Assembly (NCBI GenBank): GCA_902582845.1
Contig: CACHTQ010000003.1
Location: 62,001-126,000, forward strand
Origin: an uncultured Pelagibacteraceae bacterium
GTDB taxonomy: Bacteria > Pseudomonadota > Alphaproteobacteria > Pelagibacterales > Pelagibacteraceae
Direction: 5' to 3'
Length of the DNA stretch: 64,000 bases
This document shows, in pieces, positions 1 through 64,000 of this stretch. Each line of letters starts with the position of its first letter. The stretch's first letter is position 1. The notes beneath the pieces were generated by a model, which was not told the origin of the DNA, did no database searches, and saw nothing but the letters and a program-made list of their open reading frames with translations. Both the position numbers and the translations under genes were made by a program.

Positions 1-479
1 ACTTCTTTTACCTTATCACTAATTGCATTATTTAAAACTTTGCACTTTCTATTTTTTTTTAACTTCTCAAATTGGACTTTCGAGGGCTCAATAGCAATTC
101 CGTCCCAGTTTAAAAATCTCTCAAAATGATAACAATTGCTTCCACTAATTCCATCATAAGCACCTATTTCAATAAAAAATCCATTTTTTTTTTTATCAAA
201 AAATTTTTTTTTAATTATTTTATCTTGCCCAGCTTGAGAAGTATATTTTTCATTCCAAAAGAAAGATCTTTCACAATTCCAGATTTTTTGTCTTAACATG
301 CCTCTAAAGCCATGTTCATTAGTGCTCGCATAAATATTTGGTACTTGTTCTAATAATTCTGAGTAAATCTTATGAGCATGTATTTTACCTTCAAGATTAC
401 TATTAAAAAGTTGATCACCTTTTTTTAATAAATCATTCACATTTTTGCCCACAAAAGAGCTTAGGTCTATGTTTTTCAT
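1..479 (-). CDS. FkbM-family SAM-dependent methyltransferase (partial, runs off left edge)
   Basis: Own translation of the minus strand from ATG at 479: MKNIDLSSFVGKNVNDLLKK...SQAGQDKIIKKKFF...GFFIEIGAYDGISGSNCYHFERFLNWDGIAIEPS; the FIEIGAYDG and GIAIEPS motifs are typical of FkbM methyltransferases. Not in the supplied ORF track. Confidence 0.8.
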   Translation of the reverse strand, partial: MKNIDLSSFVGKNVNDLLKKGDQLFNSNLEGKIHAHKIYSELLEQVPNIYASTNEHGFRGMLRQKIWNCERSFFWNEKYTSQAGQDKIIKKKFFDKKKNGFFIEIGAYDGISGSNCYHFERFLNWDGIAIEPSKVQFEKLKKNRKCKVLNNAISDKVKE

Positions 480-480
480 T

Positions 481-1107
481 CTATAACTTCAAAAAATTTT
501 CTATTATTTTTAATCCTAATTTATCACTTTTCTCAGGGTGAAATTGAGTCCCATAAATATTTCCTTTTTCAACAGAACAGACAATTTTTGACGAATATTC
601 TATTGTTGCAGAAATTACATCTTTATCTTTAGGAATAAATTCATAACTATGCACAAAGTACATGTGAGATTTACTTTCTATATCTTTGAAAATTTTACTA
701 TTCTTGACAATCTCAATTTGATTCCAACCGATATGAGGAAGTTTGTATTTTCCATTTTGATTATCTATTTTTGAAACATTTCCTGATATCCATCCCAAAC
801 CTTCTGTTTTGGTTTCCTCGTAACCAATATCAGCAAACATTTGTAGGCCAACACAAATTCCTAAAACTGGTTTTTTTTTATTTATTACAAATTCATTTAG
901 GGTATCCGTAATACCATTAATCTTCTTTAAAGCCTCTATGCAGTTTTTGAATGATCCTTGTCCTGGTAAAACTATTTTATCGCTAGATTTAATCTTATTT
1001 AGATCTGATGTAACCTCGATATTTACTTTATTTTTAGCAACTTCTTTAAAAGAGTTTATTACCGAGCTTATATTGCCCGATTTATAATCAACAATTGTAA
1101 CATTCAT
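481..1107 (-). CDS. hisH: Imidazole glycerol phosphate synthase subunit HisH
   Basis: Class I glutamine amidotransferase: LPGQGSF, GICVGLQMFA, GTQFHPEKS. Confidence 0.95.
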   Translation of the reverse strand: MNVTIVDYKSGNISSVINSFKEVAKNKVNIEVTSDLNKIKSSDKIVLPGQGSFKNCIEALKKINGITDTLNEFVINKKKPVLGICVGLQMFADIGYEETKTEGLGWISGNVSKIDNQNGKYKLPHIGWNQIEIVKNSKIFKDIESKSHMYFVHSYEFIPKDKDVISATIEYSSKIVCSVEKGNIYGTQFHPEKSDKLGLKIIENFLKL

Positions 1108-1112
1108 TAAAC

Positions 1113-1703
1113 TTATAAAGAGCCCTTTGTAGAAGGAATTGTTTTTTTATTCCTTGGGTCTATTTCTAATGCGGTTCTTAATGATCTAGCTAATCCTTTA
1201 TAACAAGATTCGATAATATGATGACTATTGTCCCCATAAATATTTTCAACATGCAAAGTAATTCCAGCTGCTTGTGAAAATGCTTGGAACCATTCTTTAA
1301 AAAGTTCTGTATCCATTTCTCCAAGTTTTTCTACTTTAAGATTAACTTTCCAAATTAAATATGGTCTATTAGAAATATCAATTGCTACACGTGATAAAGT
1401 TTCGTCCATTGGGATCATCGCATGAGCATATCTTTTAATTCCAACTGATTTTTTCAAAGCTTTTTTTAAAGCTTCACCAATTGCAATACCAGTATCCTCA
1501 GTTGTGTGATGTAAATCTATATGAGTATCACCTTTGGCTTTTATGCTCATATCAATCGAAGAATGCTTAGATAATTGTTCAAGCATGTGGTTTAAAAAAC
1601 CTATTCCTGTGTCAATTTTGTATTTACCTTTACCGTCAATATTTAAATCAACACTAATGCTTGTTTCTTTTGTTTTTCTGTTTATTTTGCCTTTACGCTT
1701 CAT
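1113..1703 (-). CDS. hisB: Imidazoleglycerol-phosphate dehydratase
   Basis: [48 protein letters not shown]. Confidence 0.96.
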
Positions 1704-1759
1704 AATTTAAAACAGGTATACATATATTATTCAATTATGGCAATAATACTAAACCTGGG

Positions 1760-1787
1760 CTTGAACTATCAAATTTAGTATCCATTT
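1760..1787 (+). promoter_or_regulatory. Candidate RpoH-type promoter for hslVU (CTTGAA-N16-CCATTT)
   Basis: CTTGAA at 1760-1765 and CCATTT at 1782-1787, directly upstream of the hslV ATG (1795). Confidence 0.45.
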
Positions 1788-1794
1788 ATAAGCT

Positions 1795-2310
1795 ATGACA
1801 ACGATTGTGTTAGTTAGAAAAAACAACGAAGTGGTAGTAGCTGGTGATGGTCAAGTAAGTATGGGAAATACTGTCGTAAAAAGTACTGCCTCAAAAGTAA
1901 GAAAAATTGAAAAGAGAGATGTGGTAGCTGGTTTTGCTGGATCAACAGCTGATGCATTAACTTTATTTGAAAGATTAGAGGGAAAATTAGAGAAACATGC
2001 TGGTAATTTATCCAGAGCTGCTGTTGAGTTAGCTAAAGATTGGAGAACAGATAAATATCTAAGAAGATTAGAAGCGCTAATGGCTGTCGGTGACAAGAAC
2101 AATAGTTATATAATTTCAGGTACTGGTGACGTTCTAGAACCTGAGGGAGATGTTATTGGTATTGGCTCTGGAGGTAATTATGCTTTAGCTGCAGGAAAAG
2201 TCTTAATGGAAAGTAATATTTCAGCAGAAGAAGTTGCAAAAAAAGCTATAAAAGTTGCAGCTGATATCTGTGTATTCACAAATGAGAATGTCAAAGTTGA
2301 AAAAATATAA
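1795..2310 (+). CDS. hslV: ATP-dependent protease subunit HslV
   Basis: [29 protein letters not shown]...KVRKI; followed by hslU. Confidence 0.96.
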
Positions 2311-3683
2311 TGGATAAATCAAACGTAACACAATTACATCCTAAAGGGGATCAGCAAAAAGAAGAAGCTTCATTAGTAAGCTCTTTATCACCTAGGGAGA
2401 TTGTTTCTGAATTAGACAGATTTGTTGTTGGTCAAAATAAAGCTAAAAGAGCAGTTGCTGTTGCCTTACGAAACCGATGGAGAAGACAAGCTTTAAAAGG
2501 TGAAATGAGAAATGAAGTTTTACCTAAAAATATTTTAATGATTGGACCAACGGGTGTTGGAAAAACAGAAATTTCAAGAAGACTATCTAAATTAGCGGAA
2601 GCTCCTTTTGTAAAAGTTGAAGCAACTAGATTTACTGAGGTGGGTTATGTCGGAAGAGATGTAGAACAAATTGTCAGAGATTTGATTGAAATAGCAATTG
2701 CAATGGAAAAAGTAAAAAAAAGAAAAGAGGTCTACGCAAAAGCTCAAAAATTAGCTGAGGAGAAAGTGTTAGATGCTTTGGTAGGAAAAAAAGCAAGTAC
2801 GGCTACAAGAGAGAGCTTTAGAAAAAGACTTAGAGACGGAGATTTAGATAATAACGAGATAGAAATAGCTGTCAGCGAAAGTGGTGGTAATAGCACATCT
2901 TTTGAAATTCCTGGTATGCCTGGTGCTAATGTAGGAATGATAAATATTGGAGAGATGCTTGGAAAATCTATGGGCAAACAAGAAAAAAAGAAAAAAATGA
3001 CAGTAAAAGAATCTCACGAAATTTTGATAAATGATGAATCTGATAAGTTAATTGAACAAGATAAAATAATTAAAGCTGCAAAAATTTCTACAGAAAACAA
3101 CGGAATAGTTTTCTTAGATGAAATAGACAAAATTTCTGGAAGAACAGACAGAGTTGGTGGAGATGTATCTAGAGAAGGTGTACAGAGAGATTTATTACCT
3201 TTAATTGAAGGAACAACAGTTAATACAAAATACGGACCTATAAAAACTGACCATATATTATTTATTGCATCTGGTGCTTTTCAATTAGCCAAGCCTTCTG
3301 ATTTACTCCCCGAGTTACAAGGTAGACTACCAATTAGAGTTGAGCTAGAAGCATTATCAAGTGATGATTTTAAAAGAATCCTTAAAGAACCTGACTTTAG
3401 TTTAATTAAACAATATGTAGCATTATTAAAGACTGAAAATGTCGAACTTGAATTTACAGAAGATGGAATTGATGCAATCGCTAATATTGCCTCTGAAGTA
3501 AATGCAACTGTTGAAAATATAGGTGCTAGAAGATTACATACAATAATTGAGAAAATCCTTGATGAAATTAGTTTCACAGCAACTGATAGATCTGGTGAAA
3601 AAATCTCAATAAATAAAGAATATATAAATAAAAATCTTGATAATCTTGTTAAGGATACAGATTTATCAAAATTTATTTTATAA
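2310..3683 (+). CDS. hslU: HslU ATPase subunit of HslUV protease
   Basis: [51 protein letters not shown]. Confidence 0.97.
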
Positions 3684-4091
3684 TTTTTTTTTTAAAAAAA
3701 CATAAAAAGCCCCACTGCCACCATCTTCAATTTCAGCATTAGTTATACTTTTTATTTTTGTCATTAAACTAGGATTATTTTTAATATAATGAGGAACGGA
3801 ATTTTTCAAAATACCAAATTTCTTTGAAATATATGGATCTTTATCATTTTGAGAATGTAGTCCCTTGCCAGTTACTATTATAACTTTGGAAACTTTTTGG
3901 TGAAAACTATCAGTTATAAAACTTTCAACTTTTTTGTTTGCCTCATCAAGTGTAAAGCCATGAAGATCTATTGATTTAGTAATATAAAGTTTATCCTGTT
4001 TTTTTTCTAAATCTTTATTCGGTAACTTTTCATTTTTTTCTAAAAAGTTTTTCCAATCTTTTATGTCTTTATCTGAAATATCGCCGTCCAA
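3678..4091 (-). CDS. Smr/MutS2 C-terminal domain protein
   Basis: [12 protein letters not shown]...[11 protein letters not shown]...[12 protein letters not shown]. Confidence 0.85.
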
Positions 4092-4688
4092 TTACGAAAG
4101 AGTATCTATTAACTGCCAATTTGGATTATTAGTACTTGTATCTCTTGAGAATACCCACGTATCATAAATCTTCTTAATCTTTTCTGGGTCTCCAGATACT
4201 ATCTTTTTATCTTTATCCCTAATACAAGTTATTACTTCACCAACAAATTCGACTGTTACTTGTAAAATTTTTCCTAAAAACTTGTGTTCTTTAATGTTTG
4301 CAGAATTTACCCCAATAAAAGTAATTTCAGCTTGATGGCCTCTTTTGCCTCTTTCTTTAAGCGCAGTATTAAATTGATCATAAATTTTGTTACTTAGTAA
4401 AGGTTTGCTAGTAGTCAATTTGTTGTCACTATCACCAAAGTCAGTAATGATAGTCTCATATGCTATCTTGGCTCCCTTTATGAAGTCTTTTTTTGCATTT
4501 TCATCAAAATCATTTTTTTTATTTATTTTTGTTTCAGGATTTATATTTTTCAACATTTCCTCAAACTGTGGCGGGGCCTTTCCCTCAAAACCTGTTCTTT
4601 TTCCTAAAATTCCTCTAAGCCTTAAAAAAATGAAGCCAGCAATCATCGCTAATAAAATAATATCAATGTACTCAAAACTATAATTCAT
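4092..4688 (-). CDS. Tim44-like domain protein
   Basis: N-terminal TM then a Tim44-like region (VDTWVFSRDTSTNNPNWQLIDT-type C-terminus); alphaproteobacterial gene neighbourhood with secB/smr. Confidence 0.8.
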   Translation of the reverse strand: MNYSFEYIDIILLAMIAGFIFLRLRGILGKRTGFEGKAPPQFEEMLKNINPETKINKKNDFDENAKKDFIKGAKIAYETIITDFGDSDNKLTTSKPLLSNKIYDQFNTALKERGKRGHQAEITFIGVNSANIKEHKFLGKILQVTVEFVGEVITCIRDKDKKIVSGDPEKIKKIYDTWVFSRDTSTNNPNWQLIDTLS

Positions 4689-4745
4689 AAACTAAATCTA
4701 ATTACTATGTTGATTAATTTCAACTAACAATTACATTAAAGACAA

Positions 4746-5171
4746 ATGAACACAGTACTTTTAGCTGTTATTTTAATCCCAATTGTAGAGATTTACCTTT
4801 TTATAAAGATTGGGTCTCAAATAGGTGCTTTCAGCACCATATTCTTAGTATTTTTTACTGCGGTTATAGGGGTGTACTATGCCAGATACGAGGGAATTAA
4901 CACACTTAGATCCGGAATGATGCAAATAATTAAAAATCAAATCCCAGCCCGCGAATTAATTTCTGGTGCTGCGATAGCGTTTGCGGCTTTTCTGTTAATC
5001 ATACCAGGATTTGCAACTGACTTAATTGGTTTCCTCTTAATTATCCCAATAACACGAAAGTTAATGTTAGGAAAATTTAACAAAAAATTTGAGAATAAAG
5101 ATGTTAAAAAAGGTGATTTTATTGAGGGAGAGTTTGAAGATATAGAAGATGACAATGACAGAAAAATTTAA
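4746..5171 (+). CDS. fxsA: FxsA family membrane protein
   Basis: PIVEIYLFIKIGSQIGAFSTIFLVFFTAVIGVYYARYEG; LLIIPGFATDLIGFLLIIP. Confidence 0.85.
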   Translation: MNTVLLAVILIPIVEIYLFIKIGSQIGAFSTIFLVFFTAVIGVYYARYEGINTLRSGMMQIIKNQIPARELISGAAIAFAAFLLIIPGFATDLIGFLLIIPITRKLMLGKFNKKFENKDVKKGDFIEGEFEDIEDDNDRKI

Positions 5172-5577
5172 AATTTTAGCAAAATACATAAAAGATATGT
5201 CTAGTGAAACACCCGATGTTGAAACTTATATATCTACTGGAAACAATATTGGTAAATATCAATTAGACATAGATATCAAATCAATAGCCCTTAAGAATAA
5301 AATGATTGAAGTAATTATAACACTAAAATTTAAACTCAAAGATACTCAAGTCAAAAAATCTCATTTTGAAATTGTATACGCTGTAGCTGTAAAAATTGAT
5401 GAGTCTATAAAAGAAAAAAAAGACCTAGAAAAAATTGTATTATGCGACGTACCTAATTCGGTAGTTTCAGATATAGAAAAATCATTTACAGATATGATGC
5501 AAAATTCTGGATTTGCTAATATTAAATTAGAAAAAAAAATTGATTTTACAAAACTTTATTTAGAAAGATTAAATTAA
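5149..5577 (+). CDS. secB: Protein-export chaperone SecB
   Basis: YIKDMSSETPDV...KSHFEIVYAVAVKID; position next to dnaQ-coaE-aroE. Confidence 0.85.
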   Translation: MTMTEKFKILAKYIKDMSSETPDVETYISTGNNIGKYQLDIDIKSIALKNKMIEVIITLKFKLKDTQVKKSHFEIVYAVAVKIDESIKEKKDLEKIVLCDVPNSVVSDIEKSFTDMMQNSGFANIKLEKKIDFTKLYLERLN

Positions 5578-6236
5578 AAATAGTTTTTTTTTAGAAACGC
5601 CTTTAAGTAAATTTGATGATTTTTAAGCTCTTCAGGAGACGGTTTAATAACCTTTGTAGAATATATAACTTTTCCAGTATTTAATTTTGAAACTTCTTCC
5701 TCTTTATTTTTAAAATCTAAAGTTGGTTCTTTTTGGTCTATCAAATTTATATAAACTTTAGCTAGCAAATCACAGTCGATAAGCGCAGTATGTTGAACCC
5801 TTTTGGAATTATCTATCCTAAATCTTTTACATAAAGCATCCAAACTAATTTGGGAGCCTGGAAATTTATTTCTTGCTAATGATACCGTATCTAAAACTTC
5901 ATTATCAATTTTGTTTTTTCCAAGGATTTTAAGTTCATTATTTAAATGAGATAAATCAAATTCTGCGTTGTGAATTATCAATCTTTTATTTTTAATAAAT
6001 TTGAGAAAATCATCAGCTACTTCTCCAAATTTCATTTTATCAGATAAAAAACTATCTGAGTATCCGTGTACTTCAAAAGCTTTTTCAGAAACTTTTCTTT
6101 CTGGATTTAAGTAGCAGTGAAACTTATTTTTTGTTGGTATTAAATTATCTAATTCGATACATCCGATTTCTACAATCCTGTGTCCCTCTTTTACTGAAAT
6201 ACCAGTTGTCTCTGTGTCTAAAACAATCTCCTTCAT
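5574..6236 (-). CDS. dnaQ: DNA polymerase III epsilon subunit
   Basis: EIVLDTETTGISVKEGHRIVEIGCIE; LIIHNAEFDLSHLN. Confidence 0.93.
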   Translation of the reverse strand: MKEIVLDTETTGISVKEGHRIVEIGCIELDNLIPTKNKFHCYLNPERKVSEKAFEVHGYSDSFLSDKMKFGEVADDFLKFIKNKRLIIHNAEFDLSHLNNELKILGKNKIDNEVLDTVSLARNKFPGSQISLDALCKRFRIDNSKRVQHTALIDCDLLAKVYINLIDQKEPTLDFKNKEEEVSKLNTGKVIYSTKVIKPSPEELKNHQIYLKAFLKKNYF

Positions 6237-6802
6237 ATTAGATTTTCTATAATCTCTTTTACTCTTATTTTAACAGAATTTTTCTTAAAATTGTTCTTTA
6301 TTGTAAATTGAGACTTCTTTCTTTTTAAATCAAGTGAGAGTTGAATCTTTTGAAAATTATTTAGTATTTTCATGTTAAAATTTTTTCTTTTCCTTAGTCT
6401 TTTTAAAATTTCTGACTTCTTAGACTCAACAAAGATCAATATATCCTTTTTTTTATTGATCTTATTCTCCAATAGAAGAGGAACATCTAATACAACAAAT
6501 TTCTTATTTTTGTTTTTTTTTAAAAAATTATTCATTTTTTTTCTAACTTCATAATGAACAATTTTAATAATTTTTTTTAAATTTCTCTTGTTGGATAGAA
6601 TTGCATCAATAATTTCTTTTTTTTTAATCGGAAAAGAATCGAAATAAAGCGGAAGTTCTTTTTTTAATTTTTGAAAAACTTTTTTGTTTTCTTTATATAT
6701 TTTTGTAACTTCTAAATCAGCATTAAATACAGGAAAACCAAAACATTTAGCTATATAAGATTTACCAGATCCTATATCGCCTAAAATACCTATTCTTTTC
6801 AT
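6233..6802 (-). CDS. coaE: Dephospho-CoA kinase
   Basis: IGILGDIGSGKSYIAKCF...FNADLEV...VLDVPLLLE. Confidence 0.88.
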   Translation of the reverse strand: MKRIGILGDIGSGKSYIAKCFGFPVFNADLEVTKIYKENKKVFQKLKKELPLYFDSFPIKKKEIIDAILSNKRNLKKIIKIVHYEVRKKMNNFLKKNKNKKFVVLDVPLLLENKINKKKDILIFVESKKSEILKRLRKRKNFNMKILNNFQKIQLSLDLKRKKSQFTIKNNFKKNSVKIRVKEIIENLI

Positions 6803-7593
6803 AAATCTAAAAAATTCTTTAATTCATCATCAATTTTTGGCTTAACTTTATGCCATAGTTTAAATGCCTCAAAAGCCTGATAAATAAACATCATTTTACC
6901 ATTAAAAACCTGGCAGCCTAAACTTTTTCCGGTTTTTAAAAAATTAGTCTCTTTTGGATTATAAATAACATCAAAAAATAGCTTTTCTTTATTTATATTT
7001 TCAAAATTTAAACCTATTTCATCTTCTTTGCTTAGACCCAAACTGGTAGCATTAATAATCATATCAAATTCTGTTTGATCTCCCCAGTCAACTAAACCGA
7101 TGTTTGGAAAGTTTTTCTTTAAATCTTCAGCCTTTTCCTTTGTTCTATTACTTAATGATATTTTAGAAACACCCAATTTTTCTAAAGCATAAACTATAGA
7201 AGGCACTACACCACCAGCTCCTAAAATAAATATTGATTTATTATTTAAATCAAATTGAGTATCTTTTAGACTTAATTCAAAACCTTTAATATCAGTGTTG
7301 TGACCTACTAGTTTTTTATCATGCATATAAATGGTATTAACAGATTGAGTAATCTGAGCTTCTTGACTAAGCGTATCTAAAAAAGGAATGATATCAGTTT
7401 TAAAAGGAACAGTAACATTTATTCCATCTAATTTATTATCCTTAATTTCATTTATGATCTCTTGAATTTCGCTTTTATCTATTTTTCTTCTATCATAATT
7501 TGCATCAATATTATTTTTTTCAAACCAATAGTTGTGTAATTTGGGTGAAAGTGAATGTTCGATAGGATTTCCAATTACAAGATATTTTTTCAT
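6799..7593 (-). CDS. aroE: Shikimate dehydrogenase
   Basis: VIGNPIEHSLSPKLHN; GINVTVPFK; GAGGVVPSIVYAL. Confidence 0.95.
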   Translation of the reverse strand: MKKYLVIGNPIEHSLSPKLHNYWFEKNNIDANYDRRKIDKSEIQEIINEIKDNKLDGINVTVPFKTDIIPFLDTLSQEAQITQSVNTIYMHDKKLVGHNTDIKGFELSLKDTQFDLNNKSIFILGAGGVVPSIVYALEKLGVSKISLSNRTKEKAEDLKKNFPNIGLVDWGDQTEFDMIINATSLGLSKEDEIGLNFENINKEKLFFDVIYNPKETNFLKTGKSLGCQVFNGKMMFIYQAFEAFKLWHKVKPKIDDELKNFLDL

Positions 7594-8174
7594 TTATAAT
7601 TATCTAAATATTTTTTAATTTTTTCAATCGGGAGTCCCATTATTGTATTTTCGTTTCCATCGATACTTGAGAATAACTTTCTTCCCTCGCCTTCTATTTG
7701 ATAAACATTATAAGCATATAAAGCCTCATCAGAAATTTTGGCTAAGTAATTTTTAAGCTCATCATCATTCATTTTTTTCATTGTCAAAGTTGCCTTATCT
7801 GTATGATTCCATACCATAGATCCATTTTTAGAGATACATGCTGAACTAATTAAATAATGTTTTTTACCATTAAGTTTTCTTAAAATTTCTAAAGCTTCTT
7901 CTCTATTATCTGGTTTTGATATTAGTTCTCCGTTTAAATCGATGACACTATCAGCGCCTAAAACTAAATTATCACTATATTTCCCGCTTATTTTGTTAGC
8001 TTTTAATTCAGCTAAATTTTTAGATATTATCTCTGGTGAAGCTTTTTCTTTTAATAAACTTGATTTAACAACATCTTCGTCAACATTTGATGGTATAACT
8101 TCATTCAAAATATTGTGTTCATCAAGAATTTTCTTTCTAACTTTGCTTTGAGAAGCAAGAATAATTTTAAGCAT
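7590..8174 (-). CDS. maf: Maf-like nucleotide pyrophosphatase
   Basis: IILASQSKVRKKIL; LGADSVIDLNGEL; YQIEGEGRKLFSSIDG. Confidence 0.92.
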   Translation of the reverse strand: MLKIILASQSKVRKKILDEHNILNEVIPSNVDEDVVKSSLLKEKASPEIISKNLAELKANKISGKYSDNLVLGADSVIDLNGELISKPDNREEALEILRKLNGKKHYLISSACISKNGSMVWNHTDKATLTMKKMNDDELKNYLAKISDEALYAYNVYQIEGEGRKLFSSIDGNENTIMGLPIEKIKKYLDNYK

Positions 8175-8991
8175 TTCCTTTAAAAATTTCGTATATTTTT
8201 ATTATTGAAGCTGCTGTTTCTTCTACAGATTTTCTAGTTACATCAATTGATGGCCATTTATATTTTTTAAAAGTATTTTTTGCCATGTCCACTTCCTTTT
8301 TTATCTGTTCTAAATCAGTGTATAATTTATTAGTATTTTCTTTGAGAGAGTTCATTCTGTTTTTTCTTATTTCCACCAACCTCTCTGGTTCGGTGTTTAA
8401 TCCCACAACACATGAGGTTTTTGGGTTTTGTTTTAAAATCTCTGGAATAGAGTCTTCTGTTATTAAAGGAATGTTAGAAGTTTTAAGGCCTTTATTTGCT
8501 AAAAAAATAGCTGTCGGAGTTTTGCTTGTTCTGCTGACCCCTAATAATATTATATCAGATTGTTTTATTTCTTTTACAAGATTGCCGTCATCATGATTCA
8601 TTGTAAATTGGATCGCTTCAATTCTTTTATAGTAATCTTCATTTAGAGCATATTGACCGCTTGGTAGGTGTGAGGCTTTTTGGTTCAAAAGTTTTGAAAA
8701 ACTTAATATTAGATCACCCAACACTCCAAAACATGGAATTTTTTTCATATCACTATTTTTAGCAAGATATTTTGCTAGGTTACTATCAACGATTGAATAT
8801 AAAATTATTGAGTTTTTTTCTTGCTCAGCGTTTTCTAAAATCTTTAAAATCTGATTTTCCGTTCTAGTAAAAGAATAAGTGTGTATCTTGTAATTTATAT
8901 TTTTAAATTGTGCTTTAATGGCTATAAAAATACGATCTAAAGTCTCACCAGTTGCATCTGATATTAGATAAATTTGATATAAATTACTCAT
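8167..8991 (-). CDS. ppsR: Pyruvate,phosphate dikinase regulatory protein (DUF299)
   Basis: IYLISDATGETLDRI; LLGVSRTSKTPTAIFLANKGLKTSNIPL. Confidence 0.92.
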   Translation of the reverse strand: MSNLYQIYLISDATGETLDRIFIAIKAQFKNINYKIHTYSFTRTENQILKILENAEQEKNSIILYSIVDSNLAKYLAKNSDMKKIPCFGVLGDLILSFSKLLNQKASHLPSGQYALNEDYYKRIEAIQFTMNHDDGNLVKEIKQSDIILLGVSRTSKTPTAIFLANKGLKTSNIPLITEDSIPEILKQNPKTSCVVGLNTEPERLVEIRKNRMNSLKENTNKLYTDLEQIKKEVDMAKNTFKKYKWPSIDVTRKSVEETAASIIKIYEIFKGNA

Positions 8992-9273
8992 GTATAAAAT
9001 GTGTATAAATTTGTATTATATTTATCATATTGGAAATTTTTCATAATTTTAAATTTACGTTGTAAAACAATACTTTTATTAACAATATTAAACATGTTGA
9101 AATTTTTAATGGTCATTTAATGTATTTAGTTAATAAGCTTCAATTTTGCGTATATATTTAATAAAATTTAAGCCTTAAATGTTAATAAATTGTTTATAAA
9201 ATGTTCACTAAATTTAATCATCAATATTCACAGACTATACTAACATTACTACTAATTATATTTAATTATTAAT
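8992..9273. other. Candidate chromosomal replication origin (oriC)
   Basis: One of the longest intergenic stretches in the window, very AT-rich, at a divergent ppsR/hemE junction; exact DnaA box TGTGTATAA at 9000-9008, near-matches TGTTTATAA (9191-9199) and ATATTCACA (9224-9232); hemE-adjacent location as in Caulobacter; parAB and parS nearby. Confidence 0.6.
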
Positions 9274-10275
9274 ATGTCTCCAATCGAGGAAGTAATAATA
9301 AATAAAAAAAGTGATATTAATCCGATTTGGATTATGAGACAAGCAGGAAGGTATTTACCTGAATTTAGAGAAATAAGAAAACAAAATCCAGATTTTATCA
9401 AACTTTGTCTTAACGAAAAATTATCTAGTGAGATTACCTTACAACCTTTAAAAAGATTTAACTTAGATGCAGCAATAATCTTCTCTGATATTTTAATGTT
9501 ACCATATGGTTTAAATCAAAATGTTGAGTTCAAAAAAAATATAGGCCCATTACTTGGCAATCTTGACTTAGAAAAAATCTCTGATGTTAAGGAAGCTGAC
9601 TTCGTTGAAAAACTTTCACCTATTTATAAATTAATTGAATTAGTTAGTAATTCTCAATACACTAAAAATAAAACTACTATAGGTTTTATAGGAGCACCTT
9701 GGACTTTATTAGTTTACATGTTGAATCAAAAATCGCCAAAATTAAACTTAAATGATAATTTTTATGAAGATAAATATTTAATCGATAATGTTTTCAAAAT
9801 TTTAGATAAATTTTTAAAAATACATATTAAAAATCAAATTGATAATGGAGCTCAAATAATTCAAATCTTTGATAGTTGGGCCGGGTTATTAAAAGAAAAA
9901 GATTTATCTTATTATATATATAACCCTACATTAAGTTTGGTTAATTATGTTAAATCTTTAAATGTGCCAGTTATTTGTTTCCCACGAGGAATAAAAAATT
10001 ATAAAGATTATTGTGAAATCGTCAAACCAGACACAATTTGTATTGACTATGAGGTTGATCCAATAAAAATTAATAAAGAAATTAAAATTCCTGTGCAAGG
10101 TGGGATGGATCCAAAAGTTTTACTTTCTGATAAAGAAAACTTAAAAAAAGAGGCAATAAAATATTTAGATATATTTAAAGATCACCCATATATTTTTAAT
10201 TTAGGACATGGTATTTTGCCAGAAACAGATCCAAATATGATGGATTATTTGGTGAAAACTGTGAAAGATTATTAA
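9274..10275 (+). CDS. hemE: Uroporphyrinogen decarboxylase
   Basis: IWIMRQAGRYLPEFRE; GFIGAPWTLLVYML; FNLGHGILPETDP. Confidence 0.97.
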   Translation: MSPIEEVIINKKSDINPIWIMRQAGRYLPEFREIRKQNPDFIKLCLNEKLSSEITLQPLKRFNLDAAIIFSDILMLPYGLNQNVEFKKNIGPLLGNLDLEKISDVKEADFVEKLSPIYKLIELVSNSQYTKNKTTIGFIGAPWTLLVYMLNQKSPKLNLNDNFYEDKYLIDNVFKILDKFLKIHIKNQIDNGAQIIQIFDSWAGLLKEKDLSYYIYNPTLSLVNYVKSLNVPVICFPRGIKNYKDYCEIVKPDTICIDYEVDPIKINKEIKIPVQGGMDPKVLLSDKENLKKEAIKYLDIFKDHPYIFNLGHGILPETDPNMMDYLVKTVKDY

Positions 10276-11273
10276 TGGAAAACAACAATGAACACCCACA
10301 AATAAATTTTGGCAAAACTGGAGTTTTAATAATAAATTTGGGAACGCCCGACTCAACTAGTTGGCTAGATATAAGAAAATATCTTAAAGAATTTTTATCG
10401 GACAGAAGAGTAATTGAGGTTAACCCGATAATTTGGCAGTTTATCTTAAATGTTTTTATATTAACTTTTCGACCTTCTAAAACAGCAAAAGCTTACAAAG
10501 AAATTTGGATGAAAGATAAAAACATTTCACCACTTTTACATTATACCCAAAAGCAAGCTGAGAAGCTCTCAAGCACAATGTCAGAAAAGAACCTGATAAT
10601 AGATTACGCAATGAGATATGGAAATCCAAGCATAAGAAGCAAAATTGCAACCCTTCATGAAATGGGTTGTGAAAATTTAATAATTCTACCGCTTTATCCT
10701 CAATATGCAGCAGCAACTACAGCAACCGTCTGTGATGAAGTATATAGAACTCTTATGAAAATGAGATGGCAACCTTCACTAAAAATAGTGCAACATTATG
10801 AATCTAACCCATTATATATAGAAGCACTTGTAAATTCTTTGAATAAGAAAATTAAAGAAATAAATTGGAAACCGGATTTGATATTGGCCTCTTATCACGG
10901 AATACCACAAAAATATTTTGATAAAGGTGATCCTTATCATTGCTATTGTCACAAAACAACGAGACTCATATCAGAAAAATTTACTTCAATTGAGATTAAG
11001 ACAACGTTTCAATCTAGATTTGGCCCTGAGAAGTGGCTTCAACCTTACACAGACAAAACTTTAGAAAGTTTACCTAAAGAGGGTAAAAAAAATGTTTTAG
11101 CTATATGTCCAGGGTTTTCCTCAGATTGTGTAGAAACTTTGGAAGAAATACAAATTCAAGGAAAAGAGAGTTTTTTAGAATCTGGTGGAGAAAATTTTGA
11201 TATGGTGCCATGTTTGAATGATAATGACGATCACATAATTTTATTAAAATCTTTAATTCAAAAAAATATCTGA
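10275..11273 (+). CDS. hemH: Ferrochelatase
   Basis: GVLIINLGTPDS; LPLYPQYAAATTA; SYHGIPQKYFDKGDPY; CPGFSSDCVETLEEI. Confidence 0.97.
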   Translation: MENNNEHPQINFGKTGVLIINLGTPDSTSWLDIRKYLKEFLSDRRVIEVNPIIWQFILNVFILTFRPSKTAKAYKEIWMKDKNISPLLHYTQKQAEKLSSTMSEKNLIIDYAMRYGNPSIRSKIATLHEMGCENLIILPLYPQYAAATTATVCDEVYRTLMKMRWQPSLKIVQHYESNPLYIEALVNSLNKKIKEINWKPDLILASYHGIPQKYFDKGDPYHCYCHKTTRLISEKFTSIEIKTTFQSRFGPEKWLQPYTDKTLESLPKEGKKNVLAICPGFSSDCVETLEEIQIQGKESFLESGGENFDMVPCLNDNDDHIILLKSLIQKNI

Positions 11274-11276
11274 TTA

Positions 11277-11711
11277 ATGAACACTTACTTACTTTTTAAA
11301 TCATTACATTTAATATCTGTTATTTCTTGGATGGCTGGATTGTTATATCTTCCAAGAATTTTCGTTTACCATTCTCAAAACAACACTCAACCAGTTATAT
11401 CAGATGTATTTAAGGTAATGGAAAGAAAATTATTTTTTTATATCATGACACCAGCGATGATATTGTCTTGGCTATTTGGTTTATTATTAATCCATGAAAT
11501 AGGATTTCAACAACTTGGACAAACCTGGATGATTTTGAAATTGATATTTGTGGTTATTTTAACAATTTATCATTTTTATCTTGGTAGAATTTTAGGACAG
11601 TTTAAATTAGACGTTAATACACATTCACATAAATTTTATCGATTTATAAATGAAATACCGACATTATTGCTTATTTTAATCATATTTGTTGTAATTTTTA
11701 AGCCTATCTAG
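11277..11711 (+). CDS. hemJ: HemJ-type protoporphyrinogen oxidase (UPF0093)
   Basis: FKSLHLISVISWMAGLLYLPRIFVYH; FYRFINEIPTLLLILIIFVVIFKP. Confidence 0.92.
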   Translation: MNTYLLFKSLHLISVISWMAGLLYLPRIFVYHSQNNTQPVISDVFKVMERKLFFYIMTPAMILSWLFGLLLIHEIGFQQLGQTWMILKLIFVVILTIYHFYLGRILGQFKLDVNTHSHKFYRFINEIPTLLLILIIFVVIFKPI

Positions 11712-11775
11712 GGTTGAATATTTATAAATAGCATATATATTTAAACTATTATTAAGTCCTTAATAATTTCTAATC

Positions 11776-13044
11776 ATGAACATACAAGAACTAAAACTTA
11801 AATCATCTGAACAACTTATTACACAAGCTGAGGAGCTTGGTATTGAGAACGCAAGCACATTAAGAAAACAAGAAATTCTTTTTGCCATTTTAAAAAAAGT
11901 TGCTGAAAAAGAGGAGATTACAGGGGCAGGTGTTTTGCAGTTACTTCAAGATGGATTTGGTTTTTTAAGAGCAATGGAGTCAAATTATCTTCCAGGACCC
12001 GATGATATTTATGTAAGCCCTAGCCAGATCAGAAAATTTGGTTTAAGAACTGGAGATACAGTTGAGGGGCCCGTAAGAGCACCTAAAGAAGGTGAAAGAT
12101 ATTTTGCTCTCCTACAGGTAAGCAAAATAAATTTCGAAGAGCCCGACAAGTCTAGACACAAAATTGCTTTTGATAACTTGACCCCATTATATCCAGATAA
12201 ACAATTGGTTATGGAAGTTGAAATATCAAAACCAGATAAAAAACAAGATTTAACGCCGAGATTAATTGATTTGGTTAGCCCAATAGGAAAGGGACAAAGG
12301 TCGATTATAATTTCACCTCCCAAGGCAGGTAAAACAATGATTTTACAAAGCATAGCAAACTCAATTGCTAAAAATTATCCAGAATGTTATTTAATTGTTC
12401 TGCTTATTGATGAACGACCTGAGGAAGTTACAGACATGCAAAGGACTGTAAAAGGCGAAGTAATAAGTTCTACATTTGATGAACCAGCGCAAAGGCACGT
12501 AGCAGTGGCAGAGATGGTTATCGAAAAAGCAAAAAGACTTACTGAACACAAAAAAGATGTAGTAATTCTTTTAGACTCAATAACTCGATTAGGAAGAGCT
12601 TATAATGCTGTAATTCCTAGTTCTGGAAAAGTTTTAACTGGTGGTGTTGATGCGAACGCACTTCAACGACCAAAAAGATTTTTTGGTGCAGCAAGAAATA
12701 TCGAAGAAGGAGGATCTTTGACGATTATCTCCACAGCATTAATTGATACTGGAAGCAGGATGGACGAAGTAATTTTCGAAGAATTTAAAGGGACCGGTAA
12801 TAGTGAAACAGTTCTTGATAGGAAAATTGCTGATAAAAGAATATATCCAGCTATAGACATAACTAAGTCAGGAACCAGAAGAGAGGAACTACTGTTTGAT
12901 AAAAACGACTTACAAAAAATGAATGTTCTAAGAAGAATTATAGCCCCCATGGGTACTATGGATGCAATCGAGTTTATAAGTTCGAAATTAAAGGATACCA
13001 AAAATAATTCGGACTTCTTTAATTCAATGAATAAACCTGCATAA
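11776..13044 (+). CDS. rho: Transcription termination factor Rho
   Basis: [53 protein letters not shown]. Confidence 0.98.
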
Positions 13045-13085
13045 TTAAGTTTTCCAATATTAGCGAATAAAAGTTATAATATTTT

Positions 13086-14417
13086 ATGACTATTTACGCC
13101 TTATCGTCTGGCCCAGGTGTTTCTGGAGTGGCTGTTATAAGAATTTCAGGTCCTGAGACTTCGAAAGCGCTCAAAAAACTCACAAATAAAGAAATTCCAA
13201 AGCCAAGAATGGCAACCCTTCGAAAAATAAACAATATCAACACTTCTGAGCTTATTGATGAGGGTATAATAATATGGTTTCCAGGCCCTGAGAGCTACAC
13301 AGGAGAAGATATGGCGGAAATCCATGTACATGGAGGGAAAGCAGTAGTTATTTCCATCCAAAATGAAATTTCAAAAATTGAAAATTGTAGATTAGCAGAG
13401 GCAGGTGAATTTACGAAGCTAGCTTTTCAAAATGGTAAAATAAATTTACTAAAAGCAGAGAGTATAGCTGATTTGATTTCAGCGGAAACTGAAATTCAGA
13501 GATTGCAAGCTGTAAAAATGATGAAAGGAAAATCTTCAAAAAAATTTAATGAGTTGAGAGAAAAATTATTGAAAATTTTGTCATTTGTTGAGGCAAAAAT
13601 AGATTTTCCCGAGGAGGATTTGCCAGAGGAAAATTTAAAAAAGATAAAAGAGGATTCATCGAATGTCTTAAATGAGATTAAGAAAATTTTAAATGATCAA
13701 AAAGTTGGTGAGATAATTCGTGAGGGTTTTAAAATTGCAATTATAGGTCCAACCAATGCCGGTAAGTCCAGTCTATTAAATAATTTATCAAACAGGGAAG
13801 TTGCTATAGTCTCTGAAATTGCTGGTACCACAAGAGACGTTGTTGAAACACACTTAAATATAGATGGGTACCCAGTTATCATTTCAGATACGGCAGGCAT
13901 AAGAGACTCAAAAGATGAAATAGAAAAAAAAGGCATAAGGTTATCTCTTAAAAAAGCAGAAAATGCTGATTTGAAGTTAGTAGTTGTTGATGCCAAAAAC
14001 ATTGATTTAAGCGGCTTTTTGAATGATTTATTAAAAAAAGATGCAATTCTAGTTATTAACAAGTCCGATCTATTGAAAGAAAAATTAGATTCTGAAATTT
14101 CTAAATTTAATCATGTTTTAATTTCACTCAAGGACAATTTAAATATAGATAAATTAATTTTAAAAATAAAAAATAATTTAGAAAATAAATTTATATCTGA
14201 GGAAGATATCTTAATTACAAGAGAAAGACACAGACAACATTTGCTACAATGCGTTGATCACTTAAATAATTTTTCAGATAAAAATGATAAAAAAGATTTT
14301 GATAAAGCTGCTGAGGACTTAAGATTAGCCACAAGACAATTAGGTATGATTGTCGGTAAAGTCGATGTAGAAGAGATATTAGGCAGTATTTTCAACGATT
14401 TTTGTATCGGAAAGTAA
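13086..14417 (+). CDS. mnmE: tRNA modification GTPase MnmE
   Basis: GPNAGKSSLLN-type P-loop (GPTNAGKSSLLNNLS), GTTRDVVE, C-terminal GKVDVEEILGSIFNDFCIGK. Confidence 0.97.
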   Translation: MTIYALSSGPGVSGVAVIRISGPETSKALKKLTNKEIPKPRMATLRKINNINTSELIDEGIIIWFPGPESYTGEDMAEIHVHGGKAVVISIQNEISKIENCRLAEAGEFTKLAFQNGKINLLKAESIADLISAETEIQRLQAVKMMKGKSSKKFNELREKLLKILSFVEAKIDFPEEDLPEENLKKIKEDSSNVLNEIKKILNDQKVGEIIREGFKIAIIGPTNAGKSSLLNNLSNREVAIVSEIAGTTRDVVETHLNIDGYPVIISDTAGIRDSKDEIEKKGIRLSLKKAENADLKLVVVDAKNIDLSGFLNDLLKKDAILVINKSDLLKEKLDSEISKFNHVLISLKDNLNIDKLILKIKNNLENKFISEEDILITRERHRQHLLQCVDHLNNFSDKNDKKDFDKAAEDLRLATRQLGMIVGKVDVEEILGSIFNDFCIGK

Positions 14418-14534
14418 TAGCTGTTTTATGGGGTTTTTTTGAAGTTTTTTACTAATTTTCGTTGCTAAACAACACTTTTTTAAGAAAAAAAACAGAAATC
14501 TTGTAAATATTCTAATCGAATATAAATTTAGTCC

Positions 14535-16406
14535 ATGAAAAAAGATTTTCAATTTGATGTAGTTATTATCGGCGGCGGTCATGCTGGTTGTGAAGCTGCA
14601 GCGGCCTCAGCAAGGCTTGGTGTAAATACCGCTTTGTTTACGCATAACAAGAATACAATCGGAGAAATGTCATGCAATCCAGCTATAGGTGGTTTAGGTA
14701 AAGGTCACCTAGTTAGAGAAATTGATGCCTTAGATGGTGTTATGGGAGAGGTAGCAGACAAGTCTGGAATACAATTTAGATTATTAAATAGAAGTAGAGG
14801 ACCTGCCGTTAGAGGACCTCGAACTCAATCTGACAGATCATTATATCGTAATTACATGCAAGAAAAACTTGTAAACTATTGTAATTTAAGCATTTTTTCA
14901 GATCCTGTAACAAAGTTTATTTTCGAAAATAACCAAATAAGTGGGTTTATAACACTTAAAGGTAACAAAGTGAGTTGTAACAAGTTAATCTTAACAACAG
15001 GCACTTTTTTGAATGGTTTGATACATATAGGTGATGAAAGAACTCCTGCTGGACGATTCAACGAAAAACCTAGTACAGGTTTAAGCGAACAATTAGAAAA
15101 GTATAATTTCAAAATTGGAAGATTAAAAACAGGAACACCTCCTAGATTAGATTCTAGAACAATTAATTTTGAAAATTTGGAAAAACAGTCTGCCGATGAA
15201 GATCCATATTTTTTCTCTTTTTTGACCACAAAAAATTTAAACAAGCAGGTTTCTTGTTCGATGACTTATACAAACGAAAAGGTTCATAAAATAATAGAAA
15301 AGAATTTATCTAAAAGTGCAATGTATTCCGGAAGCATACAAGGTGTTGGTCCTAGATATTGTCCGTCTATTGAAGACAAAATAGTAAAATTTGCTGATAA
15401 GACACGACATCAAATATTTCTAGAGCCAGAGGGTCTAAATGATCATACTATTTACCCTAATGGCATATCTACATCTCTACCAGAGGTTGTGCAATACGAA
15501 ATACTCAATAATATCAATGGTTTAGAGAATGTAAAAGTAATTAGACCAGGATATGCTATTGAATATGATTATATTGACCCGAGAGAGCTCTTTTTAACAT
15601 TGGAGACAAAAAAAATAAAAAATCTTTATCTCGCTGGTCAAATAAATGGAACTACAGGTTACGAAGAAGCAGCTGCTCAAGGCCTTATAGCGGGAATTAA
15701 TGCTGCTTTATCGTTAAAGAAAATGGAACCTTTTATTTTAGATAGATCAGACGCATACATTGGCGTTATGATAGACGACTTAGTCACTAAAGGTGTTGCT
15801 GAGCCTTATAGGATGTTTACATCTCGAGCAGAATATAGACTAAGTCTTAGGTCAGATAATGCAGACTTAAGGCTTACTAATAAAGGAATTAAAATTGGCT
15901 TAATAGCAGAAAATAGAAAACAAATATTTGAGGACAAATTTAATAAATTAAGCAAAATATCTCTTCAAATGTCTAATTTAAACATTTCACCCTCTAAGGC
16001 AGATAAATTTGGAATTAAAATAGCGAAAGACGGTGTTTTTAGATCAGCAGAGGAAATTCTTACCCAAAAAAGTGTTGATATGAAAAAAATAAGGAATATT
16101 TGGCCTGAAATCTCTGATTATGGGAATGAAATTGATGAGCAGATTGAGATTAACTCTCATTACAGAGGATATTTAAAGAAGCAAAAGGCCGATATTTTAG
16201 CTTTTAAACGAGATGAGAATTTAACAATACCAGATAATATTGATTATGATCAATTTTCAGGCCTTTCTAATGAGGTAAAAGCTAAATTTAAAGAAATAAA
16301 GCCTAAAACTATGGGTCAGGCCTTAAGAATTGATGGAATCACTCCTGCAGCCGTATATATTTTGTTGTCACACGTCAAAAGAAAGTCTATTAAGCATATA
16401 GCTTAA
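14535..16406 (+). CDS. mnmG: tRNA uridine-5-carboxymethylaminomethyl modification enzyme MnmG (GidA)
   Basis: [46 protein letters not shown]. Confidence 0.98.
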
Positions 16407-17053
16407 TGGATAACTTAATTTTAAATTCTTATTCCAAAATTTCCAATTTGAATGTTTCACGTGAAACTTGTAATGAGCTTGAGAGCTTAATTACGATGAT
16501 ACAGGAGAAAAATCAGAAAATTAACATTATAAGTAAAAAAATGTATGAAAAGGAGTCAATAAGAGAGCGCCATATAATAGATTCTGCGCAAATTATTGAT
16601 TTTGTTGATTTAAATTCCAATACAACCTCAGATTTAGGTACAGGGGGTGGAATGCCTGGATTAATAGTGGCTATAGTGATGAAAAAAATTAAAAATAACC
16701 TGAAAGTAAACCTTTATGAAAAAAGCTACCACAAATGTGTTTTCCTGAAAGAAGTTTCAAAAAAATTGAATTTAAACACAGAAATAATTCAGAAAGATAT
16801 TTTTTCGCTTAAAAATATTGAAACAGGAACAATTATGTCCAGGGCGTTTAAGCCAATGCCTGTCATTTTAAACTTGGTAAATGAAAATTTTATAAAATAT
16901 AAAAATATTATTTTTTTTATGGGAAGTAGTGGAAGAAAAATTCTTAATGAAACACTTCAAGAATGGGATTTAGATTATGAAGAAAAAAAAAGTTTAACAA
17001 GCAATGACTCATTTATATTAAACATCAAAAAAATTAAAAAAAAGATTTCATGA
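16406..17053 (+). CDS. rsmG: 16S rRNA m7G527 methyltransferase RsmG (GidB)
   Basis: NVSRETCNELE; RHIIDSAQI; DLGTGGGMPGL. Confidence 0.94.
   Translation: MDNLILNSYSKISNLNVSRETCNELESLITMIQEKNQKINIISKKMYEKESIRERHIIDSAQIIDFVDLNSNTTSDLGTGGGMPGLIVAIVMKKIKNNLKVNLYEKSYHKCVFLKEVSKKLNLNTEIIQKDIFSLKNIETGTIMSRAFKPMPVILNLVNENFIKYKNIIFFMGSSGRKILNETLQEWDLDYEEKKSLTSNDSFILNIKKIKKKIS
16453..16468. promoter_or_regulatory. parS centromere-like site (TGTTTCACGTGAAACT)
   Basis: 15/16 match to parS TGTTTCACGTGAAACA, inside rsmG next to parAB. Confidence 0.9.
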
Positions 17054-17844
17054 AAATAATTTCAATTATAAATCAAAAGGGTGGAGTTGGAAAAACAACA
17101 ACTGTTATCAACTTAGCATCGGCGTTATCTCAACTCGGTAAAAAAATTTTAGTAATCGATCTAGACCCTCAAGGAAATGCTACCACAGGATTAGGTTTGT
17201 CCAACACCTCTCAATCCGATCAGACAATTTATGGGATTCTCAATGGCACAATGTCGATTTCAAACGTAATTAAAAAAACCAACTTTCAAAATCTTGATTT
17301 AATATCATCCAATGTAGATTTATCCGGATTAGAGGTTGAGACGGCTGGTGACAGCGACAGAGCCTTTATACTTAAGGCTAAATTAACCTCGTATTTAAAC
17401 GATTCTAGAGGATTATATGATTATATACTTATAGACTGTCCTCCCTCCTTAAGCCTATTAACAGTAATGGCCTTAGTATCATCTAATTCATTACTTGTGC
17501 CACTCCAAACAGAATTTTTTGCATTGGAGGGACTTACGCAGCTAATGAAAACTATCGAGAGAATTAAAGCTAACTTGAATCCTGAATTAGAAATTCAGGG
17601 CATACTTCTAACTATGTATGATCGAAGAAACAAACTTTCATCGCAAGTTGAGCAAGAAGCTAGAGAGTATTTCAAAGATAAAGTTTACCAAACGGTAATA
17701 CCTCGAAACGTAAGATTATCCGAAGCGCCATCGCACGGAATTCCTGTTTTGATTTATGATAAAAATTGTCCAGGTAGTAAATCCTATTATAGTTTTACTG
17801 ATGAATTTATGGCTCAGGAAAATGAAATTGGGAGTGCAGCATAA
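17050..17844 (+). CDS. parA: Chromosome partitioning ATPase ParA
   Basis: ISIINQKGGVGKTTTVINLASAL; DLDPQGNATTGLG. Confidence 0.97.
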   Translation: MKIISIINQKGGVGKTTTVINLASALSQLGKKILVIDLDPQGNATTGLGLSNTSQSDQTIYGILNGTMSISNVIKKTNFQNLDLISSNVDLSGLEVETAGDSDRAFILKAKLTSYLNDSRGLYDYILIDCPPSLSLLTVMALVSSNSLLVPLQTEFFALEGLTQLMKTIERIKANLNPELEIQGILLTMYDRRNKLSSQVEQEAREYFKDKVYQTVIPRNVRLSEAPSHGIPVLIYDKNCPGSKSYYSFTDEFMAQENEIGSAA

Positions 17845-18686
17845 TGAACAAAATAAAAAAGGGATTGGGTAGAGGATTATCTTCCTTGATCGGTGAAACT
17901 AAGGTTGAGAATAAAACAAATAATTTAACTTTGGCCGAGATAGTTCCAAACAAATATCAACCAAGAAAAAATTTTGATGAAGAAAACTTAAATGATTTAG
18001 TTAATTCGATAAAAGAACGCGGTGTTATTCAGCCAATTATAGTTAGAAAATCTAGCACGAACAATTCTAAATATGAGATTATAGCTGGAGAAAGAAGATG
18101 GTTAGCGGCACAAAAAGCAGGACTTCATGAAATTCCTGTAGTTGTTACAGACGCTGATGATCTAAAATCTTTAGAATTTGCAATTGTTGAAAATGTTCAG
18201 AGACACGATCTAAATCCTTTAGAGGAGGCACAAGGCTATAAAAGATTGATAGATGAATTTGCATACGATCAAGATAAAGTATCAAAATTTATAGGTAAGA
18301 GTAGAAGTTATATTTCTAACTCATTAAGGCTACTTAATTTACCAAAAGAAGTTCTTGATTTTGTAGAACAGAAAAAAATTACAGCTGGTCATGCAAAGAT
18401 ATTAGTAGGGCTGGATAACGCTGTTTTTCTAGCTAATAAATTTATTGAAAGAAAATTATCAGTAAGACAAGCAGAAAATTTAGTTAAAATATTCAGAAAA
18501 ACTAAAAGAAATAACTCTAGTAAAGTGGATTCAAACATCCGAGATTTACAAAACTCTATATCTGAAAAAATCGGACTTAGTGTTTCTATTAAAAATAATA
18601 AAAACAATAAAGGCACGATATCATTTTATTACAAAGAGCTTGATCAATTAAACAAAATAATTGATATAATTAAGTCTGGTTATTAG
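17844..18686 (+). CDS. parB: Chromosome partitioning protein ParB
   Basis: GLGRGLSSLIGE; PNKYQPRKNFDEE; GERRWLAAQKAGL. Confidence 0.97.
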   Translation: MNKIKKGLGRGLSSLIGETKVENKTNNLTLAEIVPNKYQPRKNFDEENLNDLVNSIKERGVIQPIIVRKSSTNNSKYEIIAGERRWLAAQKAGLHEIPVVVTDADDLKSLEFAIVENVQRHDLNPLEEAQGYKRLIDEFAYDQDKVSKFIGKSRSYISNSLRLLNLPKEVLDFVEQKKITAGHAKILVGLDNAVFLANKFIERKLSVRQAENLVKIFRKTKRNNSSKVDSNIRDLQNSISEKIGLSVSIKNNKNNKGTISFYYKELDQLNKIIDIIKSGY

Positions 18687-18734
18687 TTTCCTAAATAATT
18701 CTACGGTTTCTGCAAGGATCTTTGTAAGTTATAT

Positions 18735-19721
18735 TTAGGCTGATTTTTCCAAAATCATATCGTTTAATATTAGATTGGAAATCTGAGGGTTTTTTTTGAT
18801 CAATCTTTCAGTATCATTTACCTCAACAATAAATTTATCAATATCATCGACTTTCCATTTCTTAATTTGTTGTTTAATCAAATCTTTATCTTTCCAAAAT
18901 ATTGGTGGTCTAAATGAGTTAATAGTCTTTTCTAAGTTGTTGTTTTCATCAAGATTTATTCTTAATTTTCTTAATCTTTTTAATTTATATAAAAAAGTTT
19001 TTAATATTAAAATGTTATCTTCACTTGATGGGATGTTTTCATTGAGAATATTTAAAGTTTTTTTTCTATTTTTATTTAAACAATTATCAGCCAATTCTGA
19101 TGCACTATAATTTTCACTTAGATTTGTTAATTTTAAAATGTCATCTGTTTCAAGTTTTTTTTTGTTTTTGCTTAAAGTGATAATTTTCTCTAATTCATTT
19201 TTAAGGTTAATTCTATCTCCTTGAGATCTTTCTATAATAAGATTTAAATTTTCTTGTGATAGATTTATTTTATTATCATTTAAAATTTTTTTCCCTATTG
19301 TGATGAGTGTTTGGATTGTGTCTTCATAAAAAGGGACTATTAGAATTTCTTTATTCTTTTCGAAGAAATTCCGTATTTTAGATTTTTTATCTAGTTTTTT
19401 GGCTAGTAGAATTATTTTAATTTCTGAAATATTTGAGTCTATGGTTTCCTCTATTAATTCTAAAATTTTATCAGTAACATCATAGATTAAAATTAGTTTT
19501 TCGTTTTCAAAGAAAGATTTTGAGTATATCTGATCAAAAAAAGGGTGCTTATTCTGAATTATATCTTTTTCGTAATATTTGAAGGTGTTTTCTTTTGTAT
19601 AACTATTAAAATTGGATTTTATTATATCCTCCTTTTGACCTTCATTTTCTCCATAAAATAAAAAAAAATTTACCTTTTTTTTATATTTATTTATTTCGAA
19701 AAATTTAGAGATCATTTCCAA
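18735..19721 (-). CDS. holA: DNA polymerase III delta subunit
   Basis: FLFYGENEGQKEDI; position upstream of lptE-leuS; HolA-like length. Confidence 0.85.
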   Translation of the reverse strand: MEMISKFFEINKYKKKVNFFLFYGENEGQKEDIIKSNFNSYTKENTFKYYEKDIIQNKHPFFDQIYSKSFFENEKLILIYDVTDKILELIEETIDSNISEIKIILLAKKLDKKSKIRNFFEKNKEILIVPFYEDTIQTLITIGKKILNDNKINLSQENLNLIIERSQGDRINLKNELEKIITLSKNKKKLETDDILKLTNLSENYSASELADNCLNKNRKKTLNILNENIPSSEDNILILKTFLYKLKRLRKLRINLDENNNLEKTINSFRPPIFWKDKDLIKQQIKKWKVDDIDKFIVEVNDTERLIKKNPQISNLILNDMILEKSA

Positions 19722-20175
19722 CCATATTAAAAAAAATATTCATATCTTGTAGAATTTTAAAAATCATATTTTTTTCAACATTGCTTATATATTGATCTAA
19801 TTCAAATTTATTATCCATAGACTCAAATGTTGTCTCTCTCATAAATTTTTTTTCAAAATTCTTATTATTTGTTTTATTTTCTAAATTCAATTTTAATTCT
19901 ATAATCAGCTTGAAACTTGATGGATCACCCTTTTTATCTTTCGAGGCTATCTCTTGTCTTTTTGATGTAATGAAAACAGCATCAAAAACATTACTTGCTT
20001 CATTATTTCTATATTTTTCTAAATTTTTTTCTATTTGTCTGCCAATTTTTTTTTCCCCAGAATAAACAATTGTATCCAGTCCAAAATTTAATTTTTGGTC
20101 TACTTTATAAATTGGAGCATAACCACAACCATATAAAAATAAAAAAATTAGAAAATATTTTATGTTTTTGATCAT
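19705..20175 (-). CDS. lptE: LPS-assembly lipoprotein LptE
   Basis: Lipobox FLFLYGCGYAPIY; between leuS and holA. Confidence 0.85.
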   Translation of the reverse strand: MIKNIKYFLIFLFLYGCGYAPIYKVDQKLNFGLDTIVYSGEKKIGRQIEKNLEKYRNNEASNVFDAVFITSKRQEIASKDKKGDPSSFKLIIELKLNLENKTNNKNFEKKFMRETTFESMDNKFELDQYISNVEKNMIFKILQDMNIFFNMVGNDL

Positions 20176-22715
20176 TATTGAATAATAAAGTTAATTAATT
20201 TATTTTCTATATAAATTGTTTTAATAACTTTCTTATTATGCAAATATTTCTTTATTTGTTCATCATTTTTAATGCTATTGATTATTGTTTCTTTATCAAT
20301 TGACCTGTTAATTGGAAAAACCTTTCTTTTTTTTCCATTTATTTGAGTGACGATTTGAAATGTTTCTTCCTCTAGATATTTTTTATTTACAGTTGGCCAT
20401 TTAATTTTATTCACTGGTTGGTTTAATTTTTCAAGACATTCATTAGAAAAATGAGGAATTATTGGATTAATTATTTCTAAAATATTTATATAATTGTTTA
20501 AAAAATTGCTCCCCCAATCTTCTTTCACTATTTGCTTATTATAAAATGTATAAATTTTATAAATTGATGCGATAACTACATTGAAACCAAATTTATTTAA
20601 ATCATAGTCAAATTTATTTATAATTTGGTTCGTAAATTTTTCTAAATCCTCATCAAATTTTTTAAATTGTTTTTTATTAGATATTATCTTCTCGTTTAGA
20701 ACCCATAATTTTTGTAAAAACTTGTAACTCGCTGAAATACCAGTATCTGACCATTGTACATCTTTTTCAGGCGGACTGTCAGATAAGATAAATAATCTGA
20801 CTGCATCTGCTCCATACAATTTTATGATTTTTTCGGGATCGATAGTATTCTTTTTTGATTTTGACATGGACTCTGAAGGACCAACAATTATTTTTTTTGA
20901 AAAATCTTTGCTAAGATAATAATTTTTCCCATCATCACTTAAAACATCTTCTGGGTAAACCCAATTATTATCCTCATCTTTAAAAGTTTGGTGACAAACC
21001 ATTCCTTGGGTGAATAAACCATCAAATGGCTCTTTTAAGCTAGTTTCTTTGTTATTTAAACTTATAGCTCTCATAAAAAAACGTGAATAAAGAAGATGTA
21101 GTATTGCATGTTCAACACCACCAATATATTGATCCACTGGCATCCAATAATCTATTTCATTAGTTTCAAACGGTTTGTTTGAATTTTTAGCTGAGCAAAA
21201 CCTTAAAAAATACCAAGACGAGTCAACAAAAGTATCCAAAGTATCAGTTTCTCTTCTACAAATTTTTCCATCAATTTTTACTTCCTGCCAGCTTTTATGA
21301 GCGTCTAAGGGATTACCATTAGTGTTAAGTTCAATAGATTCAGGAAGTTTAACAGGTAAGTCTTTCTCAGGTATCTTAACAACATTATTATTTTCATCAT
21401 AAGCTATTGGTATAGGACATCCCCAGTACCTTTGCCTTGAAATTCCCCAGTCTTTCAATCTATAATTAGTTTTTTTCTTTCCTAAATTCTTTTCCTCTAA
21501 AACTTTTATCGTTTGATTAATCGATTCTCCTGGCACCAATAGACCGTTTAGAAATTTTGAATTTATAATTATTCCTGGTCCAGTATAGGCTTCTTTTTGA
21601 ACTTCATAATTATCATCTTCACTTTGGGGTTTGACTACTGTTTTAATTTGAAGATTATATTTTTTTGCAAAATCATAATCTCTTTGATCATGAGCTGGAC
21701 AACCAAAAACTGCTCCAAATCCATAATCCATCAAAACAAAATTAGCAAAATAAACTGGAACTTTTGACTCATTATCTAATGGATTAATTGCTTCTAGATT
21801 AGTTTTAAAACCTATTTTTGTTGCTTGAGCTATAGATTCTTCAGTAGTACCTGTTTTAGAGCATTCCTTTTTAAATGTAATAAAATCCTCATTTTTTTCG
21901 TAATATTTAGATATAGGATGATCAACTGACAAAGCTAGAAAAGAAAATCCAAATAAAGTATCTGGTCTAGTAGTGTAACATTTAATTGATTTTACTTTTT
22001 CAGAACCTGTAATTTTAAAATCAATTTCGCAGCCAAAAGATTTTCCAATCCAGTTTTTTTGCATTACTTTTACTTTATTAGGCCAAGAGTTTAATTTATT
22101 AAGTTCATTTAAAAGATCTTCTGAAAAATGGGAAATCTTAAAAAACCATTGATTTAATTTTTTTCTTTCGACTACAGCACCAGATCGCCATCCTTTGCCG
22201 TCGATTACTTGCTCATTTGCAAGGACTGTTTTATCTATTGGATCCCAATTTACATAGCTTTCTTTTCTGTAAACAAGACCTTTATCGTAAAGGTCTAAAA
22301 AAATTTTCTGTTGATGTTTATAATATTCTGGAGAACATGTTGAAATCTCACGATCCCAATCAACTGAAAGACCTAACATTTTTAGCTGAGATTTCATTAT
22401 TTCAATATTTTTCTCAGTCCATTCTTTTGGATTTAAATTATTTTGTTTTGCAGCATTTTCAGCTGGCATTCCAAATGAGTCCCACCCCATTGGATGAAGA
22501 ACATTATATCCTTTCATGGATTTAAATCGTGAGAGCACATCACCAATTGTATAATTCCTTACATGCCCCATATGAATTTTACCAGATGGGTACGGAAACA
22601 TTTCTAAACAATAAAACTTCTTTTTATTTTTATCAATTTCAGATTTAAAAGTTTTTTCTTTTAACCAGTACTTTTGCCACTTATCTTCTGCTAACTTGAA
22701 ATTATATCTTTCCAC
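20175..22715 (-). CDS. leuS: Leucyl-tRNA synthetase
   Basis: [40 protein letters not shown]. Confidence 0.98.
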
Positions 22716-22730
22716 AGTTTTTTGGATTAT

Positions 22731-23327
22731 TTATTTTTTCTTATTTTCTCTATTTTTTCTTTTGGTATTACCATCACCTACTACGTAAGGATTTTCTTTT
22801 TTATATTTTTCAACAATTTCTTTTTGGTACTTTGTAGCTTTCTTAAGTATATTTAAATTAAGATCAGCTACTAGATCAGTATTATTTTTACTAACTGAAC
22901 AATTAGTTAAATTCTCCGAGCATTTTTTTAAAAATATATTTATATCTAAAGCATCAGATCTAATTTCATTTGTTAAAAATCTTACAGAAATTTTTACTGA
23001 TTCAGTCGGTGTGCTATTTTCACTATACCAATCGGTAACAACTATACCCCCACTGTAGTTTGCAGATACTAAAGGCATAAAATCTAAGGTGTCTAATGTA
23101 GCTCGCCAAAGAGGATTTGAGCTTGCAAATTCATAATTTGTTCCTTTTTTCACTTGGTTCATAAGCCTGAAACCTTTTCCCTCCTCCATGTTTTTTTGAA
23201 CTCTGTCTCTTACATTTGTTGGGACATCTTTTGCGCTTACTTTTTTGTATTTAAAAGGACCGCATGCACTTTGAGCAAGTAAAACTATAATTGAGAATAA
23301 AATTACAATATATTTTTTTGAAAACAT
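22731..23327 (-). CDS. DUF3576 lipoprotein
   Basis: Lipobox LLAQSACGPF; PLWRATLDTLDFMPLVSANYSGGIVVTDWY motif. Confidence 0.85.
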   Translation of the reverse strand: MFSKKYIVILFSIIVLLAQSACGPFKYKKVSAKDVPTNVRDRVQKNMEEGKGFRLMNQVKKGTNYEFASSNPLWRATLDTLDFMPLVSANYSGGIVVTDWYSENSTPTESVKISVRFLTNEIRSDALDINIFLKKCSENLTNCSVSKNNTDLVADLNLNILKKATKYQKEIVEKYKKENPYVVGDGNTKRKNRENKKK

Positions 23328-23451
23328 GTATTTAACTTAAAAAATATAAGTATTTAACACAATTTATCATGTTTAAAATTAGAATATCTCGAGATCAAAA
23401 AAAGCACCAAAATAGGCTCTAAAAGTGATGTAAAAATGCAACACAATTATA

Positions 23452-23532
23452 AATTTTAGCCAAAATAACTAAAATTATCTAAGATATCCATTAATTTTTG
23501 CTAGAACAACCCTGTTTATAATTAATTATAAA
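23452..23532 (+). promoter_or_regulatory. Porin upstream region with two perfect inverted repeats
   Basis: AATTTTAG-N9-CTAAAATT (23452-23476) and TTTATAATTAATTATAAA (23515-23532, contains TATAAT), then an AGGAG ribosome-binding site and ATG 23544. Confidence 0.55.
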
Positions 23533-23543
23533 AAGGAGTAAAT

Positions 23544-24494
23544 ATGAACAAACTAACAAAAGTAGGTTTAACTGCTTTAGCTACTTCACTTGTTGCAACA
23601 GCATCTTATGCTGGTGAGCTAAGTGTTTCAGGTAGCGCGTCGTTAACTTATACTGGTCTAGACACTAACTCGGACACAAATCCATGGGCAATGGGTGACA
23701 GTATTAAGTTTAGCGGAAGTGGTGACCTAGATAACGGTATGAGCGTATCTGTTTACTACGAAATAGATGGTGCTAGTTCTGGTCACAAAGTTTATGATGA
23801 CTACAACTTAAAACTTGGTATGGGTGATATGGGTACATTGTCATTCTCAGGTGCTTCATCAAGTTCGAGCGGAGTAGACTCTGTTAAAGATATCGTTCCA
23901 AAAGCATATACGCCAGTATACGAAGCTGCTAACGAGTCAACAGGTGCTGCTGATAATGGTTTACTTGATACTTCAGGTAACACCCAAACAGGTCAGTGGG
24001 GTTACGATGTAAGTGCTGCAGGTTTTGATTTATCTGTATCTTACAACGCACACCCAGCTGCAGGTGCAACTGCTGAAACAGGTTACTCTGTTTCTTACGG
24101 TGGCCTAATGGATGGTTTAACACTAGTTTATGGTATTTTCGATGATGGTGACGTCGCTGAGAATGACACTGTTGGTGTTAAATACACTATGGGTTCATTG
24201 ACAGCTGCTATTCAGTCAACTAACGTAGACTACGAAGCAACAGCTTCAACAGACCAAGATGCTACTCACATGGGTATCTCTATGGCGATCAACGATGATC
24301 TAACTGTATCAGCAGGTAGACAAGAAGTTGAGTTTGATGGTGTTGGAGAAGATGAAGTTAACACAGGTTTACAAGCGTCGTACACTATGGGTTCAATTTC
24401 TACTTCAGTAGCTTTAAACAAAGTTGAAAGTGCTGGTGGAGTTGCAGACAGAGATGCAGAAGCATCGATTTTTGTAGCATCATTTGCATTCTAA
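23544..24494 (+). CDS. Gram-negative outer-membrane porin
   Basis: Signal peptide MNKLTKVGLTALATSLVATASYA; alternating beta-strand pattern; terminal Phe (FVASFAF). Confidence 0.9.
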   Translation: MNKLTKVGLTALATSLVATASYAGELSVSGSASLTYTGLDTNSDTNPWAMGDSIKFSGSGDLDNGMSVSVYYEIDGASSGHKVYDDYNLKLGMGDMGTLSFSGASSSSSGVDSVKDIVPKAYTPVYEAANESTGAADNGLLDTSGNTQTGQWGYDVSAAGFDLSVSYNAHPAAGATAETGYSVSYGGLMDGLTLVYGIFDDGDVAENDTVGVKYTMGSLTAAIQSTNVDYEATASTDQDATHMGISMAINDDLTVSAGRQEVEFDGVGEDEVNTGLQASYTMGSISTSVALNKVESAGGVADRDAEASIFVASFAF

Positions 24495-24516
24495 TTACTT
24501 AGAAGTTTAATTATTT

Positions 24517-24546
24517 AAAAGGCCCCTTTTAAGGGGCCTTTTTTTT
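24517..24546 (+). terminator. Rho-independent terminator downstream of the porin
   Basis: AAAAGGCCCCTTTTAAGGGGCCTTTTTTTT. Confidence 0.95.
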
Positions 24547-25075
24547 ATTCGAAATATGAAATACCAGCAAAACCGTAGGGTTTAATAAACTTAAGTTTTT
24601 TTAAATTTTCTCTATTAATTCCACCCAACGCTACATCTTTCATAAAAATTGTTTTTTTTAGGTTAAGATATTTATAAAGATATAATCTTTGATTTTTTTT
24701 GTCTTTAAATATTGGTGATAAAAAAATTTTATCAACGCCTTGAAGCTTTTTGATTTTAATTTCTTTCATATTATGGGCTGAGCCTAGAATTTCAAATTTT
24801 TTTTTGCAAGTTATTGGTCTAAGTATTAAGTCTTTATTGGTGGATGAAATATATAACCCATCCACATCAAGTTTGATTGCTAATTTTAAATCATTTCTTA
24901 GATAAAGTTTTCTTTGGTGTTTTTTACAAAAATCACGCAATTCAACCAAACTTTTTAGTGATGTTTGATTATCTTTATTTCTCCAAATAAAAGATATACT
25001 TTGATCTAAATTAATTAAATGAGAATAATCAAACTTGTTTAAAAAATAAAATTTTTTATAATTATTATAATGCAT
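24545..25075 (-). CDS. ThiE/TenI-like thiamine phosphate synthase family protein (divergent)
   Basis: KLDVDGLYISSTNKDLI...LGSAHNMKEI...VDKIFLSPIFKD...ALGGINRENLKKL; alternative start at 25084. Confidence 0.75.
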   Translation of the reverse strand: MHYNNYKKFYFLNKFDYSHLINLDQSISFIWRNKDNQTSLKSLVELRDFCKKHQRKLYLRNDLKLAIKLDVDGLYISSTNKDLILRPITCKKKFEILGSAHNMKEIKIKKLQGVDKIFLSPIFKDKKNQRLYLYKYLNLKKTIFMKDVALGGINRENLKKLKFIKPYGFAGISYFE

Positions 25076-25735
25076 CATACACAAACTAACTTAATAGAAA
25101 TTAAAGAGAAAATTAAGGCTAAAATTGATGAATTATCTTTACATGAATATGATCCAAAAATTATTGCAGTTTCAAAAACTTTCTCAGAGAAAGATATATT
25201 GCCATTAATTGATTATGGTCATTGTGAATTCGGGGAAAACAAAGTCCAAGAGGCACTAAATAAATGGTCACCTATTAAAAAAAGAAATCAAAATTTAAAA
25301 TTGCATATGCTTGGTAAGTTACAATCTAACAAAGTTAAAAATGCGGTCGAGATATTTGATTATATACACTCTTTAGATAGTTTAAAGCTTGCTAGTAAAA
25401 TTTCAGACGAAATAAACAAAAAATCAAAAAAAATAAAGATTTTCATTCAAATCAACTTGGGTGCAGAGACACAAAAATCTGGTATCGCCCCATCAGATTT
25501 AGAGGCTTTTTATGAGAAATGTCTATTATTTAAATTAGACATAATAGGAACAATGTGTATTCCCCCGGAAAATTTAGATCCAAAGCCTTTTTTTAAGGAT
25601 CTTTTGCAGTTAAATAAAAAATTAAAGCTTTCAGAAATAAGCATGGGAATGACAAATGATTTTTTAGATGCAATAGAGTATCAATCAACGTATTTAAGAA
25701 TCGGTCAAGGAATTTTCGGAAAAAGAACTATGTAA
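25070..25735 (+). CDS. PLP-homeostasis protein YggS/PROSC family
   Basis: IIAVSKTFSEKDI; FGENKVQEAL; HMLGKLQSNKVK; LSEISMGMTNDFLDAIEYQSTYLRIGQGIFG. Confidence 0.93.
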   Translation: MHHTQTNLIEIKEKIKAKIDELSLHEYDPKIIAVSKTFSEKDILPLIDYGHCEFGENKVQEALNKWSPIKKRNQNLKLHMLGKLQSNKVKNAVEIFDYIHSLDSLKLASKISDEINKKSKKIKIFIQINLGAETQKSGIAPSDLEAFYEKCLLFKLDIIGTMCIPPENLDPKPFFKDLLQLNKKLKLSEISMGMTNDFLDAIEYQSTYLRIGQGIFGKRTM

Positions 25736-26225
25736 TTTTAATTTTTGTTTTTTTGTTAATCAATTTAATTAATATAAGGAAATCCTTTTTTGAAAGAGCA
25801 ACACACCCTTTAGTAGGTAAATAATTTTTTGTTAAATGTAAAAATATAGCACTTCCTTGATTTTTAATTACTTTTTTATAATTATGCTTAATTAAAATAA
25901 AAATGTCATATTTATTATCTTTACGATAAAGTTTTTCATGGTTTATCTTAAAATTTTTTTTAATTTTAATTAGTTTATTATAATATTTACTTTTAGGATC
26001 ATCACACCATCCCATATTTTTTTTTATAGTCGTAGTTTGTAGTTTAGAAAGAGGTTTTTCTATTCTATCAGGTCTATAATAAATCTTTCCTAGTTCAAAA
26101 ATACCAGCCGGAGTTTTTAAATCACCCTCTTTTTTATTTCTAGTAAACCCCTTTTTTCCAACAGAGCACTTAAATTTAAATTCATCAATTAAAAGAGTTT
26201 CTTTATTTTTGATTATAATTGTCAT
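25728..26225 (-). CDS. L,D-transpeptidase catalytic (YkuD) domain protein
   Basis: EGDLKTPAGIFELG; GSAIFLHL...PTKGCVALS (catalytic Cys). Confidence 0.88.
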   Translation of the reverse strand: MTIIIKNKETLLIDEFKFKCSVGKKGFTRNKKEGDLKTPAGIFELGKIYYRPDRIEKPLSKLQTTTIKKNMGWCDDPKSKYYNKLIKIKKNFKINHEKLYRKDNKYDIFILIKHNYKKVIKNQGSAIFLHLTKNYLPTKGCVALSKKDFLILIKLINKKTKIKIT

Positions 26226-26236
26226 AATTTAAAAAT

Positions 26237-26797
26237 ATGAATTCAAAAGTACTAATTATTTATGAATATCAAATTCTTTTTGGAATATTAGACGAAATTA
26301 AAGAAAATTTAAATTTCAAAATAGTTCAATCAAAAAAAAGCGATTATGATGAAATAAAATTTGATCCTAAAATCAATTATCTAACAATATCAAAAGAAAA
26401 AGTTAAAAATATTGATAGTCTTTTAATTTTAGAAAATACACCAATTAAATTGGAAAAACTCCTTGAAACTATAAATATTAATTTCTTAAAAAAACAGTTT
26501 AGTAACCAATCAAATATAAAGATAGGAAAGTACAATTTAGATTTAAACTCTAGAAAAATATCATTTAAAGATAAAAATTTAGATCTAACAGAAAGAGAAA
26601 CAAGATTGATAATTTTTATAAATGACAAAACAGGTGTTACTGTAAAAGAACTTCAAAAAAATGTTTGGGATTATTCTCCAAGTTTAGAGACTCATACCGT
26701 TGAAACCCATATATATCGACTAAGAAAGAAAATAATGGATATTTTTGGTGATGAAAATTTTATCTTAAACGATAAAAACGGTTACTCGATAAATTGA
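26237..26797 (+). CDS. OmpR/PhoB-type winged-helix regulator with degenerate N-terminal domain
   Basis: LTERETRLIIFI...VTVKELQKNVWDYSPSLETHTVETHIYRLRKKI...GYSI. Confidence 0.88.
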   Translation: MNSKVLIIYEYQILFGILDEIKENLNFKIVQSKKSDYDEIKFDPKINYLTISKEKVKNIDSLLILENTPIKLEKLLETININFLKKQFSNQSNIKIGKYNLDLNSRKISFKDKNLDLTERETRLIIFINDKTGVTVKELQKNVWDYSPSLETHTVETHIYRLRKKIMDIFGDENFILNDKNGYSIN

Positions 26798-26801
26798 AAA
26801 T

Positions 26802-27728
26802 TTAAATTCTTGCACCTATCTTTTGAATAATTTTGGAGGACAATTCAGTTCCTTTCGCTAAAGATTCTTTTATTCCAAAGTTATTAATAACACCATGTAA
26901 GTATCCAGCTGCAAACAGATCACCAGCTCCCGTTAAATCTTTAATTTTTAAATTTGATTGAGCACTAACTTCTTCAACTTTATCTCCTTTGATAGAAATG
27001 GCTCCTTTGTCACCTCTTGTAATAATGATATTCTTTTTAATTTCTTTTGAAAAAGAAATAGCCTCATCAAATGTTTTAGCATTAATCAAAGACAAAATTT
27101 CTTGTTCATTTGCAAAGATAATATCCAATCTATTTTTTACTAAATCTAAAAAATTTGATCTATGTCTTTCTACGCAAAATAAGTCTGATAATGACATAGC
27201 AACTTTTTTTGAGTTCGCAATTGCTTTATCAAAAGCTTTTTTTGGATCACCTTCATCCCACAAATAACCCTCTAAAAAAACCATCTCTGCATTCTTAATA
27301 TCTTCCTCTTTAATATCATTATCATTAATCTTTCCAGCAGTTCCAAGAAATGTGCACATTGTTCTTTCAGAGTCAGGTGTTATTAAAATTAAACAAGATC
27401 CAGTTGGCATTTCTTCTTGTTTTTTTTTATATAAATATTTTACTTTTTCTTTATCTAAACCTTCCTCATATTTTTGGCCTAGTTTATCATCACTTACTTT
27501 TCCAATAAATCCAACGTTATTTCCTAATTGAGAAAGGCCAACGATTGAATTTGCAACTGAGCCACCTGAGATAGTTTCAACAATTTCTAATGAGGAAAGT
27601 AATTCTTTAAATTCTTTCTCATCAATTAATTTCATTGTACTTTTAGCAAGTGAGTGTTTAGTTAAGAAATCATCTGTTACTTTACAAAGTACATCAACAA
27701 TTGCATTTCCAATACCTAGGATTTTCAT
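26802..27728 (-). CDS. PfkB-family sugar/adenosine kinase
   Basis: GIGNAIVDVLCKV; GGSVANSIVGLSQLG; DLTGAGDLFAAGYLHG. Confidence 0.93.
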   Translation of the reverse strand: MKILGIGNAIVDVLCKVTDDFLTKHSLAKSTMKLIDEKEFKELLSSLEIVETISGGSVANSIVGLSQLGNNVGFIGKVSDDKLGQKYEEGLDKEKVKYLYKKKQEEMPTGSCLILITPDSERTMCTFLGTAGKINDNDIKEEDIKNAEMVFLEGYLWDEGDPKKAFDKAIANSKKVAMSLSDLFCVERHRSNFLDLVKNRLDIIFANEQEILSLINAKTFDEAISFSKEIKKNIIITRGDKGAISIKGDKVEEVSAQSNLKIKDLTGAGDLFAAGYLHGVINNFGIKESLAKGTELSSKIIQKIGARI

Positions 27729-27729
27729 A

Positions 27730-28422
27730 TTACATTTGGTCCCAATTTTGCAAAGGAGGCATTATTGACTCTAATAATTCACTATTTTTTGCAACACAAA
27801 CGATGTCAGCTGAGATGGAAATTCTTTCGTTATTAATCTTATTAGGTTGAGTTCCATGATCTGCTTTTGAGGGAAAAATTAAAATGTCATCCTCCTCGGT
27901 TTTTATATCAATAGTGGGAGTATTGAATAAATTATTCTCTTTAATTATACCCCTTCTCCTTACTGTAGGATTTGTAAACAATCCGGGAACGATTTCATTT
28001 TGAAAATTTTCAGCAAAAAAGATCAGATTAGAGTCATTGTTGTTTTTTTTTAGGTAATAAGCAAAAGAAATATGAGATTGTTGATGTTTATGTTTTAATA
28101 TATTTTCTTTACCATTTGATACAGTAGCCCAAGATCTTGTTATATATAATTCAATAGCTTTTTCATCTATTTTTAGATGATTTAAATAATTCAAAATTTT
28201 TTTTTTAATTTCTATAAATAATTTTTTAAATTTTTCATTTCTGCAGATGTATTCAAATCCTTGGGTGTCTCCAGTCCAGCTACTTATACCTCTTTTATAT
28301 TTTTCATTTTTAGAATTTTTTACCATTATTCTTATTTCTTCAATCATTTGATTTTTTATATTTTGATCTAGAGAAATTTTTTCTTTTACAATGCTTAAAG
28401 GAAATAAATTAATAATTTGCAT
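27730..28422 (-). CDS. Putative 2OG-Fe(II) oxygenase (TIGR02466-like)
   Basis: WATVSNGKENILKHKHQQSHISFAYYL; LIFPSKADHGTQPN. Confidence 0.8.
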   Translation of the reverse strand: MQIINLFPLSIVKEKISLDQNIKNQMIEEIRIMVKNSKNEKYKRGISSWTGDTQGFEYICRNEKFKKLFIEIKKKILNYLNHLKIDEKAIELYITRSWATVSNGKENILKHKHQQSHISFAYYLKKNNNDSNLIFFAENFQNEIVPGLFTNPTVRRRGIIKENNLFNTPTIDIKTEEDDILIFPSKADHGTQPNKINNERISISADIVCVAKNSELLESIMPPLQNWDQM

Positions 28423-29075
28423 TATGCTTTATTTGTTTTGATCTGATTTTTTCTATTAGGATAACAAGTAGTACATATTTTACAAGTCAAACCGTAACAA
28501 CTTCTAGCCTTGCAATATTCTCTCCCATAATAGATTATTTGTAAATGTAATTTGTTCCAATATTTTTTAGGGAATAATCTTTTTAAATCATTTTCTGTTT
28601 GAACAACATTTTTTCCATTTGTTAATCCCCATCTCTGAGCCAACCTGTGAATGTGGGTATCAATAGGAAAAGCTGGATGACCAAAACCTTGAGACATTAC
28701 AACGCTAGCAGTCTTATGTCCTACGCCTGGTAATTTTTCAAGTTCATCAAAAGTTTTGGGTACTTTGCTATTGTAGTATTTGACCAATATTTTTGACAAA
28801 TTATAAATACTTCTTGCTTTAATTCTGAAAATACCAATTTTTTTAATTAATGTTTCTATTTTTTTTCTTCCTAATTTAACAAAGTGTTCTGGTTTATAAT
28901 ATTTTGGATAAATATTTTTAGTGACATTATTTACATTTACATCTGTGCACTGAGCAGAAAGAAGAACAGATATCAATAGAGTAAACACGTTTCGACTTTT
29001 GAGAGGGACTTCTATATTTGGATATGTTTTATTAAGTATTTTTAGTATTATTTTTGCTCTTTGAATTTCATTCAT
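28422..29075 (-). CDS. nth: Endonuclease III
   Basis: LPGVGHKTASVVMSQGF; FPIDTHIHRLAQRWGL; 4Fe-4S CxxxxxxCxxCxxxxxC region. Confidence 0.95.
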   Translation of the reverse strand: MNEIQRAKIILKILNKTYPNIEVPLKSRNVFTLLISVLLSAQCTDVNVNNVTKNIYPKYYKPEHFVKLGRKKIETLIKKIGIFRIKARSIYNLSKILVKYYNSKVPKTFDELEKLPGVGHKTASVVMSQGFGHPAFPIDTHIHRLAQRWGLTNGKNVVQTENDLKRLFPKKYWNKLHLQIIYYGREYCKARSCYGLTCKICTTCYPNRKNQIKTNKA

Positions 29076-29857
29076 TATTTGAAATTCATTAAGTCTCTCA
29101 TGGAATATAAGCCAGGTTTTTTTTTCATTAACCAGCTAGCAGCTGCAAGGGCACCCTCAGAATAAAGTGCTCTATCAAACGCTTCATGATTAAGTCTTAT
29201 TATTTCTTTGCCACTGGAAAATAAAACTTCATGTTCACCAATAATTTTACCTTTTCTTGTCGAATTAAAATTTATTTTTTTTCCATAAGGAAAATTTTTT
29301 TTATTTAAATATTTCTTACCCATAATTTCATATAAATTTTTATTTTTCCCTGTTGCAATGCCTTGACCTAACATTAATGCTGTTCCTGAGGGATGATCTT
29401 TTTTAAACTTATGATGAGTTTCGAAAACTTTACTTAGAAAATTATTACCTAGAGACTTTGATGCTATTTCAGTTAAATACATTAAAAGATTTATTCCAAG
29501 ACTCATATTTCCAGCCTTGAGAATTGGAATTTTTCTTGAGATTTTTTTGATCACGTCTTCCTCTTTTTTGGTGAACCCTGTAGTTCCGATTACTACTCTT
29601 TTTTTTTGTTTTACAGCAATCATGAGAACTTCAAGTGTGCATTTTGGAACTGTAAAATCAATTATAATATCGGCCTCTTCAAAGGCCTCTGGATTATTCA
29701 TCCTTGGTAAAATACCTAAAATTTTTTTTCTTTGAGCCTTATTTTCTGTGAGACTGATTATTTTAAATTTTTTATCTTTGCTAGCAGATTTGATTAGTTG
29801 TTGTCCCATTCTACCTAGACATCCTGTAATTGTTAAATTTATTTTTCTAGCTTTCAT
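29075..29857 (-). CDS. dapB: 4-hydroxy-tetrahydrodipicolinate reductase
   Basis: TITGCLGRMGQQLI; VIGTTGFTKKEE; ETHHKFKKDHPSGTAL. Confidence 0.96.
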   Translation of the reverse strand: MKARKINLTITGCLGRMGQQLIKSASKDKKFKIISLTENKAQRKKILGILPRMNNPEAFEEADIIIDFTVPKCTLEVLMIAVKQKKRVVIGTTGFTKKEEDVIKKISRKIPILKAGNMSLGINLLMYLTEIASKSLGNNFLSKVFETHHKFKKDHPSGTALMLGQGIATGKNKNLYEIMGKKYLNKKNFPYGKKINFNSTRKGKIIGEHEVLFSSGKEIIRLNHEAFDRALYSEGALAAASWLMKKKPGLYSMRDLMNFK

Positions 29858-30689
29858 ATTGAAAAAACTTCAAGTCATTTTCATAATATTCGTTCATTTT
29901 CTTAATCATGCTTTCATCAAGATTTTTTTTCCAGTTATTTTCTGGTCCTTGATAAAAGAATTTTATTTTTCTATTGTCTTTCAAAGAATATACATTTTCT
30001 CCAAATTTGCCTTCATTTTCTATGTTTTGCAGACTTTTAAAGTTAGTCGTATCGATAGCATTTTTCAGCTTATTTTGATCAATTTTATTGTCAAATCTCA
30101 TTAAGGTATTTACAAAAACTACTAGCTTTTCAAAAGTTTGAGATGGATTTTTAACCATATCTTCGTATCTAATTATTACCTTTCTTAAAGTTTTGTTGTT
30201 TAACCAAGATCGATAATTAATCCTCCAAGAGTTAACAATATTTGTTTTTGCATAGTTTTTTAAGTGAGGATAATCATCTAATACTTTATTTTCGTCTTGC
30301 ATGAATTTCAATGCTTCATCATAATTTTCTAAATCATTATGATTTTTAACTGAAGTGATTACATTCCTTGGATCTCTGATGATATAAATAACTCCCAAAG
30401 TATATTCAGGTTTTGTAAAGTCGTTTCCAAACGCGGTTATTAGAGAGTTATGAGTTTTTAAAAACTTTACTTTTTTTTGATCACAAATATCTTTTTGTGA
30501 GGTTTCCCAATGTTTATGAATTTCGCCCTGTTTAACCTTTTCTTTAAAGAATTGTTTATTTGGGTAATCTTCTATCAAGTTTAACTTATTAATATCAAAA
30601 ATTCCATTATCACAAAAATAATAAGCAGTTAGAAAAGATCTTACCCAAGTATTTCCGCTTTTTGGATATGAGGCAATCCAGATAATCAT
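29847..30689 (-). CDS. Sulfotransferase domain protein
   Basis: IIWIASYPKSGNTWVRSFL (PAPS 5'-phosphosulfate loop); IIRDPRNVITSVKNH; VIRYEDMVKNP. Confidence 0.9.
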   Translation of the reverse strand: MIIWIASYPKSGNTWVRSFLTAYYFCDNGIFDINKLNLIEDYPNKQFFKEKVKQGEIHKHWETSQKDICDQKKVKFLKTHNSLITAFGNDFTKPEYTLGVIYIIRDPRNVITSVKNHNDLENYDEALKFMQDENKVLDDYPHLKNYAKTNIVNSWRINYRSWLNNKTLRKVIIRYEDMVKNPSQTFEKLVVFVNTLMRFDNKIDQNKLKNAIDTTNFKSLQNIENEGKFGENVYSLKDNRKIKFFYQGPENNWKKNLDESMIKKMNEYYENDLKFFQYES

Positions 30690-30760
30690 ATTTATTTATT
30701 AAACTAGGTATTAATTATTTCAACTTAAATATTATTTTTGATAAACTAAAGATGAATTTA

Positions 30761-31897
30761 TCAACTTTTCCAAAAATCTTTTGCTTTTTGAAAAAATTTT
30801 TTGATACTCGGATTAGATTTATCGTTTTCTATTTCTCTGAATTTTTCTAAAAGACTTCTTTGCTCTTTGTTTAAATATACCGGAACCTCAGTTTTAATTT
30901 GTACATACAAATCTCCAAAATCTCCTCTACGCATAAAAGGCATTCCTTTGCCTTTCAACCTAAATTGTTTACCATCTTGAGTTCCATCAGGTATTTTTAT
31001 TTTCGCTTTTTTACCATCTATTGTTGGTATTTCTATTGTTGTACCAAGCGCTGCGTCTGCTATTGAAATTGGGAATTCAAAGAATAAATTTACATCTGAT
31101 CTTTTAAATAATTCGTGAGACTTTACATTTATAAATAAATATAAATCACCACTACCACCACCTCTAGTCCCTGCCTCACCTTTCCCAGCAAGTCTAATTC
31201 TTGTTCCGTCATCAACCCCTTTTGGTATTGTGACAGATATTTTTTTTGAGGTTTGAGTGTTTCCCTGTCCATTACAGTCTGAGCAAGGATTAGTTATTTC
31301 TTCTCCACTTCCAGCACATTGAGGACATGTTTGTTGAACTGTAAAAAAACCTTGATTAGATCTAACTCTACCGTTTCCTCCACAGTAGCCACATCTATCA
31401 GGGCTAGACCCTGGCTTAGATCCATTTCCTTTACATGTGATACATTTTTCTGATGTTGAAAATTGTATATTTTGCTTTTTACCCGCGTAGGCTTCTTCTA
31501 AAGTAATTGATAAATCATATCTTAGATCTGAGCCTCTATTATTTGAGCTTCTTCCTCTAGAACTTCTTCTTCCGCCACCGAAGTCGCCAAAAAAATCCTC
31601 AAATATGTCTGAAAAATCTGCACCACTAAAACCCCCAAAACCTCCAAATCCACCTTGTCCACCGCCACCATTTTCAAAGGCAGCATGACCAAAATTATCG
31701 TAATTTTCTTTTTTAGATTTATCAGATAGAATGCCGTAAGCTTCACTTGCTTCTTTAAATTTTTCCTCGGCTTCTTTATCGCCCGGATTTTTATCTGGAT
31801 GATATTTTATAGCTAACTTTCTATACGCAGATTTTAACTCTTCAGGGGATGCGCTCTTATTTACTCCGAGGACGTCATAATAATCTCTTTTTGCCAT
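30761..31897 (-). CDS. dnaJ: Chaperone DnaJ
   Basis: [37 protein letters not shown]; four CxxCxG repeats. Confidence 0.98.
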
Positions 31898-31924
31898 TTA
31901 ATACCCCGGACAGATAAATGTATG

Positions 31925-33850
31925 TTAAGCGCTCTTTTCTTTATTCTCGTCTTTTACTTCCTCAAAATCAGCATCAACAACATTATCCTCTTTTTTTCCT
32001 TTATCATCTTTACCATCATCTTTATTAGAATCTGGTTTTGTATTTTGTTGTGATTTATATATTGCTTCTCCAAGTTTCATTGAAGCTTGAACTAACGCTT
32101 CAGTTTTTTTCTTGATATCGTCTGTGTTTTCACCTTTAAGAGCTTCTTTCAGTTGACCTGAAGCATCTTCAATAGCTTTTTTGTCAGCTTCAGATACTTT
32201 AGAACCATGTTCTTTAAGATTTTTGTCTGTAGAATGAATTAAGGTATCTGCCTGATTCCTTACATCTACCGACTCCCTTTTCTTTTTATCGGCATCTTTA
32301 TTAGCTTCAGCATCTTTTACCATTTTTTCAATTTCTTCATCACTTAATCCACCCGAGGCTTGAATTTGAATTTTTTGTTCTTTTCCAGTTCCCTTATCTT
32401 TTGCTGAGACATTAACGATACCATTTGCATCAATATCAAATGTAACTTCAATTTGAGGTACACCTCTAGGCGCAGGTGCAATTCCAACAAGTTCGAAGTT
32501 CCCTAAAATTTTATTATCAGCTGCCATTTCTCTTTCACCTTGTAATACCCTAATAGAAACAGCAGGTTGATTATCTTCAGCAGTTGAAAATACTTGGCTT
32601 TTTTTTGTAGGTATTGTTGTATTTTTTTCTATTAACTTTGTAGACACTCCACCAAGAGTTTCAATTCCAAGAGAGAGAGGTGTTACATCTAATAATAATA
32701 CATCTTTCACATCTCCTTGAAGAACACCTGCTTGAATTGCAGCACCCATAGCCACAACTTCGTCAGGGTTAACACTTTTATTAGGTTCTTTTCCAAAGAA
32801 ATTCTTAACTTCTTCAATTACTTTTGGCATTCTTGTCATTCCACCAACCATTACAACTTCATCAATTTCATTTGCTGTGATACCAGCATCCTTCAACGCT
32901 GTTTTACAAGGTGGCATTGTTTTTGCTATAAGATCTTCAACTAATGCTTCTAGTTTTGCTCTTGTAAGTTTTAAATTGATATGTTTTGGACCTGTTTTGT
33001 CAGCTGTTATAAACGGTAAATTTATATCAGTTTGTTCAGCTGAAGATAATTCAATTTTAGCTTTCTCAGCTGCCTCTTTTAATCTTTGAAGAGCAAGCTT
33101 ATCTGATTTTAAATCTATGCCATTATCTTTTTTAAATTCAGCAATTAAATATTCCACTACAGAATTATCAAAATCTTCACCACCTAAAAATGTATCTCCG
33201 TTAGTTGATTTAACTTCAAAAACTCCATCACCAAGCTCAAGTATTGAAACATCAAATGTTCCACCACCTAAGTCATAAACTGCAATTTTTTTATTTTGTT
33301 TTTTATCTAAACCATATGCTAATGATGCAGCAGTTGGTTCATTTATAATTCTTAAAACTTCTAGACCTGCAATTTTACCAGCATCTTTTGTTGCTTGTCT
33401 TTGAGCATCATTAAAGTATGCAGGCACAGTAATCACAGCTTTTGTAACAGCTTGGCCTAAATATTTTTCTGCTGTTTCTTTCATTTTTTGTAAAATAAAA
33501 GCTGAAATTTGAGAAGGAGAGTATTTTTCTCCTTTAGATTCTATCCATGCATCTCCTTTTTCTGAGTTAACAATCTTGAATGGAGCTGCTTCTATATCTT
33601 TTTTAACAGTTGGGTCATCAAAGTTTCTTCCAATTAATCTTTTAACTGCAAAAATAGTATTTTCAGGATTTGTCACAGCTTGTCTTTTAGCTGGTTGTCC
33701 TATTAATTTTTCTTTTTCCTCAGTAAAGGCAACAACAGATGGTGTTGTTCTAGCCCCTTCTGCATTTTCTAAAACTTTTGCTTGGCTTCCTTCCATTATA
33801 GCTACACAAGAGTTAGTAGTTCCCAAATCTATTCCAATAATTTTACTCAT
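31925..33850 (-). CDS. dnaK: Chaperone DnaK (Hsp70)
   Basis: [34 protein letters not shown]. Confidence 0.99.
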
Positions 33851-33870
33851 AATTATTAATTCTCCTCGTC

Positions 33871-33898
33871 ATATAAGTGTTATTTTTAATTCTACAAG
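33871..33898 (-). promoter_or_regulatory. RpoH (sigma-32)-type promoter for dnaKJ: CTTG-N17-CTTATAT
   Basis: Minus strand reads CTTGTAGAATTAAAAATAACACTTATAT; fits the alphaproteobacterial RpoH consensus CTTG-N17/18-CYTATNT. Confidence 0.75.
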
Positions 33899-33910
33899 CT
33901 GTTCCAATCA

Positions 33911-34549
33911 TTATTTAGTCTCTGAATTCTCTTTAGTTTCCTCTGTTTTGGGTGCTTTTTCTTGAGTTTTCTTAGCTACGCCAACCAAAGAGGGTCTTAG
34001 TAATCTATCTTTAATGGTGAAACCTTTTTGAATTTCTTGAATTATAGTTCCCGGCTCTTTTGTATCATCCTCAATTTCCATCATTGCTTGATGAAAGTTT
34101 GGATCTAATTTTTTATTTAAACTATCAATCTGTTTAATATCATTTTTGTTAAATATAGATATTAAATCTTTATGGATTATATCAAAATGTTCTAAAGTTT
34201 TTTTTAGTGCCTCAGAATCTTTCAACTTTTCATCACTCTCTAAAATATTTTTAGATCTTTCAAAATTATCTATAAGGCTAAGCGCTTCTTTAGCAAACGA
34301 AAAACCACCATATTCAAAAGCATCTTCCTTCTCCTTCTCAAACCTTCTCCTTTGATTTTCCATTTCAGCAAATGTTCTAGCTAGTTTATCTTCAAGCTCT
34401 AAAATCTTTTCTTCTGGTGTTAATTCTTTTTTTTCCTCTTCCTTTTTTTTATTATGATCGTCCGTTTGATCCTGAGGCTTAGTGGATTGACCATTTTCTT
34501 CATTAGCTAAATTTTCGTTTTTGATATTTTCATTTTGGTCTTTTTCCAT
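33911..34549 (-). CDS. grpE: Nucleotide exchange factor GrpE
   Basis: ELEDKLARTFAEMENQRRRFEKE; upstream of dnaK. Confidence 0.95.
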   Translation of the reverse strand: MEKDQNENIKNENLANEENGQSTKPQDQTDDHNKKKEEEKKELTPEEKILELEDKLARTFAEMENQRRRFEKEKEDAFEYGGFSFAKEALSLIDNFERSKNILESDEKLKDSEALKKTLEHFDIIHKDLISIFNKNDIKQIDSLNKKLDPNFHQAMMEIEDDTKEPGTIIQEIQKGFTIKDRLLRPSLVGVAKKTQEKAPKTEETKENSETK

Positions 34550-34585
34550 AATTGCTTATATGGTAAGAAATTTAGGAATTTCCAG

Positions 34586-35188
34586 ATGTTAAAAAAAAAA
34601 ATATCAAAAATACTAATTGGCACAAACAACAAGGGAAAACTTAGAGAAATTAAGGGTTTATTGCCAAAATCAATTAAGATTTTCTCTACATCAGATTTTA
34701 ATCTTAAAAGCCCATCAGAAAATGGACTTACATTTAAGGAAAATTCAATAATCAAATCTAAGTATTTTTCAAAAAAATCTAATTTAGTTTGTATTGCTGA
34801 TGATTCTGGTCTTGAAATAGATTGTTTGGATAAAAAGCCTGGAATCTTTTCAGCTAGATGGGCAGGATCCAAGGGTGATTTTAATAAGGCAATTAAAAGA
34901 GTATATAAAGAGTTAGATAAAAAAGATAAGAATTGGAAAGCTAAAAAAATTAAAGCAAGATTTGTATGTGCGCTGTCAATTTGTTATTTAGATAAAATAA
35001 TCGGAAGTGTAATAGGAAAAATTGAAGGTTCTATTTCAAACAAAATTAGAGGAAAAAATGGTTTTGGATATGATCCAATTTTTATTCCAAAAAAAAAGAG
35101 ACAAACTTTTGGTGAAATGAAGTTTTCTAGTAAATGTAAAATTGACCATAGATCAATCGCTTTTAAAAAAATTAAAAAATTTCTTTAA
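34586..35188 (+). CDS. rdgB: XTP/dITP pyrophosphatase RdgB/HAM1
   Basis: ILIGTNNKGKLREIKGLLP; CIADDSGLEIDCLDKKPGIFSARWAG; GFGYDPIFIPK; start moved to MLKKKISK. Confidence 0.94.
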   Translation: MLKKKISKILIGTNNKGKLREIKGLLPKSIKIFSTSDFNLKSPSENGLTFKENSIIKSKYFSKKSNLVCIADDSGLEIDCLDKKPGIFSARWAGSKGDFNKAIKRVYKELDKKDKNWKAKKIKARFVCALSICYLDKIIGSVIGKIEGSISNKIRGKNGFGYDPIFIPKKKRQTFGEMKFSSKCKIDHRSIAFKKIKKFL

Positions 35189-36326
35189 GTTTACCGTTAT
35201 TAACCTCATAAAAATTTAATTGGTGATTTATCTTGTTATCTTTAATTTCAAAAACTCCTATTTTCCCTTTAAATGTATTTTGAGTTTTAAACGATTTGTT
35301 TATTTCTAAAGATTCATTTTTAAGTGATAGATAATATATTAACCCAACCAAATCATAACACAGTAATGATAGATAACTTGGTTTATAATTAAATTTTTCA
35401 AAAAATTTATTAGTAAACTCATCCAAATTTTGTTTGTTAATTGAAGGATAATAAATTGGTTGTAAATTTTGTTCTTTTAACAAACTTTCATCAAACCATT
35501 GGTTTAAAGTAATTATATATTTATTTTTTGGTGATACGTCGGTATACAGCAATGAAGTAATAACACTTTTTAAACTCTCATCAAAATCTGTAATTATGAC
35601 AGAATCAAATTTTACATTTCCAAGAGTGTATTTTTTTTCAAGATTTTCTATAATTTTTTCCTTATTTGGATCATCAGTATTTTCAACTCGTAATATTTCA
35701 TCTAATAAATTTTGCTTCCTTATCCCATAGTTTGTGATTTTCTCTATTTGTTTTGTTAATTTAGTAGGATCAATATCATAGTTGTATTGCTTAAAAAATT
35801 TTATCTTTGATTCCTCAATTCCTTTTTTGATCTCTAGGTCGTAATTTAAATTAGGAATTAAAAAAATTGTTTTTTTTATTTCATTTTTTTCTAAAAATTT
35901 TTTGATTGTGTTAAGTTGTGATGATGAGTTAATGCCACTGCTTATGATATTTTTATGAAGATCTAAAGTTTTGTTCGTTAAAGATAAAAAAGTGATATTT
36001 TTTACTTTATTTAAAAATAATAAGTTTTTATGAAAAACTGGACCGATGACTAATGATATTCCCATTTTCTCAAATTCTAGAGCTGAACGTAAAGTCACAT
36101 CGGGATCTGAACTGGTGTCTTTAGGATATATTTCTATGTTATTATTTTTTATATCAATTAAGGCCATCCTAATAGAATTAAGTATTTGTTTTCCTAAAGA
36201 CGCATCTTCTCCTGACAGTGGAGCTAACACTCCTACTTTAATTTTTGTTTCCTCAGAATATGAAATGGATATTTCAAATAATAAAACAAAAAATATATAG
36301 AAAGGAATTTTTAAAAATTTATTCAT
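35172..36326 (-). CDS. Penicillin-binding protein activator / periplasmic ligand-binding protein (LpoA/LivK-like)
   Basis: Signal peptide; KIKVGVLAPLSGEDASLGKQILNSIRMAL; adjacent to rsmI as in other Proteobacteria. Confidence 0.82.
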   Translation of the reverse strand: MNKFLKIPFYIFFVLLFEISISYSEETKIKVGVLAPLSGEDASLGKQILNSIRMALIDIKNNNIEIYPKDTSSDPDVTLRSALEFEKMGISLVIGPVFHKNLLFLNKVKNITFLSLTNKTLDLHKNIISSGINSSSQLNTIKKFLEKNEIKKTIFLIPNLNYDLEIKKGIEESKIKFFKQYNYDIDPTKLTKQIEKITNYGIRKQNLLDEILRVENTDDPNKEKIIENLEKKYTLGNVKFDSVIITDFDESLKSVITSLLYTDVSPKNKYIITLNQWFDESLLKEQNLQPIYYPSINKQNLDEFTNKFFEKFNYKPSYLSLLCYDLVGLIYYLSLKNESLEINKSFKTQNTFKGKIGVFEIKDNKINHQLNFYEVNNGKLKEIF

Positions 36327-36360
36327 TTAATGATTTATATAATTTTAGTATTGTATAATT

Positions 36361-37224
36361 ATGGCTGTAAACCCTAAATTTCAAAATAAAGAAATTAAAA
36401 AAGGTCTATATATAATACCAACTCCGATTGGAAATTTAGGAGATATTACTTACCGAGCAATAGAAATTTTAAAAAAGTCTGATTTTATTCTATGTGAGGA
36501 CACTCGAATTTCCAGAAAAGTGATGGAAAAATTTGAGGTAAAATCGAAATTATTATCCAATCACAAATTTAATGAAAAGAAAAATTTATCCTTAATTGTT
36601 AATCATTTAAGAAATGACAAAATTATATCTCTTGTTTCAGACGCTGGCACTCCTGGAATATCAGATCCTGGAGCTATCTTAGTAAGAGAATGTGTTAAGG
36701 AGAAAATAAATATTTTTCCATTACCAGGCCCTTCCGCAGTTAGTACTGCTGTATCAATTAGCGGCTTTTCTGAAAAATATTTTTTTTATGGTTTTTTTCC
36801 ATCGAAGTTAAAGGACATTAAAAATGATTTAAAATTACTTTCCCAGTTGAACTCTAGCATTGTTTTTTTTATTTCATCAAAAAAAATGAACAAAACAATT
36901 CCATTTTTAAAAGAAAGTTTTTCTGATAGAGAAATTTTGATTTGTAGAGAAATGACAAAAATTTATGAAGAATATTTAAGATATAATGTTGACGATTTAA
37001 AAACCTTAGATGAAAATTTAAAGGGCGAACTAACTCTTGTAATATCTGAAAAAAAAAGAATAAAAAAGAGTTCTCTTTTATTAAGTGAATCAGATAAGAA
37101 TAACATAAGGAAAATGATTAAAAAATTAAGTATCAAAGAAATTGTAAATCTAATTTCTCAAAACAATGCTGTTCCCAAAAAAAAAATTTATAATTTTTGT
37201 TTAAAGATAAAAAATGAAGTTTAA
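36361..37224 (+). CDS. rsmI: 16S rRNA C1402 ribose 2'-O-methyltransferase RsmI
   Basis: LYIIPTPIGNLGDITYRAIEIL; CEDTRISRKV; VSDAGTPGISDPG; PLPGPSAV. Confidence 0.96.
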   Translation: MAVNPKFQNKEIKKGLYIIPTPIGNLGDITYRAIEILKKSDFILCEDTRISRKVMEKFEVKSKLLSNHKFNEKKNLSLIVNHLRNDKIISLVSDAGTPGISDPGAILVRECVKEKINIFPLPGPSAVSTAVSISGFSEKYFFYGFFPSKLKDIKNDLKLLSQLNSSIVFFISSKKMNKTIPFLKESFSDREILICREMTKIYEEYLRYNVDDLKTLDENLKGELTLVISEKKRIKKSSLLLSESDKNNIRKMIKKLSIKEIVNLISQNNAVPKKKIYNFCLKIKNEV

Positions 37225-37807
37225 AGTTTTAATATTAATATTCATAACATTATTTTTATCTGGTTGCGTTGGTGTTTCTTCTAAGGGAATTTTTGGAACA
37301 GGAGTTTCAGTTGCTTTAGACCCTAGGTCTTTAGGAACACAGATTGATGATTCTATAATGCAAAAAAATTTATCAGCAAGAATATTGCTATTAGATAAAA
37401 AGTATTTTTTATCTATTAAATCAAAAGTCTTGGATGGAAGAATATTCTTAACCGGCAAAGTTGATGACCCTGAGGAAAAACTTCAAATTACTAAACTTGC
37501 GTGGGAAACAGAGGGTGCAAGGTCCGTTAGAAATGATATTAAGATTAAAGAAAAATTTAATTTTCAGCAATCTGCAAAAGATCTCTTAATTACCTCACAA
37601 CTAAGGACTGCTCTAATAATAAATAAACAAGTAAAAGCCACTAATTACCAGATAGATACTTATAAAAAGAAAATCTATGTTTACGGTATAGCTTTAACAC
37701 CAGATGAAAAAGAATTAGTAGTAAATGAGGCTAAAGAAATCTTAGATGTTGAGGATGTAATAGCAAGTATTTTAATTGTTGATGATTTAAGAATTCAAAA
37801 AAATTAA
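37214..37807 (+). CDS. BON-domain lipoprotein
   Basis: Lipobox TLFLSGCVG; two BON-like repeats (LDGRIFLTGKVDDPEEKLQITKLAWETEGARSVRNDI). Confidence 0.85.
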   Translation: MKFKVLILIFITLFLSGCVGVSSKGIFGTGVSVALDPRSLGTQIDDSIMQKNLSARILLLDKKYFLSIKSKVLDGRIFLTGKVDDPEEKLQITKLAWETEGARSVRNDIKIKEKFNFQQSAKDLLITSQLRTALIINKQVKATNYQIDTYKKKIYVYGIALTPDEKELVVNEAKEILDVEDVIASILIVDDLRIQKN

Positions 37808-40089
37808 TTTTTTTTATAATCAATTACATCTGAAGAATATGCTGCAATAGATGCTAGATTAATAATTTCCGACGTAGAAGTTCTTAAAGGAGCAATCTCT
37901 ATTGGAAGGCCCAAACCAATTAACAAAGGTCCAATAACTTTTGCTCTACTCATTGATTTTATCATCTTATATGAAATGGCTGCACTATGCTGGCTAGGCA
38001 TTATTAAAACATTTGAATTTCCTACAATTTCTGAAAAAGGGTAAAGTTCTTTATATAGTCCTTCTAGTGCAACATCTGGCTGCATTTCTCCATCAAATTT
38101 AAAATCAACTTTCTCTTTCTTTAAAATTTCAACAGCATCGCTTAGCCTTTTTGTTCTATCAGTAGCCGGTTCCCCAAAAGTTGAATGAGATAAGAAAGCA
38201 ACTTTAGGATCAAATCCAAATAACCTAACTACTCTAGCTGCTGATTTCGCCATTTCTGCTAGCTGACTTGCATCAGGATATTCAATGACAGAGGTATCGC
38301 ATATGAAAATTGTTTTTCCTCTATTAACTATTAAGTTTAAGCCAAACATTATTTCTCCAGCTCTAGGATCAACAACTTGGGTTATCTTTTCTAAAGATGA
38401 AGAATATCTTCTGGTATTTCCAGTGACCATCGCATCAGCATCCTTACATGCTACCATGCAAGATGCCCAAATAACCCTATCATTTCTGATTAAACGATCA
38501 CAATCTCGTTCTAGCATGCCTTTATTTCTTTGAAGTTTGTCAAAAAGATATTTCACATATTTTTCTCTTTTTTTCACGTCTTTTGAATTGGTAATTTCTA
38601 TATCAAAATTTTCACTGTAACCTATTTTCTTTAATTGACTCTTAATTAAATCCTCTTTTCCAACTAAGATTGGTATACCTAAATTGGAGTTTTTAAATGC
38701 TATTGCTGCTTTAAGCATGTTTTCATCCTCACCATCTGCAAAAATTACTTTTTTGGGTTTTTTCTTTATATAATTATTTATACCCTGCATGATTGTAACT
38801 GTTGGATCTAATCTTTGTCTTAGCTGATCTTTGTAATTATCAAAATCTTTTATATCTATTCTTGCAACACCAGAGTCTATTGCCGCTTTAGCTACTGCAG
38901 CAGGAATTACACTTATAAGTCTTGGATCAAATGTTGAGGGAATTATATAATCTTTCCCATAATGTGGTCTCTCACCCCCCATTGCAGCAACAACTTCATC
39001 AGGAACTTCCTCTTTAGCTAGACTAGCAATTGCGTGGGCGGCAGCAATTTTCATCTCTTCATTTATAGTTTTGGATCTTACGTCTAATGCACCTCTAAAA
39101 ATGTAAGGAAAGCCAATCAAATTATTTACTTGGTTTGGATAGTCTGATCTTCCAGTAGCCATGATGGCGTCACTTCTTACCTCTGCAACTTCCTCTGGTT
39201 TGATTTCTGGATCGGGATTTGCGCATGCAAATATGATAGGATTTTTCGCCATTGTTTTAACCATATCTTTTGTCAAAGCACCTTTTGCTGATAAACCTAA
39301 AAAAACATCCGCATTATTTATTGCATCTTTTAAAGTTCGATGTTTGGTTTCAATAGCATGGGCTGATTTCCATTGGTTTAAATTTTCTCGTCCAGTATAA
39401 ATCACCCCCGTTCTATCAACCATTGTAATATTTTTTTGTGGAACGCCACTTCTTTTAAATAAATTTGCACATGCCATTGCAGACGCTCCTGCACCGTTTA
39501 CAACTATTTTAACTTTGTCAATTTTTTTTTTGGTAATATCAAGTGCATTGATTAATGCAGCTGTAGTTATAATCGCTGTACCATGTTGATCGTCATGAAA
39601 GACAGGGATATCTAAAATTTCTTTTAGTTTATCCTCGATAATAAAACAATCGGGAGCTGCAATGTCTTCTAAGTTAATGCCTCCAAAACTTGGAGCAAAA
39701 TTTTTAATACTATTAATTATCTCATTATGATCTTGTGAGTCAATTTCAAGATCGATTGAATCGATATCAGCAAACCTTTTAAACAATACTGCTTTTCCTT
39801 CCATTACAGGTTTTGAGGCTAAAGCTCCTAAGTTACCCATACCTAAAATTGCGGTACCATTACTTATTACTGCAACCAGGTTTCCTTTACTTGTATAATC
39901 AAACGCGGTTTCCGGGTTTTCACTTATGGCTTTTACTGGTGCCGCTACCCCTGGCGAATAAGCTAAAGCAAGGTCTCTTTTGGTAGTCATGTTTTTTGAG
40001 GATGAGATTTCAATCTTACCTGGCTTATTATGACGGTGATAATCCAAAGCTTCTTTATCTGTATAATGATCAATTTTAGTTTTTTTCAT
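37804..40089 (-). CDS. maeB: NADP-dependent malic enzyme with phosphotransacetylase-like C-terminal domain
   Basis: [32 protein letters not shown]-terminal PTA_PTB-like domain. Confidence 0.95.
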
Positions 40090-40139
40090 TTAGCTTAATT
40101 AGGTGTACAAATGAGGTAAATTTAAGACTAATATGATTT

Positions 40140-41669
40140 ATGAATTTAGTTAAGTCAACAGGGACTTTTGGTTTCTATACTATTATCAGCAGATTACTTG
40201 GATATTTGAGGGATGTTTTAATAGCAATTTTTCTTGGAACAAGTTTTTTGGCGGATGCTTTTTTTGTAGCATTTAGAATACCGAACACTTTCAGAAGACT
40301 TTTTGCTGAGGGAACTTTCAATTCAGCTTTTGTACCTAGTTACATGTCCGAACTAGTTAAAAATAAATCAAGATCAAATAAATTTGCTAACGATGTCTTT
40401 AATTTATTACTTTTAGTTTTATTTTTTTTAGTTCTCATAATTGAAATTTTCATGCCAATTTTTGTAGGATTAATTGCGCCGGGCTTTGTTGAAGATATTA
40501 AAAAATTTGAATTAGCAACTACTTTAACAAGAATTACTTTCCCTTTTTTATTATTCGTAAGCTTATCCTCTTTTTTTGGTGCAATTTTGAATTCACATAA
40601 CAAATTTGCTGCTGCTTCAGCAGCGCCAATTGTATTAAATATAGTTTTAATAATCATTTTATTATTTGGAAGATATTTAGGTGATGAATTAATCTACTAT
40701 CTTTCTTGTGGGATTTCTTTCGCAGGACTATTGCAGTTAATTTTTTTATATAGATTTGTAAAAAAATATTATGTTATAGATTTTGATCTTAAATTTAAAA
40801 TTAATGATAAAGTAAAAATTTTTTTTAAAAAATTACTTCCTAGCATTTTTTCTTCAGGAGTTACGCAAATTAATATACTAGTTGGAACAATTATAGCCTC
40901 ATATCAGGCAAGTGCCGTTTCATATTTATATTATGCAGATAGGATATATCAGATTAACTTAGCTATAGCTGGAATAGCCATTGGTATTGTTGTTTTGCCC
41001 CAGCTTTCAAAGCATGTTCATCAAAAAAAAAAGAAAAAAATATTATTAATTCAAAATAAAGCATTAGAGCTAAGTATGTTTTTAAGCATACCTGCATCTG
41101 TTGCGTTGGTTATAGGATCTGAACAAATTATCTCAGCTCTATTTGGATATGGTTCATTTACAGATAACTCAGTCTTAAATTCTTCGAAAGCCCTTTATTA
41201 TTTTGGTCTAGGACTCCCAGCATTTGCATTAATAAAAGTTTTTTCGACATTTTTTTTTGCAAATCATGATACTAAAACTCCATTTTATATTTCTTTAGTT
41301 TCTGTTTTGCTAAATATTTTAATAAGTGTTTATTTTTTTAAAGATATTGGTTTTATAATAATTCCTATAGCAACGACTATATCTTCATGGTTTAATTCTT
41401 TAATATTATTTATTTATTTAAAAAATAATAAATTATTTGAATTTAACAAAACTTTTTTTAAACAAATTGTTAAGATAATTTTTGCATCAATTCTAATGGG
41501 TATTTTCTTTCAACACCTGATCTTATTATTTGAAAATCAATTAAGTTATGCCTATTTCTTTAAGTCTGCTTATTTATTACTATGTGTATTATTCACAATA
41601 TTTTTTTATTTCGCGGTATCATATTTTATCAAAGCTTTTAATTATAAAGATATTAAATTAAAGTATTAG
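40140..41669 (+). CDS. murJ: Lipid II flippase MurJ
   Basis: GFYTIISRLLGYLRDVLIAIFLGTSFLADAFFVAFRIPNTFRRLFAEGTFNSAFVP. Confidence 0.96.
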   Translation: MNLVKSTGTFGFYTIISRLLGYLRDVLIAIFLGTSFLADAFFVAFRIPNTFRRLFAEGTFNSAFVPSYMSELVKNKSRSNKFANDVFNLLLLVLFFLVLIIEIFMPIFVGLIAPGFVEDIKKFELATTLTRITFPFLLFVSLSSFFGAILNSHNKFAAASAAPIVLNIVLIIILLFGRYLGDELIYYLSCGISFAGLLQLIFLYRFVKKYYVIDFDLKFKINDKVKIFFKKLLPSIFSSGVTQINILVGTIIASYQASAVSYLYYADRIYQINLAIAGIAIGIVVLPQLSKHVHQKKKKKILLIQNKALELSMFLSIPASVALVIGSEQIISALFGYGSFTDNSVLNSSKALYYFGLGLPAFALIKVFSTFFFANHDTKTPFYISLVSVLLNILISVYFFKDIGFIIIPIATTISSWFNSLILFIYLKNNKLFEFNKTFFKQIVKIIFASILMGIFFQHLILLFENQLSYAYFFKSAYLLLCVLFTIFFYFAVSYFIKAFNYKDIKLKY

Positions 41670-41672
41670 AAT

Positions 41673-42674
41673 ATGAAAAAAAAAATTTTCTCCGGTGTTC
41701 AACCTACTGGAAATCTTCATCTAGGAAATTATTTAGGAGCCATAAAAAATTTTGTTGGTTTAAATAATGATATTCAAAATGAATGTATTTTTTGTGTAGT
41801 TGACCTTCATGCAATAACTGTAAGTCAAAATCCAAAAAATTTAAAATCAAATATATATGAGACAGTAGCTACATTTGTTGCTAGCGGAATAGATCCTAAA
41901 AAAAGTATAATTTTTAATCAATCTCAAGTGAGTGCTCACTCAGAGGCTGCGTGGATTTTAAGCTGTGTTGCTAGAATGGGATGGTTAAATAGGATGACTC
42001 AATTTAAGGAAAAAGCCGGGAAGGATAAAGAAAAAGCAAGTATCGGTCTTTATTCATATCCTGTTTTAATGGCAGCTGACATCTTATTATATGACTCAAC
42101 TCATGTACCAGTTGGAGATGACCAAAAACAACACTTGGAGTTATGTCGTGATATAGCTCAAAAATTTAACAATGATTATAAAATCGAAAATTTTTTTATA
42201 GTCCCTGAACCTTTAATTAAAAAAGAATTTTCTAGAATTATGAGTTTAAAGGACGGTCTTAAAAAGATGAGTAAATCAGAGGTATCAGACTTGAGTAGAA
42301 TAAACTTAACAGATGATAAAGATCAAATAATAAACAAAATTAAAAAAGCAAAGACTGATACTTTGCCTTTACCTAGCAAAATTGAAGAGTTAGAAAAAAG
42401 ACCTGAGGCTAAAAATTTAATTGGTATTTATTCAAGTTTGATGAATAATACACTCCAAAAAACGATTGATGAATTTGCTGGAAAAAATTTTTCACAATTT
42501 AAAGAAAAATTATCAGAAATAGTTGTTAATGAAATCAATCCAATTTCATTAAAAATTAAAGAGCTATTAGATGATAAAGTTTTTTTAGAAAAAATACTTA
42601 AGGATGGATACGAGAAAGCTAATGAAATTGCTTCAAAAAAAATAAAAAAAATTCATGAAATTGTAGGTTTTTGA
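41673..42674 (+). CDS. trpS: Tryptophanyl-tRNA synthetase
   Basis: FSGVQPTGNLHLGNYLGAIKNFV; KKMSKSEVSD. Confidence 0.97.
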   Translation: MKKKIFSGVQPTGNLHLGNYLGAIKNFVGLNNDIQNECIFCVVDLHAITVSQNPKNLKSNIYETVATFVASGIDPKKSIIFNQSQVSAHSEAAWILSCVARMGWLNRMTQFKEKAGKDKEKASIGLYSYPVLMAADILLYDSTHVPVGDDQKQHLELCRDIAQKFNNDYKIENFFIVPEPLIKKEFSRIMSLKDGLKKMSKSEVSDLSRINLTDDKDQIINKIKKAKTDTLPLPSKIEELEKRPEAKNLIGIYSSLMNNTLQKTIDEFAGKNFSQFKEKLSEIVVNEINPISLKIKELLDDKVFLEKILKDGYEKANEIASKKIKKIHEIVGF

Positions 42675-42727
42675 GGATATTTTCATAAAGCGGTACCATT
42701 TTTAAAAATATTGCTTATAAATAATTT

Positions 42728-43267
42728 ATGTTTGTTCAAACTGAAATTACACCAAATCCTAATTCTTTAAAATTTATACCAGGCAAGATTGTTTCTAGCG
42801 CAGGATCATTTGAAGTAAATAAAAATGACAATGTAAATAATGAGCTAATTAGAAATATTCTTTCAGTAAATGGCGTAGAGGGAATTTTTTTAAGTAAAGA
42901 TTTCATTTCAGTTAATAAACGTGATGAAAATTCTTGGGACGATATCAAGCACATAGTGGTTTCTTATATAAATGAATTTTATGCATCAGGAAAAGAATAT
43001 GTCATAAATACAGATCTAAACGAAAAAAATGAGAGTTTTGATGAAATTGAGAAACGAATAATCCAATTACTTAATGAGAAAATTCGTCCAGCAATAGCAA
43101 GTGACGGAGGAGATATTAAATTTAAAGAGTTTAAAGATGGAGTTGTTAAAGTTCAATTACAAGGGAGCTGTTCTGGTTGTCCTAGTTCAACAATGACTTT
43201 AAAGCAGGGAGTACAAAACTTACTTTGCCATTATTTACCTGAAGTGAAACGAGTTGAAGCTATTTAG
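42728..43267 (+). CDS. NifU family Fe-S scaffold protein (NifU N-term + C-term CxxC)
   Basis: FVQTEITPNPNSLKFIPG; IRPAIASDGGDIKF; QGSCSGCPSSTMTLKQGVQNLL. Confidence 0.93.
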   Translation: MFVQTEITPNPNSLKFIPGKIVSSAGSFEVNKNDNVNNELIRNILSVNGVEGIFLSKDFISVNKRDENSWDDIKHIVVSYINEFYASGKEYVINTDLNEKNESFDEIEKRIIQLLNEKIRPAIASDGGDIKFKEFKDGVVKVQLQGSCSGCPSSTMTLKQGVQNLLCHYLPEVKRVEAI

Positions 43268-43270
43268 TTT

Positions 43271-44341
43271 ATGAAAAAAATTTTCAAAAAGAATAAAATT
43301 GATACTCTTAGAATGATAAAAGATAATAATTTACAATCACTCCCAAGGATGTTTTTGAGTTGTTTAATTGTAATATCATTTTTTTATTCTTTGCCAATAA
43401 TAGTAAATTTTACTAATAATTCAGCGGGTATCGAAAATAACTCTAAAGCAATATTAGCTTATACACTTAATAATCAAACAAATAATAATTCAAAATTCCC
43501 AAAACTAAATGAAGATGATTTATTGATCGATATTTATAGCTTAAACGATCAAGAAACCGATACCGTAAGGCTCGAGGCATCAACAATTAAGCAATTGTTT
43601 GAAGAAACAGATTATAAACTGGATGATGTTAGAAAGAATAAGCTAGTTAAGCCAATTGCGTTAACTTTGTTGCCAGCAGAAATTAGAATGATAGAAAATA
43701 TTAAGAAAAGAAAAGAATTTTTTATTCAAATCGTATTACCCTTAATATTAGAAGAAAATAAAAAAATTAAACTAGATCGAAAAAGGCTTTTTAACATAAT
43801 TAACAAAAGTAATAATTCAAAATTAGAAAAAAATTGGTTAGAAAAAAAATATAAACAATATGGTATTCCTTCAAAAGATTTATCAATATTGAAGATAAGA
43901 ATGGATATTGTCCCAGTTTCATTAGCACTTGCTCAAGCTGCTAAGGAAACAGGATGGGGAACTTCAAGATTTGCTCAACAAGGAAATGCATTATTCGGGC
44001 AATGGACTTGGTCAGGTGAGGGATTAAAACCAAAAGATGCTGAAAAAAGTGAAGGCCACAAAGTGATGAAATTTAATGTTTTGCAAGCATCTGTGAGAGC
44101 TTATCAAAGAAATATAAATACTCATTCCAGTTATGAAGATTTTAGATTAGCTAGAGCTAAATTAAGAGATTTAGGACAACCACTGGACAGCATGATTTTA
44201 TCAAGTTATTTGGATAAATATGCTGAAACAGGAAATGAGTATGTGAAAGTTTTACAAAAGATTATTCAACAAAACAATTTAAAAGATTTTGACGATGCAA
44301 AATTGTTACCCTCAAGTATTGAGTTAGAAAGTTTAATTTAA
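43271..44341 (+). CDS. Bax-like glucosaminidase domain protein
   Basis: SLALAQAAKETGWGTSRFAQQGNALFGQWTW; N-terminal TM. Confidence 0.85.
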   Translation: MKKIFKKNKIDTLRMIKDNNLQSLPRMFLSCLIVISFFYSLPIIVNFTNNSAGIENNSKAILAYTLNNQTNNNSKFPKLNEDDLLIDIYSLNDQETDTVRLEASTIKQLFEETDYKLDDVRKNKLVKPIALTLLPAEIRMIENIKKRKEFFIQIVLPLILEENKKIKLDRKRLFNIINKSNNSKLEKNWLEKKYKQYGIPSKDLSILKIRMDIVPVSLALAQAAKETGWGTSRFAQQGNALFGQWTWSGEGLKPKDAEKSEGHKVMKFNVLQASVRAYQRNINTHSSYEDFRLARAKLRDLGQPLDSMILSSYLDKYAETGNEYVKVLQKIIQQNNLKDFDDAKLLPSSIELESLI

Positions 44342-44347
44342 AATTTA

Positions 44348-45403
44348 TTATCTAATAATAAATTGTGTACCAAACCATCTCCATTTACCATTATCATTTA
44401 CAGAACAATTAATACGTCCTCTTCTTGGTAAGAATGGTTCCCTAAATTCTATTGTGAGTTCTTTCTTAACAAGTTTGATTTTTGATTTCATCCATTTATC
44501 TCCTTCATTTGAATAGCAGTTAATATTTTCAATGTTTTTTTGATCATCAAAAAATCTTACCTTAAATTTAGGTGGATTATTCTCTTTTGATAATTTTTTT
44601 TCTTCTGGTTCTAAGTTTTTATATTCAAGGGGGTAATAGTTGATTATTGATTTAAATCTTTTAATTTCTCCATATTTTTCATTAATTGGAAATCTTGGAA
44701 GTTCAAATCTATTTTTATTTACGTCAATAATTCCAGAGTGTTGTCCGAATGCAATTTTGAAATTTTGAGATATATAATCTCTCATAAATCCTGAATATTC
44801 TCCAAATGGGTAAGAAAATAAAGTGGGTACAAATCCTAACTTTTCTTTAAAAATTTGATTTGATGATTTTATATCATCTAAAAAAACTTCTTGAGATTTA
44901 TCAATCAAATAGTCATGAGAGTGTGAGTGATGTCCAATAACCCCGAATTCACTCCGTTCAATTTCTTTAATTTGTTCCCAGTTCATGTATCCTTTGTTAC
45001 CAACGGGTTCAGTTGAAACAAATAATACAAATGGAATTTGATTTTTTTCCAAGTAAGGCCAGGCATTATCATAAAAGGACTGAAAAGCATCATCAACAGT
45101 AAGAAGAATTTTTTTTTCTGTTTTTGGAATATCAAACTCATTTTCAAAATCTTTTGGATGATAAAAGGTTAAGTTAGCATCCAAAATAAGTTCAACATGT
45201 TTCTTGAAAATATCCATTGAAATATTCGTTGATGGATATTTAAATTCATTAAATCGGTGGTACATAATAGACAGTACACCTTCATCATTAGAAAAATATT
45301 TAACATTATTTTCTTGTGCGTTTGAGTTAAAAGTCAATATAATTAAAAAAATGAATAAATTAATTATAGATGCTGCAAAGGATAATATTTTTTTTATGAT
45401 CAT
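44348..45403 (-). CDS. Polysaccharide deacetylase family protein
   Basis: Signal peptide; LSIMYHRF; ILLTVDDAFQSFYDNAWPYL; IGHHSHSHDYL. Confidence 0.88.
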   Translation of the reverse strand: MIIKKILSFAASIINLFIFLIILTFNSNAQENNVKYFSNDEGVLSIMYHRFNEFKYPSTNISMDIFKKHVELILDANLTFYHPKDFENEFDIPKTEKKILLTVDDAFQSFYDNAWPYLEKNQIPFVLFVSTEPVGNKGYMNWEQIKEIERSEFGVIGHHSHSHDYLIDKSQEVFLDDIKSSNQIFKEKLGFVPTLFSYPFGEYSGFMRDYISQNFKIAFGQHSGIIDVNKNRFELPRFPINEKYGEIKRFKSIINYYPLEYKNLEPEEKKLSKENNPPKFKVRFFDDQKNIENINCYSNEGDKWMKSKIKLVKKELTIEFREPFLPRRGRINCSVNDNGKWRWFGTQFIIR

Positions 45404-45734
45404 TAATAATAATACTTATAGTGTTACTCATGAAAATAGCAAAAATAATTATGAAAAACTGTTTGTTTTACTCACTGATTTTTTAAAAAATAATAATTTA
45501 GAGATTAGTGATATTGGATCAATTTATATAAATAGAGGTCCTGGTAGTTTTGCAGGTATCAGAAATTCTTTATCAACAATTAAAGCAATTCATATGATTA
45601 AAAAAATTGATTATTATTGTTTTAGTTTTAAGGATTTTGAGAATGAAAAAAATATAAAGTATGAAAATATACCGCATCTTTGCAGTAAATTTAGCCTCAA
45701 AAAAAATTTGATTAAACCTTATTATATAAGTTAG
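45351..45734 (+). CDS. tsaB: Short TsaB-like protein (t6A tRNA modification)
   Basis: Start at internal Met of ORF 45204: MNKLIIDAAKDNIFFMII...INRGPGSFAGIRNSLSTIKAI...LIKPYYIS; only 127 aa. Confidence 0.75.
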   Translation: MNKLIIDAAKDNIFFMIINNNTYSVTHENSKNNYEKLFVLLTDFLKNNNLEISDIGSIYINRGPGSFAGIRNSLSTIKAIHMIKKIDYYCFSFKDFENEKNIKYENIPHLCSKFSLKKNLIKPYYIS

Positions 45735-45742
45735 AATTAGGT

Positions 45743-46183
45743 ATGACAGACACTTCAGATACAATTGAACAAAAGTGTTTAGCTAAAGGTGTTAAACTTA
45801 CAGAACAAAGAAAAATTATTGCAAAAATAATTTCGGAGTCAAAGTCAGAGTATGGAGAGTCAGATCACCCTGATGTAGATGAACTTTATAGTCGTGTTTC
45901 GAAAGTTGATCCTAAAATAAGTTTAGCTACAGTTTATAGAACAGTAAAACTATTCGAAGAAGCTGGGATCTTAACAAAACACGATTTTAAGGGTGGAAAG
46001 GCAAGATATGAAGCAATGATCGAGAGCCATCATGATCATTTGATAGATATCAAAACAGGTGAGATCATAGAATTTGTTGACGATGAGATAGAGAAACTTC
46101 AAAAGAAAGTTGCTGAAAAATATGGTTATAAATTAGTAGATCATAAATTAGAATTATATGGGGTTAAAAAAAAGCCTCAATAA
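45743..46183 (+). CDS. fur: Fur family metalloregulator
   Basis: GVKLTEQRKIIAKII; SLATVYRTVKLFEEAGIL; ESHHDHLIDIKTGEIIEF. Confidence 0.93.
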   Translation: MTDTSDTIEQKCLAKGVKLTEQRKIIAKIISESKSEYGESDHPDVDELYSRVSKVDPKISLATVYRTVKLFEEAGILTKHDFKGGKARYEAMIESHHDHLIDIKTGEIIEFVDDEIEKLQKKVAEKYGYKLVDHKLELYGVKKKPQ

Positions 46184-47512
46184 ATGAGTCAAAAAATTTT
46201 CATTAAAACTTTTGGATGCCAAATGAATGAGTATGACTCAAATAGAATATTAGATACTGTTAAAAAAATTGGTTATGAGAAGACAGAAAAATACGAGGAT
46301 GCTAATTGTTATTTGTTAAACACATGTCATATAAGGGATAAAGCTAAAGAAAAAGTTTATTCTGAAATAGGTAGAGTAAAAAAAATTTTTAGATATAAAA
46401 AAAAACCATTAGTTATTATAGCAGGCTGTGTTGCCCAAGCAGAAAATCAGGAAATGCTAAAAAGAGAGCCTTTTATTGATTTGGTAATAGGTCCTCAAGC
46501 TTATCATAAAATTAATAACACAATCTTAAATTATGTTGAAAAAAAAAAGAAACTTGAGGAAACAGAGTTTGATGCAATTACAAAATTTGAATATTTGAGT
46601 AAAATAAAAAATAAAGTTGGAAAAGTTTCATCTTTTTTAACAATTCAAGAAGGCTGTGATAAATTTTGTCATTTTTGTGTGGTTCCTTATACTAGAGGAC
46701 CAGAGTACTCAAGACCACCTAGACAAATTTTGGATGAAGCAAAATATTTAGCCGATAACGGTGTAAGAGAAATTACCTTGCTAGGTCAAAATGTAAATGC
46801 TTATGAAAGTAATGGTTTTCGTTTATCAGATTTAATTCTAAGTATTGAAAAATTAAATGATATTAAAAGAATAAGATACACAACATCTCATCCAAAAGAT
46901 ATGACCAATGACTTGATTGAAGTTTATAAAAGTTCAAATAAACTTATGCCACTGGTACATTTACCAGTGCAAAGCGGATCAAATAAAATATTAAAATTAA
47001 TGAATAGAAATCATTCTATTGAGAATTACCTCGAAACATTAAACAAATTAAAAGAAATTAATTCAAAAATAGATTTTTCAAGTGATTTTATTATAGCTTA
47101 TCCTGAGGAGGAAAATCAGGACTTTGAAGATACTTTAAATTTAATCAAAAAAGTAAAATTTATAAATTCTTATTCATATATCTTTAGCCCTAGACCTGGA
47201 ACTGTCTCTGAAAATTTAAATTTGATTGATAGAAAAATTTCATTTGAAAGGTTAGACAAAATTCAAAATGAGTTGTTTAAAAATCAGATTGAAAAAAATA
47301 AATCTTTAGAAAACAGGATTGTGGAAGTATTAGTTGAAAATTTTACGGAAGATAAAACTAAAACTTTTGGAAGAACTAAGTACATGACATCAGTAATATT
47401 TGATGGTAAGAAAAGTGATATTGGAAAAATTGTGCAAGTAAAAATTCATAAAAGTAATAGAACAACTTTATTTGGCGAAATTGTAAATAATTCTAATCAG
47501 AAAGTTGCATAA
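46184..47512 (+). CDS. miaB: tRNA-2-methylthio-N6-dimethylallyladenosine synthase
   Basis: KTFGCQMNEYDSNRI; EGCDKFCHFCVVPYTRGPEYSRP. Confidence 0.97.
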   Translation: MSQKIFIKTFGCQMNEYDSNRILDTVKKIGYEKTEKYEDANCYLLNTCHIRDKAKEKVYSEIGRVKKIFRYKKKPLVIIAGCVAQAENQEMLKREPFIDLVIGPQAYHKINNTILNYVEKKKKLEETEFDAITKFEYLSKIKNKVGKVSSFLTIQEGCDKFCHFCVVPYTRGPEYSRPPRQILDEAKYLADNGVREITLLGQNVNAYESNGFRLSDLILSIEKLNDIKRIRYTTSHPKDMTNDLIEVYKSSNKLMPLVHLPVQSGSNKILKLMNRNHSIENYLETLNKLKEINSKIDFSSDFIIAYPEEENQDFEDTLNLIKKVKFINSYSYIFSPRPGTVSENLNLIDRKISFERLDKIQNELFKNQIEKNKSLENRIVEVLVENFTEDKTKTFGRTKYMTSVIFDGKKSDIGKIVQVKIHKSNRTTLFGEIVNNSNQKVA

Positions 47513-47514
47513 AT

Positions 47515-48510
47515 TTGAGCGGAATAACAAAAAAAAATATTGAACAAGCATTAAAATTTGTTTACTCAGATAATAACTCTTTAAGCGTAATATTTCATGA
47601 TAACGATTTGTTAATGGGTGTTGTTGGTGAATTTAATAAAAATTTACAGGAACTTGAAAAAATCACCAAATGTAGACTATATTCAAGAGGAAATTCTATT
47701 CTTATAAAATCAGACCCTGAAACAAATGAAAAAGTAAAAAATGCGATCCAATTTTTAGTTAACCAATTTATTAATAATGGAAATATCGAATATAAAGATA
47801 TACTTTCTTCTGTAGACAAATTTATGATTAATGAAAAAATAAAAAACAATAATGTAACTGATATAATCAAAACTCCTAAAAAATCTATAATTCCTAGATC
47901 TGAAAAACAAAAGAATTATGTCAGAGCTTTAAGACAAAGTGATATTGTAATTTCTGCTGGACCTGCAGGCACAGGTAAGACATTTTTGGCGGTTGCAGTT
48001 GGCTTGACTATGCTTTTAGAAAAAAAAATTGAAAGAATAATTTTGTCAAGGCCAGCGGTTGAAGCCGGGGAACGTTTAGGGTTTTTGCCTGGTGATATGA
48101 AAGAGAAAGTAGACCCCTATTTGAGACCGCTATATGATTCTTTATATGACCTTTTTGATTTTGAAAAAATCCAAAGAATGATTGAAATTGGAGATATAGA
48201 GATAGCACCATTGGCTTTTATGAGAGGCCGAACTCTTAAAAATTCCTTTGCAATTTTAGATGAAGCACAAAATGCAACTGACACTCAGATCAAAATGTTT
48301 CTTACTCGTATCGGTGAAAATTCAAAAATTGTTGTTAACGGAGATCCAACCCAAATTGACCTACCTAACAAAAATATGTCGGGATTAGTTCGATCAAAAG
48401 AATTACTTGGTCATTTAAAAGAGATATCAATTGTTGATTTTGATCACTCAGATGTAGTCAGACACCCACTTGTATCAAAAATAGTAAAAGCATACTCAAA
48501 TAATGATTAA
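47515..48510 (+). CDS. PhoH-like ATPase (TTG start)
   Basis: SAGPAGTGKTFLAVAVGL; RPAVEAGERLGFLPGDMKEKVDPYLRPLYD. Confidence 0.95.
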   Translation: MSGITKKNIEQALKFVYSDNNSLSVIFHDNDLLMGVVGEFNKNLQELEKITKCRLYSRGNSILIKSDPETNEKVKNAIQFLVNQFINNGNIEYKDILSSVDKFMINEKIKNNNVTDIIKTPKKSIIPRSEKQKNYVRALRQSDIVISAGPAGTGKTFLAVAVGLTMLLEKKIERIILSRPAVEAGERLGFLPGDMKEKVDPYLRPLYDSLYDLFDFEKIQRMIEIGDIEIAPLAFMRGRTLKNSFAILDEAQNATDTQIKMFLTRIGENSKIVVNGDPTQIDLPNKNMSGLVRSKELLGHLKEISIVDFDHSDVVRHPLVSKIVKAYSNND

Positions 48511-48964
48511 AATTAGTGTCTTCTCTGAAGAGAAGGCTTGGTCAAAAAGACTGAAAAATACAGATATTTTTTTTAAAAAAATATGTAATGCTTTTCCAAA
48601 GAAATATAAATTTTCAAACAAAAAAGTTTCATTGAGCTTATTACTTTCTAATAATAAAAATATTAAAAAATTAAATAAACATTTTAGAAAAAAAAATAAA
48701 TCTACTGATATTTTATCTTTTCCGTTAAATAAAAAAATTAAATTTTCAAAAAATTCTTATTTGGGAGATATTATAATTAGTTATAATTATTTAGATAATC
48801 CTAAATCTCAAGATTTAGAGTCATTTAAACAAAAAACTATTAAAGTTTTCATTCATGGTTTTCTTCATCTTTTAGGTTTTAATCATATAAAAAATAAAGA
48901 TTATTTTAAAATGTTAAGAGAAGAAAATCTTATATATAAACATGTAAAATCTAAAATAGATTAA
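48503..48964 (+). CDS. ybeY: Endoribonuclease YbeY
   Basis: HFRKKNKSTDILSFPLN; HGFLHLLGFNH. Confidence 0.92.
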   Translation: MIKISVFSEEKAWSKRLKNTDIFFKKICNAFPKKYKFSNKKVSLSLLLSNNKNIKKLNKHFRKKNKSTDILSFPLNKKIKFSKNSYLGDIIISYNYLDNPKSQDLESFKQKTIKVFIHGFLHLLGFNHIKNKDYFKMLREENLIYKHVKSKID

Positions 48965-48965
48965 T

Positions 48966-50510
48966 TTGAAAAAAAAAGTTTATATCAAATCAATTATCTT
49001 AATTTTACTAGGTTGCTTTTCATCTTTAAGTTTGCCTCCATTTAATTATATTTTTATTAATTTTTTGACTTTTAGTTTGTTCTATATTCTTTTGGTAAAG
49101 ACCTTTGAAATTAACAAAAACAAAAAATTATTTTTTCTCTATGGTTGGTTATTTGGACTTGGATATTTTATAAGTAATCTTTATTGGATCTCGATATCGC
49201 TTACCTTTGACGAAAGTTTTAAGTTTTTAATTCCTCTAACTATAGTTTTAGTTCCAGCTTTTTTAGCTTTATTTTATGGATTAGCCTCATTTTTATTTTT
49301 AATTTTGAAGCCAAAGAAAAATTTAAGTTCATTTTTTCTTTTTTCACTAATATTTGGAACAATTGAATTTATAAGAGGAACAATACTTACTGGTTTTCCA
49401 TGGAATCTAATCGCTTATAGTTTTTCTAATCAAATTGAAATTTTACAAATCACATCAATTATAGGCACCTATAGCTTCAATCTTTTTTGTATTTCTCTTT
49501 TTGCTAGCACTTCATTTTTAGTTTTAAGAGACAGTAAAAAAGAAATTATTGTTTGTATTTTATTTTTTTTAATAACTTTATCTTTTTATTTTTTTGGATC
49601 TCAACGATTAGAAAAATTCAACAAAATCGAGGCTAATAATTTAAATTACAAACTACGAGTTATAAGCTCGAATGTTAGTATTGATAGATTTTATAATGAT
49701 ACTGATCCTGTTTCAGTAATTAATGATTTAATTAAAGTTAGTTCACCACGAAATAATGAAAAAACAATTTTTATTTGGCCTGAAGGTATATTGCCAGATA
49801 TTTCAAAAGATCAACTTAAGGAATATAAATTTTTATTTGATAATGAATTTAATGAAAATCACATATTATCAATTGGGATTAATGATATAAAAAAAGAAGA
49901 TCAAACTATAAAATATTTTAATTCATTCACAATTTATGACCACAACCTTGAAATATTAAATTCATACAACAAAGTCAATCTGGTTCCCTTTGGTGAATTT
50001 TTACCCTTTGAAAAAATTCTGAGTCTTATTGGATTGAAGACAATCACTAATAATTATCAATCTTATTCAAGAGGAGAAACAAGAAATATTATAGAGGTGA
50101 ATAAAACTAATTTTTCAGTAAGACTATTACCACTTATTTGTTATGAAATAATTTATACTGGGAATATTTTTAATAACAGAGATTTTGATTTTATTGTGAA
50201 TATTTCTGAGGATGGTTGGTTTGGTCAGTCCATAGGTCCTCATCAACATTTTGTGCACAGCATTTATAGATCTATTGAAAGTGGTAAATATGTATTAAGA
50301 TCTGCAAACAACGGAATAGCTGCAATAGTTAATCCTTTGGGAGTTGTTGAAAAACAAGTTGGTTTAAATCGATCTGGTTTTGTTGATTTATTTGAAACAA
50401 AAAAAATAGAGCCAACAATATTTTCAAAATATGGAAATAAAATTTTTGTAATAATAATTTTAATGTATATTTCTTTAATATTTTCATTTAATAGAATTAG
50501 AAATGAGTGA
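48966..50510 (+). CDS. lnt: Apolipoprotein N-acyltransferase (TTG start)
   Basis: [65 protein letters not shown]. Confidence 0.96.
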
Positions 50511-51672
50511 TTTAAAAAATTATCTTTTTACTAGCGAGTCTGTCTCTGAAGGACACCCAGATAAAGTATCTGATAGAATTTCAGATATGGTTGTTGACAC
50601 TTATATTTCTGGGGATCCATTTTCTAGAGTAGCTTGTGAAACGTTAACCACTACTAATAAAGTTGTCTTAGCAGGAGAAGTTAGAGGACCAGAAATTAAA
50701 AAAGATGAATTAATTGAAAAAGTTAGAGTCTGTATTAAAGATATTGGTTATGATCAAGAGGGCTTCACCTGGAGAGAAGCAACTAAAATCGAAAGTCATT
50801 TACATTCCCAATCTGCTGATATTGCTATGGGTGTTGACTCAAGCGGAAATAAAGATGAGGGAGCTGGAGACCAGGGTATTATGTTTGGTTATGCATGTAA
50901 TGAAACTGAAGAATTAATGCCAGCACCAATTCATTATTCTCACAAGATTTTAAGACTAATGGCTGAAGATAGAAAATCAGGAAAGCTAAGAAATATTGAA
51001 CCAGATTCTAAGAGTCAAGTAACATTTGAATATGTTGATGGTAAACCCTCAAAAGTAAAATCAGTTGTTATTTCTTCTCAACATTCAGCTGATATAAATC
51101 AATCACAAGTAAGAGGTTTGCTTAAACCTTATTTATCAAAATCTATACCTGAAAATTTTCTTAAAGATTTTAATGAAGATGAATTTTATGTTAATCCCAC
51201 AGGTAATTTTGTCATTGGTGGTCCTGATGGTGATTGTGGTTTAACAGGAAGAAAAATTATAGTTGATACTTATGGTGGAGCAGCACCTCACGGTGGAGGA
51301 GCTTTTTCTGGCAAAGATCCAACTAAAGTTGATAGATCAGCAGCTTATGCAGCCAGATATATAGCCAAAAATATTGTCAGCTCAAAAATTGCAGAAAAAT
51401 GTTTAATCCAATTAGCATATGCGATTGGAGTTTCAAAACCGTTATCTATTTATGTAGACTTGTTTGATAATGATTTAGAAAAAAACAAATTTGTTTTAAA
51501 AAAAATTAATGAAAATTTCGACTTGAGTCCAAGAGGAATTAGAGAAATGTTAAATTTGAACAAACCAATTTATGAAAAAACAGCTGCCTATGGACATTTT
51601 GGAAGAGCACCTGAGAATAATGGGTCATTTTCTTGGGAAAAAACGGATAAAAAAGGTATTTTTTCGAAATAG
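50503..51672 (+). CDS. metK: S-adenosylmethionine synthetase
   Basis: [55 protein letters not shown]. Confidence 0.98.
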
Positions 51673-51673
51673 T

Positions 51674-51703
51674 TTGAGTTGAATTAAAAAAAAACTTTAT
51701 TAT
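51674..51703 (+). promoter_or_regulatory. Candidate promoter TTGAGT-N18-TATTAT upstream of nusA
   Basis: TTGAGT 51674-51679 and TATTAT 51698-51703, immediately after the metK stop. Confidence 0.45.
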
Positions 51704-51727
51704 ATTGCACTTACATTGTTGGACTTA

Positions 51728-51755
51728 CAAAATGGGCATTTGCCCATTTTTTTTT
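51728..51755 (+). terminator. Rho-independent terminator/attenuator hairpin just upstream of the nusA ribosome-binding site
   Basis: AAAATGGGCATTTGCCCATTTTTTTTT followed at once by GGAG and the nusA ATG. Confidence 0.85.
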
Positions 51756-51768
51756 GGAGCAAGTAAAA

Positions 51769-53322
51769 ATGTTAAATAAAAGAGCAGATAAACTTGAATT
51801 ATTGAGAATTGCTGAAGCGGTTGCTTTAGAAAAATCTATTGATAAAGAATTAATTATAAATTCAATGGAAACAGGTATTGCCAAAGCTGCAAAATCAAAA
51901 TTTGGTCAAGAAAACGAAATTAAAGTTTCAATAAATAGAGACAATGGAGATATACAGATTTTTAGAAAAATGATTGTCACCGAAAACCCTGAGAACTCCA
52001 ATACGGAGATTAAATTAGAAGATGCAATTAATATTGATAAAACTAATAAAGAAAAAACTATAGGTGATGAAGTTTTACAACCATTACCAACCTTTGATTT
52101 TGGAAGAATAGCAGCTCAAATTGCAAAACAGGTAATAAACTCAAGCGTGCGAGAAGCAGAGCGTGATAAACAATATAATGATTATATTGACAAAAAAGAT
52201 ACTATTCTAAGTGGAATTGTAAAGAGATTAGAATTTGGGAACGTTATTGTAGATCTAGGAAGAACGGAAGCAATAATTCAAAAAAATGAGCTTATACCGA
52301 GAGAAATAATTAAGGCTGGTGATAGAATAAAGGCTTATTGCTTCGATGTGAGACGTGAACAAAGAGGACAACAAATTTTCTTATCAAGAGCACATCCAAA
52401 GTTTATGGAAAAACTTTTTATCCAAGAGGTTCCAGAAATTTATGATGGGCTTATTGAGATAAAATCTTCCTCAAGAGATCCGGGAAGTAGAGCAAAAATT
52501 TGTGTAAAAGCAGTGGATGCTTCTCTTGATCCAGTAGGTGCGTGTGTTGGTATGAGAGGTTCAAGAGTGCAGGCTGTGGTAAATGAACTTCAAGGTGAAA
52601 AGATAGATATAGTTAATTGGTCCGAAGATCCAGCTGTTTTAGTATCAAATTCACTATCTCCCGCAGATGTATTAAGAGTCAATGTCGATATTGAGAGAAA
52701 AAAGTTGGATGTAATATTGACCGAAGAGAATTTAAGTAAAGCTATTGGAAGAAGAGGTCAAAATGTAAGATTAGCAACAAAGCTTCTTAACTATGAAATT
52801 AACATAATGACCGATAAAGAAGATTCAGAAAGAAGGCAACTTGAATTTAAGGAGAAAACAGAAAATTTTGTAAAAAATTTAGAATTAGACGAAACATTAG
52901 GCCAATTATTAGTTGCCGAGGGATTTTCAACTATTGATGAAATTAAAGATAGTTCAGTTGAAAATCTATTAAAAATAGAAGGTATCGAAGAAGAAACTGC
53001 AAAGGCACTTATAGAGAGAGCGAAAGAATTTCATGAGAAAGACCAAGAAGATATCTCAAAAAGAATAAAAGAACTTGGGTTAGAGGAGGCTTTGAGAAAT
53101 TTAAAGGGTTTAACACCAGGCATGTTAGTAACATTAGGAGAACAAAAAATTTTAAAACTTGAAGATTTTGCTGATTTAGCATCTGACGAATTGACAGGAG
53201 GTTATGACGTCATCAAAGGCTCAAAAGTAAAAATAGAAGGTTATTTAGAAGATTTCGCATTATCAAAAGATGAGGCTGATGCTTTAATTATGTCTGCTAG
53301 AAATATTGTTTACAAAGATTGA
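51769..53322 (+). CDS. nusA: Transcription termination/antitermination factor NusA
   Basis: RADKLELLRIAEAVALEKSIDKELI; CVGMRGSRVQAVVNELQGEKIDIVNWS; start set at MLNKRADK after GGAG. Confidence 0.97.
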   Translation: MLNKRADKLELLRIAEAVALEKSIDKELIINSMETGIAKAAKSKFGQENEIKVSINRDNGDIQIFRKMIVTENPENSNTEIKLEDAINIDKTNKEKTIGDEVLQPLPTFDFGRIAAQIAKQVINSSVREAERDKQYNDYIDKKDTILSGIVKRLEFGNVIVDLGRTEAIIQKNELIPREIIKAGDRIKAYCFDVRREQRGQQIFLSRAHPKFMEKLFIQEVPEIYDGLIEIKSSSRDPGSRAKICVKAVDASLDPVGACVGMRGSRVQAVVNELQGEKIDIVNWSEDPAVLVSNSLSPADVLRVNVDIERKKLDVILTEENLSKAIGRRGQNVRLATKLLNYEINIMTDKEDSERRQLEFKEKTENFVKNLELDETLGQLLVAEGFSTIDEIKDSSVENLLKIEGIEEETAKALIERAKEFHEKDQEDISKRIKELGLEEALRNLKGLTPGMLVTLGEQKILKLEDFADLASDELTGGYDVIKGSKVKIEGYLEDFALSKDEADALIMSARNIVYKD

Positions 53323-53332
53323 GGAATGAGCC

Positions 53333-55504
53333 ATGGAGAACAAAAAGATAAAACTAACTATTTCTGGCAAGCCAAAAAAGATAATTAAAAATTTTGAGAA
53401 CTCTAACTCACAAAATAATAAATCTACTGTAACAAGCAAACTTCAGCATAAATTTGTTAAAAAGGGAACTGCTTTTAGGCCTCATAAATCAACATTATCA
53501 GCAAAAAAACCAGGAAATATTGGTGATTTTGAAAAAAGAAAACTCGCAGAACAAAGAGCTACAAAAAGGTTAAAAGATGAAGCGAGTATTAAGGATAAAA
53601 AGATTAAATTAGGAACAAAAAAAAGAGAGGTAAAACTAACAGTTTCCAGAGCTTTAAGTGATGAAATTGAAGCAAGAGAAAGAAGTTTAGCATCTGTAAA
53701 AAGAGCAAGAGAAAAAGAAAGTAAAAATCAAAATAAAGAGCAAAGAAAAGATGACTTAAAACCAGTTAAAAGAGATGTAAATATTCCAGAGGCAATAACT
53801 GTAAGGGAGTTGGCAAACAGAATGGCTGAACAATCTAGCAATGTAATAAAGTATCTTTTTGGTATGGGGGTCACAGTCACAATCAATCAAACTTTAGCTG
53901 CAGATACAGCTGAATTTTTAGTAAAGGAATTTGGTCATAATCCAATAAGGGAGGAAAAAGCCGAGGAAATAATTCAAAAGATAAAAGCTTCAAGAACTGA
54001 AAATTTAAAGAATAGACCGCCAATAGTAACGGTAATGGGACACGTTGATCATGGCAAAACATCCCTACTGGATGTTTTAAGAAGCACTAATGTTGTATCA
54101 GGAGAGTTTGGTGGAATAACCCAACACGTTGGAGCATATCAAATAGAAAGTCAGGGTAATAAATTGACATTTATAGATACCCCAGGCCATGCTGCATTCA
54201 CAGAAATGAGAGCGAGAGGATCAAAATTAACTGATATTGTTGTATTGGTAGTTGCAGCAGATGACGGGGTTAAACCTCAAACTGTAGAGTCAATTAAACA
54301 TGCTAAGGCAGCTAATGTACCAATCGTAGTTGCAATAAATAAATGTGATTTACCAGAGGCTGACCCTCAAAAAATTAAAAATCAATTATTAGAACATGAA
54401 TTAATTGCTGAAGATTTATCAGGAGATACCTTAATGGTAGAAATTTCAACAAAAACAAAAAAAAATTTGGACAAATTAGTTGAGTCAATAATTTTACAGG
54501 CAGAAATTTTAGATTTAAAAACGGATTATGAATCTAAAGCTACCGGAATTGTTCTTGAGTCAAAAATTGATTTAGGCAAGGGTCCGGTTGTAAACATAGT
54601 TGTAACTACTGGTACGCTTAAAAAAGGTGATTTTTTTGTAAGTGGATTAAAATGGGGTAAAATCAGAGCTATAGTAAATGATAAAGGTGAAAATATAAGT
54701 GAAGCCCATCCTTCTACACCTGTAGAAATCTTGGGAATTAATGGAGCATCTAAAGCGGGTGATGACTTTATCGTATTTGAAAGCGAAAAAGAGGTAAAAT
54801 CGTTGAGTGAAACGAGAACTCAAGAAAAAAAAGAAAACAAAAACCCACTTACATTTGCAACTCAAGAGTCAGCGTTTAGTAATAATTTATCAAAAGAATT
54901 AAATATGATAATTAAATCAGATGTGCATGGGTCATCTGAAGCTATTAAAAATGCAATTAGTCAAATAAAACATGACGAAGTAAAAGCTAAAATAATTTTA
55001 GCTGACATAGGAATGGTTACAGAAACTGACGTTACTTTGGCTAAAGCATCTAATGCAGTGTTAATAGCATTTAACGTAAAGCCTAGTAAAGAAGCAAAAA
55101 AGCTTGCAGAAAACGAGAATATAAAAATTTCCTCATACAATATCATTTATGAGGTTTTAGATTTTATTAAAAAAAGAATGTCAGGGCTGTTAACACCTGA
55201 TGTTGAAGAAAAGGTAATTGGATCAGCACAAATTTTAGAAATTTTTAAAGTATCTGGTGCTGGCAAAGTAGCTGGTTCAAAAATAACCGAAGGTGAAATA
55301 AATAGCTCTTCTGATGTTCGAATTATTCGGGATGGCGCAATTATTTATACAGGAAAAGTTTCAACTATATTTAGAGAAAAAAACCAGGTAAAGCAGGTAA
55401 ATATTGGTCAAGAGTGTGGAATAACAGTCAAAGATTATATGGATTTCCAAAAAAATGACATTATAGAGGCATTTAGTGTTACATCTACAGAGAGATCAAT
55501 ATAA
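53333..55504 (+). CDS. infB: Translation initiation factor IF-2
   Basis: [41 protein letters not shown]. Confidence 0.98.
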
Positions 55505-55872
55505 TGGCAGATAAAATTGGAAAACCACTATCACAAAGACAATTAAGGGTTGGCGAAATGATTAAACAATCTTTAAGCATGATTTTTTTAAGAAATGAAG
55601 CTAAGGTGCCCAATTTAGAAACAAATACTATTACGGTTACTGAGGTTAGAATGAGTCCAGATTTAAAAATAGCTAAAGCATATGTCCTACCACTAGGAGG
55701 AAAGGATGCAGAGGAAATAATTTATACTTTAAAAGAACACTCATTTTTAATTAGAAAAATTTTATCACAAAAAGTAGTTATGAAATTTTTACCAAAATTA
55801 CTTTTTAGAAAAGACGAGTCTTTTGAATACGCTGAAAAAATCGAAAACTTAATAAAACAAACAAACAACTAG
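55504..55872 (+). CDS. rbfA: Ribosome-binding factor A
   Basis: SQRQLRVGEMIKQSLSMI; VTVTEVRMSPDLKIAKAYVLPL. Confidence 0.94.
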   Translation: MADKIGKPLSQRQLRVGEMIKQSLSMIFLRNEAKVPNLETNTITVTEVRMSPDLKIAKAYVLPLGGKDAEEIIYTLKEHSFLIRKILSQKVVMKFLPKLLFRKDESFEYAEKIENLIKQTNN

Positions 55873-55882
55873 AAAGATATAT

Positions 55883-56131
55883 ATGAGCAAAAAAGCACAA
55901 GAGTTAGCAATTCATGAGAGGGATACAGGGTCATCTGAAATTCAAATCGCTTTGCTAACAGAAAAAATTGAGAACCTCTCAACACATATCAAACAATTTA
56001 AAAAAGACAAACATTCGTCTGTTGGATTGTTGAGAGCGGTCAATAGAAGAAAAAAATTGTTAGAATACCTAAAGAAAAATAAAATGGATTCTTACAAAAA
56101 TGTACTGTCGAAATTGAATTTAAGAAAATAG
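55883..56131 (+). CDS. rpsO: 30S ribosomal protein S15
   Basis: DTGSSEIQIALLTEKIENLSTHIKQFKKDKHSSVGLLRAVNRRKKLLEYL. Confidence 0.98.
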   Translation: MSKKAQELAIHERDTGSSEIQIALLTEKIENLSTHIKQFKKDKHSSVGLLRAVNRRKKLLEYLKKNKMDSYKNVLSKLNLRK

Positions 56132-56140
56132 AAGTCAAGA

Positions 56141-56188
56141 TAGATAGAACTGAATGGAACGAAACGAACGAAATGAAATGGAAATGAA
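56141..56188 (+). repeat. Degenerate GAA(A)C/T-G short tandem repeat in the rpsO-pnp spacer
   Basis: TAGATAGAACTGAATGGAACGAAACGAACGAAATGAAATGGAAATGAA with overlapping ATGs. Confidence 0.8.
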
Positions 56189-58261
56189 ATGTTTAAAGTA
56201 TACAAGAAGGAAATTGAAGTAGCAGGAAAGAAGATAAGTTTAGAAACAGGTAAAGTAGCAAGGCAGGCAGACGGTGCAATAATCGCAACATGTGGAGAGA
56301 CAGTCGTACTAGCAACAGTAGTAGGAGCAAAAAAAGTAAATCCTGATATGGATTACTTTCCATTATCTGTAAATTACCAAGAAAAATACTACGCAGCTGG
56401 GAAAATTCCAGGTGGATATTTTAAAAGAGAAGCAAGACCAACTGAGAGCGAAACATTAATCTCTAGATTAATTGACAGACCAATCAGACCTTTGTTTCCA
56501 GATGAATTTAAAAATGAAGTACAGTTATTACCAACAGTAATTTCATACGATAAAGAAAATGAACCAGATATTTTATCAATCACTGCTTCATCAGCAGCAC
56601 TAGCAATATCAGGCATGCCATTCAAGGGTCCTGTGGGAGCCTCAAGGGTTGGTTTTATAGATGGAAAATATGTTTTAAATCCATCTAAAACAGAATTAGA
56701 AAAATCAAAATTAGATTTAGTCGTAGCAGGCACAAAAAATGCTGTTTTAATGGTTGAGTCTGAAGCAAGTGGTTTAACTGAAGAAGAAATGTTAAATGCA
56801 GTGAAATTTGGCCATGAAGGATTTGTTCCAGTAATTGAGATGATCGAGGAACTTGCAAAAGAATGCAGAAAGCCTGAGTGGACTGTTGAAAAGAAAGATT
56901 TATCTGAGGTTAAGAAAAAACTTGAAGAAACTTTTACAGAAGATCTTAAAAAAGCTTTTGCTACAAAAGATAAACAAGATAGATCAAATCAAATATCCGA
57001 AATTACTGATAAAGCTAAAAAGCTTTATGAGGAAGATGAAAACTACACTGATCTTGATGTTAACAGTCAGTTAAAAAATCTAGAAAAATCAATTGTTAGA
57101 ACAGACATTCTAAAAAATAAAAATAGAATTGATGGTAGAGGTTTATCAGATGTAAGACCTATTGAATGTGAAGTTGGTGTTTTACCAAGAGCACATGGAT
57201 CTGCTTTATTTACAAGAGGAGAAACTCAGGCAATTGTTGTAGCAACCTTAGGAACATCTGATGACGAACAAAGAATTGAAAGTTTAGATGGATTACAAAG
57301 AGAGCGATTTATGCTTCACTATAATTTTCCACCTTTTTCAGTTGGAGAAACTGGAAGAATTGGAACAGGTAGAAGAGAAATTGGACATGGTAAATTAGCT
57401 TGGAGAGCAATCAACTCTTCATTACCAACTAAAGAGGCATTTCCATATACTTTTAGAGTAGTTTCAGAGATTACCGAATCTAATGGTTCTTCTTCAATGG
57501 CTACTGTTTGTGGAACTTCTTTAGCATTAATGGATGCTGGAGTACCAATAAAGGAGCCAGTTGCAGGTATTGCAATGGGTTTAATTAAAGAGGGTGATGA
57601 TTTTAGTGTCTTATCAGACATTTTAGGTGATGAAGATCACTTAGGTGATATGGACTTTAAAGTTGCTGGAACTAAAGATGGAATTACTTCTCTTCAAATG
57701 GATATTAAAATTACAGGTATTACATTTGAAATTATGGAGCAGGCATTAAGCCAAGCTAAAGATGGAAGAGTTCATATCTTAGGAGAAATGAATAAAGCAT
57801 TATCAGCTTCAAGATCTGATGTTGGAAAACACACACCAAAAATGGAAAAAATTAATGTCGATAAAAAAGACATTGCTGCTGTAATTGGAAAAGGTGGAGC
57901 AACGATAAGAGAGATAGTTGAAAAATCAGGTGCAAAAGTAGATGTGAATGATGAAGGGGTTGTAACGGTTGCCGCTCCAGATGAAGAGTCTAGAAACATT
58001 GCTATGCAAATGATTAAAGATATCACTGCCAAAGCTGAATTAAATAAAATTTATTCAGGTAAAGTCATGAAAATCATGGAGTTTGGTGCATTTGTTAATT
58101 TCTTAGGAAAACAAGATGGACTCGTTCATATCTCAGAACTTGCAAATAAAAGAGTGGCTAAAGTTACTGACGTTGTCAAAGAAGGTGATGAGGTAAAAGT
58201 TAAAGTGATTGGTTTCGATAGAGGTAAAGTTAAACTATCTATGAAACAAGCTGTTGAGTAA
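56189..58261 (+). CDS. pnp: Polynucleotide phosphorylase
   Basis: [32 protein letters not shown] ([14 protein letters not shown]) and S1 domains. Confidence 0.98.
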
Positions 58262-58280
58262 TACCTTAAATAAAAATTCC

Positions 58281-58314
58281 AAACCCCTAGAATGAAAATT
58301 CTGGAGGTTTTTTT
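58281..58314 (+). terminator. Rho-independent terminator downstream of pnp
   Basis: AAACCCCTAGAAT-GAAA-ATTCTGGAGGTTTTTTT, 13-bp stem with one mismatch and a GAAA loop. Confidence 0.85.
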
Positions 58315-58323
58315 AAATAAATT

Positions 58324-59109
58324 TTAGCTAATATTTTTAGGATCTGGCATCCCAACTTTATTATATCCAGCATCTACGTAGTGGATTTCACCAGTAACTC
58401 CGTTTGCAAGGTCACTTAATAAATATAATGCTGAATTTCCAACGTCATGGATATCTACGTTTCTTTTAAGGAAAGAATGGTCTTCATTCCATTTATATAA
58501 GAATTTTGCGTCTCCAATTGCAGACGCAGCCAACGTTTTGATAGGTCCAGCACTTATAGCATTTACCCTCATACCTTTTGCCCCTAAGTCTCTTGCCAAA
58601 TACTTAACACTTGCCTCAAGAGCTGATTTACAAACACCCATTACGTTATAATTTGGAATTGCTTTAGTAGACTCGTAAGTTAAAGTTAATAGACTTCCAC
58701 CCTGTTTCATTACATTTGAAGCTTCTTTTGCTACCTCAGTAAATGAAAAGCATGAGATTAACATACTTCTTAAAAAGTTTTCTCTAGTCGTATTTAAATA
58801 TTCACCTGATAACTCTGATTTATCAGAGAAAGCAACTGCATGAACTACAAAATCAATTTCACCCCATTGGGATTTGATATCTTCAAATAATTTTACAACT
58901 TCTTCTTTTTTTTCAACATCACAACTAAATGTAATATTTGAATTTAATTTTTCTGCTAAAGGAACCACTCTTTTTTTTAAAGCATCACCCAAATATGTAA
59001 ATGCTAGTTCAGCTCCTGCTTCAGCAAGTTTTTGAGATATACCCCAGGCAATAGATCTTTCATTAGCAACACCCATGATTAATCCTTTTTTACCTTTCAT
59101 TAAACTCAT
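58324..59109 (-). CDS. fabI: Enoyl-ACP reductase (NADH) FabI
   Basis: GLIMGVANERSIAWGISQKLAEAGAELAFTY; SAGPIKTLAASAI. Confidence 0.97.
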   Translation of the reverse strand: MSLMKGKKGLIMGVANERSIAWGISQKLAEAGAELAFTYLGDALKKRVVPLAEKLNSNITFSCDVEKKEEVVKLFEDIKSQWGEIDFVVHAVAFSDKSELSGEYLNTTRENFLRSMLISCFSFTEVAKEASNVMKQGGSLLTLTYESTKAIPNYNVMGVCKSALEASVKYLARDLGAKGMRVNAISAGPIKTLAASAIGDAKFLYKWNEDHSFLKRNVDIHDVGNSALYLLSDLANGVTGEIHYVDAGYNKVGMPDPKNIS

Positions 59110-59112
59110 AAA

Positions 59113-60324
59113 TTAAACCTTTTCAAAAATTAAAGCTGCATTAGTCCCACCAAAACCAAAGCTATTAGACATCACTGTATTTAAAGTTGCTCCCGTTTCA
59201 GTTTTTGAAACTATTGGAAATTTTTTAGCTTCTTCATCCATCTCACTTATATTTGCTGAGCCAGCTATGAAATTATTCTTCATCATTATCAAACAGTATA
59301 TTGCTTCATGAACCGAAGCCGCACCAAGTGGATGTCCTGATAAAGATTTTGTCGAACTAATCTTTGGGATATTATCTCCAAAAGTATTTTTAACTGCATT
59401 TAACTCCGTGATATCTCCAACTGGAGTAGAAGTTCCATGAGTATTGATATAGTCAATTTTATTTTTAGCTGTAGACATTGCCATTTGCATACATCTTACG
59501 GCTCCCTCGCCTGATGGTGCTACCATATCATATCCATCAGAGGTAGCTCCATAACCAGTTAATTCTGCATAAATTTTAGCCCCTCTAGCCTTTGCGTGTT
59601 CATATTCTTCAAGCACCAAAACTCCACCACCACCAGCTATTACAAATCCATCTCTAGTTTTGTCATAGGCTCTCGATGCTGTTTCTGGTGTACTATTATA
59701 TTTTGATGATAAAGCAGTCATTGCATCAAACATAGCAGTCATTGCCCAATGAATTTCTTCACTACCACCAGCGAATACAACATCTTGTTTACCCATTTGA
59801 ATTAATTCCATAGAGTTTCCAATACAATGCCCACTAGTTGCACAAGCAGAACTCATTGTGTAGTTTGTTCCTTTGATTTTAAAGGGAACAGCAAGAGTTG
59901 CTGAAGCAGTGCTTGCCATTGTTCTTGGAACAATAAATGGACCCATTAGTTTTGGAGTTTTGGCTCTAGTTTTGTCTGCAGCCAAAATTACATTTTCGAT
60001 AGAAGGACCTCCAGAACCCATTACAATTCCAGTTTTGAAATTACTGACCTCATTTTCCTCTAAACCTGAGTCTTTAATTGCCTCTTTCATTGCAATATAA
60101 TTATAGGCTGAGCCTGAACCCATGAATCTTATAGTTTTTCTATCCACATGATCTTCGAGTTTAATATTAGGTTTTCCGTGAACATGGCTTTTAAGATTAT
60201 GTTCTTTATATTCCTCTGAAAAAGTAATTCCTGATTTTGAGTTTAAAAGCGATTGATGAACTTCTTCTTGGTTGTTACCTAAACAAGATACAATACCCAA
60301 CCCTGTAATTACCACTCTTCTCAT
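59113..60324 (-). CDS. fabB: 3-oxoacyl-ACP synthase I FabB
   Basis: [60 protein letters not shown]. Confidence 0.96.
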
Positions 60325-60824
60325 TACTTAAATAATCCTACTTTTAAACTTTCGGCTGAATAAATTTTTTTTCCATCTGCTAAAACTTCTCCATTTGCTA
60401 GACCAACAGTTGTTCCACCAGGAGACATAATTTTTTTCATATCAATTACATATGTTACTAATTTGATGTTCTGCAATACTTCACCTGTGAATTTTACAGT
60501 TCCAACCCCTAACGCTCTTCCTTTCCCAGGTTTTCCTATCCAGCCCAAATAAAATCCAACCAATTGCCACATAGCATCAAGCCCCAAACAACCTGGCATT
60601 ACAGGATCTCCCTTAAAATGACAATTAAAAAACCAAAGATCATTTTTAATATCTAACTCAGCTTTTAATAACCCTTTTTTAAAAGTTCCTTTGTTATCAT
60701 TAATTTCTGTAATTCTATCAAACATAAGCATTGGTGGAAGAGGTAATTTAGCATTACCAGGACCAAATAACTTGCCCTCTCCACAATTTATAAGCTCACC
60801 ATATGAGTAAGAGTTTTTTTTCAT
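60324..60824 (-). CDS. fabA: 3-hydroxydecanoyl-ACP dehydratase/isomerase FabA
   Basis: [46 protein letters not shown]. Confidence 0.97.
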
Positions 60825-60883
60825 AAAATTGAGTACTCTTATTTACTTGATTTTGAAGCTATATAATATAATTATAATGCCAG

Positions 60884-60900
60884 TTTAGAATAATTTTAAC
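60884..60900. promoter_or_regulatory. ICE-like (Irr box-like) inverted repeat TTTAGAA-TAA-TTTTAAC
   Basis: Half-site TTTAGAA plus imperfect partner, downstream of TATAAT in the fabA/irr divergent region. Confidence 0.45.
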
Positions 60901-60918
60901 TAACAATTTACTTAAATA

Positions 60919-61317
60919 GTGAAATATAAAGAAAAATTAAGAAATTCAGGACTAAGACCCACTAAACAAAGAGTCCAAATATGTGAAGTACTGTTTGATA
61001 CAGAAAAAACATTTCATTTTACAATAAATGATTTGGAGCGAAAAATTAAAGATAAAATTGATAATAAAATATCCTTAGCAACGATTTATAATACGGTCCA
61101 TGCCTTTGAAAAAAAAGGATACTTAAAACAAATTCCTATAAATTCAAATCAAACTTATTTTGACACAAACATTAACGATCATCATCATTTTTATGATTTG
61201 AAAGACGGTAAATTAATTGACCTGGAAAATTCTGATGTAGGACCTATAAACATCAAAAAAAAAATTAATGGAAAAAAAATCAAGTCTATCGAGGTTCTAG
61301 TAAAACTTGAAGACTAA
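60919..61317 (+). CDS. irr: Irr-type Fur-family iron/heme regulator (GTG start)
   Basis: LRPTKQRVQICEVLF; SLATIYNTVHAFEKKGYL; TYFDTNINDHHHFYDL (His-rich motif of Irr); divergent from fabA-fabB-fabI. Confidence 0.87.
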   Translation: MKYKEKLRNSGLRPTKQRVQICEVLFDTEKTFHFTINDLERKIKDKIDNKISLATIYNTVHAFEKKGYLKQIPINSNQTYFDTNINDHHHFYDLKDGKLIDLENSDVGPINIKKKINGKKIKSIEVLVKLED

Positions 61318-61350
61318 GTAATTAATATATCGAGCGTCATTATTAACCAA

Positions 61351-61377
61351 TTGACACCTGTTTAGAACCATTATAAA
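61351..61377 (+). promoter_or_regulatory. katG promoter with ICE-like operator: TTGACA, TTTAGAA-CCA-TTATAAA
   Basis: Consensus -35 TTGACA 61351-61356; inverted repeat 61361-61377 overlaps spacer and -10 (TATAAA 61372-61377). Confidence 0.65.
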
Positions 61378-61414
61378 CTGCGAATAAAGCAATCTAATCA
61401 TGGGGAAATAATAA

Positions 61415-63652
61415 ATGAGCACTGAAAATTTTAAAAATAAATCTTTTAAAGCAAATGAGTTAAGCAAATGTCCTTTTACAGGAGCAGGTACACCTGCAAA
61501 GTTTTCTGCAGGAAGAGGGCAATCAGTAAGAGACTTCTGGCCAAATAGTTTAAATCTAAAAATTCTTAGTCAGCATTCTAATTTATCGAACCCTATGGAT
61601 AAAAAATTTAATTATGCAAAAGAATTTAAAAAACTTAATTACAAAGCGCTAAAAAAAGATTTAAAAAAATTAATGACAGACTCACAAGAATGGTGGCCTG
61701 CAGATTACGGTCATTATGGTCCTTTATTTATCCGATTAGCATGGCATGCGGCAGGAACTTATAGGACTGGTGATGGTAGAGGTGGTGCCGGTACAGGTAA
61801 TCAAAGATTTGCTCCACTCAATTCTTGGCCAGATAACGTGAATTTGGATAAAGCAAGGTTACTTTTATGGCCAATCAAAAAAAAGTATGGAAGAAAAATT
61901 TCATGGGCAGATCTATTTATATTAGTTGGAAACGTAGCATTAGACTCTATGGGTTTTAAAACTTTTGGTTTTGGCGCAGGTAGGACAGACATCTGGGAAC
62001 CAGAGGATGATATTTACTGGGGTTCAGAAAAAGAAATGCTAGGTGTTGAGAGATACAGCGGAAAAAGAGATTTAGAGCAGCCGTTAGGTGCTTCTCACAT
62101 GGGTTTGATTTATGTAAATCCACAAGGTCCAGACGCAAATCCAGATCCACTACTAGCAGCACATGACATCAGAGAGACATTTGGAAGAATGGCAATGAAC
62201 GATTATGAAACAGCAGCTTTAGTGGCTGGTGGTCATACATTTGGAAAATCTCATGGAGCAGCATCAGAGTCTTATAAAGGTCCAGATCCAGAAGCCTCAA
62301 AACTTCAGGATCAATCTACTGGATGGAATAGTGGATATAAATCTGGAAAAGGTGTCGATACGATAAGCAGCGGTATTGAAGGTGCTTGGACTCAAAATCC
62401 TACAAAATGGGATATGGGTTATTTAGATTGTTTATATGGTCATGATTGGGAGCTAACAAAAAGCCCAGCCGGAGCTCATCAGTGGACTCCAAAGAAAAAT
62501 GGTCAAAAAATTAAAATGGTTCCTGATGCGCACCAAAAAGGTGTGCTTCATCCACCGATGATGCAAACAACAGATATATCTATGAAAGTTGACCCAAGTT
62601 ATGGACCAATTACAAAGCATTTCCATCAAAACCCTAAAGAGTTTCATGATGCATTCGCTCGAGCATGGTTTAAATTAACTCATAGAGATATGGGTCCAAG
62701 AGTTTGCTACTTGGGTAGTGAAGTTCCAAAAGAGCAATTAATTTGGCAAGATCCAATTGATAAACCAAAATACAAACTAAAATCAAAAGATATAAAAGAT
62801 TTAAAAAACAAAATCTCTAAATCTAAAATATCAATTTCAGATTTAGTTTCTACTGCATGGGCATCAGCTTCAACATTTAGAGGATCAGATAAAAGAGGTG
62901 GTGCAAACGGTGCAAGAGTAATGTTAGAACCACAAAAAAGATGGGCAGTGAATAATCCTAAGAAATTATCAACTGTGGTTAAAGCTTTAAATAAAATTAA
63001 AGATCAATTTGATAATAAAAAGAAAAATGTATCAATGGCAGACTTGATTGTCTTAGCAGGTGGTGTTGGTATAGAGATGGCTGCTAAAAAGGCAGGGCAT
63101 AAAGTTAATGTTCCATTTTCAGCAGGCAGAGGAGATGCAAGACAAGATCAAACTGATATTCATTCTTTTGGTCTTCTTGAGCCTCAGGCAGATGGTTTTA
63201 GAAACTATCTAAATGGCGGAGCTTCAAATGTCTCAGCAGAAGAAAAATTGGTTGATAAAGCACAACTAATGGGTCTGACTACACCAGAAATGACAGCACT
63301 TATAGGCGGTATGAGAGTTTTAAATACTAACTATGATGGTTCAAATTATGGTGTTTTTACAAATAAACCTGGCTCTCTTACCAACGATTATTTCGTAAAT
63401 CTATTAGACATGAATACTACATGGAAAGAGGAAGATAAATCAGAACAAACTTTTGTTGGAAAAGATAGAAAAACTCAAAAAACTAAATGGAAAGCAACAA
63501 GAGTTGATTTGATTTTTGGTTCAAATTCTCAACTAAGAGCTCTTGCAGAAGTTTATGCCTGTGAGGACTCAAGTGAAAAATTTGTTAAAGATTTTATAGC
63601 TGCATGGGTAAAAGTTATGAATTCTGATCGATTTGATTTGAAATTAAATTAA
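61415..63652 (+). CDS. katG: Catalase-peroxidase KatG
   Basis: [57 protein letters not shown]; 745 aa two-domain length. Confidence 0.99.
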
Positions 63653-63674
63653 ATTTGAAAAAAGATAAAGTTAT

Positions 63675-64000
63675 ATGGCTACAGCAAATTTTGAGGATTT
63701 TTACGAAGTTCCAAATCTAAATTTTGACATTTCAAAGTTAAAAGATGATCTAGATAAAATTTTGAAATTAAAAAAATTTAATACACCAGGTGTTACACAT
63801 TTTGGTGCAATTCCATTAAACCAAATTCCAAACGATAAAAGTTCGATTGAAGGGAGCAATATTAGAGGAAAATATTGGACAATTGCAGATGAAACTGGAA
63901 AAGAGGTTTCAAGAGATGTAGATATAGATGAGTCTAAATATACACAATTAATACCTGAATTTGAAAATACATACTTTGCAGAAGTTTACAAAGTTCTAAG
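63675..64000 (+). CDS. Hypothetical protein (partial, runs off right edge)
   Basis: Own translation: MATANFEDFYEVPNLNFDISKLKDDLDKILKLKKFNTPGVTHFGAIPLNQIPNDKSSIEGSNIRGKYWTIADETGKEVSRDVDIDESKYTQLIPEFENTYFAEVYKVL; open to the end. Confidence 0.7.
   Translation, partial: MATANFEDFYEVPNLNFDISKLKDDLDKILKLKKFNTPGVTHFGAIPLNQIPNDKSSIEGSNIRGKYWTIADETGKEVSRDVDIDESKYTQLIPEFENTYFAEVYKVL

Follow-up and report, generated by a model that had tools for sequence, protein, structure and literature searches.

The gap between the divergent genes ppsR and hemE at positions 8992–9273 is, with a probability that we put at roughly 93%, the oriC of a Pelagibacter (SAR11) species, occupying the ancestral alphaproteobacterial place between ppsR (COG1806) and hemE. 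The case rests on gene context, conservation, the layout of DnaA boxes and DnaA-trios, the uniqueness of the conserved block and a rough agreement with strand asymmetry; from these we infer that DnaA binds and unwinds the gap and that replication actually initiates there. The original prediction had taken this gap to be the origin and is supported by the hemE/COG1806 boundary, the conserved boxes and trios and the rough agreement of the skew. Estimates of SAR11 growth in the ocean use origin-to-terminus coverage ratios, for which a fixed, sequence-defined origin would help. We found no published description of the SAR11 origin or of its DnaA-trios in the papers searched (DoriC lay outside the search, and priority is not claimed).

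Gene context of the ppsR–hemE gap

The window, by which we mean the whole 64-kb stretch of DNA that was analysed, comes from a Pelagibacter genome (G000) of 923 kb that is 76.5% complete. As had been described beforehand (an AT-rich ppsR/hemE gap of about 280 bp, among the longest of the window), the putative oriC is 282 bp long with 16% GC and no assigned strand; it proved to be the longest intergenic gap in the list of open reading frames, the runner-up being about 216 bp (23328–23543), and its AT content is 84% compared with about 70% in the surroundings. The genes on either side diverge from it and were both identified by Pfam: ppsR on the minus strand (8167–8991; PF03618, E=7.7e-87), which belongs to COG1806/DUF299 and is the counterpart of Caulobacter CC_0001, and hemE on the plus strand (9274–10275; PF01208, E=3.1e-81), encoding uroporphyrinogen decarboxylase. 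This order is kept in 79 of 79 informative loci. Leftwards from the gap the genes are ppsR, maf, aroE, coaE and dnaQ (Pfam) and rightwards they are hemE, hemH, hemJ, rho, mnmE, mnmG, rsmG, parA and parB, the latter names being read from the translations with additional Pfam assignments for hemE, parA and parB. A parS sequence with one mismatch (TGTTTCACGTGAAACT, no assigned strand) lies inside rsmG at 16453–16468 (G000:C3:78453–78468), 7.2 kb from the gap, and the mnmEG–rsmG–parAB genes with a parS that had been described within 10 kb are all in place. Between rho and mnmE there are only 41 bp here (13045–13085), whereas in 69 related loci the median is 862 bp and the maximum about 1.7 kb; the extra sequence in most relatives probably represents one or two genes.

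The experimentally mapped origin of Caulobacter is bounded by hemE (CC3763) and the COG1806 gene CC0001 (DUF299), the predicted origin of Rickettsia has the same bounding pair, and this pair has been proposed as the ancestral origin configuration (PMC1914354); the Caulobacter origin beside hemE that the original prediction invoked agrees with the mapped one. We examined 30 ppsR loci drawn from diverse alphaproteobacterial families, and in 28 of them hemE adjoins ppsR, as judged by the motif RQAGR of HemE in the divergently oriented gene. Because the boundary is common to Caulobacter, Rickettsia and these 28 of 30 loci, the position of the gap alone makes a strong prediction, and the hemE/COG1806 boundary is the strongest evidence for an origin. 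Both the cluster of DnaA boxes and the raised AT content that serve as the criterion for an alphaproteobacterial oriC at hemE/COG1806 are present in the gap. Like Caulobacter Cori and the Rickettsia origin, it combines the same two boundary genes with AT-rich DNA and several DnaA boxes.

DnaA boxes in the gap

Three DnaA-box-like sites had been proposed, TGTGTATAA (9000–9008), TGTTTATAA (9191–9199) and ATATTCACA (9224–9232), and all were found at exactly these coordinates together with two more that had escaped notice (9076–9084 and 9180–9188, both TTATTAACA). Most of the sites are one mismatch off the canonical DnaA box. The pattern TTATNNACA is matched four times in the gap (at 9000, 9076, 9180 and 9191) and with one mismatch at 9224, compared with a mean of 0.24 matches in the shuffled gap, where four or more occurred in 0 of 5000 shuffles.

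Conservation by column was counted over 52 non-redundant gap sequences (less than 90% mutual identity), whose identity to the window falls as low as 53% and in which the box blocks still stand out. Conservation in relatives had been put forward as a check on the prediction, and the box-like sites are indeed more strongly conserved than the remainder of the gap. Starting from ppsR, the minus-strand site at 9000–9008 (read there as TTATACACA) conforms to TTATNNACA in 30 of the 52 sequences, mostly as TTATTAACA, and the plus-strand site at 9076–9084 does so in 39. The next two sites are on the minus strand, with TTATNNACA in 25 sequences at 9180–9188 and in 22 at 9191–9199 (here TTATAAACA, elsewhere TTATAAACT or TTATTAACT). 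They are followed by a degenerate minus-strand site at 9202–9210, in which T, G and T at 9202–9204 are kept in 50, 52 and 52 of 52 and the full TTATNNACA in 10. On the plus strand a possible weak tandem box (9215–9223, three to four mismatches from TTATCCACA) abuts the box at 9224–9232; its T, AA, T and C at 9215–9218 and 9222 are kept in 49–51 of 52, and a second SAR11 family mostly has TATACACA there. No other 9-mer region of the gap is as conserved as the box at 9224–9232, which points at hemE: this box is kept in 34 of 52 sequences, mostly as the consensus TTATTCACA (28 of 52). In all there are five or six conserved box positions, so that the 'very few' boxes of the original prediction was an undercount. 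Their commonest form in the genus is TTATTAACA, which explains why a search for textbook boxes finds little in the gap, and this form would be a box of lower affinity.

For comparison beyond the window we used a complete relative (G012) and a complete genome from another genus of the same family (G123), sampled in stretches that covered 56% and 55% of them respectively. A profile of 9060–9100 had its best match at its own position in both the window and G012. For a profile of the box array at 9180–9208 the gap was not the best match in G012, indicating weaker conservation of the array than of the trio block described below. The density of TTATNNACA alone was rejected as an origin marker, since the gap of G012 ties with two other places at 3 sites per 300 bp. 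DnaA of G012 is full length, its domain IV aligns to Escherichia coli DnaA (1J1V, E=5e-22), and the RPRQ, SLPEIG and RDHTT motifs of that domain are intact, the last two matching E. coli letter for letter; SAR11 DnaA is therefore expected, from its sequence, to recognize TTATNCACA-like boxes.

A box and DnaA-trio element next to hemE

The bacterial basal unwinding system (BUS) is known in Bacillus subtilis and has been predicted for 85% of 2070 origins, the rule being a DnaA box followed, after a spacer of at most 16 bp, by three or more 3'-NAN-5' trios, whose consensus is GAT (PMC8287927). Such an arrangement, a box with at most two mismatches no more than 16 bp from at least three NAN trios, is present at 9224–9254: ATATTCACA at 9224 is two mismatches from TTATCCACA, the first trio begins at 9237 and the run 3'-AAT GAT GAT-5' occupies 9246–9254. 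Between box and trios lies a 4-bp spacer (9233–9236, plus strand) at the position of the GC cluster; its columns are unconserved in Pelagibacter and hold GG in the second SAR11 family. The six DnaA-trios are on the minus strand (9237–9254) and appear as ATA CTA ACA TTA CTA CTA in plus-strand letters, or 3'-TAT GAT TGT AAT GAT GAT-5' on the bottom strand. The A that recurs every three bases is found in 52 of 52 sequences at 9239, 9242 and 9245, in 51 at 9248, in 44 at 9251 and in 45 at 9254. A coding origin for this three-base period was rejected on account of an in-frame TAA at 9241–9243 upstream of hemE. By nearest-neighbour energy the 40-bp stretch from 9236 ranks sixth among the least stable loci of the window and the best stretch in the gap falls within the top 0.3%, and the AT stretch between the trios and the hemE start codon (9255–9273, no assigned strand) is likely to be unwound first.

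The likeness to the BUS extends to a plus-oriented box, a 4-bp spacer, 3'-NAT-5' trios on the opposite strand running away from the box, and AT-rich DNA beyond them. Unlike the BUS, the Pelagibacter element has an eroded GC cluster in the spacer, a third trio that lacks the middle A, and its greatest invariance at the last position of the trio and not in the middle only. The loose box-plus-trio rule was discarded as a marker because it gave 35 matches in each of two genomes, and specificity resides only in the full profile. A profile of 9215–9260, whose training set contained only sequences below 80% identity to the target, scored 47.9 bits at 9215 in the 64-kb window (next best place −8.0); in 750 kb sampled from G012, its score at the hemE gap was 28.2 (next place 2.7). 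Box and trios together (9224–9254) are very probably the opening site of oriC, a prediction we hold slightly less firmly than that of the origin itself.

Conservation within and beyond Pelagibacter

Gap length in 98 Pelagibacter loci is 260–285 bp, with a mean GC content of 16%, and in 79 loci the median is 282 bp with an SD of 4.7 even though hemE has diverged to a median identity of 78%. A contig labelled as a Flavobacteriaceae MAG (L085) bears a Pelagibacter hemE locus at 88% identity, probably through a binning error.

In G123, hemE, hemH and hemJ have been lost from the origin region and the gap is flanked by ppsR and rho, but it retains box and trios as TTATAAACA-TGAC-CTA ATA ACA AAA CTA, and it gives the highest profile score in the sample (13.0 compared with 7.6). 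The sole HemE-like match in this genome (L192, L191) shares 30% identity and is encoded near the terminus, at 718 kb. In the second SAR11 family (L028–L038), maf takes the place of ppsR across a gap of about 275 bp with hemE on the other side. CACAGG, the trios and TATATATA are kept before hemE, and in most members the gap ends with TATACACA-ATTCCACAGG-AACATAAACAACTAC-AATTATATATATA ahead of the hemE start, that is, tandem boxes, GG, trios and AT-rich DNA. The same layout and orientation adjoin hemE in several other alphaproteobacteria, for example as TTATTCACAGGGATAAACAACTACTACC (L165) and TTATCCACAGGCATCCACTACCTCTACTTCC (L169), and a crude score over 28 loci averaged 0.29 compared with −0.79 in reversed controls.

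These comparisons bear on whether the conserved blocks could instead be promoters or leader signals of ppsR and hemE, with no origin in the gap. Two divergent genes do require two promoters there, and AT-rich words resembling −10 regions are present. Promoters do not, however, show an invariant A every three bases beside a DnaA box, and there was no match to an Rfam family. Furthermore the block is kept both in G123, which has rho beside the gap in place of the lost hemE, and in the second family, where maf stands in for ppsR. Retention of the element when either neighbour has been lost argues against the promoter explanation, which we regard as very improbable.

Strand asymmetry in complete genomes

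Raw GC skew in the sampled G012 is dominated by gene orientation and was replaced by separate fits to intergenic skew and to orientation. GC asymmetry at fourfold-degenerate sites was also dropped for placement, as within a replichore its sign is opposite to that of intergenic GC skew. Two-break fits placed the breaks at 638 kb and 1,246 kb (intergenic G versus C) and at 616 kb and 1,236 kb (gene orientation), and the gap, at about 1,262 kb, is 16–26 kb or 1–2% of the chromosome from the nearest of them; a fit placed at the gap is 4.2 lnL below the best for intergenic skew and within 3 for orientation. In G123 the orientation breaks are at 168 kb and 770 kb and the gap lies at 141.5 kb, about 27 kb from the nearer break; an orientation fit placed at the gap falls 5.5 lnL short of the best, and intergenic skew is poorly resolved. 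Strand asymmetry in the two complete genomes therefore puts the origin within about 15–40 kb of the gap (1–3% of the chromosome) and not exactly on it. The skew minimum, which had been suggested as a check, is not elsewhere at the resolution of the sampled G012. Skew alone is known to be insufficient in several alphaproteobacteria (PMC1914354). Metagenome coverage of SAR11 has been reported as V-shaped with a single origin, the locus being unnamed in the relevant passages (PMC9589681).

An origin elsewhere nearby, for example at dnaA–dnaN about 62 kb off on the hemE side, with the hemE gap as a relic, gains something from the skew, since dnaA of G012 (1,198,936) also falls inside the 3-lnL interval of the intergenic fit. 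We consider it even less probable than the promoter explanation: the 9 kb around dnaA hold only four scattered TTATNNACA sites with no box cluster and no profile match, a relic would not retain its length and its box and trio positions across such divergence, and parS is only 7 kb from the gap.

Near the inferred terminus of G012 (about 618.7–619.3 kb, L156) there is a long AT-rich non-coding stretch that is a weak second-best match to two origin profiles.

Regulation and a possible mechanism

Caulobacter Cori differs in having an IHF site and five sites for CtrA; the boxes of the Pelagibacter gap are mostly TTATTAACA. Pelagibacter is reported to lack a ctrA ortholog (PMC2877005), and CtrA sites are missing from some Wolbachia and Ehrlichia origins too (PMC1914354). 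The SAR11 clade has also been named as an exception to the conservation of CcrM (PMC3973325; the printed sentence omits 'not' and its context lists exceptions). In our 52 gaps, TTAA-N7-TTAA occurs in 22, with a mean of 0.54 compared with 0.23 after shuffling, a weak excess, and GANTC is nearly absent (0.04 per gap). From the reported lack of ctrA, the CcrM exception and the scarcity of GANTC, control by CtrA and methylation of the Caulobacter type is probably absent from the SAR11 origin.

With the gap as oriC, DnaA would bind the scattered, mostly low-affinity TTATTAACA-type boxes and the one near-canonical TTATTCACA-type box at 9224–9232, and would spread from the latter onto the bottom-strand trios at 9237–9254. 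DnaA on the trios would then stretch and open the AT-rich DNA directly upstream of hemE, after which helicase would be loaded and two forks depart; ParAB acting at parS in rsmG, 7 kb off, may separate the new origins. It is conceivable, although we would not quite give it even odds, that the hemE-proximal box and trios are an ancestral unwinding element of the whole class and that SAR11 has pared its origin down to this element and a small number of low-affinity TTATTAACA boxes with fixed spacing, without CtrA/CcrM control, as a DnaA-only minimal origin. If so, some of the most abundant cells of the ocean would have a DnaA-only origin. A compact and probably CtrA-free origin makes the roles of DnaA boxes and DnaA-trios directly testable in an alphaproteobacterium.

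Two other features of the window may be mentioned. The gene at 26237–26797 encodes a protein resembling response regulators, in which Pfam recognises a Trans_reg_C domain (E=7.5e-10) and no receiver domain, and G012 has a Trans_reg_C protein of similar size at 1,244,375, a matching distance from the origin. At 61415–63652 there is a katG-like catalase-peroxidase gene (from its translation), adjoining a Fur-family-like gene at 60919–61317; SAR11 bacteria are generally considered catalase-poor.
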